Assembly (NCBI RefSeq): GCF_037996645.1
Contig: NZ_JBBMXV010000004.1
Coordinates: forward strand, 459,684 to 523,683
Length of the DNA stretch: 64,000 nt
Direction: 5' to 3'
Origin: Halalkalicoccus tibetensis
GTDB taxonomy: Archaea > Halobacteriota > Halobacteria > Halobacteriales > Halalkalicoccaceae
Shown: piece after piece, positions 1-64,000 of the stretch
How the letters are laid out: the number at the start of each line of letters is the position of its first letter
How positions within the stretch are numbered: the first letter of the stretch is position 1
Notes under the pieces: model-generated
Told to the model about the DNA's origin: nothing
Databases searched by the model: none
The model's input: only the letters and a program-made list of their open reading frames with translations
Program-made: the position numbers and the translations under genes

Positions 1-209
1 CGAAAGTTATGCTCTATAGATGGTTCCGTTCGGGATCGTGGGATCGTTGGGGCGGTTTCTGGAACCTCCCGACAGTGCCGGTCAGTTATCAGCCATGTAT
101 TCAAATATCGACATATAGATCGCGGGGAAGGGGTCGTTCGGTAAAGAGGTGGTCGATCGAAACGAACACTGGATCTCCGGCGGATCGGCAGCGCCCGCTC
201 GGGTCCGCC

Positions 210-776
210 TCAGTTCCCGGGCCGAACGGCGATCGGCCCGCCACAGCGCCCACAGGAGTAGCGTTCGGGCCGTTCGACGACTTTCGACCGACGGTAGCGC
301 GGGTTGCGGTCCCCACAGTCCTCACAGACGATCCAGTAGCGCGGTTCGGCGTACCGTTCGCAGTGGCGATCCGTATCGAGGGGGTCGAGCCACTGGCGGA
401 AGGTCGGGCCGTGATCGGCCGTGCCGCGCTCGTAGTACTGCCAGGCGTGGATCAGCTCGTGGCGCACGGTCCGGGCGAACTCCTCCCAGCCGTAGGCCTC
501 GTAGGCGTCCCACGAGAGGCGGATCGTCACCTGCTCGGCGTCGCGGTCGTAGACCGCGATCCCCGCCGAGCGCTTCATGCGCGTCGAGACCTCCCACTCG
601 ATCTCCTCGACGGGCACCAGTGGGAAGTGCTCGGCGCCGACCGCCGCCGCGTGGGCGGCCGCGCGCTCGCGGAGCGCGCCCTTCGTCCGTGGGTGGTGTG
701 TCCCGTCGTCGATCGTATCGCCCCTCCGAGCTACCGCCGGCTCGTCGGTGGACACGGGCCTCGTCTCGTCGCTCAA
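210..776 (-). CDS. SprT-like zinc metalloprotease family protein
   Basis: This 188-residue protein carries the HExxH zinc protease motif (HELIH, residues 106-110), followed by a likely third zinc ligand at His122. A C-terminal zinc ribbon is formed by C151/C154 and C175/C178. That order (SprT domain, then zinc ribbon) is typical of SprT-like proteins, relatives of eukaryotic Spartan, which cuts DNA-protein crosslinks. A repair role here is inference from the family. The first 30 or so residues are acidic and low in complexity, so a later start is possible. There is no signal peptide, so it should act in the cytoplasm. It stands alone, transcribed away from the CBS gene downstream. Confidence 0.85.
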   Translation of the reverse strand: MSDETRPVSTDEPAVARRGDTIDDGTHHPRTKGALRERAAAHAAAVGAEHFPLVPVEEIEWEVSTRMKRSAGIAVYDRDAEQVTIRLSWDAYEAYGWEEFARTVRHELIHAWQYYERGTADHGPTFRQWLDPLDTDRHCERYAEPRYWIVCEDCGDRNPRYRRSKVVERPERYSCGRCGGPIAVRPGN

Positions 777-1006
777 GCCTGTCCCCCCGTTGGGAACGAA
801 CGCCCGAATACCTTTCTCGATGCGGTCGGCGGCCGCACCGTCGCGCCGTCGCCATCCCGATGTGGTCGGCGAATCCAGTATCCATCCAGTATATGGGAAT
901 TTATTACCAGAAGATGGATTCTCATACCGAACAGAAGGACATACTAGGTATTATATCAGTATAAACGGAACACCTATGTAGCGTTAATTGATAACACAGT
1001 TCATCC

Positions 1007-1486
1007 ATGATAGAGACGATGGTCGAAACGGTCGTGTCGGAGGACGCGCGGACCGTCGAGCCCGAAACGCCGGTCACGGAGGCCGCACAGCGGCTCCGCG
1101 ACCCGACGGTTCCGGCGTTGGTCGTCCTCGGCGGGGACCGGGCCGTGATCGGGATCGTGACCGAGTCCGACTTCGTCGTCCACGTCGCCGAGGAGGAGGG
1201 GGCCGCCACGGTGGGGGAGATCATGTCGACGCCGGTCGTCACCGTCCCGCCGGGCACGCCGATCGGCTTCGCGGCCGACCGGATGAACGAGGCCGGCGTC
1301 AGACACCTCCCCGTCGTCGAGGACGGGGCGTACGCCGGGCTCGTCTCGCTGGGCTCGCTCACGCCGTTCCTCTCGCGGACCCGCTTCGACATCACCTGGA
1401 AGGGTACCCCCGACCGAGCCGGGAGCGCCGAGGACTCCGAGCCCGTAGTCCCCGAGCGAAAGCTCGACCGGGCGGTGAACGGCTGA
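1007..1486 (+). CDS. Two-CBS-domain protein
   Basis: This soluble 159-residue protein consists almost wholly of a tandem CBS pair. CBS1 covers about residues 1-58 and CBS2 about 64-125; the second contains the typical xxMSTPVVTVPPGTP entry and a GVRHLPVVEDG core. Paired CBS domains form a Bateman module that usually binds adenosine nucleotides such as AMP, ATP or SAM. No effector domain is attached, so its partner is unknown. The tail after residue 130 is acidic and probably disordered. The AT-rich stretch just upstream (about 940-1000) is a likely promoter region. Confidence 0.85.
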   Translation: MIETMVETVVSEDARTVEPETPVTEAAQRLRDPTVPALVVLGGDRAVIGIVTESDFVVHVAEEEGAATVGEIMSTPVVTVPPGTPIGFAADRMNEAGVRHLPVVEDGAYAGLVSLGSLTPFLSRTRFDITWKGTPDRAGSAEDSEPVVPERKLDRAVNG

Positions 1487-1580
1487 CGGGATCGGGCTCC
1501 GTCGCCTGTCCCGACTGACCCTCTCAGTAGGTTGAAGTCCGTAGCCGTATCCCGATCGGCGGGGATGCGCTCGATCGTTC

Positions 1581-1590
1581 ACATATATGC
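1581..1590 (+). promoter_or_regulatory. TATA-like box of the usp gene
   Basis: The sequence acatatatgc is centred about 27 bases before the ATG at 1612. That spacing fits a leaderless haloarchaeal transcript starting at or next to the start codon. Confidence 0.55.
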
Positions 1591-1611
1591 CCGTGTGCTG
1601 TACTGTCACGC

Positions 1612-2089
1612 ATGAGCGCCCTGATCGCGATCGACGGGTCGGACCCGGCACGGAAAGCCCTGGAGCACGCGTTCAGCGAGCACTCGGACGAGGAGCTGAC
1701 CGTCCTGCACGTCCTCAGCCCGACGGAGTCGGCGTCCATCGGCGAAGCGCGTATGTATGTCGACCGGGACGAGGTGATGGAGAACCAGCGCGAGCGCGCC
1801 GAAGAGCTGTTCGAGGAGGCCGAAGAGCTCGCGGCGACGCGCGGCGCGACGATCGAGACCGAAACGACCGTCGGGCGCCCCGACCGCGCGATCGTCGACT
1901 ACGCCCGGGACCACGACGTCGACCACGTGATCCTCGGGAGCCACGGCCGATCGGGCGTCTCGCGCGTGTTGCTCGGCAGCGTTCGAAAATCCACTGGATT
2001 TTCGAGCCAAGCAGAACGCGCCGCGTTCTGCTGACGTCGCCGAACCGGTCGTCAGGCGGGCGCCCGTCCCCGTCACCGTCGTCCGGTAG
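1612..2089 (+). pseudogene. Universal stress protein gene, C-terminus cut off by a 55-bp insert
   Basis: The reading frame from 1612 encodes a UspA-fold protein. It has the MSALIAIDGSDPA start and the nucleotide-binding G-x2-G-x9-G-S type motif (ILGSHGRSGVSRVLLGS) near residues 108-124. After GS the frame reads into unrelated residues and stops at 2034. The expected last strand (VAEPVVRRAPVPVTVVR and a stop at 2087-2089) is present downstream, shifted by one base. The cause is a 55-bp insertion at 1981-2035. The result is either a pseudogene or a shortened 140-residue protein lacking the last beta strand. The ATP-binding loop is retained, so partial function cannot be excluded. A TATA-like box sits 27 bases upstream. 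Confidence 0.85.
1981..2035. repeat. 55-bp twin-hairpin insertion
   Basis: Two perfect hairpins of the same geometry lie side by side. The first stem is tcgaaaatcc (1983-1992) pairing with ggattttcga (1996-2005) across a 3-base loop. The second is agcagaacgc (2010-2019) pairing with gcgttctgct (2023-2032), also with a 3-base loop. Four bases separate them. The element interrupts the universal stress gene exactly between the codons for GS and VAEP, shifts the frame and supplies the new stop. No transposase is encoded, so it would be a non-autonomous or REP-like element. I saw no second copy in the window. Confidence 0.7.
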
Positions 2090-2139
2090 TGCTCGCTACT
2101 GTCGAGCGGGGGATCGCAGCTGGTCGGAACGATCCCATC

Positions 2140-2193
2140 ATGAACGAACGACGAAACGCGGACGAACGCGCCGAACCGGGGGGCAGCGAATGA
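2140..2193 (+). CDS. Possible 17-residue leader ORF overlapping the next gene
   Basis: An ATG at 2140 opens a short acidic and basic ORF (MNERRNADERAEPGGSE). Its TGA overlaps the ATG of the following membrane protein gene as ATGA. The overlap suggests translational coupling, but the ORF is too short to judge by composition and may be chance. Confidence 0.25.
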   Translation: MNERRNADERAEPGGSE

Positions 2194-2567
2194 CTGGACC
2201 GTCGCGAACCGAAACGGACGCGTTCGACCTGGCGTTCCTCCTGTCGGCCCTCGTGCTGGCGGGCATCCACCTGTATCTCGGGCTCGTCGCGCCGTTCGTG
2301 GCCGCCGGGCGCACCACCCAGTTCGTCCTCATCGGCCTGGTGTTGCTCGTCGGACCCGGGCTCTACTTCACTTCCTACTGGCGGCCCATCCTCTATCCTC
2401 TCGGCGTGGCGGTCGCCGTCTACCTCGGCGTGGTCTGGCTGTTGGCCGGTGCGGACTACCCCCGTTTCGGCCTCGCGGCTGGGGGTACGGCCACCGTGTT
2501 CGCCGCCCTCGCGCTCTACCTCTTCGTTCGCGGGGAAGCCACCGAGACCACCGACGTCGAGAGGTAG
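2190..2567 (+). CDS. Small four-helix membrane protein, unknown function
   Basis: This 125-residue protein has four clear hydrophobic segments, at about residues 13-37, 41-62, 66-86 and 92-114, with short polar ends. No catalytic or transport motif is recognisable. The start at 2190 was chosen because the hydrophilic leader MTGPSRTETDAF directly precedes helix 1. The longer frame further upstream has the arginine-rich composition of a shadow frame. It follows the broken universal stress gene on the same strand but with a gap of about 100 bases, so co-transcription is uncertain. Confidence 0.65.
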   Translation: MTGPSRTETDAFDLAFLLSALVLAGIHLYLGLVAPFVAAGRTTQFVLIGLVLLVGPGLYFTSYWRPILYPLGVAVAVYLGVVWLLAGADYPRFGLAAGGTATVFAALALYLFVRGEATETTDVER

Positions 2568-2777
2568 CGAGGGGCGGTGGCCCCGATCACCCCCTTCGGC
2601 GACGGTCGCGGGATCTGCTGGAGGTACAGGGGATGTGGCCGGTGGATATTCCCGAGTCGACGCCTTCGATCGACCGCCCGAGGACGTGACTTTCCGGACG
2701 TTTCGACTCGATCCGGGGAAGCTCACCGGATGAAAGGAGGTCGGGGGCGAGGAGGGCTGAGTTGGGACGGGCCCGCC

Positions 2778-4010
2778 TCAGTTCCCGAGCCGTCGCTTCG
2801 CGTACTGTGCGAGCAGCGAGAGGTCGTCGAACTCCAGCAGCTTCGCGATCGCCAGCTTGTTCCCGCTGTTGACTTCGCTCAGCGAGTCCGCGTCGAGCCG
2901 TTCGAGGTCCGCCAGCAGGCTGTCGTACCGATCGTTGGGCGCGAGATAGAGCAGCTCCGTCATCATCAGCCGGGAGCTCATGTCCGGCGCGACCTCGGTG
3001 TGCCAGAGCTTGTCGTATAGCGCCATGTCCTCGGCGGACGTGGCGGGCTCGTCGGGGATGAGACACTGATCGACGGTGATCGCGGCCGCACGCCCCGAGC
3101 GCATCCCCTTGTGGATCCCCTCGCCCCACAGCGGGTCGATCGTCGGGACCGTGTCGCCGATCGCCATGAAGGAGTCCGTGCTCAGATCGCCGGGGAGCTG
3201 GATGTGTGCCGAGCCGCGGTGCTGGCGCCCCTCGATGCGTTCGGCGGCCGCGAACCGCGGGTCGGTGTCGAGCCAGTGCTGGAGGTAGCCGTCGACCGTT
3301 CGATCGCTCTCGGCGTACTGGCGGTAGCTCTCGTTCTGGATGTAACAGAGCCCGACCTTCGCGGTGTTCTCGGCGGTATGGAAGATCCAGGAGTACCCCC
3401 CCGGCGCGTAGGTGTGATCGAGCCGCAGCATCATCGCGTCGGTCAGGTCGGCGTAGCCCGCCGCGTCGAGGTCGACGCCGTCGAACTCGTACTCGATGCC
3501 GATGGCCTGCTTCTCGCGCCCGAGCTGGGTCACGCCGAGCGCCTTCGCGAGCGGCGCGGCCGGGCCGGTGGCGTCGATCACGACCTCCCCGTAGACGTCC
3601 TTGGAGCCGTTGTAGCGTACCCCGCTGACCTCGCCGCCCTCCGTGATCGGCTTCGTCGCGCGGGCGTCGAAGCGGAACTCCACCCCCTTCTCGCGGCCGT
3701 CCTCGACGAGGTACTCCTTGAACGCGCCGAAGTCCAGAACGGCCCCGGCCTGCTCCTTGACGAAGTGCTCGTTCGGGGACTCGATCACGATGTCCTCGGT
3801 GAAGTTCATCACGACGTCGTCGGGGATCCCGAACGCCGACAGCATCGAGGGAAACGTCCCGCCGGTCGACTTGTTGCTCTGGCGCGGGAACTCCGCTTCG
3901 GGCTCGGTCTCCAGGACGACGACGTCGTAATCCCTCGCGGCGAGGTCTCGGGCACACTGTGCGCCGGCCGGACCGGCGCCGGCGACGACGACGTCGAAGT
4001 GATCGTTCAT
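2778..4010 (-). CDS. Geranylgeranyl reductase family FAD oxidoreductase
   Basis: This 410-residue flavoprotein opens with the Rossmann signature VVVAGAGPAGAQCARDLAA and an acidic ribose-binding residue at the end of strand 2 (VVLETE). It continues with the GDTVPTIDPLWGEGI type FAD-contact motif (about residues 275-290) that is common to geranylgeranyl reductases. In archaea these enzymes saturate the isoprenoid chains of digeranylgeranylglycerophospholipids. Haloarchaea usually carry several paralogs acting on lipids or other prenyl groups, so the exact substrate is not settled. It is soluble or peripherally membrane-bound, and the length is normal. There is no operon partner on the same strand. 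Confidence 0.8.
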   Translation of the reverse strand: MNDHFDVVVAGAGPAGAQCARDLAARDYDVVVLETEPEAEFPRQSNKSTGGTFPSMLSAFGIPDDVVMNFTEDIVIESPNEHFVKEQAGAVLDFGAFKEYLVEDGREKGVEFRFDARATKPITEGGEVSGVRYNGSKDVYGEVVIDATGPAAPLAKALGVTQLGREKQAIGIEYEFDGVDLDAAGYADLTDAMMLRLDHTYAPGGYSWIFHTAENTAKVGLCYIQNESYRQYAESDRTVDGYLQHWLDTDPRFAAAERIEGRQHRGSAHIQLPGDLSTDSFMAIGDTVPTIDPLWGEGIHKGMRSGRAAAITVDQCLIPDEPATSAEDMALYDKLWHTEVAPDMSSRLMMTELLYLAPNDRYDSLLADLERLDADSLSEVNSGNKLAIAKLLEFDDLSLLAQYAKRRLGN

Positions 4011-4118
4011 AACCGATCAATACGGCTACCCGTTATGAAGCTTGATACTTCTCGGGAGCGGCCCGGTCCGGACCCGCGGGTCGCTCCGCCCACGGACGGC
4101 GATCCACGGAGGGCCCGA

Positions 4119-4241
4119 TCAGCCCATTCCGAGGCGTCCCGTCCACTGTGCCGCGTCGTGCTGGAACTCGCACTGGCCCACGGCCCAGTTGGACGTGGAC
4201 TCGAACCCGCAGACGCCGCATCTGTATGTGCGCTCGCTCAT
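4119..4241 (-). CDS. 40-residue zinc-finger-like small protein
   Basis: The frame encodes MSERTYRCGVCGFESTSNWA followed by 20 more residues. C8 and C11 form a CxxC knuckle. C24 and H28 (a C-x3-H pair) supply the other two ligands of a probable C2HC zinc site. A TATA-like box (tataac, 4261-4266 on the plus strand) lies about 23 bases before the start, which fits a leaderless transcript. Haloarchaea encode many such one-zinc-site microproteins, often in regulation or stress adaptation. This specific function is unknown. Confidence 0.6.
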   Translation of the reverse strand: MSERTYRCGVCGFESTSNWAVGQCEFQHDAAQWTGRLGMG

Positions 4242-4339
4242 ACTGTAATGTAAACCGTCCTATAACATAGTTTTTTCGACTAGATAACAGGTACCACGGG
4301 GCCCGTAGAGTTATCCCGGCACGGTCCGGTAGCTGCCGT

Positions 4340-4708
4340 ATGGGCAGCGACGGCGGGTACGACATCATGGAGGTGTTCATCATCAAGTTCGTGCTCGCGG
4401 ACGTCGTCATCATCGCGGCGCTGCTGCTCGCGGGGCCGATCTACGCGGTCGCGATCACCGGCCTGCTCGTCCTCAGCGTCTTCCTGACGTGGTATCTCAC
4501 CCAGCGGGTCGGGGGCGGCGAGGCCGACGCGGAGCCCGGAGGGGCCAGGGAAAGCGACCCCGTGACTGCGCTCCAGGAGCGCTACGCCGCCGGCGAGCTC
4601 TCGGAGGCGGAGTTCGAGGCGAAGCTCGACCGGGTGATCGAGGCCAACGAGCGCGCCGAGCGGGCCGGCGTGGAGACCGAGGAGCTGGCGATCGAGCGCT
4701 CGGGCTGA
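4340..4708 (+). CDS. Membrane protein with C-terminal SHOCT domain
   Basis: The 122-residue protein has two transmembrane segments at about residues 10-31 and 34-54. A Gly/Glu linker follows, then a SHOCT-type short helical module (DPVTALQERYAAGELSEAEFEAKLDRVI, given here in two parts: DPVTALQERYAAG and ELSEAEFEAKLDRVI; residues about 75-102). SHOCT modules are short C-terminal oligomerisation helices found on many membrane proteins; the function is otherwise unknown. It converges with the PH-domain-like membrane gene downstream, with only 16 bases between them. Confidence 0.75.
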   Translation: MGSDGGYDIMEVFIIKFVLADVVIIAALLLAGPIYAVAITGLLVLSVFLTWYLTQRVGGGEADAEPGGARESDPVTALQERYAAGELSEAEFEAKLDRVIEANERAERAGVETEELAIERSG

Positions 4709-4724
4709 CCGGAGTCGGTGGGTC

Positions 4725-5663
4725 TCAGTCCGATCCGGCCCGTTCGAGGCGCGCCCGCTCGATCCCCTCGTAGAGCGCATCCGGATCGTCGATCACGTCG
4801 CGATCGCAGCGGATCGCCAGTCCCCGACGGCGCTCGACCACGAGTTCGTCGTCGGTCAGCCGGACGTCAGCGATCCCCGACCAGGGGACGAACCGTCGTT
4901 TCACCGGCCGCTTCACCACGAGCCCCTCCCGGTGGACCCGCAGCTCCGGGAGCCACTGGTGGTTCTCGGAGCCGTCGAGCCAGTCGGCGGGGAGCAGCCA
5001 GGACGGCAGGCCGAGCCCGTCGCCGTTGCTGTCGGCGCGTTCGAGGCGGAGCCCGATCCCGTAGAGGACCGCGTAGCCCCCGAAGAACCACAGGCCGAAG
5101 AACGGCCGCCCGAGGCTGCCGGTCCGCCACGAGGCGGCACCCAGCCCGAGGGAGAGTAGGCCGACCCCGAACCAGTAGCGATCGCGGTTCGGCTTCAGGA
5201 ACGTGGTCGTCGTGCTCGGCTCCCCGGAGACCATCGCCTTGGCGTATCGCGTCCGCGCCATCGACGCCACGACGAACGCGGACAGGCCCGTGAGGAACGC
5301 CCCGAACCCCGCCGCGAGCGCGACGACGCCCGGGAGGAGGGACGTGGCGAGCACGATCAGCCCGACGACGACCAGCACGATCGATGGAGCGAACGCCAGC
5401 GCCAGCCGTCGCCGGCTCCGCCCGAGGCGCTCGGGGAGGCCCTTGACCCGGCCCGCGGCGATCCCCCCGACGACGAGGCCGATCGTGATCGCGGAGGAGA
5501 CACTCCCCAGAAGCGTCGCCGCCGACGCGCCAACCGCGGCCGCGACGGCGACCGAGCCGGCCACGAACGCCGCGGCGACGTACGCGCCCGCGGCGGCCAT
5601 GAAGCCGGCGTCGGGCGGGTCGAGAGTCTCGGGGAGGGGCGGTGCGCGTCGGCCGTGGGACAT
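4725..5663 (-). CDS. Multi-pass membrane protein with C-terminal PH-like domain
   Basis: The 312-residue protein has about six hydrophobic segments. Two lie near residues 20-75, two near 88-138 and two near 165-200. A soluble C-terminal domain follows, containing VPWSGIADVRLTDDELVVERR, which resembles bacterial-type PH domains (bPH2/YdbT-like). The ATG at 5663 is preferred to the GTG at 5675 because an AT-rich box at about 5688-5697 sits near 27 bases upstream. I do not recognise a specific function; it is probably an integral membrane protein with a cytoplasmic PH-like domain. Confidence 0.65.
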   Translation of the reverse strand: MSHGRRAPPLPETLDPPDAGFMAAAGAYVAAAFVAGSVAVAAAVGASAATLLGSVSSAITIGLVVGGIAAGRVKGLPERLGRSRRRLALAFAPSIVLVVVGLIVLATSLLPGVVALAAGFGAFLTGLSAFVVASMARTRYAKAMVSGEPSTTTTFLKPNRDRYWFGVGLLSLGLGAASWRTGSLGRPFFGLWFFGGYAVLYGIGLRLERADSNGDGLGLPSWLLPADWLDGSENHQWLPELRVHREGLVVKRPVKRRFVPWSGIADVRLTDDELVVERRRGLAIRCDRDVIDDPDALYEGIERARLERAGSD

Positions 5664-5764
5664 GAATACCGTCACATATGTCCGCTACGTAAAAATAACT
5701 TCGCCGACAGGCCGGCTGGGAACGCGTTGGGCGGGCAGGATATCGGACAGGGGTCACTCGCCGC

Positions 5765-6034
5765 TCAGACGAGCCGCCCGACGAGCGCGTCGAGCGCCCT
5801 CATCTCGTCGTCGTTGTTCGCGTGGTCCAGCCCCTCGTAGAGGCGGGCGGTCACGTCCCCGCCGAGGGCCCCGAACGCGCGGGCCGACTCGCGGACGCGT
5901 TCGGCGGGGGTGCAGGGGTCGTCGTCGCTACAGCCGAGGAACACCGGCGTGCCGTCAAGCGATCTCCCGAACTCGCGGTTCGCGGACCCCAGCAACCTCC
6001 CGGACAGCGCGATGAGCCCGCCGTAGCGCCGAGT
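5765..6034 (-). pseudogene. C-terminal remnant of a phospholipase/carboxylesterase gene
   Basis: The 89 codons read RYGGLIALSGRLLG, then GTPVFLGCSDDDPCTPAERV, then GGDVTARLYEGLDHANNDDE. This is the last third of the phospholipase/carboxylesterase (alpha/beta hydrolase) family. It contains the acid region (SDDDP) and the region where the catalytic His sits (GLDHANNDDE). The nucleophile half is missing. The remnant lies in the same frame as, and directly after, the stop codon of the zinc-finger gene at 6035. The likely cause is a deletion that joined the two genes. There is no plausible start codon apart from an internal TTG. Confidence 0.7.
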
Positions 6035-6184
6035 TTACTCCGCCTCGTCTCCCCAGCGACCGTGTGTCTCGGGCGCCCAGCCGTCGGGGACGACACGGTC
6101 GGGGTTCTCGGGACAGACTGCCCGATGTCCGTTCGCCGCCCGATCCGTCAGGAACGCTTTGCCACACCGCTCACACTCCTTCAT
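6035..6184 (-). CDS. 49-residue C2HC zinc-finger small protein
   Basis: The protein starts MKECERCGKAFLTDRAANGH and has likely zinc ligands C4, C7, H20 and C24, a C2H2/C2HC finger arrangement. The acidic tail is typical of haloarchaeal proteins. The long AT-rich spacer at 6185-6345 should carry its promoter together with that of the TRAM gene, which is transcribed the other way. The downstream esterase remnant continues in the same frame after the TAA. The function is unknown; small zinc fingers of this type are often DNA or RNA binding. Confidence 0.6.
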   Translation of the reverse strand: MKECERCGKAFLTDRAANGHRAVCPENPDRVVPDGWAPETHGRWGDEAE

Positions 6185-6345
6185 TTACAATCTATTGTCA
6201 GTTGAAACCCCTTTGTTGTATATTTGATGAACATATTTCACCATTGATACCCACGCACGTCGAACGGTGGTAGGGGCGTCGCGGCTATATCAGCTGTTAC
6301 CAGTACTCTCATGCGTATCGGATACTCATCAACCGAGCACTCCCT

Positions 6346-6765
6346 ATGGAACTCTCAGACGACCTTCTGTGTCTGTTTAGTGGCGAGATCGAGTCCCGTG
6401 ACGGCTCCTACGCGATCGAGGTTCCCGAACGCGAAGTAGAGCTCGGCGAACTCGAGCCGGGCGTTTCATATCGCATCGCAGTCGTCCCACAAACCCGGAA
6501 ACGGACCGATTCGGATACCGATACCGAAAACGAGTCAGCTCGAGCGGCCCCCGAACCCAATCCGCCGGTTACGAAGGGTGATCACCGAACCGTCGAGATC
6601 GAGACGATCGGCGACCAGGGGGATGGGATCGCACGTGTCGAACGAGGCTACGTGGTGATCGTGCCCGATACCGACCCGCACGAACGCGTCGAGATCGAAA
6701 TCACGAGCGTAGCGGAAACCGTGGCCTTCGCCGAAGTCGTCGAACGCTACGAGCACCACGAGTAG
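6346..6765 (+). CDS. TRAM-domain protein
   Basis: This 139-residue acidic protein carries a C-terminal TRAM domain (about residues 78-134), including TVEIETIGDQGDGIARVERG and a VVIVPDTDPHERVEIEI strand. TRAM is a small beta-barrel RNA-binding fold; stand-alone TRAM proteins in archaea act as RNA chaperones resembling cold-shock proteins. The N-terminal half contains a short structured region and a variable acidic linker. Its last 11 codons and the following 40 or so bases are echoed at about 7903-7972, evidence of a second, largely lost copy. Confidence 0.85.
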   Translation: MELSDDLLCLFSGEIESRDGSYAIEVPEREVELGELEPGVSYRIAVVPQTRKRTDSDTDTENESARAAPEPNPPVTKGDHRTVEIETIGDQGDGIARVERGYVVIVPDTDPHERVEIEITSVAETVAFAEVVERYEHHE

Positions 6766-6992
6766 AGCTTCCCCTGTAGCGGTAGCCAGAGGAATGCTAC
6801 TGGTGATCAGGGGTGGTTGTTGCAACGAAAGAATAGTGCCGCATGCGTGATCCATGAAGAGACCTCACCACTCGGTCCTCCTGGTGGGGCCGGGTCCTAA
6901 ACAAGGGGGGGGGGATCCTGATAGGTCGTTTTGGGCCATCGCCTTGCAAGTGACGCCCATGAGTCTTTACCCCTGTTGAGAACAGTATCGGT

Positions 6993-7865
6993 GTGAGTCG
7001 AATCGACAACGGAATCGCCATCGGGCGGGGAGTCATCGAGGAAGCCCAGAACGATCAGATCACGTTTCTGGCGGCGAGCATCGCCTACTACGCGTTTACG
7101 TCGATCATCCCACTGTTGCTCTTTCTGTTTCTCATCGCTTCGATCGTCGGCGGCCAAGAACTGGCGAACCAGGCCATTGATCAGGCAAGTGAATACCTCG
7201 CTCCGGCCGGACAGGACGCGATCGACGACGCGATCACGGGTGAGGAAGGGCGAGGTGGGGCAACGATCGCAGGGTTCCTAGTCCTGTTGTGGAGCGCATC
7301 GCGGCTGTTTCGCGGACTCGATACCGCGTTCTCGATCGTCTACGATGCCGGCCTCGAGAAATCGATCATCGGCCAGCTCATCAATGCAGTGATCGTCTTC
7401 GGCGCGATCATCATCGCCGCAATGGGGATGATCGCCCTCGGGACGGTCCTCGTGGTCCTACCGGACGTGCCGTTCGGCTTCTTCACCCCGCTATTCCTGA
7501 TAGCGGGCCTCACGCTCGTGTTCTTGCCGATGTACTACTTCCTGCCCGATATCGAGACGATATCCGTCAGACAAGCACTCCCCGGGTCGTTTCTCGCGGC
7601 GACCGGCTGGACGATTCTTCATACGCTGTTCGGATTGTATGCCTCGAACGCTGGTCAGTACGACGCCTACGGCGTCGTCGGTGCGATCCTGCTGTTGCTC
7701 ACCTGGCTGTACGTCGGTGGCATCATCATCATTCTCGGCGCGCTCCTCAACTACGTCCTCATGGATCGTGAGGGCGAATTGCCCGATGACGCCGAGGCCG
7801 CAGACCGTTCGCCACTGGCATCCGCTGGGCCGGAAAACACGGCGAATAGCGACTCGTCAGGCTAA
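6993..7865 (+). CDS. YihY/BrkB family membrane protein
   Basis: The 290-residue protein has the six-helix pattern of the YihY/virulence factor BrkB family. Family features include the DQITFLAASIAYYAFTSIIP segment (residues about 20-40) and the conserved Tyr-rich C-terminal helix GVVGAILLLLTWLYVGGIII. The GTG at 6993 is the preferred start, with an AT-rich box (tctttacc) about 27 bases upstream. The family name suggests ribonuclease BN in old annotations, but that assignment was wrong; the true function is unresolved and is probably transport-like. The C-terminus is hydrophilic and low in complexity. Confidence 0.85.
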   Translation: MSRIDNGIAIGRGVIEEAQNDQITFLAASIAYYAFTSIIPLLLFLFLIASIVGGQELANQAIDQASEYLAPAGQDAIDDAITGEEGRGGATIAGFLVLLWSASRLFRGLDTAFSIVYDAGLEKSIIGQLINAVIVFGAIIIAAMGMIALGTVLVVLPDVPFGFFTPLFLIAGLTLVFLPMYYFLPDIETISVRQALPGSFLAATGWTILHTLFGLYASNAGQYDAYGVVGAILLLLTWLYVGGIIIILGALLNYVLMDREGELPDDAEAADRSPLASAGPENTANSDSSG

Positions 7866-7902
7866 CCGAACGTTAGCTAAATCAAGGGCCGTGGCCTCTG
7901 AC

Positions 7903-7972
7903 GAGGTCGTTGAACGCTACGATCACCACGAGTAGGAGCCTCTTCGGTGTAGTGGCCGATAGAATGGTTGCC
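7903..7972 (+). pseudogene. Copied 3' end of the TRAM-domain gene
   Basis: The bases at 7903-7935 encode EVVERYDHHE and a stop, matching EVVERYEHHE and the stop of the TRAM gene at 6733-6765. Similarity continues for roughly 35 further bases beyond both stop codons. Nothing upstream in this frame resembles a TRAM protein. This looks like what is left of a duplicate or recombined copy. Confidence 0.6.
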
Positions 7973-8069
7973 GAGGAACACCCGTAGAATGTCGCTTACT
8001 ACACTCCTTATCGCGAGAAGTACTTAAACGGAAAGCCGCTGGTGGCAGCGGAGACAGGGGCTCAACTGA

Positions 8070-8249
8070 GAGGTAGTTGGACGTGAGGGAGCGCTCGACC
8101 AGCGCCTCTCCGGCGATCTCGCGTCGCTCGACGCATCGGTTGAGTCCACGGATGTGCCCGATACCGAAGGTCGTGATAGGGAGATCAGCGGACGGATCGG
8201 GTTCGAGTTCGCGAACTCGACGGCGATGACGATCCTATGGTCACCCTGA
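8070..8249 (+). pseudogene. Orphan open frame, probable gene remnant
   Basis: A 59-codon frame open from a stop at 8067 reads LASLDASVESTDVPDTEG and ends ISGRIGFEFANSTAMTILWS before a TGA. Its acidic composition is that of a real haloarchaeal protein rather than a shadow frame, but there is no start codon near its beginning. I do not recognise the family. It is best read as the tail of a lost gene. The rest of 7936-8271 shows nothing else I can support. Confidence 0.3.
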
Positions 8250-8271
8250 GTTCGAAATCGTTCCCGAGGAT

Positions 8272-8655
8272 CTATAGCTGGTCACGAAGCACGTCAGCGA
8301 CGGCATCGACGATCTCGGTGCCGTGTGTCTCGCGTACCGACTTCGATTGGCCGATCCAAACACCGGTGTGTGTCGAGAGGCGGTTGACGAGCGTCGCATC
8401 GTCGTCGGTGCGGAACCCTTCTCTACCGAGCTCCGCGTACACGTCGGTATCCGTCAGCACGTCGTTGATCGCCTCACAGATCCCGATGCGGAGTTCACGC
8501 GGCGCCTGTCCACCGACTTTGACGTTCTCCGTGCAGGTTCCGTGGAAGCTCACGGCGTAGTCGTACTCGTGTTCGCTCACCTCATCGAGCTGTGGGTACA
8601 ATGCACGGGACATGCTTACATCTGGGTGATAGAAGTCATATGAATGGTTCGTCAA
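8272..8655 (-). CDS. Poly-gamma-glutamate hydrolase family protein, N-terminally short
   Basis: The 127 residues include TNHSYDFYHPDVSMS, YDYAVSFHGTC and a tail with VNRLSTHTGVWIGQ. This pattern fits the poly-gamma-glutamate hydrolase (phage-related PghP/YmaC, DUF867) family. Those zinc enzymes are normally about 200 residues or more, and their N-terminal metal-binding HGG segment is absent here. The apparent start is a TTG inside the conserved region. It may therefore be a truncated, inactive gene, in keeping with the remnants on both sides. Confidence 0.55.
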   Translation of the reverse strand: MTNHSYDFYHPDVSMSRALYPQLDEVSEHEYDYAVSFHGTCTENVKVGGQAPRELRIGICEAINDVLTDTDVYAELGREGFRTDDDATLVNRLSTHTGVWIGQSKSVRETHGTEIVDAVADVLRDQL

Positions 8656-8761
8656 CTCGCTTCCCCGTATGGCAACCCATCGGGGCTGTCGGTCACGATC
8701 GACCCGATGGCACCAGTCCTCCAGCTACGAACGGTGCTCATGGGATACTAAAGGAACGGCG

Positions 8762-8974
8762 TTAGAATATCTGAACGAGGACGATCGTACAGGACTCCTC
8801 GACCCGCAAATCCGCGATCTCCACTCGGTCCGTCTGGAGCATCCGAACGAGCTCGTCCTCGAGAGAGTAGGGTGCTTCGACCAGCAACTCCAGTTCCCGG
8901 TAGAAACCCTCATCCCGGTCAGCAGTTATGGTTATCGGGCCGGCACCTTCGGCACACTGTTTGAAGTTGCGCAC
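8762..8974 (-). CDS. Hypothetical 70-residue protein
   Basis: The short acidic frame (NFKQCAEGAGPITITADRDE and onward, ending IADLRVEESCTIVLVQIF) has a plausible alpha/beta composition but no recognised domain. The start is a GTG. It lies in a stretch rich in gene fragments, upstream of the truncated PGA-hydrolase-like gene and on the same strand, so it may itself be a fragment. Confidence 0.35.
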   Translation of the reverse strand: MRNFKQCAEGAGPITITADRDEGFYRELELLVEAPYSLEDELVRMLQTDRVEIADLRVEESCTIVLVQIF

Positions 8975-9110
8975 TCGTGTCCGATGCCATCCCGATCCGT
9001 GAAAAGTCGCTCCAGCAACATGACGTCAGCCACATCTGAGGTCATAAATGTTTTTTCGTACTTTGAAGCAGGAAACAATTATCTATAATAATTTTACAAC
9101 AATTCGCTAA

Positions 9111-9287
9111 ATCAAAGGCGATTGTAGCTGTATTTCGTGTAATCGGCGACGAACCGAGGAGTCGGCACTCTACCTGATCAGCACCAGACACGGCACCTGC
9201 GTCCAAGAGGATCTCAACTACGGTGCTCGAACACCAGAGGGCGAGCTACAGGCCTTGAACCGGGACCGAAAACGGGAACTCCGTTGA
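9111..9287 (+). pseudogene. C-terminal remnant of an unknown haloarchaeal gene
   Basis: The open frame contains TEESALYLISTRHGTCVQED and ends with LQALNRDRKRELR and a TGA. There is no start codon in a sensible place, and upstream is AT-rich non-coding DNA. The composition looks like real coding sequence. The identity is unknown. Apart from this remnant, 8975-9445 holds only AT-rich spacer and the leader of the next gene. Confidence 0.35.
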
Positions 9288-9445
9288 GTCTACCCATCAG
9301 GCGAGATCACCGAGGAACCCATCCCAGTTATTCGTCTAGACAGACCGGGCACAGCCCCGATAGCGTTCCCGTTTTTTACCGATCCGACCTCGACGAGCGG
9401 CGCGGCGACCGGTATATACGGCTCCCGGTCGAACCGGGCCCACGC

Positions 9446-11245
9446 ATGGAGCGGCGACTACGCGCCGACGGGTGGACGGCCGTCGACGGCGTGGCGGTCC
9501 GGGGACGCGCCTTCGACAGGGGGGCGCTGCTCGCCGACGAGGCCCTCGCGGCGAGGTTCCGGGGCGCCATCGAGGGGGCGGCGCCCGGGGAAGCGCTCGA
9601 CGCCCTCTGCGATACCGCCGACTCGTTGGAGGGGTTCTTCGCGGCGGTCGTCGACGCTCCCCCCGAATTCGAGCGGAGCGCGTATCTCGTCGCCGACGGC
9701 GCGCGGTCGATCCCGCTGTACTACGCGACCGACGGAACGGTCGTCGGCGACCGGGGCCGGGTCGTTCGGGAGGAGACGGGGTCGGGGCGGGATCCGGTAG
9801 CCGAGAGCGAGCTGCTGCTTACCCGCTATGTAACCGGATCGGAGACGGTCTGGTCGCGGGTCCGCGTCACACAGCCCGGCGAGGTCGTCGCCGTCGGCGA
9901 GCGCGGTATCGAGGGACGGACCTATCGCGAGCACTGGCCGGGGGTCGAACGGGCCGATTCGAGCACTCCCGCCGAGGACCGGGTCGCACGGTCGGACCGC
10001 GAGGCGAGGGCGCTACTGCGCGCGGGTCTCGAGACTGCCCTCGATCGAACGGAGCGGATCGCTGAGGACCGTCCGATCGCCGTCCCGCTGTCGGGCGGCC
10101 ACGACTCGCGGCTGCTCGCCGCCTCGCTGGTCGGGCGCGGCCGGGAAGTGATCGGCTTCTCGTTCGGCCGCGTCGGCCATCCCGACGTCGAGGCGAGCCG
10201 CGAGGTCGCCGCCGAGCTCGGGATCGAGTGGCACCACGTGGAGTACTCGTCGGAGGACTGGCGCCGCTGGTATCACGGGGAAGCTTGCCGCAGCTACCGC
10301 GAGGAGGCGTTCGCCGACGCCCTCCCCTTCCTCGCGGAGTGGCCGGCGGTCCGCCGGCTCGTGAGCGAGGACCGGATCCCGTCCGAGGTACTGGTCTGTC
10401 CGGGCCATACCGTCGCGACGCCGAGCGAACGGCTCCCCGGATTCGTCGGGGAGGCCGGTGCTCCCGACGGGGGCGAGACCGGCTGCGGGGTTCCCCAGGA
10501 GGACGATCGGGGCGCGGAGCAGGAGGGGGTCGACCCGTCGGTCGAGGGGCTCGTCGACCACGTGCTGGAGAGCCACTACACGCTTTGGGACTGGGACGAC
10601 CCCCGGTTCGAGGCGGCCGCCCGCGAGCGGGTTCGGCGGGGGCTGCTCGGCGGCCGGGACCCGGACGCGATCGACGGTCCCGCGAGCGCCGCCGCGGCCT
10701 ACGAGCGCTGGGAGTGGCGCGGGCGGATGGCGGCGTTCACGAACGGCGACTGCCGGGTCTACGAGGATCGGGGCCTCGACTGGTGGCTCCCGCTGTGGGA
10801 CCCGGCGTACGTCCGCGCCTGGGAACGGATCTGGCTCGAGGGGCGCCGGGGAAAGCGCCTCCACAGCGAGCTCGCGGTCGAGCGCTACCGCGAGGTCGCC
10901 GATCTCTCGCGGGCGCGGGCGGCCCGCACCGACAGGACGCTCCCGACGATCGACCGGACGCTCTCGCTGCTGCGCCACACCCCCGAACGGGCGTTCACCG
11001 AGCGGGACGGCGAGTGGCTCCCGCCGTTTCTCGCGCCCCGTTCGCGCTTCGGCGAGTCCGGGAGCCACCCGCTCGCGTGGTACGGGGCGGTCGATCCCGT
11101 CCTGCTCGACCGGCTGCCCGACTCTCGGGGGTTCTACGCGCTTCGGGCCCTCGCCGAGACCGGCCGGATCGACTTCCTGGATCCATCGAGCCCGGTCCCC
11201 GACGGGACGGTCATCGAGCTGCCGACCGACGAGGGGTCGGACTGA
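9446..11245 (+). CDS. Asparagine-synthase-like PP-loop protein
   Basis: The 599-residue protein contains the PP-loop SGGHDSR (SGGxDS, about residue 216) of the asparagine synthase C-terminal ATP-pyrophosphatase domain. It also has downstream family segments such as the DWWLPLWDPAYV motif. The N-terminal 180 residues resemble the Ntn glutaminase fold in outline but lack the catalytic Cys at position 2, so it should not use glutamine. Haloarchaeal members of this group are often tied to surface sugar or peptide modification rather than asparagine synthesis. The start at 9446 follows an AT-rich ggtatata stretch about 35 bases upstream. The gene ends 49 bases before the thiamine-type transporter genes. 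Confidence 0.75.
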   Translation: MERRLRADGWTAVDGVAVRGRAFDRGALLADEALAARFRGAIEGAAPGEALDALCDTADSLEGFFAAVVDAPPEFERSAYLVADGARSIPLYYATDGTVVGDRGRVVREETGSGRDPVAESELLLTRYVTGSETVWSRVRVTQPGEVVAVGERGIEGRTYREHWPGVERADSSTPAEDRVARSDREARALLRAGLETALDRTERIAEDRPIAVPLSGGHDSRLLAASLVGRGREVIGFSFGRVGHPDVEASREVAAELGIEWHHVEYSSEDWRRWYHGEACRSYREEAFADALPFLAEWPAVRRLVSEDRIPSEVLVCPGHTVATPSERLPGFVGEAGAPDGGETGCGVPQEDDRGAEQEGVDPSVEGLVDHVLESHYTLWDWDDPRFEAAARERVRRGLLGGRDPDAIDGPASAAAAYERWEWRGRMAAFTNGDCRVYEDRGLDWWLPLWDPAYVRAWERIWLEGRRGKRLHSELAVERYREVADLSRARAARTDRTLPTIDRTLSLLRHTPERAFTERDGEWLPPFLAPRSRFGESGSHPLAWYGAVDPVLLDRLPDSRGFYALRALAETGRIDFLDPSSPVPDGTVIELPTDEGSD

Positions 11246-11294
11246 GCGCTCCGGAACGAGGGGGTTATACATCACCCGGTGTGACCACTCGGTA

Positions 11295-12365
11295 ATGAGA
11301 CGACGAACGTTCCTCGAGTCCGGTGTGGCCGCGACGGCGATCGGGCTCGCGGGCTGCTCGGCGAACCCGGTGGACGACGACGATGCGGACGACGACACGC
11401 TCGCGGTCGCGACCTACGGATCGTTCGTCGACGCCCCGAGCGACAGCCCGGGCGAGTGGATCAAGGACGAGTTCGAGGAGCGCCACGACGTCACCCTCGA
11501 GTGGCACACGCCCGACCAGGAGATCAACTACTACATCGAGCGCCACAACGAGGACGTCGGGATCGAGCCCGAGCTCTACCTGGGGTTCAGCCCCCACGAG
11601 CTCGTGCGCGTCGACCGCAACACCGAGGGCGAACTGTTCACCGAGTGGGACGAGGGGGGCCTGGAGCACGCCGACGACGTCGACGAGGAGTTCTACTTCG
11701 ACCCCCAGGACCGGGCGCTCCCGACCTACAGCAGCTACTGTGCGATCGTCTACGACGGCCGAACCGTCGCGGAGCCCGAGACCTTCGAGGACCTGCTCGA
11801 TCCCGAGTACGAGGGCCAGATCGCGCTCTCGAACCCACAGGAGGGGACGACGGGGCTGCTGTTCCTGCTCTGGACGATCGATCAGTTCGGCGAGGAGGGC
11901 TATCTCGACTACTGGGAGGCGCTGCTCGAGAACGACGTCCGGATCCTCGACTCGTGGGGCGACGTCTACACGCAGTTCGAGGAGGAGGAGGTGCCGGTGA
12001 TCGTCTCCTACTCGAACGACCGGGTCTACGCCGAACGGGACGGCAACGACCTCGAGAAACACCGCGTCTCGCTGCTGAACGACGAGGCCTACGCGAACGT
12101 CTCGGGGATGGGGCGCTTCGCTGACGGGACGAACGACGAGCTGGCCCACGAGTTCGCCGACTTCGTCCTCTCGCCGGAGGTCCAGGCCGTGATCGCCGAG
12201 CGAAACGTCACCGGGCCCGTCAACACCGAGACGGACCTCCCGGAGGTCTACGAGGAGTACGCCCAGATACCCGACGACCCGGTCTTCTTCGACTACGACG
12301 AGCTCGACGAGAACCTCGAGACGTGGCTCGACGGCTGGAGCGACGTGGTCGCCGGTGGCCGATAG
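11295..12365 (+). CDS. thiB: Thiamine-type ABC transporter substrate-binding lipoprotein
   Basis: The 356-residue protein begins with a twin-arginine signal (MRRRTFLESG) and a lipobox ending in GLAGC, so it is exported folded and lipid-anchored outside the membrane. The mature part carries LAVATYGSFVDAPS, TYSSYCAIVYDG, the GTTGLLFLLWTIDQFGEEG segment and the DSWGDVYTQF segment. These match ThiB/TbpA-like thiamine-binding proteins of the iron/thiamine class. It is followed with an 11-base overlap by a fused permease and then by an ATPase, a complete importer. Thiamine or a thiamine precursor is the most likely ligand; related proteins bind iron or spermidine. Confidence 0.8.
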   Translation: MRRRTFLESGVAATAIGLAGCSANPVDDDDADDDTLAVATYGSFVDAPSDSPGEWIKDEFEERHDVTLEWHTPDQEINYYIERHNEDVGIEPELYLGFSPHELVRVDRNTEGELFTEWDEGGLEHADDVDEEFYFDPQDRALPTYSSYCAIVYDGRTVAEPETFEDLLDPEYEGQIALSNPQEGTTGLLFLLWTIDQFGEEGYLDYWEALLENDVRILDSWGDVYTQFEEEEVPVIVSYSNDRVYAERDGNDLEKHRVSLLNDEAYANVSGMGRFADGTNDELAHEFADFVLSPEVQAVIAERNVTGPVNTETDLPEVYEEYAQIPDDPVFFDYDELDENLETWLDGWSDVVAGGR

Positions 12366-14280
12366 CCGCCCGTCGGGGGTCGAGGGCGAGAACGGAAGCG
12401 AGAGCGAAGGCGGAACGCCGGCGATCGGGACGGACGGCGGTCCCGCCCCCATCGGCGGGCCCAATGCGGAGGGCGCGGGCGGCCCGTCCGAGCCCGACGA
12501 CGGGCGGGCCCGCCGGGTCCGCGACGCGCTCGAACGCCGCGCCATCGCGCTGTTCGCGGCCGGGACGACGCTGCTTCTGGTCCTGCTGTTCTACTACCCG
12601 GTCGCCACGGTCCTGATCGAGTCGGTGGTCGTCGAGGGGGCGTTCACGCTCGCGGCCTTCGCGGAGCTGCTTCGAGACCCGTTCTACTTCGGCGACCTCG
12701 CGCGACTGCTGGCCGGGGAGTCGCCCCGCGCGGTCGCGGGCGACGTCCTCGCGGGCCAGCGCCGGCTCGGGATCGTCGGCTTCACCGCCTACCAGGCCGC
12801 ACTGTCGACGCTGCTGAGCCTCGCGCTCGGGCTCCCCGCGGCGTACGTGCTCGCGCGCTACGAGTTCCGGGGCCGCAAAACGCTCCGCTCGCTGACGATC
12901 CTGCCGTTCGTGCTGCCCTCGATCATGGTCGCGATCGGCTTCGTCGCCACCTTCGGGCAGAACGGGACGCTCAACGCGGTCCTCTCCGCCTTCGGGCTCG
13001 GCCCCGTCGAGCTGCTGTTCACGCTGGAGGCGGTGTTGATCGCCCACGCCTTCTACAACGCGCCGCTGGTCGCCCGGGTCACGACCGCCGCCTGGGAGTC
13101 GGTCGACGCGCGGACCGTCGAGACCGCCCGCAGCCTCGGGGCGGGTCCGTTTCGCGCCTTCCGTGACGTGATCGCCCCGCAGCTCTACCCCGCCGTGCTG
13201 ATGGGCGGGGCGCTGACGTTCGTCTTCACCTTCGGGACCTTCCCGATCGTGCTCGCGCTGGGCGGCTTCGAACTGGCGACCGTCGAGGTGTTCGTCTACC
13301 AGCTCGTCCGGGAGCTGAACTACACCGAGGCGGCGGCGCTGGCGATCGTCGAGCTCGCGATCACGCTCGGCGTTCTCTACGCCTACCTGCGCTACGAGGC
13401 GAAGCACACGGTCCGTTCGCGGGGCGTCCGTCCACTGCCTCGAAAATCGTTGCTGCCCGCGAACCCCTCGCTTCGCGAGCTCGTCCCCCGGCTCGGGATC
13501 GGCGTCTACGCCCTCGTCGCGCTGGTCGTGTTCGTCTCGCCGATCGCGAGCATGCTCTATACGAGCGTCACGGGGCCGAGTGGGCTCACCCTCGATCACT
13601 ACCGCTTCCTCATGGAACGGCAGGCGACCGGGGCGGCCTTCCAGGTCCAGCCCTGGCCGGCGATCCGCAACTCGCTGGTCTTCGCCGCGGGCGCGCTGGC
13701 GCTCTCGCTGCCGATGGGCGTGGTGGTCTCGGTGCTGACGACGCGGCGCTATCGCGGCCGGAAGCTCGTCGACGCCGTCTCGATGGCGCCGCTCGCGGTC
13801 TCGGGGATCATCGTCGGGATCGGGCTGTTACGGGGACCGGTCTTCGGCGTCGAGATCGCGGGCTGGCGCTTCGCCGTCGGCGGGGCCGTCGCGATCGTCG
13901 CCGCCCACGCGGTCACCTGCTATCCCTTCGTGGTCCGAACCGTCGCGCCGGGCTTCGAGTCGCTCGACCATCGCCTGATCGAGTCCGCGCGGGCGTTGGG
14001 CGCCTCGCGGGCCCGCGCGCTCGTCGACATCGAGCTCCCGCTGGTCTGGCCGGGGGTGGTCGCGGGCGCGGCGTTCGCGACGGCGATCTCGATCGGCGAG
14101 TTCTCCTCGACGATCGTATTGGCGACCGGCACGGACCAGTACACGATGCCGATCGCCATCGAGCGGTTCATCGGCCGCCGGCTCGGCCCGGCGACCGCCA
14201 TGGGCGTCGTCCTGCTCTTCGTCTCGAGCGTCAGCTTCGTGATCATCGACCGCCTCGGGGGTGAGAGCTTTGGGCTCTGA
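12355..14280 (+). CDS. thiP: Thiamine-type ABC transporter permease, two fused domains
   Basis: The 641-residue protein starts with a 60-residue acidic linker, then has two binding-protein-dependent permease domains in tandem. Each carries the EAA-type loop that contacts the ATPase: ETARSLGAGPFRAFRDVIAP in the first half and ESARALGASRARALVDIELP in the second. About 12 transmembrane segments are visible. Fused permeases of this kind are characteristic of ThiP and of iron transporters. The GTG start at 12355 lies inside the end of the binding-protein gene. The last 20 bases overlap the ATPase gene, so translation is probably coupled. Confidence 0.85.
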   Translation: MADSRPSGVEGENGSESEGGTPAIGTDGGPAPIGGPNAEGAGGPSEPDDGRARRVRDALERRAIALFAAGTTLLLVLLFYYPVATVLIESVVVEGAFTLAAFAELLRDPFYFGDLARLLAGESPRAVAGDVLAGQRRLGIVGFTAYQAALSTLLSLALGLPAAYVLARYEFRGRKTLRSLTILPFVLPSIMVAIGFVATFGQNGTLNAVLSAFGLGPVELLFTLEAVLIAHAFYNAPLVARVTTAAWESVDARTVETARSLGAGPFRAFRDVIAPQLYPAVLMGGALTFVFTFGTFPIVLALGGFELATVEVFVYQLVRELNYTEAAALAIVELAITLGVLYAYLRYEAKHTVRSRGVRPLPRKSLLPANPSLRELVPRLGIGVYALVALVVFVSPIASMLYTSVTGPSGLTLDHYRFLMERQATGAAFQVQPWPAIRNSLVFAAGALALSLPMGVVVSVLTTRRYRGRKLVDAVSMAPLAVSGIIVGIGLLRGPVFGVEIAGWRFAVGGAVAIVAAHAVTCYPFVVRTVAPGFESLDHRLIESARALGASRARALVDIELPLVWPGVVAGAAFATAISIGEFSSTIVLATGTDQYTMPIAIERFIGRRLGPATAMGVVLLFVSSVSFVIIDRLGGESFGL

Positions 14281-15349
14281 GCCGGGCGACGCGCCGGTCG
14301 CGCTCTCGATCGAGGGCGTGTCCGTCGAATACGGGACGACGACCGCCGTCGAGGAGCTCTCGCTGTCGGTCCGGGAGGGCGAGTTCTTCACGCTCGTGGG
14401 GCCCTCGGGCTGCGGGAAGACGACGACCCTGCGCCTGATCGCGGGCTTCGAAGCGCCCGACGGGGGGTCGATCGCCGTCCGGGGCGAGGACGTCTCGGGG
14501 GTCCCGCCCGAGGAGCGCGACGTCGGCGTCGTCTTCCAGAACTACGCGCTCTTTCCCCACATGAGCGTCGCGGAGAACGTCGGCTACGGCCTGAAGTTCG
14601 CGGACCCGCCCGGCGGCGTCTCCCGCGAGCGACGCGTCGAGGAGCTCCTGGAGCTGGTCGACCTCGAGGGGATGGGCGCTCGCGAGCCCGAGCAGCTCTC
14701 GGGCGGCCAGCAACAGCGCGTCGCGATCGCCCGCGCGCTCGCGGCCGGCCCCGACCTCCTGTTGCTCGACGAGCCGATGAGCGCGCTCGACGCGCGGCTT
14801 CGCGAGCGGCTCCGGATGCAGGTGCGTTCGATCCAGCGCGAGCTCGGGATCACGACCGTCTACGTCACCCACGACCAGGAGGAGGCGCTCGCGATCTCCG
14901 ACCGAGTTGCCGTGATGCGTGGCGGGCGCGCGGAGCAGGTCGACTCGCCGCAGGCGATCTACGGGCGACCCCGGACGCGGTTCGTCGCGGAGTTCGTCGG
15001 CGACAACAACGTCTTCGCCGGCGAGGTCGTCGGCCCCGCCGAACGATCCGGGCGATGGGCCGTCCGGGTCGGGAGCGAGACGGTGACGGTCGGTTCCGGC
15101 GACCGCGAACTCTCGGTCGGCGATCGCGTGACGTTCTGTGTCCGTCCCGAGGCGTTCGCGACCGGACTCGATCACAACCGCCTCGAAGCGAGGGTTGAGA
15201 GCGCCGAGTTCCTGGGCGATCGGACCCGGACGCGTCTCGAGTGGCAGGGCCGGGAGCTCCTCGTGTGGACGGACGACCGCCCGGGGGGACGGGTCGCCGT
15301 CGGGTTCCGACCGGAGGACGTACACGTCGTCGACGTCGAGTCGACCTGA
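14261..15349 (+). CDS. Thiamine-type ABC transporter ATPase
   Basis: The 362-residue protein has the full ABC set: Walker A GPSGCGKTT, Q-loop VVFQNYALFPH, signature LSGGQQQRVAIARALA, Walker B LLLLDEPMSALD and switch His in VYVTHDQEEALA. A C-terminal TOBE-like regulatory domain (about residues 245-360) follows, making it closer in size to the Pot/Fbp class than to enterobacterial ThiQ (about 230 residues). The GTG start at 14261 overlaps the permease gene by 20 bases. It powers the importer encoded by the two preceding genes. Confidence 0.85.
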   Translation: MRALGSEPGDAPVALSIEGVSVEYGTTTAVEELSLSVREGEFFTLVGPSGCGKTTTLRLIAGFEAPDGGSIAVRGEDVSGVPPEERDVGVVFQNYALFPHMSVAENVGYGLKFADPPGGVSRERRVEELLELVDLEGMGAREPEQLSGGQQQRVAIARALAAGPDLLLLDEPMSALDARLRERLRMQVRSIQRELGITTVYVTHDQEEALAISDRVAVMRGGRAEQVDSPQAIYGRPRTRFVAEFVGDNNVFAGEVVGPAERSGRWAVRVGSETVTVGSGDRELSVGDRVTFCVRPEAFATGLDHNRLEARVESAEFLGDRTRTRLEWQGRELLVWTDDRPGGRVAVGFRPEDVHVVDVEST

Positions 15350-15370
15350 ACCCCGGCGATTCGTCCCGGT

Positions 15371-16546
15371 CTACGAGAAGAGGGTCCGGAAGAACTCGGC
15401 GATGCCGTCGAGGAACCCCGAGGACTCCTCGTCCTCTTCGTCCCCGTTACCGTCGCTCCCGTCGTCCCCGTCGGCCTCGCTGTCCTCGCTACCCTCACTG
15501 TCCCCGTCCTCATCCGCTCCCTCCCGCTCGGGAGCGTCGAGAACGTCGAACCGATCGAGGGCCTCCTGGAGCGTGACGATCTCGATGTCGCGCTCCTGGG
15601 CCATCTCGATGGCCAGCTCGACGCGCTCGGGGGGCAGCGTCTCGTAGTGGCTGTGGCCCGAGAGGATCCCGAAGTCGGGCTCGTTCGCGACGGTGTCGAG
15701 GAAGTCGGCGATCTCCGCCTCGTCCATCGCGTCCTCCTCGAAGTAGCGCCGCGAGAGATCGAGCGGGTCGGGCTCGTGCTCGGGGTTCAGCCCGACGCCG
15801 TCGTCCTGGGGGACTGCCTCGTAGTACTCGGAGACGAGTTCGCCGACGAGCCCGTCGTCGCGCTCGTAGGTGTGGACGTAGCCCGTCACCTCGCCCTCGC
15901 CCGCGATCTCCTCGAGCTGGGTCCGGGACTCCGCGAGGACCTCCTCGGTGAACTCGTCGGTGTAGCGCACCCGCGTCTCGTAGCCCGCGGTGAAGCTCTC
16001 GCCGAGGGGCTCCTCGAGCTCGAGGTACTGCCCGTCGGCGTCCTCGCCCTGGCCGACGACGGTCGCCTCGGCCTCGCTCTCGTCGTCGAAGACGACCAGC
16101 GGGTCGCCCTCGTAGCGGCCGTGGACGTTCGAGTCGACGTAGATCTCGGCGTCGTCCGCCGCGACGTCCTCGACGATCGGCACCTCGCCGAGCGCGCGGT
16201 GCTCGAGGGTGTGGGACATGACCTCCCAGCCCGCGTCGTACATCTGTTCGAGCTGGCCCGAGTAGAGCCAGTCCTCGGTGGTGTCCATGAGCCCGGGACA
16301 GGCGGCGACGCAGCCGGGCGCGTCGTACTCCTCGTGGGCGTGGAACGTCTGGTGGTAGTCCTCGGCGGGGCTGTCGTCGTAGACGAACACGAGGTAGCCC
16401 GCCGGCTCGTCGTCCTCGGCGTCCTCCTGGGCCGCTCCCGAGCTCGAAACGACCGCCGAGCCGGAGAGCAGCGCCGCGCCGGCGCTGGCCGCCCGCATGA
16501 ACGATCGCCGCGTGGAGCGAAGCGTGCCGCGTGTGCTGTCGGTCAC
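15371..16546 (-). CDS. Secreted polysaccharide deacetylase-like protein
   Basis: The 391-residue protein has a twin-arginine signal (STRRSFMRAASAG) with a hydrophobic stretch ending in GAAQ. The body resembles the NodB/CE4 deacetylase fold: YLVFVYDDSP stands where TFDDG is expected, followed by WEVMSHTLEHRALG with candidate metal His residues, and ILSGHSHYE near the end. Since the canonical double Asp motif is altered, deacetylase activity is uncertain. The last 60 residues form a very acidic Ser/Asp/Glu tail that closes with a hydrophobic FLDGIAEFFRTLFS helix. The GTG at 16546 is preferred because a TTAA-type box lies 27 bases upstream. Confidence 0.65.
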   Translation of the reverse strand: MTDSTRGTLRSTRRSFMRAASAGAALLSGSAVVSSSGAAQEDAEDDEPAGYLVFVYDDSPAEDYHQTFHAHEEYDAPGCVAACPGLMDTTEDWLYSGQLEQMYDAGWEVMSHTLEHRALGEVPIVEDVAADDAEIYVDSNVHGRYEGDPLVVFDDESEAEATVVGQGEDADGQYLELEEPLGESFTAGYETRVRYTDEFTEEVLAESRTQLEEIAGEGEVTGYVHTYERDDGLVGELVSEYYEAVPQDDGVGLNPEHEPDPLDLSRRYFEEDAMDEAEIADFLDTVANEPDFGILSGHSHYETLPPERVELAIEMAQERDIEIVTLQEALDRFDVLDAPEREGADEDGDSEGSEDSEADGDDGSDGNGDEEDEESSGFLDGIAEFFRTLFS

Positions 16547-16570
16547 GGCCGTGACGTATCGGGCGTCGCC

Positions 16571-16576
16571 CTTAAC
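16571..16576 (-). promoter_or_regulatory. TATA-like box of the deacetylase-like gene
   Basis: gttaag on the minus strand is centred about 27 bases before the GTG start at 16546, the spacing expected for a leaderless transcript. Confidence 0.45.
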
Positions 16577-16802
16577 TGTGCGTTGAAGGCTGGCAGCAAC
16601 CCTCATACGGAGCGGTTCGGTTCGAGCCGGAACCGGAGGACAGCGGGCTCGCGAGCCGCCCGCCGGGGCGTGGTCGGTGGTTCGATCGTCGCGACGACGT
16701 CGCACGATCCGAGAGGCCGATGGCGAGTTCCCCCATCGCCCGATCTCTACTAGCACAAAATATATATCTCGTCTAATACAACTGGCGATAGGTAGAGTAC
16801 GC

Positions 16803-17093
16803 ATGCTTCGAGACGGATACCCGACGCTGCAGCCGCCACACGACTGGGTCCGACAGACGGAAGGGGGGCTTCCGACGAGCCCCCGCCGGATCACCCTCGC
16901 ACAGTGGGTGAGCGAGTATCGGGACAGGCTCACCGTCTATCAGCATACCCGTCCGGAGCGGGAGCGAAAACGGTTCTCGGTGGTCTGGGAGCCGGCCGGC
17001 GACGACGCGCCGCGGACCATCTGGGGGAGTTCGCTCGAGCGGACCGAGCCTCATGTCCGGCGGACCTTCGAGCGGGTGAGGGCCCGAGGGTAG
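16803..17093 (+). CDS. Hypothetical 96-residue haloarchaeal protein
   Basis: The protein (MLRDGYPTLQPPHDWVRQTE and onward) is soluble, with no signal or membrane helix. A central ITLAQWVSEYRDRLTVYQ segment is followed by FSVVWEPAG and a C-terminal helix. I know no function for it. The ATG at 16803 is preferred to upstream alternatives because the upstream extension has shadow-frame composition. AT-rich DNA (16755-16785) upstream could hold the promoter. It converges with the repeat-tail membrane gene. Confidence 0.5.
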   Translation: MLRDGYPTLQPPHDWVRQTEGGLPTSPRRITLAQWVSEYRDRLTVYQHTRPERERKRFSVVWEPAGDDAPRTIWGSSLERTEPHVRRTFERVRARG

Positions 17094-17118
17094 CCCCGAT
17101 CCCCGTCGAACGCTCGCG

Positions 17119-17562
17119 CTACTCCCGCGAACCCCCATCGCTGGCCGTTTTCCGGTCCTCCTCGGTCGCCTGCTCGTTGACCGTCTTCTCGATCTCCTCG
17201 CTGACCGTCTCACCGACCGTCTTCTCGACTTCCTTGCTGACCGTATCGCCGACCGTCTTTTCGACCTCTTTGCTGACCGTCTCACCGACCGTCTTCTCGA
17301 CCTCCTCGCTGACCGTCTCACCGACCGTCTTCTCGACCTCCTTGCTGACGGTCTCCTCGACCTGTTCGGCCACCTCAGTGGTCATCCAGTCGGGATCGAA
17401 CCGGGCCATCTTCCAGGCGATGTGGATGACGTAGGAGACCAACACGCCGAGGCCGAACGCGATGCCGACGCCGGTGCCGACGACGAGGATGAGGGCGATG
17501 GAGACGAATATCATGACGCCGTAGGCGAGATCGACGACGAAATCCACGCGACTCGGGATCAT
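17119..17562 (-). CDS. Membrane protein with a 12-residue repeat tail
   Basis: The 147-residue protein has two hydrophobic helices (about residues 10-30 and 33-50), then a charged tail. The tail contains at least four near-identical 12-residue units of the form VEKTVGETVSKE plus two decayed units. In each unit Val falls every fourth residue (V-E-K-T, V-G-E-T, V-S-K-E), predicting a long amphipathic helix whose hydrophobic stripe winds round it. Such tails can oligomerise or lie along membranes. No known domain is recognised. The tail would face the cytoplasm or exterior depending on topology, which I cannot fix. Confidence 0.7.
   Translation of the reverse strand: MIPSRVDFVVDLAYGVMIFVSIALILVVGTGVGIAFGLGVLVSYVIHIAWKMARFDPDWMTTEVAEQVEETVSKEVEKTVGETVSEEVEKTVGETVSKEVEKTVGDTVSKEVEKTVGETVSEEIEKTVNEQATEEDRKTASDGGSRE
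17179..17360. repeat. 36-bp tandem repeats inside a coding region
   Basis: About five copies of a 36-bp unit containing gaccgtcttctcgacctcct (plus-strand sense) lie head to tail. They encode the 12-residue repeat of the membrane protein on the minus strand. Copies differ by only a few bases, so the array is young or kept homogeneous by recombination; copy number is likely to vary between strains. Confidence 0.85.
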
Positions 17563-17782
17563 CGTCCCGTCACCTCGGGCCGGCGGGAGTAGTGGCTCCG
17601 TGGTTGCACTGTCGGATATCGGGGCTCCAGACGTGAATAAGCGTGCATTCGTCCCGCCGTCCGTGGGAGAACGCTCCCCGATCCGAGATCCCGGCGAGCA
17701 GCCCCGTCGGTCGTCTCCTCGCCCGTATCCGGCGTCTATACCGTTTCTGCAGTTCCTAGCGCGGATATTCGATTACGGTTGC

Positions 17783-17787
17783 TTAAG
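17783..17787 (+). promoter_or_regulatory. TATA-like box of the phosphate transporter gene
   Basis: ttaag is centred about 26 bases before the ATG at 17811, supporting that start over the upstream GTG at 17787. Confidence 0.45.
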
Positions 17788-17810
17788 TGATCCCGAGGCG
17801 TTTCTTCGGT

Positions 17811-18989
17811 ATGTTCGAACTCTTTCTCGTTTTGATCGGTATCGCGGTCGCGATGTTCGTCGGCTTCAACATCGGCGGGGCGACCACGGGCCCCGCGTTC
17901 GGGCCGGCCGTCGGAGCGAGCGCGATCTCGAAGACCGGCGCGGCGGCGCTGATGTCGGTGTTCTTCCTGATCGGCGGCTGGACGATCGGCCGCCAGGTCG
18001 TCGACACGCTCGGCAACGACCTGGTCACCGACCCCGGCGTGTTCACGATCCAATCCAGCATCGTCGTCCTCTTCTTCATCGGCGGCGCGCTGTTCATCGG
18101 CAACTACTACGGCGTCCCCGCCTCGACGTCGATGACGGCCGTCGGTGCGATCGCCGGCCTCGGCGTCGCGACCGGGTCGCTGGACTGGGCGGTGATGGGC
18201 GAGATCGCCGTCTGGTGGATCGTCGCCCCGATCGTCGGCTTCTGGGTCTCGGGGATGATCGGCCGATACTTCTACCCGCATATCAACCGGTGGGTGGCGG
18301 TCACCACCAGCCCCGGACGGCTGATCGATGTCGATCGGTCGGGCGCCCTCCCGAGGCCGGTCGCCGGACCGAACACGACGCGGCGCGAGCTCGGTGGGGC
18401 CGTGGTCGTCGTCGGTATCGGCTGTCTGATGGCCTTCTCGTCGGGCACCTCGAACATCGCGAACGCGATCGCGCCGCTCGTCGGTGCCGGCGTGGACATC
18501 GACCTGATGATCCTGCTCGGCTGTGGCGCCGTCGCCGTCGGCGCGTTCACCATCGCCCGCCGAACGCTCGACACGCTCGGCAACGACATCACGGACCTGC
18601 CGTTGACCGCGGCGATCGTCGTCGCGGTCGTCTCCTCGACGATCGTCATCGGCCTCTCGGCGATCGGGATCCCCGCCTCCTTCGTCATCATCGCGACGAC
18701 CTCGATCGTCGGGCTCGGATGGGGCCGGGCGACCCGGACGGCCACGCTCTCGGAGATGGTTCAGGGCGATCGGTCACCGAACGTCTCCGTCGGTGCCCTG
18801 GCGGCCGACGAACCTGACACGGAGGCACCGAAGATCGGGGAAGCGGAGCCGGAACCCGTCCCGACCGCGTCGGATCTGTTCGACCCCACGACGACCAGCC
18901 GCGTGATCGTCCTCCAGAACGTCATCCCGATCCTCTCGACGGTCGGGGCCTACGTCGCCTTCGCCGCGCTGTTTCAGTTCTGGTGGTGA
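17811..18989 (+). CDS. PiT-family inorganic phosphate transporter
   Basis: The 392-residue membrane protein shows the two inverted-repeat signatures of the PiT/PHO-4 family. The first half has FVGFNIGGATTGPAFGPAVGA, where NIGG replaces the common NGxNDxxNA; it also has VVDTLGNDLV. The second half has MAFSSGTSNIANAIAPLVGA and TLDTLGNDITDLP. These loops form the phosphate and cation site, so it should carry phosphate in with Na+ or H+. About ten helices are visible, with a hydrophilic loop near residues 320-355. No phoU or pst genes lie nearby. Confidence 0.85.
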   Translation: MFELFLVLIGIAVAMFVGFNIGGATTGPAFGPAVGASAISKTGAAALMSVFFLIGGWTIGRQVVDTLGNDLVTDPGVFTIQSSIVVLFFIGGALFIGNYYGVPASTSMTAVGAIAGLGVATGSLDWAVMGEIAVWWIVAPIVGFWVSGMIGRYFYPHINRWVAVTTSPGRLIDVDRSGALPRPVAGPNTTRRELGGAVVVVGIGCLMAFSSGTSNIANAIAPLVGAGVDIDLMILLGCGAVAVGAFTIARRTLDTLGNDITDLPLTAAIVVAVVSSTIVIGLSAIGIPASFVIIATTSIVGLGWGRATRTATLSEMVQGDRSPNVSVGALAADEPDTEAPKIGEAEPEPVPTASDLFDPTTTSRVIVLQNVIPILSTVGAYVAFAALFQFWW

Positions 18990-19018
18990 TCCGCCTGCCC
19001 ATCGGGGACGGAGGTCGA

Positions 19019-19420
19019 TCAGTCGGCACCGAGGGAGAAACGGGGAGCCGAGCCGTCGGTGGCGTACGACTCGAGGGGGACCTCGTTCCGGCGGCGCTTC
19101 CGGCGGATCCAGTACCGTGCGTCGGTGGCGAAGAGGTCGATCCGGTGTGGGGCGCTCCCGACCGCGTTGGAGGCGTTGTACGGTGATTCGGGGGCGCGGA
19201 AGAAGCTGATCAGCGTCCACATGACGCAGGTCGCGAGCGCGCCCGCGGCCGAGAACGTCATGCCGAGGGTCGCAAAGGTGAACGCGTAGACGCCGCCGAT
19301 GACCATCGACGGGGCGCTCGTCGCGAGCGGGACGTTCGCCGCGGCGTCCCGCAGGGTCGGTGCGAGGAACACGATCGACAGGCCGCTGCCGATCATGAAG
19401 ACGAAGTCCTGCCAGATCAT
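19019..19420 (-). CDS. Small membrane protein of unknown function
   Basis: The 133-residue protein has about three hydrophobic segments, near residues 5-22, 33-52 and 53-75. A basic and acidic cytoplasmic-type tail (RYWIRRKRRRNEV) follows. No family is recognised. It converges with the phosphate transporter gene 29 bases away. AT-rich DNA (19470-19530) upstream of its start probably holds its promoter and that of the next plus-strand gene. Confidence 0.6.
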   Translation of the reverse strand: MIWQDFVFMIGSGLSIVFLAPTLRDAAANVPLATSAPSMVIGGVYAFTFATLGMTFSAAGALATCVMWTLISFFRAPESPYNASNAVGSAPHRIDLFATDARYWIRRKRRRNEVPLESYATDGSAPRFSLGAD

Positions 19421-19608
19421 GGTCGTACCCCCGTTCGGAAGGGAGGGACTGCTCTGTATTTCATCAAACTTACTCGGAACGTAGTAAGTATATGTTTTCC
19501 GGCTAGAATACTAGAATTTATAATTGGGATGACGGCGAGGGACGGGGTAGCGCGTTCCCTCGTATCCGGATCAATAGCTGTTTCACCCGTCCCGTACAAC
19601 CCCCGGTG

Positions 19609-19893
19609 ATGGCCGATACGACCACGTTCACGATCGACGGCGACGACGGTTCGACCGACGGGATCGACGTCCCGGCGGGGTTGCTGGAGCTGCTCGCGGA
19701 GGGCGACGAGTCGCCCGCGGAGACGCTCGGCGATCTCGCGCTGCTGTCGTGTGCCCAGCAGGTCCACGCGATCAGCCACCACTCGCAGGGCGAACCTGAC
19801 GAGGAGGTCCGGGCGATCGAGGAGGAGACCATGGCGCTGTTCGAGGAACGCTTCGGCAGGTCGTTCGCGGAGATGACCGGCCACTCCCACTGA
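19609..19893 (+). CDS. Conserved-type acidic hypothetical protein, 94 residues
   Basis: This small acidic soluble protein (MADTTTFTIDGDDGSTDGID and onward) contains a predicted helical segment LLELLAEGDESPAETLGDLAL and a His-rich C-terminus (GHSH). Its composition and codon use are typical of a real haloarchaeal gene. The ATG at 19609 was chosen over the GTG one codon earlier. The function is unknown. Confidence 0.65.
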   Translation: MADTTTFTIDGDDGSTDGIDVPAGLLELLAEGDESPAETLGDLALLSCAQQVHAISHHSQGEPDEEVRAIEEETMALFEERFGRSFAEMTGHSH

Positions 19894-20034
19894 TGCCCGA
19901 CGGTGCCGGCCCGTTCTCGGGAGCACCGTGCCGGCGTCGATCCGATCGGACGTCGGGCGAACCGCCGCTGGCGCTCGAGCTCGACGGGTCGATACGCATG
20001 GGGCGACGAAAAGGTCGGGGGCCGGAGCGGACGG

Positions 20035-20997
20035 CTACTGGATGTCCATCGCTTCGATCTGCTCCTGATAGCGGTTCCGGATGGTGACTTCCGTCACCTG
20101 CGCGACGTCGGCGACCTCGCGCTGGGTCTTCTTCTCGTTACAGAGAAGCGAGGCGGCGTAGATCGCCGCCGCCGCGTAGCCCGTGGGGGACTTGCCCGAC
20201 AGCAGCCCCTTCTCGGTCGTGACGGTGATGATCTCCTTGGTCTTCGCCTGGACTTCCTCGCTGAGTTCGAGCTCGGAGCAGAAACGGGGGACGTACTGCT
20301 GGGGATCGACGGGGCGCATCTCGAGGCCGAGCTCCTGGGAGACGTATCGATACGTGCGGCCGATCTCCTTTCGCTCGACCCGCGAGACGTCGGCGATCTC
20401 CTCGAGGCTGCGCGGGATGCCTTCCTTCCGGCAGGCCGCGTAGAGACAGCCCGTCGCGACGCCCTCGATCGAGCGCCCGCGGATGAGGTCCTCGCTGAGC
20501 GCCCGGCGGTAGATCACCGAGGCGACCTCCCGGACCGAGCGGGGGACGCCGAGCGCGCTGGCCATGCGGTCGATCTCGCTGAGTGCGAACTGGAGGTTTC
20601 GCTCGCCGGCGTCCTTCGTGCGGATGCGCTCCTGCCACTTTCGCAGTCGGTGCATCTGGCTGCGTTTCTCGGCCGACAGCGACCGGCCGTAGGCGTCCTT
20701 GTCCTTCCAGTCGATCTGGGTCGTGAGCCCCTTGTCGTGCATCGTCTGGGTGGTCGGCGCGCCCACCCTCGATTTGCTCTGGCGCTCGGAGTGGTTGAAC
20801 GCCCGCCACTCGGGCCCCCGATCGATGTTCGTCCCCTCGACGATCAGTCCACAGTCCTCACAGACGAGCTCGCCCTGGTCGTCGCTCTTGACGAGGTTAT
20901 CCGATCCACACTCATCGCACACCCGCTCACCTTCCGACTCCTCCGTTTCCCGTTCCGCTTCAGTGTCGCGCTCGACCTGACGAGTGTGGTTTTTCAT
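20035..20997 (-). CDS. tfb: Transcription initiation factor TFB (TFIIB)
   Basis: The 320-residue protein has the full TFB layout. An N-terminal zinc ribbon is formed by C27/C30 and C46/C49. Next comes the B-finger/linker ([20 protein letters not shown]), then two cyclin-like repeats, including [20 protein letters not shown] in the first and [15 protein letters not shown] in the second. TFB binds TBP, the BRE next to the TATA box and RNA polymerase, so it acts at every promoter it recognises. Haloarchaea carry several TFB paralogs with partly different promoter sets; which one this is cannot be told here. A CTTAAG box about 30 bases upstream supports the start. Confidence 0.95.
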
Positions 20998-21024
20998 CGT
21001 ATATTGCCAATATCTTCGCGGCGA

Positions 21025-21030
21025 CTTAAG
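21025..21030 (-). promoter_or_regulatory. TATA-like box of the tfb gene
   Basis: The palindromic hexamer cttaag is centred about 30 bases before the TFB start codon, implying a transcript with a very short leader. Confidence 0.45.
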
Positions 21031-21210
21031 CCCTTGCCGCCTGGGGGCACCCGACGATGGGTCGAGCCCACGCTCGACTCGACGCCGATCGCCGTGACTC
21101 GCCCGCTCGTCCGGCGATCGATCGGGCAATGGCCGGGGCTGGTCGGTTCGTTCGTCGATCGCTCGAAAAATCCGGTATTTCGCCGCCCGCTCGAACCGCA
21201 GTCAGCCGTT

Positions 21211-21405
21211 TTAAAGTCGGGTGACGTTGGTCGCTCGGGGACCCTTGGGGGCCTGCTCGATGTCGAATTCGATGTCTGTGCCTTCCTCGAGGTCCGGACC
21301 GCCAACGTCCTCCATGTGGAAGAAAACGTCATCGTCCGCGTCGTCCGTCTCAATGAAACCGTAGCCGCCAGTGTCGTTGAAGAAATCAACGTTGCCTTTC
21401 GCCAT
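21211..21405 (-). CDS. Cold-shock domain protein
   Basis: This single 64-residue cold-shock domain has RNP1 (GGYGFIE) and RNP2 (DVFFHME) in the expected places and the normal length for a CspA-type protein. It binds single-stranded RNA or DNA and probably acts as an RNA chaperone. Such genes in haloarchaea came from bacteria long ago and are common. The promoter region at 21406-21440 contains an AT-rich tatacg sequence on the minus strand. Confidence 0.92.
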   Translation of the reverse strand: MAKGNVDFFNDTGGYGFIETDDADDDVFFHMEDVGGPDLEEGTDIEFDIEQAPKGPRATNVTRL

Positions 21406-21539
21406 TACGTATCTACATAGTGCCGACCAACGTATAAGGGCTCCGAAACGATATTACCTATGTTCATTACACTCACGGATGTGAGTCGCCGGATCCGTCC
21501 CGGAGAGTGTGGGAGATCGCTCGTCGACGTCGACAGGGA

Positions 21540-22058
21540 TCAGTCCGGATCCGGCTCGGTCGTCTCCGATCCGTTCGACGCCGCCGCGGCCTCGTAGACG
21601 GTTCCCCGATCGTCGAAGTAGTCCGGCGCGCGGTGATCGCCCTCGAACCGGACCACGCGCTCCAGTGCCTCGTGGCCGTCGTTCGATTCCGAGCGCAGTT
21701 CCTCGGCCAGGTCGGTGTAGTCGGCCGCGAGCTCCTGGAAGGCCTGCATGCGGACCCGTTTGGCCTCGACGAGCGTCTGCTTCTCCTCGATCTCGCGCTC
21801 TAGGTCCTCGATCGCCTCGACGTCGACCGATCCCTCGCTGGGCCCTCCCGGCGACTGCGCCGTCGCCGTGCCTCGGGTGTCCCCCGTCGAGCCGTCGAGG
21901 CGCTCGCGGACGTCCGCGGTCACCTCGTCGATCTCGTCCAGCAGCGCGTCGGCCTCCGTGCTCATCGTCTCGACGCGCCCCGAGAGGAGCCCGGCCTGCG
22001 TCCGGCAGTACTCGGCGAACTCCTCGGCCGTCGGGGGGGATCCGTCCTCGCCGTTCAT
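21540..22058 (-). CDS. Acidic coiled-coil hypothetical protein
   Basis: The 172-residue soluble protein has two long helices (about residues 10-55 and 78-128), the second a clear coiled-coil (EAIEDLEREIEEKQTLVEAK). They are separated by a Gly/Ser/Thr linker. The C-terminal FEGDHRAPDYFDDRGTVYEA segment looks conserved. No domain is recognised. It lies 27 bases downstream of the dehydrogenase gene on the same strand, so the two may be co-transcribed. Confidence 0.6.
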   Translation of the reverse strand: MNGEDGSPPTAEEFAEYCRTQAGLLSGRVETMSTEADALLDEIDEVTADVRERLDGSTGDTRGTATAQSPGGPSEGSVDVEAIEDLEREIEEKQTLVEAKRVRMQAFQELAADYTDLAEELRSESNDGHEALERVVRFEGDHRAPDYFDDRGTVYEAAAASNGSETTEPDPD

Positions 22059-22085
22059 ACAACGGGTAGGGGACTCACCCCGAAG

Positions 22086-23102
22086 TCAGTTGGGTTGGAC
22101 GACCAGCTTCCCGACCCGCTCGCGGTCCTGCATGTCGGCGAAGGCCCGTCCCGTCTCCTCGAGCGCGTACTCCCCGCCGATGACGGGTTCGAGCGTCCCG
22201 TCGGCCACGAGCCCGACGAGCCGTTCGAGGTCGCCCTGCGTCCCCATGGTGCTCCCGATCAGCTGCAGGTGGTTCAGGAACATCGCGGGAACGTCTATCT
22301 CGGAGGTGGCGCCGGCCGTCCGACCGCAGACGACCATCCGCCCGCCGCGGCGCAGCGTCCGGAGCCCGAGGTCCGTGTACTCGCCGCCGAGGTGGTTGAG
22401 GACGGCGTCGGTCTCGCCGATCTCGCGGAGTTCCGCCTCGAGCACGTCGGGATCGGCCGACCGGATCGTGTGATCGGCGCCCAGCTCCTCGATCCGTTCG
22501 AGCTTCTCGGCCGACGTGGAGGTACCGATCGAGCGCGCCCCGAGGACGTCGACGAGCTGGACGCTCGCGACGCCCACGCCCCCGGTCGCGCCGGGGACGA
22601 ACACGAGATCGCCGGCGGTGACCCGAGCACGACGGAGCATCCGCCACGCGGTCACGTAGGCCGTCGGGAGCGCAGCCGCGCTCGTCATCCCGACCCCGTC
22701 GGGGAGGTGAACCAGCCGGTCCGCGGGTACCGCGGCCTTCTCCGCGAACCCACCGTGGTACAGCGAGAACTCCTCACAGAGGTTCTCCGGCCCCTCGCGA
22801 CAGTACCGACAGCGCCCGCACGTCTCGTTGGGGAACAGCACCACCCGGTCGCCGGGGCTCACGGCATCGACGCGCTCGCCGACCGACTCGACGACCCCCG
22901 CCACGTCGAGCCCGGAGAGAAACGGGAGCTTCTCGGTATCGACCATCGCCGATTCGCCCTCGAGGATCCACAGGTCGTGGCGGTTGAGCGAGCAGGCCCG
23001 AACCGACACGACGGCCTCGGCGGGCTCCGGGTCGGGATCGTCGACGTCCTGTACGGTCACGTCGTCCGGACCGCCGAGTCCGGCGAAGGGAGCGATACGC
23101 AT
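22086..23102 (-). CDS. Zinc-type medium-chain dehydrogenase/reductase
   Basis: The 338-residue protein has a GroES-like N-terminal domain with a four-Cys structural zinc lobe (CGRCRYCREGPENLC). The Rossmann domain carries GATGGVGVASVQL, fitting an NADP(H)-linked medium-chain dehydrogenase. The catalytic zinc Cys expected near residue 37 is not obvious (ACSLNRHDLW instead), so it may belong to the quinone-oxidoreductase-like branch. The substrate is unknown. A cctataag box (minus strand, about 23127-23134) lies roughly 29 bases before the ATG, within the divergent promoter region shared with the SLC13 gene. Confidence 0.8.
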   Translation of the reverse strand: MRIAPFAGLGGPDDVTVQDVDDPDPEPAEAVVSVRACSLNRHDLWILEGESAMVDTEKLPFLSGLDVAGVVESVGERVDAVSPGDRVVLFPNETCGRCRYCREGPENLCEEFSLYHGGFAEKAAVPADRLVHLPDGVGMTSAAALPTAYVTAWRMLRRARVTAGDLVFVPGATGGVGVASVQLVDVLGARSIGTSTSAEKLERIEELGADHTIRSADPDVLEAELREIGETDAVLNHLGGEYTDLGLRTLRRGGRMVVCGRTAGATSEIDVPAMFLNHLQLIGSTMGTQGDLERLVGLVADGTLEPVIGGEYALEETGRAFADMQDRERVGKLVVQPN

Positions 23103-23183
23103 GACATACCCATGCACCCACCGGCGCTTATAGGTCCCTGAAAGCACCTCTTTAATGTGGGTCAGTTGCGAACTCGGTGCTAG
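23103..23183. promoter_or_regulatory. Divergent promoter region, dehydrogenase and SLC13 transporter
   Basis: Between the two start codons lie a cttatagg box serving the minus strand and a tttaatg box (23151-23157) about 30 bases before the plus-strand ATG at 23184. No clear palindromic operator is visible. Confidence 0.45.
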
Positions 23184-25004
23184 ATGGTGACATCCGTTCT
23201 CCGGCGGCTGTGGGCCTATCTGTGGCGGCTCAACGCACAGACGAAGGCGTATCTCCAGCTCGACGGTGCCCGCATCCTGGCCGACATGGATCACACGAGC
23301 GAGGACGAACGGCGCGTCGTCCGGGACGCGTTCACCGACGGCGGGCGAGCGGACGCGGAAGGCAACGGCGAATCGCCATCGGACGCCGGCGCCGACGGAG
23401 GCGGTGGCGACGGGAGCGATGGCGACGGCAGGGACGGCGGGGACGACGATCCGTCGCCGTTCGACGTCGGCGGGGAGTACAAGCTCCGACAGAAGATCGG
23501 CTTCGTGCTCGGGCCGACGCTGTTCGCGTTGATCCTGCTGGGTCCGACGCCGGGCGCTCCCGCTGGGTTCGAGGGACAGGCAGCCGGGGCCGTGACGGCG
23601 TGGGTCGCGAGCTGGTGGGTGACCGAGGCGATCCCGATCCCCGCGACCTCGCTGCTCCCGATCGTGCTCTTCCCGCTCACCGGCGCGCTCCCCGCCGCGG
23701 AGACGACGCCCTCGTACGCCGATCCGTTGATCTTCCTGTTCATGGGCGGGTTCTTCCTCGCGATGGCGATGCAGCGCTGGGACCTCCATCGCCGGATCGC
23801 GCTGCGGACGATCAAGTTCGTCGGCACCACCCCCTCGCGGCTGATACTCGGGTTCATGCTCGCGACCGCGTTCCTCTCGATGTGGGTCTCGAACAGCGCG
23901 ACGGTGATGATGATGGTGCCGATCGCGCTGGCGGTGATCTACAAGACGCGCGACCTCATCGAGGACGCCGGCCTCGACATCGAGACGGCCGAGGGCGAGT
24001 TCACGTTCGGCATCGCCCTGATGCTCTGTATCGCGTACAGCGCCTCGGTCGGCGGCGTCGCGACGCTCATCGGATCGCCGCCGAACATCCTCTTCGCCGG
24101 CCAGGCCGGCGAGCTGTTCGGCGAGAACGTCACGTTCGCCCAGTGGATGTTCTACGGGCTCCCGATCGCACTGATCGGGCTCGTGACCGTCTACGTCTGG
24201 GTCACGCGCGTCGCCCTGTCGCCGGAGTTCGAGGAGCTCCCGGGCGGTGCGAACACGATCGACGACGAGCTCGCGAAGCTGGGGCCGATGGGCACCCAGG
24301 AACGGATGGTGTCGGTCGTCTTCGTCGGGATGGCGCTCGCCTGGATCAGCGCGAGCCTGGTCGGCGAGGCCGGGCTCCTCCCGGTCCCGGAGGACGCCGA
24401 CACGCTCGTCGCGATCGGCGGCGCGCTGGTCCTGTTCGTGCTGCCGACGAAGAGGCCCGACGGCGGACATACGTTCCTGCTCGACTGGTCCAGCGCGGTC
24501 GAGATCCCGTGGGGGGTCATCCTGCTGTTCGGCGGCGGGCTCGCGATCGCGGCGGGGTTCGACCAGACCGGCCTCGCGCCGTGGCTCGGCGAGCAGCTCG
24601 AGCTGCTCGAGGGCGTCCCGATCAGCGTCCTCCTGTTGGTCGTGGTGGCCATGGCCGTCTACCTGACCGAGGTGACCTCGAACACGGGCATGACCGCGAT
24701 GCTGATGCCGATCCTGGCGTCGGTCGCGATCGGCATCGGCGTCCATCCCTTCGGGCTGATGATCGCGGGCGCGACCGCCGCCTCCTTCGCGTTCATGCTC
24801 CCCGTCGCGACCCCGCCGAACGCGATCGTCTTCGGGAGCGGCTACATCACCCTGCCACAGATGGCGAAGGTGGGCTCGGGGCTCAACGTGATCGGGATCG
24901 TCATCATCACGCTCATGGCGCTCTTCTGGCTGCCGATCGCGTGGGGTATCGATCTGACGACGCTTCCGACGGAGTTCGCCGAAGCGTGGTCGGAGAACGG
25001 CTGA
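23184..25004 (+). CDS. SLC13 (DASS) family anion/sodium symporter
   Basis: The 606-residue membrane protein begins with a soluble 100-residue part containing a Gly/Asp-rich linker, then about 11-12 helices. Family marks are the two substrate-site SNT-type motifs, SNSATVMMMVPIA in the first repeat and TSNTGMTAMLMPI in the second. The WWVTEAIPIPATSLLPIVLFP segment and the C-terminal PVATPPNAIVFGSGY are also typical. DASS proteins import dicarboxylates, citrate or sulfate with sodium; the ligand cannot be fixed here. The unusually long N-terminal extension is not part of the transporter fold and its role is unknown. Confidence 0.88.
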   Translation: MVTSVLRRLWAYLWRLNAQTKAYLQLDGARILADMDHTSEDERRVVRDAFTDGGRADAEGNGESPSDAGADGGGGDGSDGDGRDGGDDDPSPFDVGGEYKLRQKIGFVLGPTLFALILLGPTPGAPAGFEGQAAGAVTAWVASWWVTEAIPIPATSLLPIVLFPLTGALPAAETTPSYADPLIFLFMGGFFLAMAMQRWDLHRRIALRTIKFVGTTPSRLILGFMLATAFLSMWVSNSATVMMMVPIALAVIYKTRDLIEDAGLDIETAEGEFTFGIALMLCIAYSASVGGVATLIGSPPNILFAGQAGELFGENVTFAQWMFYGLPIALIGLVTVYVWVTRVALSPEFEELPGGANTIDDELAKLGPMGTQERMVSVVFVGMALAWISASLVGEAGLLPVPEDADTLVAIGGALVLFVLPTKRPDGGHTFLLDWSSAVEIPWGVILLFGGGLAIAAGFDQTGLAPWLGEQLELLEGVPISVLLLVVVAMAVYLTEVTSNTGMTAMLMPILASVAIGIGVHPFGLMIAGATAASFAFMLPVATPPNAIVFGSGYITLPQMAKVGSGLNVIGIVIITLMALFWLPIAWGIDLTTLPTEFAEAWSENG

Positions 25005-25085
25005 TCGGTCGGAACGGCATGAAGGGCACGACACGCCGTCGTCGGGACCGCGCTACTCAGCCCAGTCGTTTCGGCCCCGGACCGA

Positions 25086-25562
25086 TCACTCCTCGAGCAG
25101 CCCGCCGACGGTCATCACGCCGCCGAGCAGGACCCAGTCCTTGAGGATGTACACCCCCTCGAACGAGGGGCCGTACGGGAACTGGGTGAACGTCGCCTCC
25201 GGGGAGACGACGAGCGGGAGCATGATGACCGCGACGTAGGCCGCTGCCAGCACGACGGCGAGACGGGTCGTCCGCCGCGAGAGCAACGCGAGCCCGATGG
25301 CGATCTCCCAGCCCCCCAGCAGCAGGTCGACGCTACCCGACGGGAGGACCCAGAGGACGTCGGCGATGAGGCCGGCGATCCCGTTCACGCCGGACGTCGT
25401 CAGGAGGCCGAACCAGACGAAGACGGTGACCAACGCGTATCGCAGCAGCGTGAGACTGTGCTCCCTCACGAACGTCAGGAACGCGTCCTCGATCCGGCGT
25501 GCGAACCCGATCGCTCTCCCCACCGGGCGGCGAGGTTCGTCGTCGTGCGATCGAAGGCTCAT
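25086..25562 (-). CDS. DoxX-family membrane protein (downstream of a pair)
   Basis: The 158-residue protein has four helices in the DoxX/DoxD-like layout, with YALVTVFVWFGLL in helix 1, a GGWEIAIGLALL segment in helix 2 and a YILKDWVLLGGVM end. The ATG overlaps the stop of the upstream DoxX gene by four bases (ATGA), so the two are translationally coupled and may form a heteromer. DoxX proteins are linked to quinone-dependent oxidation or membrane stress; the substrate is unknown. The long frame upstream of the ATG is a shadow frame. Confidence 0.75.
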   Translation of the reverse strand: MSLRSHDDEPRRPVGRAIGFARRIEDAFLTFVREHSLTLLRYALVTVFVWFGLLTTSGVNGIAGLIADVLWVLPSGSVDLLLGGWEIAIGLALLSRRTTRLAVVLAAAYVAVIMLPLVVSPEATFTQFPYGPSFEGVYILKDWVLLGGVMTVGGLLEE

Positions 25563-26059
25563 CCGTCGTCCTCCAGTCTCGTTTTCGCGAGCACGACGAG
25601 CCCGCCGCTCAGGAGCACCCAGTTCTTGATGATGTAGGCGCCGATCTCCGAGGGAACGAGCGGGAACTCGATGAACGTCATCCCGGGCGCGGTGACGAGC
25701 GGTATCATCGTCCCGAGCATCTGGAACACCATCAGGTACACCGCGGGGCGGACGGTTCGGTCGAACAGCAGGCCGACGCCGACGAGGGCCTCCCACCAGC
25801 CCAGGATCGGGAAGAAGAGGCCGAACGGGAGGAAGGAGATGCCCGTCGCCACGACGGGATCCGCGGGGCTGACGTCGAACGGCTTGACGATGCCGAACCA
25901 GAAAAACACCATCGCGAGGGCGTATCGGAGGACCGTGATTCCGTGATCGGAGAGCCACGATTCGAGCGTTCGATCCAGTTCTCTGAGCCTGTCCTGGGCC
26001 GCAGCGACGGCCGGTATCCGTCTGGTCGCCGGTCGGCCACGGTTCGGGTCTGCGCTCAT
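25559..26059 (-). CDS. DoxX-family membrane protein (upstream of a pair)
   Basis: The 166-residue protein has the same layout as the downstream gene: a soluble N-terminal stretch, YALAMVFFWFGIVKPF, GWWEALVGVGLLFDR, then AYIIKNWVLLSGGLVVL. The two proteins are clearly paralogous, so the pair arose by tandem duplication. Both are integral membrane proteins with four helices. No redox cofactor site is visible in either. Confidence 0.78.
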   Translation of the reverse strand: MSADPNRGRPATRRIPAVAAAQDRLRELDRTLESWLSDHGITVLRYALAMVFFWFGIVKPFDVSPADPVVATGISFLPFGLFFPILGWWEALVGVGLLFDRTVRPAVYLMVFQMLGTMIPLVTAPGMTFIEFPLVPSEIGAYIIKNWVLLSGGLVVLAKTRLEDDG

Positions 26060-26998
26060 GGTCGAGTCGATCTCCGCCGTCTAGGCTCCATAAACCCCGA
26101 GTTGGATTTTTCAGGTCCATACCATTACGAATAGAGCACCATAGCGAACGTTCGATACGGACGGAACCGCTGTATTCGCCACCTACTGTCGCTTTGCACG
26201 ATACGACGGTGGCTCGAAGACCTGCACTCTGGCGTGCAGGTTCGTCCGTTGACGGGATGACGATGACGGTCGTTGTCGGCGTTCATGACAGCGACCGTGG
26301 GGTTTGAGAACGAGGGATCAGCGCGAGGTTCGGACGACCATACCGATACGGGTCCCCGATCGCTCGTGGCGGGGTCTTCGGGCGGCGCTCCGAACGCCGT
26401 CAACGATAGCTGGTGGAGTGGGACGCCGGAACCCGTTCGATGGAGTGGCCGAATACGAGGTGGTGATCGACCGCGGCGCTGTTCGCTTCGTGTGGCCGAT
26501 CGGCCGTCCCGGTCGTTGCCTTCCACTCACACTGTCGACAGGTGAGTATCGATCTCTCCACACTGGCAGTAAGGGACACGGATGTTATAGAAACACGCCT
26601 GCAGTACTGAAGGCTATTGATAAGGGGGTGGATGGCCACGGCGGTATCGGATACGATGGCCGCGGCCCCGGCTCGTTCGGCGAGCGCGTCGATCCGTGCT
26701 TCCCGGCCGTGACGATGCCGGACCCGACGAAAACGGACATCCGATCGGGATCGATCGACGGGTCCGGTGGGTCGGCACTACCGATGATGGATCGGCCGAC
26801 TGGCGACCCGAACACCCGGACCGACTTCGATACGTCGGCGATGCGGGACGTGCCGATGGACCGAACTGCCGGGCCCGAGGGGACGGCCGGCGCGGGCGCG
26901 TTCTCCTGTTCGACGGACACATCGTACCGACGGGCCACACACTGCCCGCCGACGGCGGTCGGGCGGCCGACTGAGAGGCCCCACGACGGTTCCGGAAG
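26060..26998. other. Stretch of about 940 bases without a supportable gene
   Basis: Several frames are open here on both strands, but all have the arginine/serine/proline-rich composition of shadow frames and none shows a domain. A compact hairpin lies at 26220-26241 (stem acctgcac with gtgcaggt, loop of six). A plus-strand frame at 26696-26974 is somewhat acidic and could be a decayed gene, but it has no recognisable family. The region reads as degraded or non-coding sequence. Confidence 0.5.
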
Positions 26999-27934
26999 TC
27001 AGCCCTCGGTGAGCAGCCCCGCGAGGTCGCCGCCGACGTCCCCGATCGCCTCACGGGCCCGATCGACGTCGCGGAACGTCATGAACCCGTGGACCATGTC
27101 GTCGTAGTTCCTGTAGCGCGTGGGGACCCCGTCGCCGACGAGCCGCTCGGCGTACGCCGTCCCGCCGTCACGGAGCGGGTCGAACCCCGCCGTGACGACC
27201 GTCGTGGGGGCGACGCCGGAGAGGTCACAGGCGTTTGCCGGGTCGGCGTACGGGTTTCGCCTGTGGATCTCGTTCACGTAGTAACAGCGGTTGAACCACT
27301 CCATATCGTCCTCGCCGAGAACGATCCCCGCGTTCTCCCGGACGGATTCCTGGCGTTCCTCGATGCCGACGGCGGGATAGACGAGGGTCTGCTGGGCGAT
27401 CTCGGGGCCATCGCGCTCGGCGGCCATGAGCGCAGCGACGGCAGCGAGGGTTCCCCCGGCCGAATCACCCGCGACCGCGACGGTCCCGGTTCCGTCGACC
27501 GCCTCCGGGTTCGCGGCCGCCCACTCGACGGCGGCATAGGCGTCCTCGACGGCCGCCGGGAACGGGTGTTCGGGCGCGAGCCGGTAATCGACCGAGAGGA
27601 CGCCACAGCCGCTCTCCCGTGTAAGATGCCGACAGAGCCAGTCGTGCGTCTCGATACTCCCGAAAACGAACCCGCCGCCGTGAAAGAACACGACCGTCGG
27701 GACCGGCCCGTCCGCGTCCGGCAGGTAGAGGCGGGCAGTGAGTTCCCCCGCCGGACCGGGGATCCGTCGGTCGACGGTCGCGCCGACGGGCGGCGGGTTC
27801 CGGTTCCTGAGCCACATCGTCGGCCGGGTGAGAAGCCGGAGGAGCTTCACTCCACGGCGACTGTGCGGGAGCGGGAGGCGGTCCTGCCGGTCGACCGCCG
27901 CCTGTGCCTGCGGGTCGATCTCGCCGGCCTGCAT
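26999..27934 (-). CDS. HSL-family alpha/beta hydrolase (acetyl esterase-like)
   Basis: The 311-residue enzyme carries the hormone-sensitive-lipase oxyanion motif HGGGF (residues 85-89) and the nucleophile motif GDSAG (Ser158). A C-terminal TAGFDPLRD/VHGF pair supplies the acid and His of the triad. This family cleaves short-chain acyl esters; the natural substrate is unknown. There is no signal peptide, so it acts in the cytoplasm. The ATG at 27934 precedes a typical EIDPQAQAAVD helix of the family; longer versions have an atypical leader. The 307 bases upstream (27935-28241) show no gene. Confidence 0.85.
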   Translation of the reverse strand: MQAGEIDPQAQAAVDRQDRLPLPHSRRGVKLLRLLTRPTMWLRNRNPPPVGATVDRRIPGPAGELTARLYLPDADGPVPTVVFFHGGGFVFGSIETHDWLCRHLTRESGCGVLSVDYRLAPEHPFPAAVEDAYAAVEWAAANPEAVDGTGTVAVAGDSAGGTLAAVAALMAAERDGPEIAQQTLVYPAVGIEERQESVRENAGIVLGEDDMEWFNRCYYVNEIHRRNPYADPANACDLSGVAPTTVVTAGFDPLRDGGTAYAERLVGDGVPTRYRNYDDMVHGFMTFRDVDRAREAIGDVGGDLAGLLTEG

Positions 27935-28241
27935 GTCGGCTGGTAGATAGACAACCACAAAAACACTCCCGGATCCGGCGAACGTCGGTCCCGATGCCGT
28001 CGTCGGCGGTAGCACCGTGACGGGAAGGGCTGTGAACGCGGGCCCGCTCGGACCACGGCGGCTTCTCGGCTTCGTACTTCAACGACGATTCCGTAGTCGA
28101 TCGGACCACTACCTCTCGCAGTCCCCAACGATTCTAGCGATCGGAGTGAAACACTCCCTTCTCACGCACGCCGTGAACGCGAGCAGGGACCGGAGAGACC
28201 GAAACAGAAAAGCGCCATCGGGGTCGACAGTAACATCTACT

Positions 28242-28997
28242 ATGGAGATCCGCCTGGACGAGATCGATCGGCAGGTCATCTACAGTCTCATGAAGGACTC
28301 CCGCAACACGTCCGCTCCCGACGTCGCCGAGATGGTGAACGTCTCTCCCGGTACGATCCGAAACAGGATCGAACGCCTGGAGAAGGCCGGCGTGATCACC
28401 GGCTACTCCGCTCGCATCGATTTCGAACGTGCCGACGGACAGCTCACGAACCTCTACATCTGTAACGCACCCGTCTCGGAACGCGAGTCGCTCATCGGTC
28501 AGGTCCAGACTATCCCCGGCGTGATCAACGTCCGCGAGCTGATGGCAGGACAGCGAAACCTCCACGTTCTGGCCATCGGCGAGGACACGGCGGATCTCCG
28601 CAGGATCGCGACTGGGATCTCGAAGCTCGGGATCGACATCCAGGAGGAGGATCTCGTCGAGTCCGAGGTCGACCATCCCTACGTTCCGTACGGTCCCGAG
28701 GAGGACGAACGGCGGCGTACACTCTCCGACTTCATGAGTCTGGCAGGCGGATCGGAGATCGTCGAGATCACCGTCCAGGACGAAGCACCCGTCACGGGCT
28801 CCACGGTCGCGGAGGCCGTCGAGGACGGGATCATCGACAATCAGATCCTGCTGATCGCGATCGAGCGTGAAGGTGACATCCTCACTCCACACGGCAACAC
28901 GACCATTCAGGCCAAGGACGTCGTGACGCTGTTCTCACGTGGAGGGGTTGACGAACCGATGCTGACGGGGTTCCGGGGCGACAGCACGCCGGCCTGA
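28242..28997 (+). CDS. Lrp/AsnC-type regulator fused to an RCK_C (TrkA-C) domain
   Basis: The 251-residue protein starts with an AsnC-type winged helix (LDEIDRQVIYSLMKDSRNTS, then VAEMVNVSPGTIRNRIERLE, residues 5-50). The middle part resembles an Lrp-type ligand region. The last 75 or so residues (SEIVEITVQDEAPVTGSTVA to DVVTLFSRGG) form an RCK_C domain like the one in TrkA and KtrA. RCK_C domains bind small ligands, in several bacteria cyclic di-AMP. It therefore probably couples an ion- or nucleotide-type signal to transcription. It stands at the edge of a cluster of K+ and amino-acid transport genes, its likely targets (inference). Confidence 0.85.
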   Translation: MEIRLDEIDRQVIYSLMKDSRNTSAPDVAEMVNVSPGTIRNRIERLEKAGVITGYSARIDFERADGQLTNLYICNAPVSERESLIGQVQTIPGVINVRELMAGQRNLHVLAIGEDTADLRRIATGISKLGIDIQEEDLVESEVDHPYVPYGPEEDERRRTLSDFMSLAGGSEIVEITVQDEAPVTGSTVAEAVEDGIIDNQILLIAIEREGDILTPHGNTTIQAKDVVTLFSRGGVDEPMLTGFRGDSTPA

Positions 28998-29015
28998 TCG
29001 GACGGGGCTCCCCGC

Positions 29016-29213
29016 TCAGACCGACCGATCGAGAACGCGAAAGGCGGCCCAGATCACCCAGACCCAGACGACGACCCCGACGACGACGAGCTCCTGGCGG
29101 ATCAAGAGGTCGCCCGTGATCTGCAGCGTGAAGTATTCCAGGGCGCCATAGAGAGCTATCACCGCAAGAACGTCCCAGATGGAACGTGGGTCCCTGATGC
29201 GTGGATGTCTCAT
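29016..29213 (-). CDS. Small membrane protein, 65 residues
   Basis: Two hydrophobic helices (about residues 13-31 and 40-58, including VVVGVVVWVWVIWAAF) are flanked by basic ends. It converges with the Lrp/RCK_C regulator gene. The family is unknown. The start ATG follows an open upstream region (29214-29300) that could carry a promoter. Confidence 0.55.
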   Translation of the reverse strand: MRHPRIRDPRSIWDVLAVIALYGALEYFTLQITGDLLIRQELVVVGVVVWVWVIWAAFRVLDRSV

Positions 29214-29437
29214 TGAACGGTCGTCTCGTTAGCTCCAAAGCGTGTGGTCTCACTCCGTTTCCCGACTCGCCTTCCCCGAGTACGCTACTTCCGGTCCCCG
29301 TAACCGGTTTACGGTTGCAACATACAAATAGGCATTTGCTATTCATACCGTAAAAGCACGAGGGTAATACTCAGCCAAGCCGAACTCTATCGGTGTATTT
29401 ATCTGACTGTGCCCATCCCTTTCGAGTACGGCAGTCG

Positions 29438-29477
29438 AGTAATCCGATATCAGACGGGCCGTAGTAATCCGTGATAC
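29438..29477 (+). promoter_or_regulatory. Repeated motif upstream of the APC-Usp permease gene
   Basis: Two direct copies of agtaatccg occur at 29438-29446 and 29463-29471, 25 bases apart. The second extends to taatccgtgatac, which matches 12 of 13 bases of a minus-strand motif in front of the usp-trkA-trkH operon (37786-37798). This is a candidate shared operator. Confidence 0.35.
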
Positions 29478-29481
29478 AACA

Positions 29482-31803
29482 ATGAGTAGTAGTGATCAGG
29501 AACTCGCACGTGATCTTGGCTTCTTGGAGGCGTATACCCTCGGATTAGGGACGATGATCGGAGCGGGGATCTTCGTTCTCCCGGGGATCGTCGCCGAAAG
29601 CGCCGGTCCGGCGAGCATGGTTTCGTTCACGCTCGGCGGTGTCGTTGCGCTCCTGGCGGCCCTCTCGCTTTCGGAACTGGCGACCGGGATGCCGAAAGCC
29701 GGGGGTAGCTACTACTACGTGAACCACGCCCTCGGGAGTTTCTTCGGGACCATCGTCGGGTGGGGGATGTGGGCCGGCCTGATGTTCGCGACGGCCTTCT
29801 ACATGCTCGGCTTCGGCCAGTACCTCACCAACCAGCCCTCCGATGCGCTCATCGTCGTCGCCGCGGGGCTGGTGATGGCCTCGCTCCTCGTCGCGGTCAA
29901 CTACCGGGGGGTCAAGGAGACGGGCTCGCTCCAGAACGTCATCGTTCTCGTGCTCATCTGTCTGATCGGCGCGTTCATCGTCGTCGGTCTCGTCCGGATC
30001 AACACCGACCTGCTCACGCCCTTCGCACCGGCCGGCTGGGGCGCGGTCGGTGCGACCACCGGAACGGTGTTCGTGACGTTCATCGGCTTCGAGGTCATCG
30101 CGACCAGCGCCGAGGAGATCAAGGACCCCGGACGGAACCTCCCGCTGTCGATGATCGCCGCGGTCGTGACGCCGACGTTGCTCTACGTCCTCGTCATGCT
30201 CGTGAGCACGGGTCTCCTCCCGGTTCCGGACCTGGCCGGCTCGGACGTGCCCGTTGCGGACGTCGCCGCCGAGGCAGTGGGGGTGTTCGGTGCGCTCAGC
30301 GTCGCCGGTTACAGTCTGGAGCTGGCGACGGTCGGATCGGTCATCATGATCGCTGGCGCGATCCTCGCGACGGTCTCTTCGGCGAACGCCTCGATCCTGT
30401 CCGCGGCCCGCGTCAACTTCGCCATGGGCCGCGATCGCATCCTCACCAACTGGCTCAACCAGATCCACGAGCAGTACCGGACGCCGTATCGAGCCATCGT
30501 CGCGACCGGTGCGCTCATCCTCCTGTTGATCGCAAGCCCGTTGCCGATCGACACGCTCGCCGACGTCGCGAGTTTCATGTTCCTCATCACGTACGCGCTC
30601 GTCCACATCGCGGTGATCGTTCTGCGCCGGGCCGACCCCGACGAGTACGAGCCGGACTTCCGGATCCCAGCCGTCCTCTACCCGGTCGTTCCGATAGTGG
30701 GCTCCCTGGCCTGTCTCGTCATCATGGTCCAGATGGCGTGGGTCGTGCAGGCGATCGGCCTCGGGATCGTCGGTGCCGGCGTCCTCTGGTATCAGTTCTA
30801 CGCCAAGGACAAGGCGATCGCGACGAGCCTGGTCGGGGAAGCTATCGCGGAGCAACCCAGCCGACCGCCGGCCGACGAGCAGCTCTATCGCGTGGTCGTT
30901 CCGGTCGCGAACCCGGAGACACAGCGCCATCTCCTTCGGCTGGCGGCGGCCAGTGCACGGGAAAGCGCGAACTCGGAGGGGATCGACCGCGCGGAGATCG
31001 TCGCGGTCAACATCACCGAGGTCCCACCCCAGACGTCGCTCGAACAGATCGAGTTCGAGGAGGAACGCGTCGAACGGCAGAGTGCCCTCCTCGAAGGGGC
31101 GAGGGACAGCGGCGAGGAGTTCGACGTCGGTATCCGAACCCGTGCGATCGCCGGCCGCGACATCGGCAGCACGATCCTCACCGTCATCGACGAGGAGGAC
31201 GCCGACGAAGTCCTCCTCGGCTGGGATGCACACCGCTCCCGGCGTGAGCATCTCTTCGGCTCGAACCTCGATCCGATCATGGGGCGGGCGCCCTGTGAAG
31301 TGACGTTCGTGCAGTACGGAAGCGATCGGATCGGGGACGTCGTCGTGCTGGTCAGCGGCGGGCCCCACACTCCGGCCGCCGTCAGACGCGGTGCCGAGTT
31401 CGCGGCTAGCGAACCCGACGCGACGCTGACGCTGCTCAACATCCAGCGCCCTGCCGAAACGAACGAGGCTGCCGACGAGGACGCATCCGAACCGCTCGAC
31501 CCGATCGCGGAAGGGGAGTCCGTCATCGAACGGATCGCAACGGAGGCGGGACTCTCCGCGGACGAGTATACGACCCGGGTCGAGGTGAACGAGGACATCG
31601 AAGCGGGGATCCTCGGGTCGGTCAACGATTACGAGACGATCTGTGTCGGGACGACGCGCGACGGCGTCATCTCACAGGCGATCTCGGGAGCGATTCCCGA
31701 ACGGATCGGACGGGAGGCGACGGGTACGGTCGCGATGGTTCGCGGCGAGGAGACCTCCCCGCGGTCGATCCGGGAGGGACTCATCGAACGGCTGAGCTCC
31801 TGA
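29482..31803 (+). CDS. APC amino-acid permease fused to two universal stress domains
   Basis: The 773-residue protein joins a 12-helix APC transporter (residues about 1-450) to two Usp-like domains (about 469-605 and 613-760). The transporter part has the family entry motif GLGTMIGAGIFVLPG and the FIGFEVIATSAEEIKDPGRN loop. APC carriers import amino acids or amines by proton or sodium coupling. The Usp tails are Rossmann-like and can bind ATP or AMP-type nucleotides, so they probably gate or tune transport in the cytoplasm. A second protein of the same layout is encoded at 38566. The Lrp/RCK_C regulator lies just upstream. Confidence 0.88.
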   Translation: MSSSDQELARDLGFLEAYTLGLGTMIGAGIFVLPGIVAESAGPASMVSFTLGGVVALLAALSLSELATGMPKAGGSYYYVNHALGSFFGTIVGWGMWAGLMFATAFYMLGFGQYLTNQPSDALIVVAAGLVMASLLVAVNYRGVKETGSLQNVIVLVLICLIGAFIVVGLVRINTDLLTPFAPAGWGAVGATTGTVFVTFIGFEVIATSAEEIKDPGRNLPLSMIAAVVTPTLLYVLVMLVSTGLLPVPDLAGSDVPVADVAAEAVGVFGALSVAGYSLELATVGSVIMIAGAILATVSSANASILSAARVNFAMGRDRILTNWLNQIHEQYRTPYRAIVATGALILLLIASPLPIDTLADVASFMFLITYALVHIAVIVLRRADPDEYEPDFRIPAVLYPVVPIVGSLACLVIMVQMAWVVQAIGLGIVGAGVLWYQFYAKDKAIATSLVGEAIAEQPSRPPADEQLYRVVVPVANPETQRHLLRLAAASARESANSEGIDRAEIVAVNITEVPPQTSLEQIEFEEERVERQSALLEGARDSGEEFDVGIRTRAIAGRDIGSTILTVIDEEDADEVLLGWDAHRSRREHLFGSNLDPIMGRAPCEVTFVQYGSDRIGDVVVLVSGGPHTPAAVRRGAEFAASEPDATLTLLNIQRPAETNEAADEDASEPLDPIAEGESVIERIATEAGLSADEYTTRVEVNEDIEAGILGSVNDYETICVGTTRDGVISQAISGAIPERIGREATGTVAMVRGEETSPRSIREGLIERLSS

Positions 31804-31891
31804 GCCCACCGGACGCTTACAGTGCTGTCCGTCCGGCAACTACAGTCGAAAAGAAGGAACGGTGGCCCGCTATCGGCGGCTCGACGCCCCG

Positions 31892-33226
31892 TTATACGGC
31901 TTCCGTCACCGCATCGAGGACCTCCGTATCCACGAAAATCACCAAGTGATCACCCTGCCGGACTACTGTATCGCCGCGCGGCGTCACGAACTTGCCGTCT
32001 CTGGAGATCGCACCGATCACGACCCGTTGTGGGAGATCGGTCATGGCGTCGGCGATCTCTCGGTCGACCAGTACGGATTCACGCCCGATTCCTACCTCTA
32101 CGACCTCCGCGCGGTCGTGTTCGAGCATCGCGATCTTCTTGGTTCGATCGTGCCGAGTAAACTGAATGATCTCTTCGGCCGCTTCCTCAAGCGGACTAAT
32201 CGCGACGTCGATCCCGACCTGTTCGAAGAGGTCCGCGTAGTCCGTCGATTCAATGACAGCGACCGTCCGATCGACCCCGAGGTGGGTCGCCAGTATGCAC
32301 ATCAGCAGGTTCTGCTCGTCCCGACCCATCGTGGCGACCAGGAGGTCCGCCCTCCCGATGTGCTCGCGTTTGAGAAAGTCTAGATCAGTTGCGCTTCTCT
32401 CCAAGACCGTCGTTTTCGGAAGCGCCTCGGCGATCGCACGTGCCCGGGCGGGATCACGCTCGATCAGCTGAGGGCGATACCCATGCTCCTCGAAAATCCG
32501 GGCGGTCTGAAAGCCGATCTCGCTTCCACCCACGATGACTATGTTCTCGAGGGACTCTCCCGCCTTCTGTCCGATCTCCTCCGAGAAACGTCTGATGGCG
32601 TCCGGGGCGCCGATCGTGACGATCCTATCACCGGATCGTAAGACGGTGTCCCCCTTCGGAACGAGCAGATCATCGTCCCGAAAGACTGCTGCGAACCTGA
32701 GGGCGTCATATCGATCCACGTCCCGAATCGATCGACCATCAAGCGGGCTTGTAGACGAGATATCGAACTCCGCCATCCGAACCACGCCCCCTGCGAACGA
32801 ATTGACGTCATGAGCGCTCGGTAGCCCGGAAACACGGAAGATCGACTCGGCCGTCAACAGGTCGGTACTTATCAGGAGGTCGACGCCGAACGCCCCTTCT
32901 AAGCGAGTCCACGTCCGCAGGAAGTTTCGATGTTTGACACGCCCGATGGTGAATATGTCCCCGATCGCTTTGGCGATGTTACAGACGACGATGTTCGCCT
33001 CGTCGATGTCGGTACAGGCGATCACCATCTCCGCTTCGGCGATTCTCGCCTCTTCGAGGATTTGAAGGTCGGTCCCATCCCCCTGAACCGCTAATACGTC
33101 CATTGAATACGTCAGATCCTCGACCTTCTCGCCGTCCCGATCCACGACGACGACCTGATGGACTTCCGCGAGATCGTCCGCGATTGCCCATCCGACTTCG
33201 CCGGCTCCAACGATGATCACGTGCAT
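31892..33226 (-). CDS. trkA: TrkA: NAD-binding subunit of a K+ uptake system
   Basis: The 444-residue protein has the double TrkA layout: TrkA_N (HVIIVGAGEVGWAIADDLA), RCK_C, a second TrkA_N (NIVIVGGSEIGFQTARIFEE) and a second RCK_C. It forms the cytoplasmic ring that controls TrkH in response to nucleotides. The start at 33226 was chosen because the Rossmann strand begins there. It is divergent from the trkH at 33392, with the promoter region of both between them. Base composition here and in that trkH looks less GC-rich than in the second Trk set downstream. Confidence 0.9.
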   Translation of the reverse strand: MHVIIVGAGEVGWAIADDLAEVHQVVVVDRDGEKVEDLTYSMDVLAVQGDGTDLQILEEARIAEAEMVIACTDIDEANIVVCNIAKAIGDIFTIGRVKHRNFLRTWTRLEGAFGVDLLISTDLLTAESIFRVSGLPSAHDVNSFAGGVVRMAEFDISSTSPLDGRSIRDVDRYDALRFAAVFRDDDLLVPKGDTVLRSGDRIVTIGAPDAIRRFSEEIGQKAGESLENIVIVGGSEIGFQTARIFEEHGYRPQLIERDPARARAIAEALPKTTVLERSATDLDFLKREHIGRADLLVATMGRDEQNLLMCILATHLGVDRTVAVIESTDYADLFEQVGIDVAISPLEEAAEEIIQFTRHDRTKKIAMLEHDRAEVVEVGIGRESVLVDREIADAMTDLPQRVVIGAISRDGKFVTPRGDTVVRQGDHLVIFVDTEVLDAVTEAV

Positions 33227-33378
33227 GTAGATCCCTCGCAGTTCATTGGAGCGTAATCGCACAGGAGAACTGAAGTGTATTCCGGAACCTGTAATCTCCT
33301 TATAACTCTACTGCGTACTACGTATCTCATAGCGGTGATTTATGAACGCCCGGAACGAATCGCCGCTACTGATGGAAC

Positions 33379-33385
33379 GGAGGAG
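33379..33385 (+). promoter_or_regulatory. Shine-Dalgarno site of trkH
   Basis: ggaggag lies six bases before the ATG at 33392. This decides the start over the in-frame upstream ATG at 33275 and shows that this transcript has a leader, unlike most genes nearby. Confidence 0.55.
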
Positions 33386-33391
33386 ACGTAC

Positions 33392-34924
33392 ATGAGATGG
33401 CTCGTCGACTGGCGCTCGAGTGTTAGTCTTTTGGGGACCGTCATCAAGTACCTCGCCCTGTCGATGACGATCCCGCTCTTCATCGCGATGTTTTATCAGG
33501 AAGACGTCTGGGTGTTTCTCCTCTCGATCCTCGTTACTGTCGGGCTCGGTTTCACCCTGGAGCGGCTGGAACCCGAACCCGATCTAGGTCCTCGTGAGGC
33601 ACTCGTAGTAGTCTCGTTGGCGTGGCTCGGGGCCGCAATCATCGGTACCATTCCGTATCTCCTTGCGGGCTATGGCACCGCATCGACGCTCGCTCATCCG
33701 GTCAATGCCTTTTTCGAGTCGACCAGTGGCTTCACGACGACGGGTGCGACCGTCATGGGCGAAATCAGTCTTGATCGTCACTCCCACGCGTTGCTCATGT
33801 GGCGCCAGCTCACCCAATGGCTCGGCGGAATGGGGATCATCGTCCTCATGATCGCTATTCTCCCGGAACTGTCCGTTAACGGCGCTCAGCTGATGAGTTC
33901 CGAGGCGCCCGGTCCCGAACTCCAGAAACTGACGCCGAAAATCGCGGAAACCGCTCGTGCCCTCTGGCTCGTGTATTTCGGATTCACCGTTCTCTATATT
34001 CTGCTCCTCTATGGACTGCATGTGGCAGGTCTGGCGCCGAACATGGACCTGTATAACGCTGTTGCCCACGGCTTTACGACCCTGCCGACAGGTGGTTTCT
34101 CCCCACAAGCTGATAGTATCGCTGCGTTCTCTGCGGCCGTTCAGTGGGTCGTAATCCCGTTTATGGTCGTTGCGGGAGTGAACTTTGCACTGTTCTGGCG
34201 TGTCCTTCAGGGCGAAGCCCGAGCCATCGTTCGGGACTCCGAGTTTCGGACGTATGCCGGCGCGATAGCCGTCTTGATCGCGGTTCTGTCAGTGGTCCTG
34301 TTCCGCGGTGCCGCCCCAGTACTCGAGATCGGTGGTGCCACCGAAGGGGTAACCGAGAACACCCTCCGGCAGGCGGCATTTCAGATCGGGTCGCTCATGA
34401 ACTCTACAGGGTACGCAACGAGCGATTTCGCACACTGGGATACGAACGCTCAGATGATACTGCTCTTTACCATGTTTATCGGTGGATCCGCCGGTTCGAC
34501 CGGTGGGGGGATCAAGGTCATTCGGTGGCTGATCATCCTCAAAACAGTCCGACGTGAGCTGTTTGTCGCCGCAAACCCTGACACCGTTCGACCCGTTCGA
34601 TTGGCCAACCGTACTGTCGACGAGGACGCGATCAAGGGGATCTTCGCCTTCACGCTGATGTATCTCATGCTGTTTGCCGTTGCTGCGGTACTCCTCGCGC
34701 TCGATTCGGCCCGGATCGGCTACGACCTCACTGCTCTTGAGGCGATCAGCGCCTCGCTCGCGACTCTCGGAAACATCGGACCCGGGTTCGGATCGCTCGG
34801 CCCGTTCGGGAGCTATCTGGAGTTCTCCAACGTCTCGAAGCTGCTGATGGTCTTCCTCATGTGGGTCGGCCGTCTCGAGATCGTTCCCGTTCTCGCGCTC
34901 TTCGTCACGGGTCTGGAACGCTGA
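33392..34924 (+). CDS. trkH: TrkH: membrane subunit of a K+ uptake system
   Basis: The 510-residue membrane protein shows the four pore-loop repeats of the Trk/Ktr family, each with its filter Gly: STSGFTTTGATV, TTLPTGGFSP, NSTGYATSD and ATLGNIGPGFG. It conducts K+ into the cell together with TrkA, whose gene is divergent and adjacent. K+ is the main osmolyte of haloarchaea, so such systems are central to salt adaptation. It converges with the second trkH gene at 35004. Confidence 0.92.
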   Translation: MRWLVDWRSSVSLLGTVIKYLALSMTIPLFIAMFYQEDVWVFLLSILVTVGLGFTLERLEPEPDLGPREALVVVSLAWLGAAIIGTIPYLLAGYGTASTLAHPVNAFFESTSGFTTTGATVMGEISLDRHSHALLMWRQLTQWLGGMGIIVLMIAILPELSVNGAQLMSSEAPGPELQKLTPKIAETARALWLVYFGFTVLYILLLYGLHVAGLAPNMDLYNAVAHGFTTLPTGGFSPQADSIAAFSAAVQWVVIPFMVVAGVNFALFWRVLQGEARAIVRDSEFRTYAGAIAVLIAVLSVVLFRGAAPVLEIGGATEGVTENTLRQAAFQIGSLMNSTGYATSDFAHWDTNAQMILLFTMFIGGSAGSTGGGIKVIRWLIILKTVRRELFVAANPDTVRPVRLANRTVDEDAIKGIFAFTLMYLMLFAVAAVLLALDSARIGYDLTALEAISASLATLGNIGPGFGSLGPFGSYLEFSNVSKLLMVFLMWVGRLEIVPVLALFVTGLER

Positions 34925-35003
34925 TCTTCCCGGTAGAGATCGTAAGCGAGCAGTATCCCCGCTTGCCGTCTGTAGCGAGGTCTCGGGGATCCTATCGCGA
35001 AAG

Positions 35004-36551
35004 TCACCGATAGAGATCGAGGCTCCGGAAGACCGCACCCAGCAACACCGCAACCGGGATGATCTCCAACCGACCGATCCACATGTTGAAGATCAGCATC
35101 AGCTTCGCCGTGGCTGGCATCTCGGGCCCAGTGATACCTGCATCGAGCCCGACGTTGCTCTGTGCGCTCATGACGTCGAAGACGACGTACTCGAGCGGAT
35201 GGTCCGGTGACAGCACCCACAGTAATACCGTGACCCCGACGATCAGGAACAGAATCCAGAGGACGAACACGACCGTCGCCTCCGTGTATTCCCGCTGGAC
35301 TTCCGATTCGCTGAGCGTTCGCTTCCCCATCCGGAGGCGGCGGACCGCCGTTCGTGGCGCGAAGACGCCCTTGACCTGCCAGACGGTCCCTTTGATCAGG
35401 GTGAGGACGCGAACGAGCTTGAGCCCGCCGACCGTCGATCCGGCGGCGGCCCCGGTAAGCATCCCCAGACAGATCAGGAGCGTCGGACCCGCCGTCCAGG
35501 CGACGTCGGTCCCGTCCCCGATGGTCGCGGTGCCGAACCCGGTGTTCGACGTGGCGGAGACGAACTGGAACAGCGCGATCCGGAACGTCTCCTCGAGCGA
35601 CCCGTACTGGCCGTTGAGCCAGAGGAGCACGGTCAACGCTATCGAACCGGCGCTAAACCAGATGAAGACCCACCGCGTCTGGATGTCCGCATAGAAGTTC
35701 CGTAGCTCACCCCTCAGGATCAGATAATGGACCGGGAACGCGATGCTTCCGGCCACCATGACGGGAACGACCGCGTATTCGATCACCGGGCTCCCGTAGT
35801 GGCCGATCGAGTCCGCATGGATCGAGAACCCGCCAGTAGCGATGCCGGTCATGGCGTGGTTGATCGCCCCCCAGAGGGGCATTCCCACGGCGAGAAACAG
35901 CGCGATCGATGCGAGCGTGAAGCCGAGGTAGATCGTCCAGATCTCCTTGACCGTCGAGACGATGCTCGGATGGATCTTCTCCGAGCGGGCCTCGCTTTCG
36001 AACAAGGTGAGCGACCCGCTGCCGGGTCGGGCGAGGATCGCGACGGTGAGAACGATCACCCCGACCCCACCGATCCACTCGGTGAAGGAACGCCACCAGT
36101 GTAGCGAGCGGGGCAGCTCGTCTTCGACTGCCGCCATAGTCAGCCCGGTGCTGGTGAACCCGCTGATGCTCTCGAAGATCCCGTTCACTGGGTTGCGGAA
36201 GACGTCGGTGGTCTCGTCGACCGGCGGCGTGTTCATCCAGGCGGGGAACGGATCGACGCTGATCGTCCAAGCGATGAGCACGAACGGCAGCCCACCGAGG
36301 ACGCCGACCGTAGCCCAGGTGCTCGCCGCCGTAACCATCGCCTCGAGCTTGCCCGATGGGGACGCGTCGCTGTAGCGCCGGGCCAGAAGCACACCGATGC
36401 CAGCCATCAGAACGGCCGAGACGACGAAGGTGGGAACTGCGTAGAACTCACGGTTGGCGATGGCGACCACGACCGAGACGACCAGCATAAGCGAGACCAC
36501 CTGCAGGATGCGGCCGACGTCCCGCCCGGCCGTCCGGTACTGGACCTTCAT
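35004..36551 (-). CDS. trkH: TrkH paralog: membrane subunit of a second K+ system
   Basis: The 515-residue protein again has four filter loops (SISGFTSTGLTM, TGIATGGFSI, SATSNTGFGTA, SAQSNVGLDAG). It is only distantly similar to the first TrkH, so it is an independent lineage rather than a fresh copy. It is the last gene of an operon usp-trkA-trkH; its ATG overlaps the trkA stop by four bases. The operon order implies that the three proteins work together at the membrane. Confidence 0.92.
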   Translation of the reverse strand: MKVQYRTAGRDVGRILQVVSLMLVVSVVVAIANREFYAVPTFVVSAVLMAGIGVLLARRYSDASPSGKLEAMVTAASTWATVGVLGGLPFVLIAWTISVDPFPAWMNTPPVDETTDVFRNPVNGIFESISGFTSTGLTMAAVEDELPRSLHWWRSFTEWIGGVGVIVLTVAILARPGSGSLTLFESEARSEKIHPSIVSTVKEIWTIYLGFTLASIALFLAVGMPLWGAINHAMTGIATGGFSIHADSIGHYGSPVIEYAVVPVMVAGSIAFPVHYLILRGELRNFYADIQTRWVFIWFSAGSIALTVLLWLNGQYGSLEETFRIALFQFVSATSNTGFGTATIGDGTDVAWTAGPTLLICLGMLTGAAAGSTVGGLKLVRVLTLIKGTVWQVKGVFAPRTAVRRLRMGKRTLSESEVQREYTEATVVFVLWILFLIVGVTVLLWVLSPDHPLEYVVFDVMSAQSNVGLDAGITGPEMPATAKLMLIFNMWIGRLEIIPVAVLLGAVFRSLDLYR

Positions 36552-37219
36552 GGATAGTCGCCCGTGAACGCAGTGACGGCCCCGCGAAGCGTCGCGTCGT
36601 CCGTGAACACCGTGACCTGATCGTCCGCCTGGATGACGGTGTTGCCCTGTGGTGCTCGTACGTCCCCGTCACGACTGAGCGCGACGACGAGACACCCGTC
36701 GGGGAGGACGTCCCCTTCCTTGGCCGCGTTCAGGGACCTCCCGGCCATGTCGGCGTTCTCGGAGACAGTCAGTTCGATCAGCTCCGTTCCGTCCTCGAGC
36801 TCGATGAAGTCATGGACGTCCGGATACCGGACGGAGTGGTAGAGGTGATCCGCGATCAGTCGCTGCGGGGTCTCCATCAGGTTCACCCCGATCTTCTCGA
36901 AGACCGGCAGGTGTTCGGGATCGTGGACGACGCTGACGAGGCTCGGAACGCCGTGTTCCTGTGCCAGGAGCATCACCATGATGTTCACCGCGTCGATGTT
37001 CGTCGTGCTGATGACCGCGTCGGCACGATCGACGTCGGCGTCCCTGAGTGCCCCGTTGGTCGTCGCGTCGGTGTTGAGGACGAGACAGTCGTGGCGTCGA
37101 CTAACCGCCTGCGCGCGTGCCTCGTCCCTCTCGATCACGACGACGTCGTTCCCGTCGTTGACCGCCATGTCGATCAGGTTGGACCCGATCTTCCCCGCGC
37201 CGACGATGATCAGGTACAT
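36548..37219 (-). CDS. trkA: TrkA, single-set type, of the second K+ system
   Basis: This 223-residue protein has one TrkA_N (YLIIVGAGKIGSNLIDMAVN) and one RCK_C domain, half the size of the TrkA at 31892, so it should assemble as a tetramer or octamer ring of the KtrA kind. It binds nucleotides and gates the TrkH encoded next to it. It overlaps trkH by four bases and is separated from the upstream usp by two bases, so all three are translated from one message. Confidence 0.92.
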   Translation of the reverse strand: MYLIIVGAGKIGSNLIDMAVNDGNDVVVIERDEARAQAVSRRHDCLVLNTDATTNGALRDADVDRADAVISTTNIDAVNIMVMLLAQEHGVPSLVSVVHDPEHLPVFEKIGVNLMETPQRLIADHLYHSVRYPDVHDFIELEDGTELIELTVSENADMAGRSLNAAKEGDVLPDGCLVVALSRDGDVRAPQGNTVIQADDQVTVFTDDATLRGAVTAFTGDYP

Positions 37220-37221
37220 CG

Positions 37222-37740
37222 TCAGCCCCGCACCTCCCGGCGGACCCCGCTGTCGGCCTCCGGTATGGCCACTACCGGGCATGGGCTCTCCGTGACGAGA
37301 CGGTGCTCCTCGTCGCCCGAGAGAAGTCTCGTCAGCCGGTTCGTTCTGCGAGGCGTGAAGAGGATCGCCGTCGCATCGATCTCACTGACCGTTTCGAGAA
37401 TCTCCTCGACGACGTCACTCCCGTACCGTAATCGTGTCTCGAACCCCGGGGCCGTCCCTAGCTGCTCCTCAGCGATGTCGAAGAGACGGTCGGCCTGTTC
37501 TCGACGAGCCGCGAGCGGCGCCTTGTCCATGAACGTGCTTCGAGTTTCGATGACGTGCACGACTACGAGCCGTTCCGTTACGTCGGAGAGGTAGGGCGTC
37601 ATCGCTCGACAGGTGCTTGCCGTGTCCGCTTCGCTCGCAACGGGAACGATCAGCCGCTCGAAGAGCAGAGCGGTCGTTCGCTTTCCCTCCCTGTTCGAAT
37701 GACGGTGCGTATGATCGTCCGGGTTAGTTTCTGATGGCAT
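37222..37740 (-). CDS. Universal stress protein at the head of a trk operon
   Basis: This 172-residue Usp-fold protein has a polar N-terminal extension of about 28 residues, then FERLIVPVASEADTASTCRA and VVVHVIETRS. The nucleotide-binding loop is degenerate (RLLSGDEEHRLVTESPCPVV, lacking the usual GxxG), so ATP binding is doubtful. Being the first gene of usp-trkA-trkH, it may act as a regulatory subunit of the K+ system. This recalls the Usp tails on the two nearby APC permeases. A 13-base motif shared with the permease promoter lies upstream. Confidence 0.85.
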   Translation of the reverse strand: MPSETNPDDHTHRHSNREGKRTTALLFERLIVPVASEADTASTCRAMTPYLSDVTERLVVVHVIETRSTFMDKAPLAARREQADRLFDIAEEQLGTAPGFETRLRYGSDVVEEILETVSEIDATAILFTPRRTNRLTRLLSGDEEHRLVTESPCPVVAIPEADSGVRREVRG

Positions 37741-37785
37741 TGTATCGACAGCCCACTGTTCAGGATACAGTAATATAAGTACCTA

Positions 37786-37798
37786 GTATTACGGATTA
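37786..37798 (-). promoter_or_regulatory. Motif before the usp-trkA-trkH operon
   Basis: On the minus strand the sequence is taatccgtaatac, differing at one base from taatccgtgatac before the APC-Usp gene at 29482. It sits about 50 bases upstream of the usp start codon. Confidence 0.35.
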
Positions 37799-37819
37799 AG
37801 CAATATCGATGGCCGTCCT

Positions 37820-38320
37820 TCACGTCCAGAGTCGACGATATCCGCTCCCGGAGGACGTCTCACGAGGCTGACTTCGAGACGGAACGCCGGCAAGGAGGGC
37901 TTGGATCGGGGATCCCCAGAGATAGATCCCGATCGCGGTAACGAGGAGACAGGACCCCGTCGCGGTGATAGCGACCCCGAGACATAGGTTGCGACGGTCG
38001 GAGTGGGATATCGGAACGGGAACGGTCGAGACGAGCTCCTCGTAGGACAGCTCCGATCGGTGCTCCCGAACGTACAGTACGAGGTTCGTGTACGAGACAC
38101 CGATCGATATCAGGAGATAGCCGAGAAGGGAGATGGAGAGAACGACCACCGGATCGTCGAACCACGGATCCGAAACGAGGACAAGCGAATAGTCCAGTCC
38201 AACCGCGGTCACCTTCACTACCAGATAGCCGTTGAAAATAGCGATAACGTAAATCATACGCTGTATAGATCTGTTTACTTCATTTGTAAGGCTATTAATT
38301 TCGGAATAGTCAACAGCCAT
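37820..38320 (-). CDS. Hypothetical three-helix membrane protein
   Basis: The 166-residue protein has a helical soluble start (SEINSLTNEVNRSIQ), then three membrane segments near residues 20-43, 55-78 and 112-138. A short charged loop follows the second. No family is recognised. It lies upstream of the usp-trk operon on the same strand but about 80 bases away, with the candidate operator in between, so it is probably a separate unit. Confidence 0.6.
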   Translation of the reverse strand: MAVDYSEINSLTNEVNRSIQRMIYVIAIFNGYLVVKVTAVGLDYSLVLVSDPWFDDPVVVLSISLLGYLLISIGVSYTNLVLYVREHRSELSYEELVSTVPVPISHSDRRNLCLGVAITATGSCLLVTAIGIYLWGSPIQALLAGVPSRSQPRETSSGSGYRRLWT

Positions 38321-38565
38321 TGGAGTGCCATTATGACTAACCCCACTATACTGTTTCGACCGTTGGAACCGGAAACCGGACATGAGAACGACCGTACTCC
38401 TCCCGTACAGCGTTCTTCGTCGCTTCCGGTTCGGGATGATGGAACACGTGCTCGTCCTCCTCGTAGAAACGATCATAGCATGACTGTCCCCCGCCCGGGG
38501 CTACCGGGTGTGAGATCCCGACGTAACCACAACCCCCTTGAGGGAACAGTAATAACCGGGGGCAC

Positions 38566-40791
38566 ATGCCGAAGGATCTAGAACGGGACTTGGGCCTCTC
38601 TGCTGTCATCGCAATCAGCATGGGTGCGATGATCGGTAGCGGGATCTTCATTCTCCCGGGATTGGCGATGGCCGAGGCGGGTCCCTCGGTCGTTCTCGCG
38701 TTCCTGATCGCCGGTGTTCTCGTGATCCCTGCCGCGCTCGCGATCTCGGAGCTCGGAACCGCGATGCCCGAAGCGGGCGGCGACTACGTGTTCATCGAGC
38801 GTGGAATGGGACCGGGCGTCGGTACCGTGGCCGGGATCGGGACGTGGCTTACCCTTCTGTTCAAAGGTGCGCTCGCGCTCGTCGGCGGAATGTTCTATCT
38901 AGATCTCCTCTTTCAGCTCCCGAACCTGACGGCTACGGCGCTGGTCATCGCGTCGCTGCTCATCGGGATCAATCTGGTCGGGGTCAAACAGACCGGCCAG
39001 CTTCAGACGTATATGGTCGTCGTCATGGTCGTCATCCTCGCGGGATTCATCGCGATGACCATCACTCAGGTCGAGGGGGGAAGCTACGAGCCGTTCTTCG
39101 CCGACGGTTTCGGTGGTCTCACGAGCGCGATCGCGCTCGTCATCGTCTCCTACGCTGGGGTTACGAAGATCGCGAGCGTCGCCGAGGAGATCAAGAACCC
39201 GGCTCGAAACCTCCCGCTTGGCCTCCTCATCTCGCTCGTCATCACCACCTTCCTGTACGTCTTCATCGTGTTCGTTCTCGTCGGCATCGTCGATGCCGAG
39301 ACGCTATCGGGGACCAACGTTCCGATGGCCGATGCGGTCGAACCGCTCTTCGGCTTCTGGAGCGTCGGGATCATCGTTCTGGCAGCGATCCTAGCGCTCG
39401 TCTCGACCGCGAACGCCGGCATACTCACTGCCTCTCGCTATCCGCTCGCGTTGAGTCGTGACGGTTTACTTCCCGAACAGTTCGAGTACGTCCATCCGCG
39501 GTTCCGCACACCCATCGTGTCCATCCTGCTCACCGGTGGCGTGATGCTGTTCATCATCGCAGTGCTCCCGGTCGAGGAGATCGCCAAGATGGCGAGTGCG
39601 TTCCAGATCCTCGTTTATGCGTTGGTCAACGTTGCACTCATCGCGTTTCGGGAGGGCGACCTCGAGTGGTACGATCCCGACTTCCTGACGCCGTTCTATC
39701 CTTGGATGCCCCTGTTCGGGGTCGTCTCCGGTTTCTACATCATCACGCAGATGGACCTGCTCCCCCTCATCGGAGCGATCGGCATCATCGTCTTCGGGAC
39801 GGTCTGGTATTTCGTGTTCGTCAAGGACCGCGTCGATCGAGAAGGGCTTGCCGTCGATGCCGTTCGACGCGAGGCCGGGCGTCAGTTTCTCGACGAGACC
39901 GCGACACAACTGACTACCGCTGCCACCGGAAACGAGGTGCTCATCGCGCTACGTCGGGACGTGAGCCGCCTGGAGGAGGATCGTCTGCTGCGGATCGCCG
40001 CACCGATCGCCCGGTTCCGAGATAGCCGGCTTCGGGTCGTTCGCTTCGACGAGGTTCCCGATCAGTACCCGCTCGATCGAGCGACCGCCCAGTCCCCCGG
40101 CGACCTCGAGTTCGAGGAACGAACGGACGATCTGGCCGAGGAGCTCGATGTCCCCGTCGAAGTCGCCGAGGTCGTCAGTCACGACACCAAACAGGCCGTC
40201 GTCAATTACGCTGAACGCCGTGGCGTGGACCTCCTCCTCACTCGTGCGGATCCCGTGAGCCGTCTCCGGACGCTGTTCGGGCGCGACAGTGACTGGATCC
40301 TCGAACACGCTCCCTGTAACGTCGTCTTCGTCCAAGCGGGCAAACTGGATTCGCTCGACGAGATCGCGATCGTCACCGATCAGAGTCCGTTCAACGATCC
40401 GCTGAAAGTCGAGCTCGCGGACTCGATCGCGAGCATCGCCGGCGGGCGAATTCGGTTCCTGTTCGCAGCCGGTTCCGGGGCCTCGGATTCGTCCATTCGG
40501 ACGATCGAAGCGTATCACGCCGAACTCGACGAGCAGTGCTCGGTACCGGTCGAGGGGACGATCGTTCAGTCGGACGCGAAACTCGATGCGCTGCTGGCGG
40601 AGCTTCGATCCGCGGACGTCGTGATACTCTCGACGACGACACATCGGCTCCTTCCCGACCTCCTCTTCCAACGTGATACGGATCGGGTCGCGACCCGCCT
40701 CGAACAGCCGGTGTTGCTCGTCCATTCACGGAAATCCCGCCGGGCGACGTTCCTCGAGCCGCTCGTCGAACGACTTCTCTTTCGTGACTAA
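38566..40791 (+). CDS. Second APC permease with two universal stress domains
   Basis: The 741-residue protein has the APC motif SMGAMIGSGIFILPGLAMAE, 12 helices to about residue 430, and two Usp-like domains (about 455-590 and 596-735). The VTKIASVAEEIKNPARNLPL loop matches the loop of the first APC-Usp protein, so the two are paralogs, but they are diverged. The Usp halves lack clear GxxG ATP loops. Amino-acid or amine import is likely; the ligand is unknown. It is separated from the usp-trk operon by the small membrane gene. Confidence 0.88.
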   Translation: MPKDLERDLGLSAVIAISMGAMIGSGIFILPGLAMAEAGPSVVLAFLIAGVLVIPAALAISELGTAMPEAGGDYVFIERGMGPGVGTVAGIGTWLTLLFKGALALVGGMFYLDLLFQLPNLTATALVIASLLIGINLVGVKQTGQLQTYMVVVMVVILAGFIAMTITQVEGGSYEPFFADGFGGLTSAIALVIVSYAGVTKIASVAEEIKNPARNLPLGLLISLVITTFLYVFIVFVLVGIVDAETLSGTNVPMADAVEPLFGFWSVGIIVLAAILALVSTANAGILTASRYPLALSRDGLLPEQFEYVHPRFRTPIVSILLTGGVMLFIIAVLPVEEIAKMASAFQILVYALVNVALIAFREGDLEWYDPDFLTPFYPWMPLFGVVSGFYIITQMDLLPLIGAIGIIVFGTVWYFVFVKDRVDREGLAVDAVRREAGRQFLDETATQLTTAATGNEVLIALRRDVSRLEEDRLLRIAAPIARFRDSRLRVVRFDEVPDQYPLDRATAQSPGDLEFEERTDDLAEELDVPVEVAEVVSHDTKQAVVNYAERRGVDLLLTRADPVSRLRTLFGRDSDWILEHAPCNVVFVQAGKLDSLDEIAIVTDQSPFNDPLKVELADSIASIAGGRIRFLFAAGSGASDSSIRTIEAYHAELDEQCSVPVEGTIVQSDAKLDALLAELRSADVVILSTTTHRLLPDLLFQRDTDRVATRLEQPVLLVHSRKSRRATFLEPLVERLLFRD

Positions 40792-40869
40792 CCTGCGGTC
40801 TCGCTACTGGTGAGTTCTCTCGTGGGTGCCCGGGAACGGTTCGGCTCGCTACTCGCCGTCACCTCGGAC

Positions 40870-42567
40870 CTAGTAGACTTCGGGAGACGCCTCGCGTTCG
40901 TGATCCCGTTCGCCGACGAACTCCAGGAACTTCTTCGTTGCCTCCTCGCTTCCTGCGGCGATGAGGATGTCACCCTCCTCGACGGTGAACTCCGCACCGA
41001 TCTCGGTCACCAGCTCGTCGCCGCGTTCGGCGGCGACGACCGTACAGCCCGTCTCCCGTCGAAGATCGACCTCATGGAGGCTCCGGCCTACGATCGCCGG
41101 TGTCTCGGTTCGAACGAACTCCGTTTGGGGCGTCAGGATCTCTGTACTGTCGGCCAAGAGGGAGGCGAGTATCTCGCCGGTTACGGTCGGCAGCGACAGC
41201 ACGAAGTCGGCCCCTGCGTTATAGAGCTTCCAGACGTTCTCCGAACGATCCGCGCGCGCGATGATCTCAGTTTCGGGTGCGGTCTCCTTGATCATGAGCG
41301 ACGAGTAGATGGTGGGGCTGTCCTCGTCCATCGTCAGAACGACCGCGCGTGCGTTCTCGATATCGGCCTCCGCTAGTGTTTCAGGGTCATTGACGTTCCC
41401 GACGACGTCGACCCCCTCCTGGGCTTCGAGATCGATCGTCGTAACGTCGATTCCCTCGTCTCTCAGCGCCTTGACGACTGCCCGCCCGGTCGCACCGTAG
41501 CCGGCGACGACGACGCGTGTACAGTCGTCGTTGTGGGGCGGAAGCGGGCGGGCTTCGACCTGCTCAAGTGCACTGTGGTTCCCGGCCGCGAGCAGGATCG
41601 TGTTCTCCTCGATCCGCATCGCCGGATCGGGGGAGACGACGAATTTCCCGCCGACCCAGACGCCAAGAATGGTGATCCCGGTTCGATCGAAGATCGATGC
41701 GTTCTCGATCGTCCGTCCGACGAGCGGACTCGTTTCCTCGACCAACAGCTCCGTGATCTCGAGGTCGGTGTCGACGTCGATCACCTGTCTGAGTTTCTCC
41801 GAGAACGATCGCATCGACCGAATCGCGAGCGCCTCTCCGAGCTGTTGGCGGGCTTGGACGACCTCGTCCGCGCCAGCATAGCGATGGTACGGCGCATCGG
41901 CGTGGTCCCGCACGACGCTGACGATCTGTAAGTCGGGGTTGACACGCGCTGCCGACAGGATCACTGTCGGGTTGGTCTCGTCGTCGACGTCTGCAACGAG
42001 CGCTTGTGCTTCCGGTGCGTTGGCCGCACGGAGCGTTGCGACTCTCTCGGGGTCGCCTTGGATAGCGTTTATCTCCTGTTCCCGGAGGTCGGTGACTACG
42101 TTCGGATCCTCGTCGACGATCACGTACGGGACGTCGACCTCCTCGAGCTCCTTGCGAAGTACATCGTCCCGAGCGGTATACGAACAGATGATAACGTGAT
42201 CCGAGAGGTCGCTCGATTGTGGCGGTCCCGATTGGACCGCTTGTCGGAGCATCGGAACGGCGAAGATCGGGAGGGCAAGGAACATGAGGAGAACGCCGGT
42301 TACGTTCATCGCGAGCATGAGGAAGTTCAACTGAACGCTCGACCATGGAGCGTGTCCGCCGAACCCGGCGGTAGTGAGTGCTTCGATCACCACCTGGACT
42401 GCTTTGTAGATGGGGACCGCTTCGTTTTCGAAGGTGCCCATCGCCCAGCGATAGACGACGGCGTACACGGCGACGATAGCAGTGACTACGGACAGTGCGA
42501 GTGCGATCCGTCGGCGCCAATTGCTCACCGACAACGACTGTATGGTCCGCTCCCACCAATCGCTCAT
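40870..42567 (-). CDS. RCK-gated ion channel with an unusual filter
   Basis: This 565-residue protein has TM1 (about residues 20-43), a pore helix and filter (EALTTAGFGGHAP, about residues 62-75) and TM2 (about 82-110). Two RCK units follow, each TrkA_N plus RCK_C, as in MthK-like potassium channels. The filter TTAGFGG differs from the usual T-V-G-Y-G-D. The first Rossmann motif is degenerate (IICSYTARDD), while the second is intact (VVVAGYGATGRAVV). It therefore probably passes a monovalent cation under ligand control, but K+ selectivity is not assured. It converges with the second APC-Usp gene. Confidence 0.85.
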   Translation of the reverse strand: MSDWWERTIQSLSVSNWRRRIALALSVVTAIVAVYAVVYRWAMGTFENEAVPIYKAVQVVIEALTTAGFGGHAPWSSVQLNFLMLAMNVTGVLLMFLALPIFAVPMLRQAVQSGPPQSSDLSDHVIICSYTARDDVLRKELEEVDVPYVIVDEDPNVVTDLREQEINAIQGDPERVATLRAANAPEAQALVADVDDETNPTVILSAARVNPDLQIVSVVRDHADAPYHRYAGADEVVQARQQLGEALAIRSMRSFSEKLRQVIDVDTDLEITELLVEETSPLVGRTIENASIFDRTGITILGVWVGGKFVVSPDPAMRIEENTILLAAGNHSALEQVEARPLPPHNDDCTRVVVAGYGATGRAVVKALRDEGIDVTTIDLEAQEGVDVVGNVNDPETLAEADIENARAVVLTMDEDSPTIYSSLMIKETAPETEIIARADRSENVWKLYNAGADFVLSLPTVTGEILASLLADSTEILTPQTEFVRTETPAIVGRSLHEVDLRRETGCTVVAAERGDELVTEIGAEFTVEEGDILIAAGSEEATKKFLEFVGERDHEREASPEVY

Positions 42568-42753
42568 AAATACGTAGTGGGGTATGACCAGTTAAGAACC
42601 TATCTTTCTCGGATAACACGAAACCCCCCGCCCACGATCCGCGTCGAGGGTCGTGGAAACGGCGATCCGCAGCGGGGACGACGCTCCGGGCAGTCCCCTC
42701 GCCATCGGGTTCGAGAGGGAGGTGACGCGGATCCGGCCACGTCGGGGGGACGG

Positions 42754-43089
42754 TCAGGCGCGGTCGAGTATCGGTTGGATTTCGGCACGGGCGAACTCCT
42801 CCAGCTGGTCTTCGGTGGCGGTGACCGAACTGGTCCCTTCCGGGACGGTGAGTACGACCCTGTAGATCGTCGCCTCATCGGGGGAGTGCGGTGAGAACGC
42901 TATCGCTTCGTCATCACCTAGTTGACATCCGGACAGGCTGGGCTCGGACAACGCTCGCTCGATACACTGTTGAAGCACGGCGAGCTTTCGAACGCTACAG
43001 GAGAGTTGTATTTCCGTATCAGAGTCACGTATCAGGATTCGGCAATCAGATCCCTCTTCAGCTGCTGTTTCGACTACGAACTCCCCCAT
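42754..43089 (-). CDS. Hypothetical 111-residue acidic protein
   Basis: The soluble protein has an N-terminal beta region (EFVVETAAEEGSDCRILI), a long helix around LAVLQQCIERALSEP and a C-terminal EDQLEEFARAEIQPILDRA helix. No domain is recognised. The ATG at 43089 is preferred to a TTG five codons earlier. The composition fits a genuine haloarchaeal gene. Confidence 0.55.
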   Translation of the reverse strand: MGEFVVETAAEEGSDCRILIRDSDTEIQLSCSVRKLAVLQQCIERALSEPSLSGCQLGDDEAIAFSPHSPDEATIYRVVLTVPEGTSSVTATEDQLEEFARAEIQPILDRA

Positions 43090-43359
43090 AGATGGTAGCG
43101 ACAAGGATAGATAATAAATCCGTCGAACGAACGGCCCGGAATAACGAGGGAGGTATCAGAGTAGCGGTCTCCGTCGAGGGTCCGTCGTTCGCAGCGGGAT
43201 TGTCGTCAGTGCCTTCGAAGTAGTGGTCGCTGACGTCGATCGGTACGAGACCGGATCCATACCGGAGCCGCTTTCGATCGGTTCTCCGCGAAAGTCGTCC
43301 CCGGAGCGGGGGTCGGTGACGGCGAAACCGTTTCGGCGCCACGAGGAGTATTCGGTACG

Positions 43360-43764
43360 ATGATCGAGGTCCTGCGCCGGCTCAAGCGCCCGGTGCTCTC
43401 CGTCATGGCCCCGGCGTACGTCGTCGCGGGCGTCCTGCATTTCGTCGTGCCGGAGCTGTACGTCCGGATCGTGCCGCCGGTCCTCCCGGCGCCGCTCGCG
43501 CTCGTCTATCTCTCCGGCCTCGCCGAGATCGCCGTCGGGATCGGGCTCCTGCTCCCTCGGACTCGACGGTACGCGGCGTGGGCGACGGTCGCGTTGCTCG
43601 TCGTGGTCTTCCCGGCGAACGTCTACATGGCGACCCACGGGGTCGTCGAGGGGATGCCGGGCGGCGGCGACCCCTCCGACCTCGTTCGCTGGGGCCGACT
43701 CCCGCTGCAGGGCGTGTTGGTCCTCCTGGCGCTCTGGTACACCCGACCGACCGGAACGGAATAG
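43360..43764 (+). CDS. DoxX-like membrane protein
   Basis: The 134-residue protein has four helices with the DoxX-type features AYVVAGVLHFVVPELYVRIV and YLSGLAEIAVGIGLLLPRTRR, and a C-terminal WGRLPLQGVLVLLALWYTRP helix. It is a different subgroup from the coupled DoxX pair at 25-26 kb. The function is unknown, possibly membrane redox homeostasis. A HAD hydrolase gene follows about 90 bases downstream. Confidence 0.78.
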   Translation: MIEVLRRLKRPVLSVMAPAYVVAGVLHFVVPELYVRIVPPVLPAPLALVYLSGLAEIAVGIGLLLPRTRRYAAWATVALLVVVFPANVYMATHGVVEGMPGGGDPSDLVRWGRLPLQGVLVLLALWYTRPTGTE

Positions 43765-43857
43765 CGCAGCTCTCACGGGGTCGACCCTACGATCCCGTCC
43801 GTTTCCGTTCGGGGTGTCGCGGAATGCGACAGTTGTTAGTAGGGAACATGAGACTCG

Positions 43858-44604
43858 ATGGGTATGAGTCGTTCTTCGGTCGTGGACGTGGAGGCGCTCG
43901 TGTTCGACGTCTTCGGGACGGTCGTGGACTGGCACGGCGGGGTCGTGCGCGACGGCCGGGCGCTCGGCGAGGAGAAGGGGCTCGACGTCGACTGGGCGGC
44001 GTTCGCCGAGGCGTGGCGCGAGGAGTATCAGCCGTCGCTGGCCCGCGTCCGACGTGGCGAGATTCCGTGGCGGAACCTCGATGCGCTCCACCGCGAGTCG
44101 CTCGATCGCCTCCTCGATCGATACGGGTTGGACGAGCTATCCGAGGCGGAGAGGACGCACCTCAACCGCGTCTGGCACCGGCTCGACCCGTGGCCGGATG
44201 CGATTCCGGGCCTCAACCGGCTCCGATCGGACTACGTCGTCGCCCCGCTGTCGAACGGCCATCTGCGGCTCCTCACGAACATGGCCAAGCGCGCCGGCAT
44301 CCCGTGGGACGCGATCCTCTCGGCCGAGCTCTCGGGACACTACAAGCCCGACGAGGAGGCCTACCGCACCGCCGTCGAGCTGCTCGATCTCCAGCCCGAG
44401 GAGGTCGTGATGGTCGCGGCCCACGAGCGGGATCTGGACGCGAGCCGCGAGCTGGGGCTCCGAACGGCCTACGTCCACCGACCTCTGGAATGGGGTCCCG
44501 ATCGGGCTTCGGAGGCCGAGATGCCCGAGCCGTCGGCGTACGACGTCGTGGCAACGGACCTCGTGGACCTCGCGAAACGGCTCGGCGCCGAGCCCCTGAT
44601 CTAG
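43858..44604 (+). CDS. Haloacid dehalogenase type II-like hydrolase
   Basis: The 248-residue HAD protein has motif I FDVFGTVVDW (nucleophile Asp17), motif II LSNGH, motif III Lys in GHYKPDEEAY, and motif IV near VVMVAAHERDLDAS. The helical cap at residues 25-95 places it in the 2-haloacid dehalogenase (type II) group. Natural substrates of haloarchaeal members are unknown and could be phosphorylated or halogenated acids. A second ATG two codons in (43864) is an equal start candidate. Confidence 0.85.
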   Translation: MGMSRSSVVDVEALVFDVFGTVVDWHGGVVRDGRALGEEKGLDVDWAAFAEAWREEYQPSLARVRRGEIPWRNLDALHRESLDRLLDRYGLDELSEAERTHLNRVWHRLDPWPDAIPGLNRLRSDYVVAPLSNGHLRLLTNMAKRAGIPWDAILSAELSGHYKPDEEAYRTAVELLDLQPEEVVMVAAHERDLDASRELGLRTAYVHRPLEWGPDRASEAEMPEPSAYDVVATDLVDLAKRLGAEPLI

Positions 44605-44738
44605 CGCCCTCCCACCGGGGCCACGACCCGCCGACGAACGAACCAAACGGGTGGACGCCATCGTGAGAATCCGCCCCTCTAGTTAACAGTGGGTAGGTGT
44701 GGATTCCTTGTTTTAACGCTAGTTGCTGAAAATCGTCT

Positions 44739-46181
44739 ATGAACACCAACGTTGAAAAATTAGGTAGTTTTATGTCCCGTGTTATCGACGTGCCGTTGAT
44801 GGCCCAGTACAACATTATTGATTCTGAAATAGGGCTCGTCGGCGCCACCGTGCTCATCGTCGGCAACGTCATCGGGATCAGCGCGTTCGTTCTCCCCGGG
44901 CCGCTCGCCGGCGACACCGGTCCGAGCGTCGTCCTCGCGTTGCTGCTCGCGATGGTGCCCCTCTCCTTCGGCATCCTGATGTCGCTACAGCTGGGGAGCG
45001 CGATCCCGGCGGCCGGCGGCAGCTACGTCTACGCCTCGAGACTCGTCGGCCCGTTCTGGGGGTTCCTGCTGCCGTGGATCGTCATCCCCGGGGTCTGGGC
45101 GGGGATGCTCTTCATCGGCGTCGGCTTCGCGGAGTACGTCGGCTTCGTCTCGGCGACCCTCGCGTCGGTCCCGTCGATCCCCGAGACCGTGCTCGTCTAC
45201 GCCCTGCTCGTCCCCTTTCTCGTCGTCAACCTGCTCGGGATACGGATGGCCGCCATCGTCCAGTTCCTCATGGTCGCGTGTATCATCGTCGGGATGCTCG
45301 TGTTCATCGTTCCCGGCGCGTTCCTCGTCGATCCTGGGAATTACCGCCCGCTGTTCCCCCGCGGCATCAGTCCCTTCGTCATCGCCGTCGTCTCGCTGTA
45401 CTTCCCGCTGCGCGGGTTCCGCCTGGTCCTCGAGTTGGGCGAGGAGATGGAGGACCCGGCGCGGAACATCCCACGGGTCCTCGGACTGTCGGCGGCGATC
45501 TCGCTCTCGTTGCTCGTCGGCGTCGTCGCGGTGCTGGTCGGGACGACCGACTGGCGGCTCCTCGGCGGGATGGACGCGGCCGTGGCCCAGGTCTCGCTCG
45601 CCCACTTCCCGGCACCCCTGACCGCCCTCGTGCTGCTCGCGGCCGCGATGGGCGCGCTGACCTCGATCAACATGACCTACACCGCCTATTCGCGAGTCCT
45701 CATGCGGGCCGGCCGCGACGACATCATCCCGATGGCGATGGCGCGGGTCGATAGCCGAACCGGCTCCCCGTACGTCGCCATCACCGCCCTCGGCGTCCCC
45801 CCGTTGCTCGTCGCCCCGGTCGCCCCCGATACCGTCACTCTCTCGATCGCGCTGTCGATGACGATCCTGTTCGGCCTCGCCGTCGCCGGCGTCTCGCTGT
45901 GGAACCTCCCGAAGGTCTTCCCGGAGCGCTACGAACACTCGCTCTACAAGCTGCCGCCGTGGGCGCTCAAGCTGACCGCCATCGGAGCGGTCGGCTCCGC
46001 GGCGATCCTCTGGGTCCTGACCGCGACGCAGCTCCCGGTGATGGTCGCCGTGCTGCTCGGCTGGCTCGTCGTCGGCTATCTCTTCTACCGAATCCGAGTG
46101 AGCTGGTACGAGCGCAAGGGGATCGACCTCGAGACGCGGATGAAACGGCTCCACGAGAACGAACGGCTCGACGCCGACTGA
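44739..46181 (+). CDS. APC-superfamily amino-acid permease without Usp domain
   Basis: The 480-residue membrane protein has a short leader then about 12 helices, with VLIVGNVIGISAFVLPGPLA near the start and RLVLELGEEMEDPARNIPRV in the cytoplasmic loop. It ends in a charged 35-residue tail rather than the Usp domains of the two permeases in the Trk island. It probably imports amino acids by H+ or Na+ symport. The AT-rich bases 44690-44740 carry its likely promoter. Confidence 0.85.
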   Translation: MNTNVEKLGSFMSRVIDVPLMAQYNIIDSEIGLVGATVLIVGNVIGISAFVLPGPLAGDTGPSVVLALLLAMVPLSFGILMSLQLGSAIPAAGGSYVYASRLVGPFWGFLLPWIVIPGVWAGMLFIGVGFAEYVGFVSATLASVPSIPETVLVYALLVPFLVVNLLGIRMAAIVQFLMVACIIVGMLVFIVPGAFLVDPGNYRPLFPRGISPFVIAVVSLYFPLRGFRLVLELGEEMEDPARNIPRVLGLSAAISLSLLVGVVAVLVGTTDWRLLGGMDAAVAQVSLAHFPAPLTALVLLAAAMGALTSINMTYTAYSRVLMRAGRDDIIPMAMARVDSRTGSPYVAITALGVPPLLVAPVAPDTVTLSIALSMTILFGLAVAGVSLWNLPKVFPERYEHSLYKLPPWALKLTAIGAVGSAAILWVLTATQLPVMVAVLLGWLVVGYLFYRIRVSWYERKGIDLETRMKRLHENERLDAD

Positions 46182-46743
46182 CCGTCGGCGCGCGAACCGG
46201 GCGGACCCCCTCCCCCGAGCGCCCGTCGGGGAATACCATCCGCCCGAGGGGTACGTACGAGTAAAAAACCGCAACGTATTCGTAATGGTTCTGCATAGCC
46301 TCTAGTACGACGCCGGTCACCCGAAAAAGGGACTGCGCTCATGGTCGGACGCACCCCTGCTGGCGTCGTATGGGTGCCTCTGACGTCTTTTCCCGTGTCC
46401 GGCCAGCGGGGTGTTCCCACACACGGGAGCCTCGCTCATTAGTGTTTCCGTCCCTCATTACCGTCGGACGGTCCGCACCACCGCGAGCCGCCGGTCGTTG
46501 CCATCCGCCCGTCTCCGACCCGCACCCTCGCGAACGTCGGGGAACAGGTGTTCGTTACATATTCCTGTTACAGGTAGTTATTACAGACGTCACTGTAGCC
46601 ACAGGGGCTTGCCGTAGTAGGGCAACGGCGTCGACGCCACCGAGGGCGGCTCAGAAGGGCCCAGGGTCGCGCTCGTGCTCCTCGCTGCGCCGGTGGCGTG
46701 CGGTCGCTGTAGCCCTCCTGCCCGATCGGCACAACGGGTCGTC
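46182..46743. other. Spacer of about 560 bases without a supportable gene
   Basis: The frames here are arginine-rich shadows. A 9-base inverted repeat (tacgacgcc at 46306-46314, ggcgtcgta at 46362-46370) encloses 47 bases. An AT-rich stretch near 46553-46590 (acatattcctgttac and tagttattac) looks promoter-like. A non-coding RNA is possible but not supported by more than this. Confidence 0.4.
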
Positions 46744-46833
46744 TCAGTAACGGCGTTCGCCGCCGTTGATCTTCTTCGCGGCCCATTTCTTCGTGTCCAG
46801 TGCGAACAGCCGGTAGCGCTGTGCTTTACTCAT
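46744..46833 (-). CDS. 29-residue basic small protein
   Basis: The frame MSKAQRYRLFALDTKKWAAK then KINGGERRY is strongly basic, which is unusual in a haloarchaeon. The reading frame is clean and complete with an ATG and a TGA. A basic peptide of this kind could bind RNA or the ribosome (inference only). It is separated from the cupin gene upstream by about 120 bases on the same strand. Confidence 0.45.
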   Translation of the reverse strand: MSKAQRYRLFALDTKKWAAKKINGGERRY

Positions 46834-46951
46834 ACGAGAGTAAATAGTTCGCCGGCGCGTAAAGCCGTTGTGGCCGGCCAGCCCGTCGACAGTTCGGGAC
46901 CGTCCGCACGGGATCCGTGACGGGCCCGGAGGGGTGATCCGCGGCCAGGCG

Positions 46952-47344
46952 CTACGGGTCGGGGAACTCCTCCTGGTAGGCCGTCCCGTCGAGCCGGTCC
47001 TCCCGGAGCGGCCAGAAGGCGAGCAGCGTCGCGCTCTCCCCGTCGACCGCCCGCGACGTGTGGGGAACCTCCGGCGGGATCGCCAGCGTGTCGTACGGCT
47101 CGAGCTCGACGCGATCGCCGTCGACGAGGAAGTCGAGGCGTCCCTCGACGAGCATGTTGGTCTGCTCGTACGGGTGGGTATGTGGCTCGCCGTCCGCCTT
47201 CTCGGGGCCGATCCGGGAGAAGCCGATCGTCTGGTCGACGCCGCGGAAGACCACCTGCTCGAAGCCCGGCTCCTCCCGATAGGGGGCGACCTCCCGCAGG
47301 TTGTGGACGGCCGGGACCGCGGATCGGTCGTAATCGCGTGGCAT
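46952..47344 (-). CDS. Cupin-domain protein
   Basis: The 130-residue protein contains one cupin barrel. Motif 1 is PHTHPYEQTNMLVEGRLDF (metal-binding His pair and Glu) and motif 2 is LAIPPEVPHTSRAV. The metal set looks intact, so it should hold Fe or Mn or Ni. Small single-cupin proteins of this kind include dioxygenases, isomerases and sugar-binding regulators; the substrate cannot be fixed. The ATG at 47344 is preferred, as upstream extension is shadow-like. Confidence 0.8.
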   Translation of the reverse strand: MPRDYDRSAVPAVHNLREVAPYREEPGFEQVVFRGVDQTIGFSRIGPEKADGEPHTHPYEQTNMLVEGRLDFLVDGDRVELEPYDTLAIPPEVPHTSRAVDGESATLLAFWPLREDRLDGTAYQEEFPDP

Positions 47345-47555
47345 GAGGATACGTCCCGACCAGTGGGGGATAAACGTGCTCGTTCCCGGCTGCCCCGCTT
47401 CGGACCGGAACCCAGCGTCCAACCGTCACGGTCGCTACAGCCCTCCGGACGGACGCCGCCACGCGCTTGCCCCTTCGGCAATCGACTGTGGCGTGGTATC
47501 GATTATCGGCATGATCAAGCAGAACGGTTAGGCGCCTCCGGCGGAACGATCCACC

Positions 47556-47702
47556 ATGGTCAGACTCTCGACGATCGTGATCGCGCTCGCCATCGTTCTC
47601 GGGATCGGTCTCATCCCCATTCCGGTCGTCCCGGGTGTCGGGATCGTCGTCGGTCTCTCGGGGATCGTCCTCGGCATCGTCCTTCGAGTTCTCGGCTACT
47701 GA
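47556..47702 (+). CDS. 48-residue hydrophobic membrane peptide
   Basis: The frame MVRLSTIVIALAIVLGIGLI then PIPVVPGVGIVVGLSGIVLG and a short end is almost wholly hydrophobic. It forms two membrane helices with a PIPVVPGVG turn between them. The frame is complete and does not overlap another gene. The function is unknown. Confidence 0.6.
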   Translation: MVRLSTIVIALAIVLGIGLIPIPVVPGVGIVVGLSGIVLGIVLRVLGY

Positions 47703-47740
47703 CCGGGTCCGACGGGCTGTGGGACCACCGGCGGACGCGC

Positions 47741-48169
47741 TCAGACCGCGTCGGGACCGCGCTTGCCGGTTCTGATCTGTACCGCGTCCTCGACGGGGGT
47801 TACGAAGATCTTGCCGTCGCCCGGATCGCCGGTGTTCGCGCCCTCGCGGATCGCCTCGATGACCCTGTCGACCGGGATCTCCGCGACGACGCACTCGATC
47901 TTGACCTTCTGGTGGAGGTCGACGGTGTACTCCTCGCCGCGCCACTGGCCCTTCTGGGCGGGCTGGTTGCCACGCCCGGAGACGTTCGTCACCGTCAGCG
48001 AGGGCGCGCCCGCCTCCGCGAGCGTTCGCTTGACCTCGCCGAGGCGGTCGGGCCGGATGATCGCCGTGATCATCCTGATCTCCCCGTCGGCGTTCGTCCC
48101 GTCCTCGGCGTCCGATCGGCCGCCGTCGGTGAGGACGGCGGGGTCGTTCGTATCGGCGTTCCGAGCCAT
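47741..48169 (-). CDS. P-II nitrogen regulatory protein (GlnK/GlnB type)
   Basis: The 142-residue protein carries an acidic N-terminal extension of about 30 residues, then the P-II core. The core has [20 protein letters not shown], the T-loop [20 protein letters not shown] with the Tyr of the uridylylation position, and [19 protein letters not shown] for ATP binding. P-II proteins sense 2-oxoglutarate and energy charge and control ammonium uptake and glutamine synthetase. No amtB gene lies next to it, unlike most glnK genes. A tatttagg box is centred about 26 bases upstream of the start. Confidence 0.92.
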
Positions 48170-48301
48170 GAGTGATCACATAGAACGGCGGTATTTAGGG
48201 TTTGTCGTCGGCCGTGTGAACAACGCTCACGATTCGAGCGCCGTAGCGATCGAGGCGACCGGCGGGGAACGATTGACCCGTCCGGAGCGAGTAGCCGGCG
48301 T

Positions 48302-48514
48302 ATGGTCGAGGTCACGTACGAGAACGCGGACGACGAGGTAGCGACGATCCGGGCCGAGGAAGCCAGGGTGAGCCCTCAGGAGCGCTACCTACAGGTGGTC
48401 GTCACCGAGGGCGAACGACAGCTCGACATCCCCACGCGGCGGGTGATCGCGGTCGAGCGGGACCCGACAGAGGAGGACGACGACTCCTGGACGGCAAGCG
48501 CCCAGTATCTCTGA
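48302..48514 (+). CDS. Hypothetical 70-residue acidic protein
   Basis: The protein (MVEVTYENADDEVATIRAEE and onward) looks like a small all-beta domain ending in an acidic tail with WTASAQYL. Composition and reading frame support a real gene. It is divergent from the P-II gene with about 130 bases between starts. The function is unknown. Confidence 0.6.
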   Translation: MVEVTYENADDEVATIRAEEARVSPQERYLQVVVTEGERQLDIPTRRVIAVERDPTEEDDDSWTASAQYL

Positions 48515-48703
48515 GGCGCTCGCGACGGCAACCCGTATCGAACGGGGCCGACAGCCGGTCGCTCACGTCGACAGGGCGGGTCGCGCGGAAGCCGCCTCGA
48601 TGCCGCCTCCATTTAAGACCTTCACGCAACAATGTAGTAAATCGGTCTTCGGAAGGCCGTAATCGGGATCGGCTCGGCTCCCGGACGCTTCGATCCCGGG
48701 CAG

Positions 48704-50062
48704 TCAGGACCGGTCAACCGCCCGAACCGTCGCGGAGACGCCGTCGGCCGGCCGGAGGGTCGGCGTGGGCCGCAGGTCACGCAGTTCGGCGCTCGCCACG
48801 TCGATCTCGAACGCCTGCGTGAGCCGGGCGACCGCCAGAACGGCTCCCGACAGCGCGAACCGCGAACCGATGCAGGCGTGTGGTCCCGTGCTGAACGGGA
48901 AGTACGCACCCACCGAGCTCGGCGAGCGACGCTCCCACCGACCCGGGTCGAACCGGTTCGGCGCGTCGAAATACCGCTCGTCCCGGTGGACCGACCACTG
49001 GGGGAGGATCACCGCGGACCCCTCCTCGACGCGGTAGTCGCCGAGCCGTACCTTCCGACTGGCCTGCCGGAACACCGCCCAGGCGGGCGGGTATAGGCGG
49101 AGGGCCTCGCGATAGACGTGCCCGGCGTACTCCAGCTCGCCGACGTGCTCGTATCGCGGCCGTTCGTCGCCCAGCACGGCGTCGGCCTCCTCGCGAACGC
49201 GCTCGCGCATCGAGGGATGGCGGGCGAGGAGGGCGAGCGTGTAGGTGAGGCTGAGGGCCGTGGTCTCGTGTCCGGCGATCAGGAACGTCGCGACCTCGTC
49301 GCGGATCTGGTTCTCCGAGTACGTGACGTCCGGGTCGTCCTCCGCCCGGAGCAGCAGCGCCAGCATGTCCCGCGGCGGCCCCTCTCGCTCGTCGCCCGCG
49401 TCCGCGAGCGACGCTCGGCGCTGCTCGATGATCCGATCACTGAGTTCCCGGATGCCCTCCGCGGCGCGCCGGAACTCCGGCGACGTCCGCTGTGGGAGCC
49501 AGCTCGGACGGACGCTCGTCGGCGAGAACTCGAGCTCGGCCCCGGCGATCCGCATCCAGTCGTGGAACTGCTCGGCGTTCTCGCGCCCGATGTCCTCCCC
49601 CAGGAGGATCTCCGAGGCGACGCGTATCGTCAGCGACGTCATCTCCTCGTGGAGATCCCGAGCCTCGGGGTCGTCGGCCGCGTGCCACTCGTCGACGAGC
49701 CCGTCGACCGTCTCGCCGACCGTGTTCGCGTACGCCGTGACCTGCTTGCCCCTGAACGCGGGCCCCATGATCGAGCGCTGCTGGCGCCACAGCGCCCCCT
49801 CGCTCTGGACGAGGCCCTGTTCCGCGATGAGCGCCGAGGGCTCCCGAGCGGGAACGCGGCTGAACGCCCCGGGACGCGCGAGGGCGTCGTGGATCAGGTC
49901 GGGGTCCGTCACGATGACCAACGGGGCACGGCCGGGGATCGGCACAGCGACGATCTCCTCGAAGCGGGCCTGCATCCCCTCGAGGAACCGGAACGGATCG
50001 GTGCCGAACCGGACCGCGTTGACGATCCCGGCACGGGGCGGGTGGGGAATCTCCTGTTGCAT
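48704..50062 (-). CDS. Cytochrome P450
   Basis: This 452-residue soluble-type P450 has the I-helix oxygen motif AGHETT, the K-helix ExxR (EALR) and the heme loop FSTGPHACIGSRFA with Cys397 as the iron ligand. It lacks a membrane anchor. P450s insert oxygen into C-H bonds using ferredoxin or a similar electron donor; no partner gene is adjacent, and the substrate is unknown. The layout is close to CYP102/CYP4-like bacterial and haloarchaeal sequences. The gene is flanked upstream by about 930 bases of non-coding DNA. Confidence 0.93.
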   Translation of the reverse strand: MQQEIPHPPRAGIVNAVRFGTDPFRFLEGMQARFEEIVAVPIPGRAPLVIVTDPDLIHDALARPGAFSRVPAREPSALIAEQGLVQSEGALWRQQRSIMGPAFRGKQVTAYANTVGETVDGLVDEWHAADDPEARDLHEEMTSLTIRVASEILLGEDIGRENAEQFHDWMRIAGAELEFSPTSVRPSWLPQRTSPEFRRAAEGIRELSDRIIEQRRASLADAGDEREGPPRDMLALLLRAEDDPDVTYSENQIRDEVATFLIAGHETTALSLTYTLALLARHPSMRERVREEADAVLGDERPRYEHVGELEYAGHVYREALRLYPPAWAVFRQASRKVRLGDYRVEEGSAVILPQWSVHRDERYFDAPNRFDPGRWERRSPSSVGAYFPFSTGPHACIGSRFALSGAVLAVARLTQAFEIDVASAELRDLRPTPTLRPADGVSATVRAVDRS

Positions 50063-50991
50063 ATGACGATATACGGTTACCCATGCTTGACTCTACCGCC
50101 GTTCCAGTCCGCCCCTGCTGGCGAGCCGAGCGACCCATCCGAGCCGTTCAGTCATCGACCCGGCAACCGGGAACCGAGTATCGGTCGGCCGACGAGCGGT
50201 TCGGCTCGCCCCGCCCGACCGGTTCCCGGATCGAACCGTCCGGTCGGCGCCGATCGAGTCGGTGCGAGACGTTCCGACCGCGTCCTAAATCATATTAGAA
50301 AGAATGTGAATACTATACGAGAACGGATATGTGACGAACCGCGGCTCTGGCATCAGGAGCGGGAACGGGAAGCGAACGGATGTGGTGTGTTCTCGTGGGC
50401 AGTAGGAACGGACGGTTCGGTCGTATAGTACGGATTTGGGACGGAAACGGTTCGAAGAGAAACGACCCCGGTCGTCCTACGTGCGTCGAGCCATGTGGGG
50501 TCGTTCCACTTTACGTATGTAAATATACTAACTCATATGTCATATGTGAGAGGGACGTTTTCAGAGTGACAGAACGGAAGTTGTGATGACTTGCCTAGTG
50601 TCCTGATATAGAGAACGGAAAATCTCCGGCGCCGAAATATAATTACAGACGTACCGTCGTAAGGAACTGATCCCTCGTTCTGGGCGAGCGGCCCGCCGCA
50701 CGACGGTACGAACGCTCGACGGCCGCAGGACGCCGCTTCGGGCGGTTCTCGATCCGCTCGTGTCGCGACACGCGGTTCCCGGGGGAAACCGGCGGGAACG
50801 CCGTCCGCACATCGGTTCGAACTAATAAAGAATACTGTTCTCTATATCAGAAAAGACCTCGATCGTTTCGACACTGGAGTGGGACCGTCGAGTGTCGGCA
50901 GGCAGTACCGACGGTGGAGCCGTGGCCGCGGTACGTCGAACCGCTCGTCCCGCAGGAACGGTCTCTGGGGATCGAAGCCGTATCGAGCGGG
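50063..50991. other. Spacer of about 930 bases without a supportable gene
   Basis: No frame has coding character. The stretch holds AT-rich islands (50285-50330 and 50510-50560) and a repeated atatgtcatatgtga pattern near 50535-50550. A perfect 14-base inverted repeat is annotated separately. It lies between the P450 gene and the end of the IclR gene, so part may be the P450 promoter zone. Confidence 0.45.
50603..50850. repeat. 14-base inverted repeats 220 bases apart (MITE-like)
   Basis: ctgatatagagaac at 50603-50616 and its exact reverse complement gttctctatatcag at 50837-50850 flank 220 bases without a gene. The size and ends resemble a miniature inverted-repeat element, but no direct target repeat is obvious. 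Alternatively the ends are two copies of an operator. Confidence 0.45.
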
Positions 50992-51753
50992 CTACGAGTA
51001 GTTGTACTCCAGCTCGATGACGTTCGCCGTGCCCAGAACGGAGTTCGGGAGATCCTCGTGGAACCGCTCGTCGCCGACGCGGTGAAGGGGACAGGCGACG
51101 CTGATGGCACCGATGCTCCGGTCCTGGTCGTTGGTGATGGGGGCGGCGACACAGCACAGCCCCATGAGCCGCTCCTCGCGATCGGTCGCGTACTTGCGCT
51201 CACGGATGACCTCGAGTTCGTCGAAGAACTCCTCGCGGTCGGTGATGGTTCGGTCGGTCATCCCGGGCATGCCATGGGTGTCGAGGATCTCCTCGACCTC
51301 CTCGCGCGGACGGAAGGCGAGTATCGCCTTGCCGAGCCCCGTACAGTGCAACCTGACGCGCTTTCCCTCGTAGGTGTCGAGCTCGACCGCGTTCTCGCCC
51401 TTCGACTGATAGAGGTAGATCCCGGTCCCGTTCTGCTCGATGAGGAGGTTCGCGAGCTCCCCCGTCTCGTCCGCGAGGTTGTCGACCTCGTGCCGGGCGG
51501 CGTTGTAGATCCCCGTTCGGTTCCTGGCGTACGCCCCGAGACCCAGAAACGAAAGGCCGATCTGGTACTCGTCGCCCTTCTTCGAGAGGTACTCCTTGTT
51601 CACCAGCGTGTTCAGGTGGTTGTGCACCGCGCTCTTTCCGATGTCGACGCGCTCGGACACCTCGGATACCCCCGCACCGTCCAGCTCCTGGACGATCTCG
51701 ATGATCTCGAACGCCCTGTCGACCGTTCGAACGGGGTGTTTCGGTTCTGCCAT
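50992..51753 (-). CDS. IclR-family transcriptional regulator
   Basis: The 253-residue protein has the N-terminal winged helix of the IclR family (RTVDRAFEIIEIVQELDGAG, then SERVDIGKSAVHNHLNTLVN). A C-terminal ligand-binding GAF-like domain follows, including LHCTGLGKAILAFRP and ISVACPLHRVGDERF. Haloarchaeal IclR proteins such as XacR control sugar catabolic genes. It probably regulates the adjacent FAH-family enzyme, the beta-galactosidase and the ABC importer (inference from position). A 10-base palindrome close to its start suggests autoregulation. Confidence 0.9.
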   Translation of the reverse strand: MAEPKHPVRTVDRAFEIIEIVQELDGAGVSEVSERVDIGKSAVHNHLNTLVNKEYLSKKGDEYQIGLSFLGLGAYARNRTGIYNAARHEVDNLADETGELANLLIEQNGTGIYLYQSKGENAVELDTYEGKRVRLHCTGLGKAILAFRPREEVEEILDTHGMPGMTDRTITDREEFFDELEVIRERKYATDREERLMGLCCVAAPITNDQDRSIGAISVACPLHRVGDERFHEDLPNSVLGTANVIELEYNYS

Positions 51754-51760
51754 AGTAGTA

Positions 51761-51770
51761 CATTATAATG
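51761..51770. promoter_or_regulatory. Palindrome before the iclR gene
   Basis: The perfect palindrome cattataatg lies eight bases upstream of the IclR start codon, inside an AT-rich stretch that also contains tatatattttt. It fits an operator overlapping the promoter, with the regulator itself as the likely binder. Confidence 0.4.
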
Positions 51771-51939
51771 AATGTGTATATATTTTTCTGTGGAGAACGG
51801 ACGTGGCTACAGGAAGAACGACGCCGGTGTCAGCCAGTACGGCACCGTCGCTTGACGGGGTCGATCGTTTCCGGTACCGGTAGGAGGGAGGGACGTATCT
51901 CCGGGTTCTAGACGTGGCCCTGTGTCCGGGAGCCGCGTT

Positions 51940-52809
51940 TCAGACCTCGACGACGGAGTTGGTCAGGGTGCCGATGTCGTCGATCTCGATGTCGACGACG
52001 TCGCCCTCCTGGAGCGTGAACCCGTCGTCGGGGACGAGCGAGGTCCCCGTCAGCAGCACGGACATCTCGGGAACGGCGTTGTGTCTGGCGTAACACTCGA
52101 CCAGCTCCGGGACCGTCCGGACCATTTCGGCGGTGCTGGTTGCCTCCTCGTAGAGCGTTCGACCGTCCCGGGAGATCTCCATACTCATCTCGAGATCGTG
52201 GGGATCGTCGATCGAATCGGCCGACCTGACGCAGGGGCCGATCGAACAACAGCGGTCGTAGACCTTCGCCTGGGGGAGATACAGCGGGTTCTCGCCCTCG
52301 ATCGAGCGGCTGCTCATGTCGTTGCCGATCGTGTAGCCGACGATCTCGCCCTGATAGAGGACGACGGCCAGTTCGGGCTCGGGGACGTCCCAGTCGGAGT
52401 CCGATCGGATGCCGACCTGATCGTTCGGCCCGACGACCCGGCTGGGCGTGGCCTTGAAGAACACCTCGGGGCGGCTGCTGTCGTAGACGTTCAGATACAT
52501 GTCGGGCATCGTGCTCTCTTCCTCGCGGGCCTGCTCGCTGATGCTGTAGGTGACGCCGGCCGCCCAGACCTCGTCGGCCGCAACGGGCGGCCGGTCAGTG
52601 CCCTCGACGGCGTCGGGATCGAGGGGGTCGAGCTCGCCGAGCAGCCGGTCGGTGACGTCGTCGATCGGAACGTCCGAGATCGAGGAGGCCGAAACGAGGT
52701 CGCCGAACCCACGAATACCCCGGTTGGCCGACGTGAGGTCGTACACGTCGCCGCCGGTTTCGACACAGAGCCGTCCGTCATCACCCGCCGCAAGCTGGTA
52801 ATACCGCAT
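51940..52809 (-). CDS. FAH-family enzyme, probable keto-deoxy sugar acid dehydratase
   Basis: The 289-residue protein has the fumarylacetoacetate hydrolase fold: a small N-terminal domain, then WAAGVTYSISEQAREEE, the metal-ligand PEPELAVVL (two Glu) and GYTIGNDMSSRSIEGENPLY with the third acidic ligand. It should bind Mg or Mn. In Haloferax the xylose-degradation enzyme XacE (2-keto-3-deoxyxylonate dehydratase) belongs to this family. The neighbouring IclR gene, ABC importer and beta-galactosidase point the same way. The exact substrate is inferred and could be a hexose-derived acid. Confidence 0.78.
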   Translation of the reverse strand: MRYYQLAAGDDGRLCVETGGDVYDLTSANRGIRGFGDLVSASSISDVPIDDVTDRLLGELDPLDPDAVEGTDRPPVAADEVWAAGVTYSISEQAREEESTMPDMYLNVYDSSRPEVFFKATPSRVVGPNDQVGIRSDSDWDVPEPELAVVLYQGEIVGYTIGNDMSSRSIEGENPLYLPQAKVYDRCCSIGPCVRSADSIDDPHDLEMSMEISRDGRTLYEEATSTAEMVRTVPELVECYARHNAVPEMSVLLTGTSLVPDDGFTLQEGDVVDIEIDDIGTLTNSVVEV

Positions 52810-52967
52810 ACTGTTTCATGTTCACATCCTCACGTATAGATCTTTGGTATCGGTTACCGCGTTTCGTCGGGCGGACGTCGAGTCCCGGGCCCGAGCCCGA
52901 AACCGAAAACGCCCCTCCCGTTCGTAGCGGTCAAACGGCCGCTGGTCGGCGGAGATCGATGGGATCC

Positions 52968-54971
52968 TTACCGGTGCTCGACGCCGACGTCGGTCAACGG
53001 CGCGTCGACGACCGCGAGGCCATATCCGGGAACCGTTTCGGACCCCTGCAGCATCGACGCCCCGTCCGGAGGCTTGACGAGGAGTTCGCGATCGGAGAAG
53101 TTCGTGACCCAGGTGAGGCCGTCGCGCTCGACGACACGGACCCGCGGCGGAAGCGGTTCGGCCGTCGCCGGAACTCCCGCGTCCGCGAGCAGGTCGGAGA
53201 CGATCGCGTCGGCGAGCGAATCGCCGGGCCAGACGCCACAGTAGCGGGCATGGCCGTCGCCGACGGCGTTGGCCGTGATCGCGGGATGACCCGCCGCTCG
53301 CCCGGTTCGGTACTCCCCGACGGCGAGCGCCGCGTCCGTGCTTAGTCGCTCGTTCCAGACGCGGTACTCGAACGGATCGCCATCGTACCGGAGCTCCCGC
53401 TCCATCTCCGGGTGTGGCGTCCCCCAGTCCTCGACCGTCGCGCCGACGAGCCCCGAGAGCGGACCCGGGGCCGGCTCGTTCAACAGCGCGTTCGCGCGGT
53501 CCTTGACGCCGGAGCGCATCGTCAGGAGGAGCTCGCCACCCCCCTCGACGTACGTCCCGAGCCGGGCCGCGACGTCGTCGTCGACGAGATGGAGCGTCGG
53601 CGCGACGACGGCCGCATAGGGTTCGAGGTCGCGGGTCGGCGGGACGACGTCGACGGCGACGCCGCGGGCCCGAAGCGCCCGGTAGTAGGTCTCGAGGTGG
53701 TCCCAGTAGTCGAACTCGGGGGCGTGTGGCTGGGCCTCCAGCGCCCACAGGTTGTCGTACTCGTGGAGGAGTGCGACGGAGGCCTCGTTGCCGTCGAGCC
53801 CGGGGAGGCTCCCGAGCTCGTCGGCGGCCCTGGCGGCCTCGTCGTGGCCCCGATCCGGAGTTCCGTCTGCCTTCAGCAACCCCGCGTGATACTGCTCCTG
53901 GCCGAACCGGCAGCGTCGCCACCGGAAGTACGAGACGACGTCCGCGCCGTGAGCCACGGCGTGGTGGGCCCACAGCCGCATCGCGCCGTCGGCCGGCTGG
54001 GTGGAATAGGGCGGCCAGTTCACGTCGCCGGGCTGCTGTTCCATCACCCAGAACGGCTCGTCGGTCACCGACCGGTAGAGGTCGTGGTTCAGCCCGATGA
54101 CGTCCGGGTCGCCGACCAGCAGGTCCTCGACCGCCGGGTCGTCCCCTTCCCGCTGGGAGTGGCCGGTGGGATACGAGTCCCAGGAGGCGAAGTCGAGGCT
54201 CTCGCTCACGTCGTAGCTGTCCAGCGCGGAGAAGTGACCCATGAAGTTGTGCGTGACGAACCAGTCGTCGTTGGCCGCCCGCAGGAGCTCGACCTGGCGG
54301 TCGTTGTAGTCGACGACGCTATCGCTCGCGAAGCGGGCGTAATCGAGCAGCAGCGACGGGTGGTGCTCGGCGACGGTGTGTCGAGGCGGCTCCACCTGTT
54401 CGAAGTCGTTGTAGCGCTGGCTCCAGAACGCGGTCCCCCAGGCGTCGTTGAGCGCGTCGACGTCGCCGTAGCGCTCGCGGAGCCACTCGCTGAACGCCGC
54501 CGAGCAGTCCTCGCAGTAACACCGGACCGTCCCGTGGCAGCCGAACTCGTTGTCGGTCTGCCAGCCGGCGACGGCGGGATGGTCGGCGAAGCGCTCGGCC
54601 ATTCGGGTGACGATCCGGTCGGTCTCCTCGGCGTACGCCGGCGAGTTGAAGCAGTAATGCCGGCGGCTGCCGAACTGCCGGGTCGTCCCGTCGGGCTCCT
54701 CCTGGAGCATCCCCGGGTGCTCGTCGACGAGCCATCGGGGCGGCGTCGCCGTCGGCGTGCACAACACGGCCTCCATGCCGCGTTCGTCGATGTGATCCAG
54801 CGCCGTCTCGAGCCAGCCGAACTCGAACTCGCCGCGCTTTGGCTCCAGTTCGGACCAGGAGAACTCCGCCATCCGGACGTGTTCGAGACCCAGGTCGGCC
54901 ATCCGTCGAACGTCCGCTTCCCATCGCTCGCTCGGCCAATGCTCGGGGAAGTAACAGACACCGAGTGACAT
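52968..54971 (-). CDS. bgaH: Beta-galactosidase, glycoside hydrolase family 42
   Basis: The 667-residue enzyme matches the haloarchaeal BgaH type in length and in several landmark segments, including VGVCYFPEHW-like start, CTPTATPPRWLVDEHPG and the CYCEDC zinc cluster (C151, C153, C156). The acid/base is Glu142 in QTDNEFG and the nucleophile is Glu311 in FWVMEQQPGDVNW. A trimerisation-like domain and a small beta domain follow. It hydrolyses beta-galactosides (in the studied Haloferax enzyme also other short beta-glycosides) in the cytoplasm, at high salt. The gene lies between the FAH-family enzyme and the importer cluster, implying a shared pathway. Confidence 0.93.
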   Translation of the reverse strand: MSLGVCYFPEHWPSERWEADVRRMADLGLEHVRMAEFSWSELEPKRGEFEFGWLETALDHIDERGMEAVLCTPTATPPRWLVDEHPGMLQEEPDGTTRQFGSRRHYCFNSPAYAEETDRIVTRMAERFADHPAVAGWQTDNEFGCHGTVRCYCEDCSAAFSEWLRERYGDVDALNDAWGTAFWSQRYNDFEQVEPPRHTVAEHHPSLLLDYARFASDSVVDYNDRQVELLRAANDDWFVTHNFMGHFSALDSYDVSESLDFASWDSYPTGHSQREGDDPAVEDLLVGDPDVIGLNHDLYRSVTDEPFWVMEQQPGDVNWPPYSTQPADGAMRLWAHHAVAHGADVVSYFRWRRCRFGQEQYHAGLLKADGTPDRGHDEAARAADELGSLPGLDGNEASVALLHEYDNLWALEAQPHAPEFDYWDHLETYYRALRARGVAVDVVPPTRDLEPYAAVVAPTLHLVDDDVAARLGTYVEGGGELLLTMRSGVKDRANALLNEPAPGPLSGLVGATVEDWGTPHPEMERELRYDGDPFEYRVWNERLSTDAALAVGEYRTGRAAGHPAITANAVGDGHARYCGVWPGDSLADAIVSDLLADAGVPATAEPLPPRVRVVERDGLTWVTNFSDRELLVKPPDGASMLQGSETVPGYGLAVVDAPLTDVGVEHR

Positions 54972-55072
54972 ACACTACCAACCGTGCTGGCCCCCTTATT
55001 CGCTCCGGTTCTCCGTACCCGCCCGATCGATGGTGATCGTTTATTAGGCTGCGGGACGACCCGACGAACGTC

Positions 55073-55264
55073 ATGACAGTTAGACAGCTCTCGTCACGGA
55101 TGGTGGGCAAGATGGGCGCGATGCTGATCGCGTTCGTCGCCCTCGCGTACTTCGGCGTACAGTACATGCTGACGCAGGGGTGGGGGTTGGTGTTCGAGGT
55201 GGCCTACATACTGGTCCTGCTGATCGTCTTCGCGATCGTCGCCGATCGGCTGTTCATCCGCTGA
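55073..55264 (+). CDS. 63-residue two-helix membrane protein
   Basis: The frame has two hydrophobic helices (AMLIAFVALAYFGVQYML and FEVAYILVLLIVFAIVADR) joined by a TQGWGLV turn. It is divergent from the beta-galactosidase gene and 58 bases upstream of the chaperonin-like gene on the same strand. The function is unknown. The composition supports a real gene. Confidence 0.6.
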   Translation: MTVRQLSSRMVGKMGAMLIAFVALAYFGVQYMLTQGWGLVFEVAYILVLLIVFAIVADRLFIR

Positions 55265-55322
55265 TCATGGACCGAGGGTTACTACCGAAGCCGCGAACGC
55301 CTGACCGCGGCCCGCTATAGCG

Positions 55323-56969
55323 ATGCCGGGAAACGACGCGACCACGCCAGTCGGCTGGGAGCAGCTGTCGCCGGCCGAGACGAGACGAGGGATACGGCAG
55401 GCGGCACGGGAGATGGGTGGGCTGGTACGGAGCACGCTCGGCCCGCTGGGCGTCGACAAGATGGTCGTCCGCCGGATGCAGGACGACACCATCCGCACGT
55501 TCGTCAGCAACGACGGCGTGGCGATCCTCGAGGAGTTCGAGGGCGAGACCGACCACCCGATCGCGAACCGTTTCATCGCGCTCGCGGAGGACCACGAGGA
55601 CGCGCTGGGCGACGGGACGACGACGACGACGCTGCTGACGAGCGAGCTGCTGGCGACGGGCATCGACCTGATCGAGGAGGGCGTCCCCCCGACGGCCGTC
55701 GTCGAGGGGTTCTCGATCGGCGCCCAGCGAACGCTCGAGGTCTGGGACGAGCTCGCGATCCCGGTCGCGGAGAGCGACCGTCCGACCGTCCGATCGGCCT
55801 TCGATCGGGCACGGCTCGAACGCATCGCCCGCGGCGGGATGACGAACGGTCGGGCCGGCGCCTGGCCGCTCGCGGGGCTCGCCGAGGACGTGGTCGACGC
55901 CGTCCTCCGCGTCTGGGAGCCCCGGCGGGGGACCGTCCATCTGGGCTACGTCGCGATCGAGACGTTCCCCGGCGGCGACGTGACCGATAGCGAACTGATT
56001 CCCGGAACCCTGCTGCCGTACGACCCGATGACGGCGGACGATCGCCTCCCGGTCGAGGGCGGGGTCCTCCTGATCGACGGCGACCTCCAGCCCCGCGAGC
56101 TCCGGTCGGGCTCGGTCGCGATCGACGGCGCCCGCGCGGGCGCCGTCGACGAGTTCGACACGGAGAGCGCGCGGATCGCCGAGGCGATCGCCCGATCGGG
56201 CGTCGAGGCGGCGTTCGTCACCGGCGACGCGAGCGCCGCCATCGGCGACCGGCTGGCCGAACGCGGCGTCGTCACCGTCCGGAACGTCAAGCGCTCGGAC
56301 ATCGACGTCCTCTCGCGGGTCACCGGCGCCACGAGCCGCGGCCCCGTCACGCCCAACAACCCCCCACTGGACGCCGAACTCGGCGTCGGCTCGGTCGGGT
56401 GGCGCGAGGCGACGGGCGGGAAGCGATGGCTCGAGGTCACCGCGCCCGCGGGGAGCGAGCCGCGGAGCGTCGGGCTGGTCGTCCGCGGCGGCACCGAGAG
56501 CTCGGCCGGCGAGGCCGAACGCCGCATCAAGGACGGGCTCAACGCGGTCCGTGCCGCGATCAAGCGACCGGCGGCCCTCCCCGGGGGCGGGGCGGCCGAC
56601 CTCGCGGCGGCACGGGCGGTCCGGGAGCTGGCGCCGAAGTTCGACGGCCGCGAGCAGCTTGCGGTCGAGGGGTTCGCCGAGGCGATGGAGGTGGTCCCGC
56701 GGACGCTCGCGCGCAACGCGGGCCGCGACCCCATCGACTCGATGACCGATCTGCGGGTCCGCCACGACGCCGGTCGTTCGAGAGCCGGGATCGACGCCGA
56801 CGGGCGGCTCGTCGACGACGTCGTCGCCGCGAGCGACGCGCTGAACGCCCACCTCGTCCGCACCGGCGGCCTGATCCGCGGCGTCGAGTTCGCGAACTCG
56901 CTGTTCACCGTCGACGGCGTCGTCTTCAACGACGGTCCGCCGGTCCCGTTCGGCGACGACGGGCAGTGA
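55323..56969 (+). CDS. Divergent group II chaperonin (thermosome/TCP-1-like) protein
   Basis: The 548-residue protein has the thermosome layout: LVRSTLGPLGVDKMVVRRM, NDGVAILEEF, the ATP-binding GDGTTTTT (near residue 95), VVRGGTESSAGEAERRIKD and the LPGGGAADLAAARAVREL motif near the C-terminus. The ATPase Asp and glycines are kept. The apical domain is strongly changed from canonical thermosome subunits, and the usual C-terminal IDDVIAA segment and GGM tail are absent. It is therefore probably an active ATPase of unknown client range, not a standard thermosome subunit. Confidence 0.82.
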   Translation: MPGNDATTPVGWEQLSPAETRRGIRQAAREMGGLVRSTLGPLGVDKMVVRRMQDDTIRTFVSNDGVAILEEFEGETDHPIANRFIALAEDHEDALGDGTTTTTLLTSELLATGIDLIEEGVPPTAVVEGFSIGAQRTLEVWDELAIPVAESDRPTVRSAFDRARLERIARGGMTNGRAGAWPLAGLAEDVVDAVLRVWEPRRGTVHLGYVAIETFPGGDVTDSELIPGTLLPYDPMTADDRLPVEGGVLLIDGDLQPRELRSGSVAIDGARAGAVDEFDTESARIAEAIARSGVEAAFVTGDASAAIGDRLAERGVVTVRNVKRSDIDVLSRVTGATSRGPVTPNNPPLDAELGVGSVGWREATGGKRWLEVTAPAGSEPRSVGLVVRGGTESSAGEAERRIKDGLNAVRAAIKRPAALPGGGAADLAAARAVRELAPKFDGREQLAVEGFAEAMEVVPRTLARNAGRDPIDSMTDLRVRHDAGRSRAGIDADGRLVDDVVAASDALNAHLVRTGGLIRGVEFANSLFTVDGVVFNDGPPVPFGDDGQ

Positions 56970-56977
56970 GGCGCTAA

Positions 56978-57667
56978 TCAGAAGAGGAAGGCGGTGATCA
57001 CGCCCGCGAGCGTCACCGGCAGGACGCTCGCGACGCTTCGCTTCTCGTCGATCTCGTAGAGCCGCTGGACGACCGGCAACATCAGGAAGCCCGTCAGCAC
57101 CCAGGCGCCGGCCTTGAGCGCGCGGACGGCGTGCATCTGGGGGGTGTCGTAGACGAACGAGTACGCCGACAGCGCGAACTCGGCCGCGTCGCCGTCCTGT
57201 GTGGCCGCCTGCGCGGCCGCGCCGTCCGGGACCGCCACCGTCGAGATCAGGACCGATCCGATCACGAAGACGGGGACGAACAACACCGTCAGGTAGCCGC
57301 CGATCTTGAACGTGTCGAGCTCCATGACGTGGTCCTCCGAGAGATAGCCGGCGATGACGCCGATGAGGCCGAAGTAGACGAACCACGAGAACGCCACCAC
57401 GAACGCGCCGAACAGGAAGTTGATGAGCAGCGCGGCCGGCCAGCCGGGAAAGAGGTAGCCTTCGGCGACGACGAAGGGCTCGCTCAGGTACTCGAACGCG
57501 CCGCGCGCAAGCGCGTGCAGCGCGAGGCCCGTCAGGGCCGGCAGCCATCCGTACCGGCGGACGACGCCAATCATCCCCTCGATGTCGTCGGACCGGCCGA
57601 GCTCGCGCCAGGGGCGGAGCACCGCCCACCCCGACGCCCGCCGGTCGTGATCCGCGTTCCGAGCCAT
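56978..57667 (-). CDS. Yip1-like multi-pass membrane protein
   Basis: The 229-residue protein has five or six helices (about residues 40-60, 75-100, 125-145, 175-200 and 210-229), including AALLINFLFGAFVVAFSWFV. The pattern of TFKIGGYLTVLFVPVFVIGS fits the Yip1 domain family. Archaeal members have no assigned role. It converges with the chaperonin-like gene eight bases away. Confidence 0.65.
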   Translation of the reverse strand: MARNADHDRRASGWAVLRPWRELGRSDDIEGMIGVVRRYGWLPALTGLALHALARGAFEYLSEPFVVAEGYLFPGWPAALLINFLFGAFVVAFSWFVYFGLIGVIAGYLSEDHVMELDTFKIGGYLTVLFVPVFVIGSVLISTVAVPDGAAAQAATQDGDAAEFALSAYSFVYDTPQMHAVRALKAGAWVLTGFLMLPVVQRLYEIDEKRSVASVLPVTLAGVITAFLF

Positions 57668-57715
57668 ACTCGGTGGACTCGCCAGCCGGTCAAAAAGTTG
57701 GCGTCCGAGCGGGCA

Positions 57716-58915
57716 TCAGGCCGAGGGCGCCACCTCGCGACGCTCGTCGGCGTACGCGAGGCTGAGGCCGGAGTCGGCGTCGAAGAGGTGCGCCTGATCC
57801 AGGTTCAGGTCCAAGAAGACCTCGGCGGTGTCCTGGGGGATCGCCTCGGGCTCGATGAACGCCTTCCGTTCCTCGACCTCGACGTCCGGCGCCGCCTCCC
57901 CCTCCTCGTCGGGGTCCGGGATCCCCTCGTTGACGATCCCGTCGTCCTCGCCGATGTCGAAGTACAGCAGGTCGCGCGCGCCGAGGGGTTCGACGATGTC
58001 GACGCCGGCGCTGATCGTGCCCTCCGTGCGGGTCTCGCTGACGCTGATGTCTTCGGGCCGGACCCCCAGCTTCATCCGGTTGAAGCCGGCGGCCTCGATG
58101 CGTTCGGCACGCTCGGAATCGATCGGGAGGTCGATGTCGCCGACGAGCCGGCCGCCGTCGTCAGTGGGCTCGTACTCGATGTCGAAGACGTTCATCGACG
58201 GGCTCCCGATGAACTGCCCGACGAACAGGTTGCGCGGCCGGTTGTAGACCTCGCGCGGCGTCCCGACCTGCTGGAGCTCGCCGTGGTTGAGGATCGCGAT
58301 CCGGTCGGACATCGTCATCGCCTCCTCCTGGTCGTGGGTGACGTAGATCGCCGTCGTCTCGAGCTCCTGCTGGATGCGCTGGAGTTCCGTGCGCATGTGT
58401 TTCCGGAGCTTCGCGTCGAGGTTCGAGAGCGGTTCGTCGAACAGGAACACGGCGGGTTGGCGGACGATCGCCCGTCCGGTCGCGACGCGCTGTTGCTGGC
58501 CGCCCGAGAGCTGCTTGGGCCGGTCGTCGAGCAGCTCCGGGATCCCCATCAGCTCGGCGGCCTCCTCGACGCGGTCGTAGATCTCGTCGTCCGGGAGGTC
58601 GGTCGAGCGCTTGAGCCCGAACGCCATGTTCTCGCGGACCGAGAGGTGGGGATAGAGCGCGTAGCTCTGGAACACCATCGCGATGTCGCGGTGGCGCGGC
58701 GGGAGCTTGTTGACCCGCTCGCCGCCGATCGAGATGGTCCCGCCGGTGATCTCCTCGAGACCCGCCACCATCCGCAGCAGCGTCGACTTCCCGGAGCCAC
58801 TCGGTCCCACCAGGGTGAGGAATTCGCCGCCCTCTATCTCCAGATCGAAGTCCTCCACCGCCACGACGTCCCCGTCGTAGACCTTTCTCACTCCCTCGAA
58901 CTCGATAGAGCTCAT
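57716..58915 (-). CDS. Sugar ABC importer ATPase (MsmX/UgpC/Xac type)
   Basis: The 399-residue ATPase has Walker A GPSGSGKST, VFQSYALYPHLSVRENMAFG, signature LSGGQQQRVATGRAIV, Walker B FLFDEPLSNLD and the VYVTHDQEEAMT switch. A long TOBE/MalK-like C-terminal domain from about residue 235 includes an acidic insert (DPDEEGEAAPDVE). It is the last gene of the importer cluster, 104 bases after the permease pair. It should energise uptake by the two permeases encoded just before it. Confidence 0.9.
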   Translation of the reverse strand: MSSIEFEGVRKVYDGDVVAVEDFDLEIEGGEFLTLVGPSGSGKSTLLRMVAGLEEITGGTISIGGERVNKLPPRHRDIAMVFQSYALYPHLSVRENMAFGLKRSTDLPDDEIYDRVEEAAELMGIPELLDDRPKQLSGGQQQRVATGRAIVRQPAVFLFDEPLSNLDAKLRKHMRTELQRIQQELETTAIYVTHDQEEAMTMSDRIAILNHGELQQVGTPREVYNRPRNLFVGQFIGSPSMNVFDIEYEPTDDGGRLVGDIDLPIDSERAERIEAAGFNRMKLGVRPEDISVSETRTEGTISAGVDIVEPLGARDLLYFDIGEDDGIVNEGIPDPDEEGEAAPDVEVEERKAFIEPEAIPQDTAEVFLDLNLDQAHLFDADSGLSLAYADERREVAPSA

Positions 58916-59019
58916 CGATCGTGACGTACGGAACCGGCACCTAATATTCTTTGGGTGTCGTTGTCGCGGGACGGACTATCAGATCCGACGACGAACGGCG
59001 CCACGGGGAGCGGGGCCGA

Positions 59020-59913
59020 CTACGATTTGACGGCGCCCTCGGCGAGCCCCTTGACGATGTAGTTCTGTAGCAGGAAGAAGACGATCAGCATCGGGAGCGT
59101 CGCGCCGATGGCGCCGGCCATCAGCATGTCCCAGTTGAGCGCGAACTGGCCGACCCACTCGCCCATCCCGGGCGGGAGGGTCTGTTGCTGGGAGTCGTTG
59201 ATCAACACCAATGCGAAGATGAACTCGTTCCAGGCCAGCACCCACGTGAAGATCGCGGTCGTCGCGATCGCGGGCGCCGACAGCGGGAGGATCACCCGAA
59301 CGACGGCGCCGAGTCGGGTGCTGCCGTCGATCATCGCCGCCTCCTCGAGCGACTGGGGTAGGTTCTCGTAGAACCCGCGCAGCATCCAGATCGCGAACGG
59401 CAACGTGAACGCGACGTACGCGATCACGAGCCCGCTGAGCGAGTTGACCAACCCGAGGTCTTGGAAGACCAGGAACAGCGGGATCGCGAGCAGGACCGCG
59501 GGGAACATCTGGGTGATGAGCAGGAACGTCGCCATCGCCGTCCGGCCCTTGTACCGGAGCCGGCCGATGCTGTAGGCACCCAGCGTACAGACCCCGATGC
59601 TCAGCGCGGTCGCGCCGAGGCTGACGATCAGGCTGTTGCGGAACCAGTAGGGGAAGTCGGACTCGTACCAGACCCGGAAGTAGGCCGAGAAATCCGCGCC
59701 CGCGGCCCAGGCGGCGGGGTCGTCGATGAACGACTGGAACCCGATCTGGTTGACCGAGACGATGAACATCCACAGCACCGGCGAGAGGACGATCGCGATC
59801 AGCGACCACAGCAGGGCGTGAAAGCCCGCCCGCCTGGCGAGATCGGCCCGCCGCTCGGTCAGGAAGCCGGTCGATTCCTCCGACGTGGTGTGTGTGTCAG
59901 TTGCCATGGTCAT
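59020..59913 (-). CDS. Sugar ABC importer permease, MalG/XacI type
   Basis: The 297-residue protein has six helices and the EAA-type coupling motif EEAAMIDGSTRLGAVVRVILP near residue 190. The N-terminal 20 residues are soluble. MalG-type permeases form a heterodimer with a MalF-type partner. Its ATG overlaps the partner stop codon by four bases (59910-59913), so expression is coupled. Confidence 0.9.
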   Translation of the reverse strand: MTMATDTHTTSEESTGFLTERRADLARRAGFHALLWSLIAIVLSPVLWMFIVSVNQIGFQSFIDDPAAWAAGADFSAYFRVWYESDFPYWFRNSLIVSLGATALSIGVCTLGAYSIGRLRYKGRTAMATFLLITQMFPAVLLAIPLFLVFQDLGLVNSLSGLVIAYVAFTLPFAIWMLRGFYENLPQSLEEAAMIDGSTRLGAVVRVILPLSAPAIATTAIFTWVLAWNEFIFALVLINDSQQQTLPPGMGEWVGQFALNWDMLMAGAIGATLPMLIVFFLLQNYIVKGLAEGAVKS

Positions 59914-60839
59914 TTCCCCCCGACGTCCTCACGGTAGAGGCGCAGGTAGATCAGGCCGTAGGTCAGCATCACCGCCAGCATCGCGACCGCGATCGCGCTG
60001 GCCAGTCCCATCTCGCCGAGGTGGAACGCCCGCTCGTAGATGTAGACCGGCAGCACCATCGACGAGTTGCCGGGCCCGCCGCCGGTCATCACGTAGATCA
60101 GCGTGAAGTGGTTGAGCGACCAGAGGCTCATCAGCAGCGTCATCACGACCGCGACCGGCTGGAGGAACGGCAGCGTGATGTGGCGAAACGAGTCGATCCG
60201 CGAGGAGCCGTCGACGTGGGCCGCCTCGTAGAGATCGCCCGGGATCCCCTTCATCCCCGCCAGGAAGGTGAGCATGAAGAACGGGAAGTTCCGCCAGACC
60301 CACGCGAGCATGATCGAGAACAGCGCGTAGCGCGAGCTCGCGATCCAGGGGAGCCCCTCGCTGATCCCGGCCAGCCTGAGGAAGCCGTTGAGCGGACCGA
60401 GCTCGAAGTTGTACAACAGCCGCCAGTTCAGCGCGATCGAGATGAACGGGATCGCCCAGGGCAGCAGCAGCAGCGTCGTCGCGATCGACCGACCCCGGAA
60501 GTCGCGGTTCAGCAGGATCGCGAAGCCGAGCCCGATGAGGGCCATGATCACGACCGACGCGAACGCCCACACCAGCGTGTTGCGCATGATGAGCCAGAAC
60601 TCCGTCCAGCCGAGGATGAATGCGTAGTGGTCGAGCCCGACCCACTGGGGCTCGCCGATCCCGTCGTACTCGAAGAAGCTGAGATAGATCCCGCGCAGCA
60701 GCGGGTAGACGCTCACCAGCCCCAGAGCTATCAGCGAGGGCAGGAGGAACAGCCATCCCCAGACGCTCTCCTTCGAGAGCCAGTGGTAGTACTCGCGCGG
60801 GAGCTCGAAACCTCGTAGTTCTCCTATTTTAGTTGCCAT
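59910..60839 (-). CDS. Sugar ABC importer permease, MalF/XacH type
   Basis: This 309-residue protein has six helices and the coupling motif YEAAHVDGSSRIDSFRHITLP near residue 200. The N-terminal soluble stretch ends in FELPREYYHWLSKES, whose coding bases reappear as a remnant at 62496-62534. The permease forms a heterodimer with the MalG-type protein downstream and lies directly after the first binding-protein gene. Confidence 0.9.
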   Translation of the reverse strand: MATKIGELRGFELPREYYHWLSKESVWGWLFLLPSLIALGLVSVYPLLRGIYLSFFEYDGIGEPQWVGLDHYAFILGWTEFWLIMRNTLVWAFASVVIMALIGLGFAILLNRDFRGRSIATTLLLLPWAIPFISIALNWRLLYNFELGPLNGFLRLAGISEGLPWIASSRYALFSIMLAWVWRNFPFFMLTFLAGMKGIPGDLYEAAHVDGSSRIDSFRHITLPFLQPVAVVMTLLMSLWSLNHFTLIYVMTGGGPGNSSMVLPVYIYERAFHLGEMGLASAIAVAMLAVMLTYGLIYLRLYREDVGGK

Positions 60840-60860
60840 TTTGGATGTGAACGGTCGGTG

Positions 60861-62429
60861 TCAGGGGGTCCAGATCTGCGGCGTGTCGCCGTCGCCCTCG
60901 ATCCAGGGCTGCAGTTCCTCGGGTGCGTCGTCGAGTTCGGGCGGGTCCGTGCTCTGCTCGAGTTCGTAGTCGACGTCGCCGCTGATCGTCTCGCGCATGT
61001 CGTTGGCCAGGCTGAGGAGCGTCTCCTGGGGGTCCTGTTCGGCCCCGAGGATGCCCGAGATCGCGACCGAGTACGCGTCCGTGGCGCCCTCTATGTCGCC
61101 GAGGAACGGCGCGTTGCGCTCGGATCCGGTGACGCCGTAGCGGGCGACGTCTTCTGCCTGTTCGAGGCGCGAGGCGATCCACTCGTCGGGGATCTCGGTC
61201 TCGTTCTCGGTGAACGGCGGGATCTCCTCCTGGGCCTCGCGCACGGGGAGGAAGTTCGGCGTCGCCTCCGTGAAGTACTCCTCCATCGTCTCGGGTTCGG
61301 TCATGTACTCGATGAACGACATCGAGATGTCGTCGTCGACGTCGTGCTGTGTGTAGTCGGACTCGAACGCCGAGAGACAGCTCCCGCCCATGAATGCGGT
61401 GTTCGTTCCCATGGGACCCTCCGGGATCAGCGAGAGCTCGGTCGTCTCGACGGTCTCCTCTTCCTGGTTGACCATCTCGTTGGCGGCGTCGCCGGAGTTG
61501 ATCATGAAGGCCGCGTTGCCCTCGCGGTAGAGCTGCTCGGCGTCGGTGCTGTCGGTCCCGGCCCAGCCGCCGGGAACGATGCCCCACTCCTCCTGGAGGC
61601 TCGCCATCCAGAGGTGGCTGAACAGCGACTCCGGGGAGTCCATCTCGACCGTCCACTCGTCCGCGTCCTCGTCGTAGCCGTAGAAGTCGCCGCCGGACTG
61701 GGCGGTCAGACCGTAGATCACCTGCCCGGTCCCCGTGTCCTGTGCCCCGCCCGAGACGAAGCCGGCCGAATCGGTCTCCGACTGGACGTCCGTCCCCATC
61801 TCGATCAGCTCCTCCCAGGTCTCGGGGGGGCTGTCGTGGCCGGCCTCCTCGAGGATGGCCATGTTCGTATAGAAGCTCCGCACCTCGATGAACCACGGGA
61901 ACCCCCAGACCTCGTCCTCGTAGTCGCCCCAGTAGGAGGGGACCTCGTACCAGTCGTCGTACTGCTCGAACAGCTCCGTGTTCGGCCGGACGACCCCCGA
62001 GGCGCCGTAGTCGACGGCGTGCTCGTTGGCCATCTCGCTGACGTTGGGCGCGCTCTGGCCCTGGAGGGCGGCCGTCCACTCCTCGAAGACCTGGTCCCAG
62101 GTGACGACGTTGGTGGTGACGTTGACCTCCTCGTCGGCCCAGTCCTCGAAGCCTTCGGCGGTCTCCTGGATCGCCTGCGTCTCCTCGGGGATGTAGCCTC
62201 GCATCGTCCACCAGACGAAGTCGCCCTCGCCGGTTCCCTGGCTGTCGTCCCCGCCGATACAGCCCGCCAGCCCGGCGCTCGCGCCCGCGGCGGCCATCGT
62301 CCCCGCCGTCTCCATGAACCCCCGCCGCGAGTAGTCGTCGGGATCGGGCTCGGAACCCGAAGACGCCGGGTCCTCGTCGTGTCCGTCCTCCGCAGTCGTT
62401 CCTCCCCTTTCCGTGTCTCTATGTGTCAT
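60861..62429 (-). CDS. Sugar ABC importer substrate-binding protein, copy 1
   Basis: The 522-residue protein has a twin-arginine lipoprotein signal (DYSRRGFMETAGTMAAAG then GLAGC) and an acidic secreted domain of the extracellular solute-binding family 1, including GDFVWWTMRGYIPEETQAIQ and YGLTAQSGGDFYGYDEDAD. It delivers a sugar or oligosaccharide to the permease pair. The ATG at 62429 is preferred, although an in-frame extension upstream to a GTG at 62543 would run through the permease remnant. The next gene upstream encodes a close paralog. Confidence 0.9.
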   Translation of the reverse strand: MTHRDTERGGTTAEDGHDEDPASSGSEPDPDDYSRRGFMETAGTMAAAGASAGLAGCIGGDDSQGTGEGDFVWWTMRGYIPEETQAIQETAEGFEDWADEEVNVTTNVVTWDQVFEEWTAALQGQSAPNVSEMANEHAVDYGASGVVRPNTELFEQYDDWYEVPSYWGDYEDEVWGFPWFIEVRSFYTNMAILEEAGHDSPPETWEELIEMGTDVQSETDSAGFVSGGAQDTGTGQVIYGLTAQSGGDFYGYDEDADEWTVEMDSPESLFSHLWMASLQEEWGIVPGGWAGTDSTDAEQLYREGNAAFMINSGDAANEMVNQEEETVETTELSLIPEGPMGTNTAFMGGSCLSAFESDYTQHDVDDDISMSFIEYMTEPETMEEYFTEATPNFLPVREAQEEIPPFTENETEIPDEWIASRLEQAEDVARYGVTGSERNAPFLGDIEGATDAYSVAISGILGAEQDPQETLLSLANDMRETISGDVDYELEQSTDPPELDDAPEELQPWIEGDGDTPQIWTP

Positions 62430-62495
62430 GGGTGACCTCGTCTCTGGTAGAGTATGTTCTGACATAAATAACCCTGTGGTTGAGGGGAGATACCG

Positions 62496-62534
62496 CTTCG
62501 AGAGCCAGTGGTAGTACTCGCGCGGGAGCTCGAA
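62496..62534 (-). pseudogene. Remnant of the MalF-type permease 5' end
   Basis: These 39 bases are identical to 60771-60809, the part of the permease gene encoding FELPREYYHWLSK. They sit between the two binding-protein genes and have no permease sequence after them. This is the expected scar of a tandem duplication that copied a binding-protein gene together with the first bases of the permease gene. Confidence 0.8.
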
Positions 62535-62584
62535 GTCGCGCACGTCTCGTTCAGTGGACGTTTGCCGATGATCGTGAGTGGCTT

Positions 62585-64000
62585 CTATGGGTTCCAGATC
62601 TGGGGTACTCCGTCGCCCTGAATCCAGGCTTGAAGCTCGTCGGGCGCGTCGTCGAGGTCCGGCAGGTCCGTGTTCTCCTCGAGTTCGTAATCCACCGCAT
62701 CGCTGACGCCTTCGCGGACCCGGTTCGCCTGATCGACCACGGAATCACGGGGGTCCTCACCCCCACCGAGGATAGCCGAGATAGCGACCGAAAACCCGTC
62801 CGTTGCGCCCTCGACGTCGCCGAGGAACGGTGTGTTCTGCTCGAGGCCGGTGATCCCGTAGGCGGCGACGTCCTCGGCCTGTTCGAGCCGGGAGTCGATC
62901 CATTCGTCGGGGATCTCGGTGGAGTTCTCGGTAAACGGCGGGATCTCCTCCTGGGCCTCGCGCACGGGGAGGAAGTTCGGCGCCGCTTCCGGGAAATACT
63001 CCTCCATCGTCTCGGGCTCGGTCATGTACTCGATGAACGACATCGAGATGTCGTCGTCGACGTCGTGTTGCGTGTAGTCGGATTCGAACGCCGAGAGACA
63101 GCTCCCGCCCATGAAGGCGGTGTTCGTTCCCATGGGACCCTCCGGGATCAGCGAGAGTTCGGTTGCGTCGGCGATGTCCTCGTCTTCGTTGATCATCTCG
63201 TTTGCCGCGTCACCGGAGTTGATCATGAAGGCGGCGTTGCCCTCGCGATAGAGTTGTTCGGCGTCGGTACTGTCCATACCCGACCACCCACCCGGGGCGA
63301 TGTCCCACTCCTCCTGGAAGCTCGCCATCCAGAGATGCGCGAACAGCGACGTCGGTGAGTCCATCTCGACCGACCACTCGTCTCCATCGCGACCGAAGAA
63401 GTCACCACCGGACTGGGCGGTTATACCGTAGACCACCTGCCCGGTTCCGGTGTCCTGTGCCCCACCGGAGACGAAACCGGTCTCTCCAGTGTCGTCCTCG
63501 ACGTCCATCGCCATCTCGATCAGCTCCTCCCAGGTCTCGGGCGGACTGTCGTGGCCGGCCTCCTCGAGGAGAGCCATGTTCGAGTAGAAGCTTCGGATCT
63601 CCATGAACCACGGGAAGCCCCAGAACTCACCGTCGTAATCGCCCCAGTAGGAGGGGACCTCGTACCAGTCGTCGTACTGCTCGAACAGCTCCGTGTTCGG
63701 CTGTACAGCGCCAGCGGAACCATAATCGACCGCATGTGCGTTCGCCATCTCACTGACGTTGGGTGCGCTCTGGCCTTGGAGGGCGGCCGTCCACTCCTCG
63801 AAGACCTGGTCCCAGGTGACGACGTTGGTGGTGACGTTGACCTCCTCGTCGGCCCAGTCCTCGAAGCCTTCGGCGGTCTCCTGGATCGCCTGCGTCTCCT
63901 CGGGAATGTAGCCTCGCATCGTCCACCAGACGAAGTCGCCCTCGCCGGTTCCCTGGTTGTCGTCTCCGCCGATACAGCCCGCCAGCCCGGCGCTGGCACC
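62585..64000 (-). CDS. Sugar ABC importer substrate-binding protein, copy 2 (partial)
   Basis: The visible 471 residues start inside the lipobox region (GASAGLAGCIGGDD) and run to the stop at 62585; the signal start lies beyond the right edge. It is very similar to copy 1 over its whole length, with differences mainly near the C-terminus and in scattered acidic positions (for example YGITAQSGGDFFGRDGDEWS). Both copies keep the same ligand-binding layout, so they either serve the same permease with different ligands or are redundant. Duplication appears recent. Confidence 0.9.
   Translation of the reverse strand, partial: GASAGLAGCIGGDDNQGTGEGDFVWWTMRGYIPEETQAIQETAEGFEDWADEEVNVTTNVVTWDQVFEEWTAALQGQSAPNVSEMANAHAVDYGSAGAVQPNTELFEQYDDWYEVPSYWGDYDGEFWGFPWFMEIRSFYSNMALLEEAGHDSPPETWEELIEMAMDVEDDTGETGFVSGGAQDTGTGQVVYGITAQSGGDFFGRDGDEWSVEMDSPTSLFAHLWMASFQEEWDIAPGGWSGMDSTDAEQLYREGNAAFMINSGDAANEMINEDEDIADATELSLIPEGPMGTNTAFMGGSCLSAFESDYTQHDVDDDISMSFIEYMTEPETMEEYFPEAAPNFLPVREAQEEIPPFTENSTEIPDEWIDSRLEQAEDVAAYGITGLEQNTPFLGDVEGATDGFSVAISAILGGGEDPRDSVVDQANRVREGVSDAVDYELEENTDLPDLDDAPDELQAWIQGDGVPQIWNP

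Follow-up and report, generated by a model that had tools for sequence, protein, structure and literature searches.

Elements of the IS200/IS605 type insert 3′ of a short oligonucleotide, carry a similar right end of their own and leave the target unduplicated. For IS605-type elements, Dyall-Smith et al. (2011, PMC3119063) describe both a targeting oligonucleotide and insertion without target duplication. In the same work, the terminal-only PATEs of IS605-type transposons are palindromic sequences of about 52 bp, in which one palindrome is kept after deletion between two like ones; these also show no target duplication, and on their 5′ side is a target oligonucleotide of 4–6 bp. The small mobile repeats of Haloquadratum, SMR-A, are about 110 bp in length, with prominent terminal inverted repeats. 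SMR-A repeats are multi-copy, encode no transposase, do not duplicate the target, and insert in palindromes near the termini of IS605-type elements and PATEs; their mobiliser is unknown (PMC3119063).

The CGTC-tagged REP sequences form head–head dimers, which consist of two short hairpins with CGTC/CGTT-type tags facing outward (Di Nocera et al., 2013, PMC3733652). Each stem is 8–9 bp, opens with two A/T pairs and is followed by a CCA tail. No transposase is linked to these dimers, there are intragenic copies, and some dimers lie inside palindromes. The survey lists CGTC repeats in bacterial phyla only. Y1 enzymes of archaea have been reported as IS200-type only, with no REP-type (PMC6006769), and a REP survey from 2025, archaea included, has no haloarchaeon among its strains (PMC12306157). 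The Rickettsia palindromic elements are bacterial repeats of about 150 bp that are found in unrelated protein genes, sometimes in frame, where they add residues (reviewed in PMC10969869).

A short palindromic insert that shares properties with each of these systems is found in a universal stress (UspA-family) gene of the haloarchaeal window, i.e. the whole 64-kb stretch of DNA that was analysed. The features of the locus are as follows.

1612..2034, + strand: UspA-family gene as now read, 140 aa (open reading frame; Pfam PF00582, E=7.5e-28, residues 4–124)
1978..1981, + strand: target tetranucleotide AGCG, an instance of the family consensus RRCG; occurs once in empty sites, unduplicated (flank statistics; empty sites)
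1982..2036 (equally 1981–2035 or 1983–2037), + strand: probable mobile twin-hairpin element, TTCG...TGACG (empty-site alignment with three orthologues; covariance-model match of 84.1 bits)
1983..2005, + strand: hairpin 1, TCGAAAATCC-ACT-GGATTTTCGA, arms 1983–1992 and 1996–2005 (sequence read directly)
2006..2009, + strand: conserved linker GCCA (sequence and copy alignment)
2010..2032, + strand: hairpin 2, AGCAGAACGC-GCC-GCGTTCTGCT, arms 2010–2019 and 2023–2032 (sequence read directly)
2032..2036, + strand: conserved right end TGACG, with the CGTC tag on the other strand and the TGA stop at 2032–2034 (sequence and copy alignment)
2036..2089, + strand: severed UspA C-terminus, VAEPVVRRAPVPVTVVR and stop, intact in the next frame (sequence and orthologue alignment)

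The nearest UspA relatives, at 69–72% protein identity, are in the sister-genus genomes G009, G007 and G008, and none of the three has the insert. Their empty sites read AGC-GTCGCCGA, followed by a like C-terminus (VAETVVRRSPCPVTVVR and stop). Alignment with these orthologues, the comparison suggested by a sequence-only reading of the locus for defining any target duplication, displays a clean gain of 55 bp and no duplication. The ends of the insert can slide by two bases because G/GT is common to both sides. The two hairpins are as that reading described them, with perfect 10-bp stems and 3-nt loops separated by 4 nt; both stems can reach 11 bp, leaving a 1-nt loop. The chance expectation of either hairpin pattern in 64 kb is none, and no further copies of either pattern are found within the window. 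Folded as a single strand, the insert has a z of −5.6 as DNA and −5.5 as RNA, and no shuffled sequence was equally stable. An Rfam search with the element matched no known RNA family.

At the translated amino acid level, the UspA product keeps the nucleotide-binding motif G-2X-G-9X-GS, and the insert begins directly after the last codon of this motif. The frame shift and added stop noted in the sequence-only reading are both present: the open reading frame ends at the element-borne TGA (2032–2034), and the last 17 residues of the 140-aa product are insert-derived. The 55-bp length shifts the frame and the TGA of the element ends the protein, with the last beta strand exchanged for 17 new residues. 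No damage is seen in the severed strand, which is read in the next frame, and therefore the insertion is probably recent, as was also proposed from the sequence; the empty sister-genus orthologues point the same way. The neighbouring genes encode a CBS-domain protein upstream (1007–1486) and a DUF7475 (PF24287) protein downstream (2190–2567).

When the region was compared with 98 relatives by blastn, twin hairpins of the same layout were found elsewhere. Eighteen aligned copies give the consensus CGTTCG...hairpin1...GCCAA...hairpin2...TGACG, and the family layout is RRCG^TTCG-hairpin1-GCCAA-hairpin2-TGACG, with copies mostly 51–61 bp in length. The stems covary: 93.5% of cells in the 18-copy alignment are paired, and 15 of 19 pairs show two-sided change. 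Doubly changed stem cells number 44, versus 9.1 ± 2.7 in shuffles and 4–9 in slid controls. Hairpin 2 is almost never seen without hairpin 1. The two hairpins travel as a unit, and the few lone second hairpins are decayed twins or chance occurrences.

A covariance model (R1) built from the 18 copies has matches in 52 of 59 haloarchaeal genomes, with a maximum of 78 per genome, a count in which some copies appear on both strands. The genome of the window has 26 matches at E <= 1, which represent about a dozen distinct strong places. The sequence-only reading had likened the insert to a REP-type or MITE-type mobile palindrome, for which multiple scattered copies would speak, and had staked its case on two points, both of which came out in its favour: relatives have the site empty, and other copies occur in haloarchaea. 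In a phylum-wide sample of 60 genomes, all seven from the order of the window were matched, together with two of the 53 others, all weakly. These two genomes (G416 and G432, same phylum) have the sole extra-order matches, with E values of about 1e-5 to 1e-3, and represent either distant relatives or chance. A search with the exact pattern over 84,980 species yielded at least 80 loci. Among the matches listed all are from halophilic archaea, Halorubrum foremost, and one is labelled Actinarchaeum halophilum. The exact pattern gave no copies in viral contigs, and the best match in a plasmid collection is a single-hairpin stretch from Natrinema.

A second subtype is present in the genome of the window at four loci (G000:C1:22887, C2:404406, C3:51429 and C1:664262; L120, L119, L121 and L127). 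It reads TTTTGTCGCC-hairpin-TGCTAACC-hairpin-TGATG; hairpin 1 differs, while the second hairpin is of the same CCAGAACGC type. Another region of this genome, G000:C1:344484 (L122), is scored by the model and has a different structure, a cluster of long palindromes of the ATCACATCGAAGAGGTGGCC type.

The flanks distinguish target from element. In 83 non-redundant copies outside UspA genes, the left tetranucleotide is GACG in 31, GGCG in 22, AGCG in 8 and AACG in 5. The left flank is RRCG in 66 of the 83 and GRCG in 53, a preference somewhat favoured by the model itself, which contains eight left-flank columns, and by a boundary rule that sought C[GA], in which the C of CG was given in advance. 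About 94% of copies have GACG at the right end (CGTC on the other strand), with the right boundary uncertain by three bases in copies ending GACGACG. Where the left is not GACG (52 copies), the right is still GACG in 46, and left and right are the same in one only. The left tetranucleotide is target DNA and the right GACG moves with the element. Target-site duplication is ruled out, as the right GACG persists where the left differs and the empty sites carry the target once. The two ends of the element have just CGTY in common. Of the MITE or REP affinity suggested in the sequence-only reading, the REP type stands in kind; a classical MITE is ruled out by the lack of both target duplication and long terminal inverted repeats.

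Many copies appear palindrome-enclosed, and general insertion into palindromes was also considered. Pairing between flanks has a mean of 4.98, versus 4.70 ± 0.15 in controls, and strong arms are found in 3 of 69 copies versus 0.4 expected; a second test gave p 0.29 against a same-locus control and p 0.02 against mispaired flanks. Over all copies the pairing is not clearly above controls, and therefore enclosure in palindromes is claimed for subsets only.

The sequence-only reading called for a transposase encoded elsewhere, and none is linked to the element. No Y1 transposase (Y1_Tnp) is found in the genome of the window or in several copy-rich genomes, and 31 of 36 genomes without Y1 still have model matches. 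A Y1 transposase as linked mobiliser was rejected, copy number being uncorrelated with Y1 (rho 0.18, p 0.17). In the loci examined there is no autonomous relative, or parent IS with the hairpin pair split around a gene. The enzyme may be encoded on other replicons or in other strains and act in trans, may have been lost, or may be of another kind.

The insert is probably a copy of a non-autonomous, REP-like haloarchaeal mobile hairpin element, inserted cleanly and with a preference for the UspA site; movement is deduced from sequence comparison. The mobile unit would be the fixed hairpin1-GCCAA-hairpin2 pair, placed between the left target RRCG and the element-borne right GACG. A trans-acting single-strand transposase, perhaps HUH-type and IS200/IS605-like, would recognise the folded ends, cut the target 3′ of RRCG and join the element there, leaving the target unduplicated.

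It is unlikely that the element is moved instead by a site-specific recombinase of the tyrosine type. An excised circle would have a TGACG-TTCG joint, and recombination of this joint with RRCG would also give no duplication. Such a pathway accords with the CG common to the left target and the right end, with the specificity of the target, and with a genome that has no Y1 transposase. However, the flanks do not have conserved paired recombinase-binding arms, and conserved paired hairpins without conserved outer arms appear better suited to single-strand systems.

In eight UspA genes or gene fragments, from five genomes, a copy sits at one shared codon (GS^VAE), a recurrence beyond the view of the sequence-only reading. 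These are the window gene and G000:C1:789031; G002:C1:2458628, C1:1294419 and C1:287029; G007:C2:967303; G008:C271:15033; and G058:C1:1447253. The inserts differ in length. Three otherwise intact UspA genes, in the window, at G002:C1:2458628 and in G058, are frame-shifted by the insert. The G008 gene (G008:C271, L278) is intact, with an in-frame insertion that adds 18 residues, keeps the last strand and has no stop. The remaining four hosts are either fragments or interrupted by stops and frameshifts. A scan of 392 genomes with a UspA-site pattern was swamped by chance matches, and true twin hairpins among the matches listed are from G000, G002, G007, G008 and G058 only. Elements also occur in tandem arrays (L044:1652-1718, L152, L157, L048), where one copy follows immediately on the terminal GACG of its neighbour or, in G002 UspA, the twin is extended by a third hairpin.

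These UspA copies might all go back to a single old insertion that was inherited, or that gene conversion spread among paralogues, rather than to repeated targeting. The occurrence at one codon in all eight hosts and the AGCGTTCGA subtype of hairpin 1 common to six of them are in keeping with this, but a single origin is more improbable still than a recombinase. A maximum-likelihood tree was built from 59 UspA sequences, of which six carry the insert. The inserted genes are scattered in it; there are six label changes, at least four of which are forced by well-supported branches, with two long branches and one partial sequence among the inserted rows, whose exact placement is unsure. In addition, the closest relatives of the window gene are empty, hairpin 1 in G058 is different, and the host in G008 belongs to a very distant UspA subfamily. 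The UspA site has been struck independently several times, and since the tree forces at least four gains, insertion is site-preferring. The site is the centre of a short palindrome, CTCGGC-AGCGTC-GCCGAG, that encodes the conserved L-G-S-V-A-E motif, and perhaps the palindrome explains the preference. The site AGCG^TCGCC within it is favoured, so that UspA genes are struck repeatedly at one codon.

That the twin hairpin is kept for an RNA role, e.g. as a transcript 3′ end or stabiliser, with its spread secondary, is very improbable: the stable RNA fold (z −5.5), the stop codon supplied by the element and the similar roles proposed for bacterial REPs (PMC3733652) would fit, but copies are also found in broken UspA fragments (four of the eight hosts) and no T-run follows the window copy.

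Compared with the described systems, the haloarchaeal family resembles the CGTC-tagged REP dimers (PMC3733652) in its two short hairpins with outward tags, the lack of a linked transposase, the intragenic copies and the presence of some copies inside palindromes. It differs in stem length, which is 9–11 bp, and its stems do not open with two A/T pairs: hairpin 2 has C-G, T-A or G-C as its second pair. As for the CCA tail, GCCA follows hairpin 1, and the sequence after hairpin 2, read on the strand of that hairpin, is TTGGC. The two tails merge into one linker of 4–5 nt, and the RRCG target rule and recurrent UspA insertions are further differences. With SMR-A (PMC3119063) the family shares haloarchaeal hosts, multiple copies, no encoded transposase and no target duplication; its unit of about 55 bp, without prominent terminal inverted repeats, sets it apart, a distinction drawn from the published description of SMR-A (HqIRS42/43/55). 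PATEs (PMC3119063) are similar in size, palindromic character, absence of target duplication and a 5′ target oligonucleotide comparable to RRCG, but the two hairpins of the family are unlike each other, and no parent transposon with these ends turned up. The family inserts 3′ of a short, specific oligonucleotide that is left unduplicated, as do IS200/IS605-derived elements, but there is no Y1 TnpA in the genome of the window and no parent IS with the same ends was found. The in-frame G008 insertion is similar in outcome to Rickettsia palindromic elements (PMC10969869), which, unlike the haloarchaeal copies, do not recur at one codon. The element is a REP-like non-autonomous mobile hairpin, known in kind, that does not fully fit any one named family in the open-licence literature searched; an earlier description in a subscription journal is possible. 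A stronger proposal, that of a haloarchaea-specific mobile hairpin that homes to one UspA codon and swaps the C-terminus by means of a non-Y1 single-strand enzyme, is doubtful, if somewhat less so than the recombinase.

Bacterial CGTC-tagged REP dimers have no known mobiliser. The haloarchaeal family, in which the target is defined, empty sites are clear and one gene family is struck recurrently, offers a tractable system for asking what moves such hairpins. It also illustrates how small palindromes rewrite protein ends in archaea.

The surroundings of other copies vary. Many copies in Halorubrum-like genomes and in G027 lie in the loop formed by the long inverted arms of a larger repeat, AAAGGGGCAGCCGCGAGG...CCTCGCGGCTGGGGCTTT (L142, L141, L146, L330 and L371, Halorubrum-type; L041, L042 and L046, G027). 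This larger repeat may itself represent a second family, either mobile or structural. At three loci (L059:1989-2057, L074:1974-2042 and L081:1996-2062), the twin hairpins are about 100 bp upstream of an IS200-type tnpA, in the presumed left end of the element, which parallels the insertion of SMR-A. The L081 copy lies between the palindrome arms CCCCGCC/GGCGGGG.
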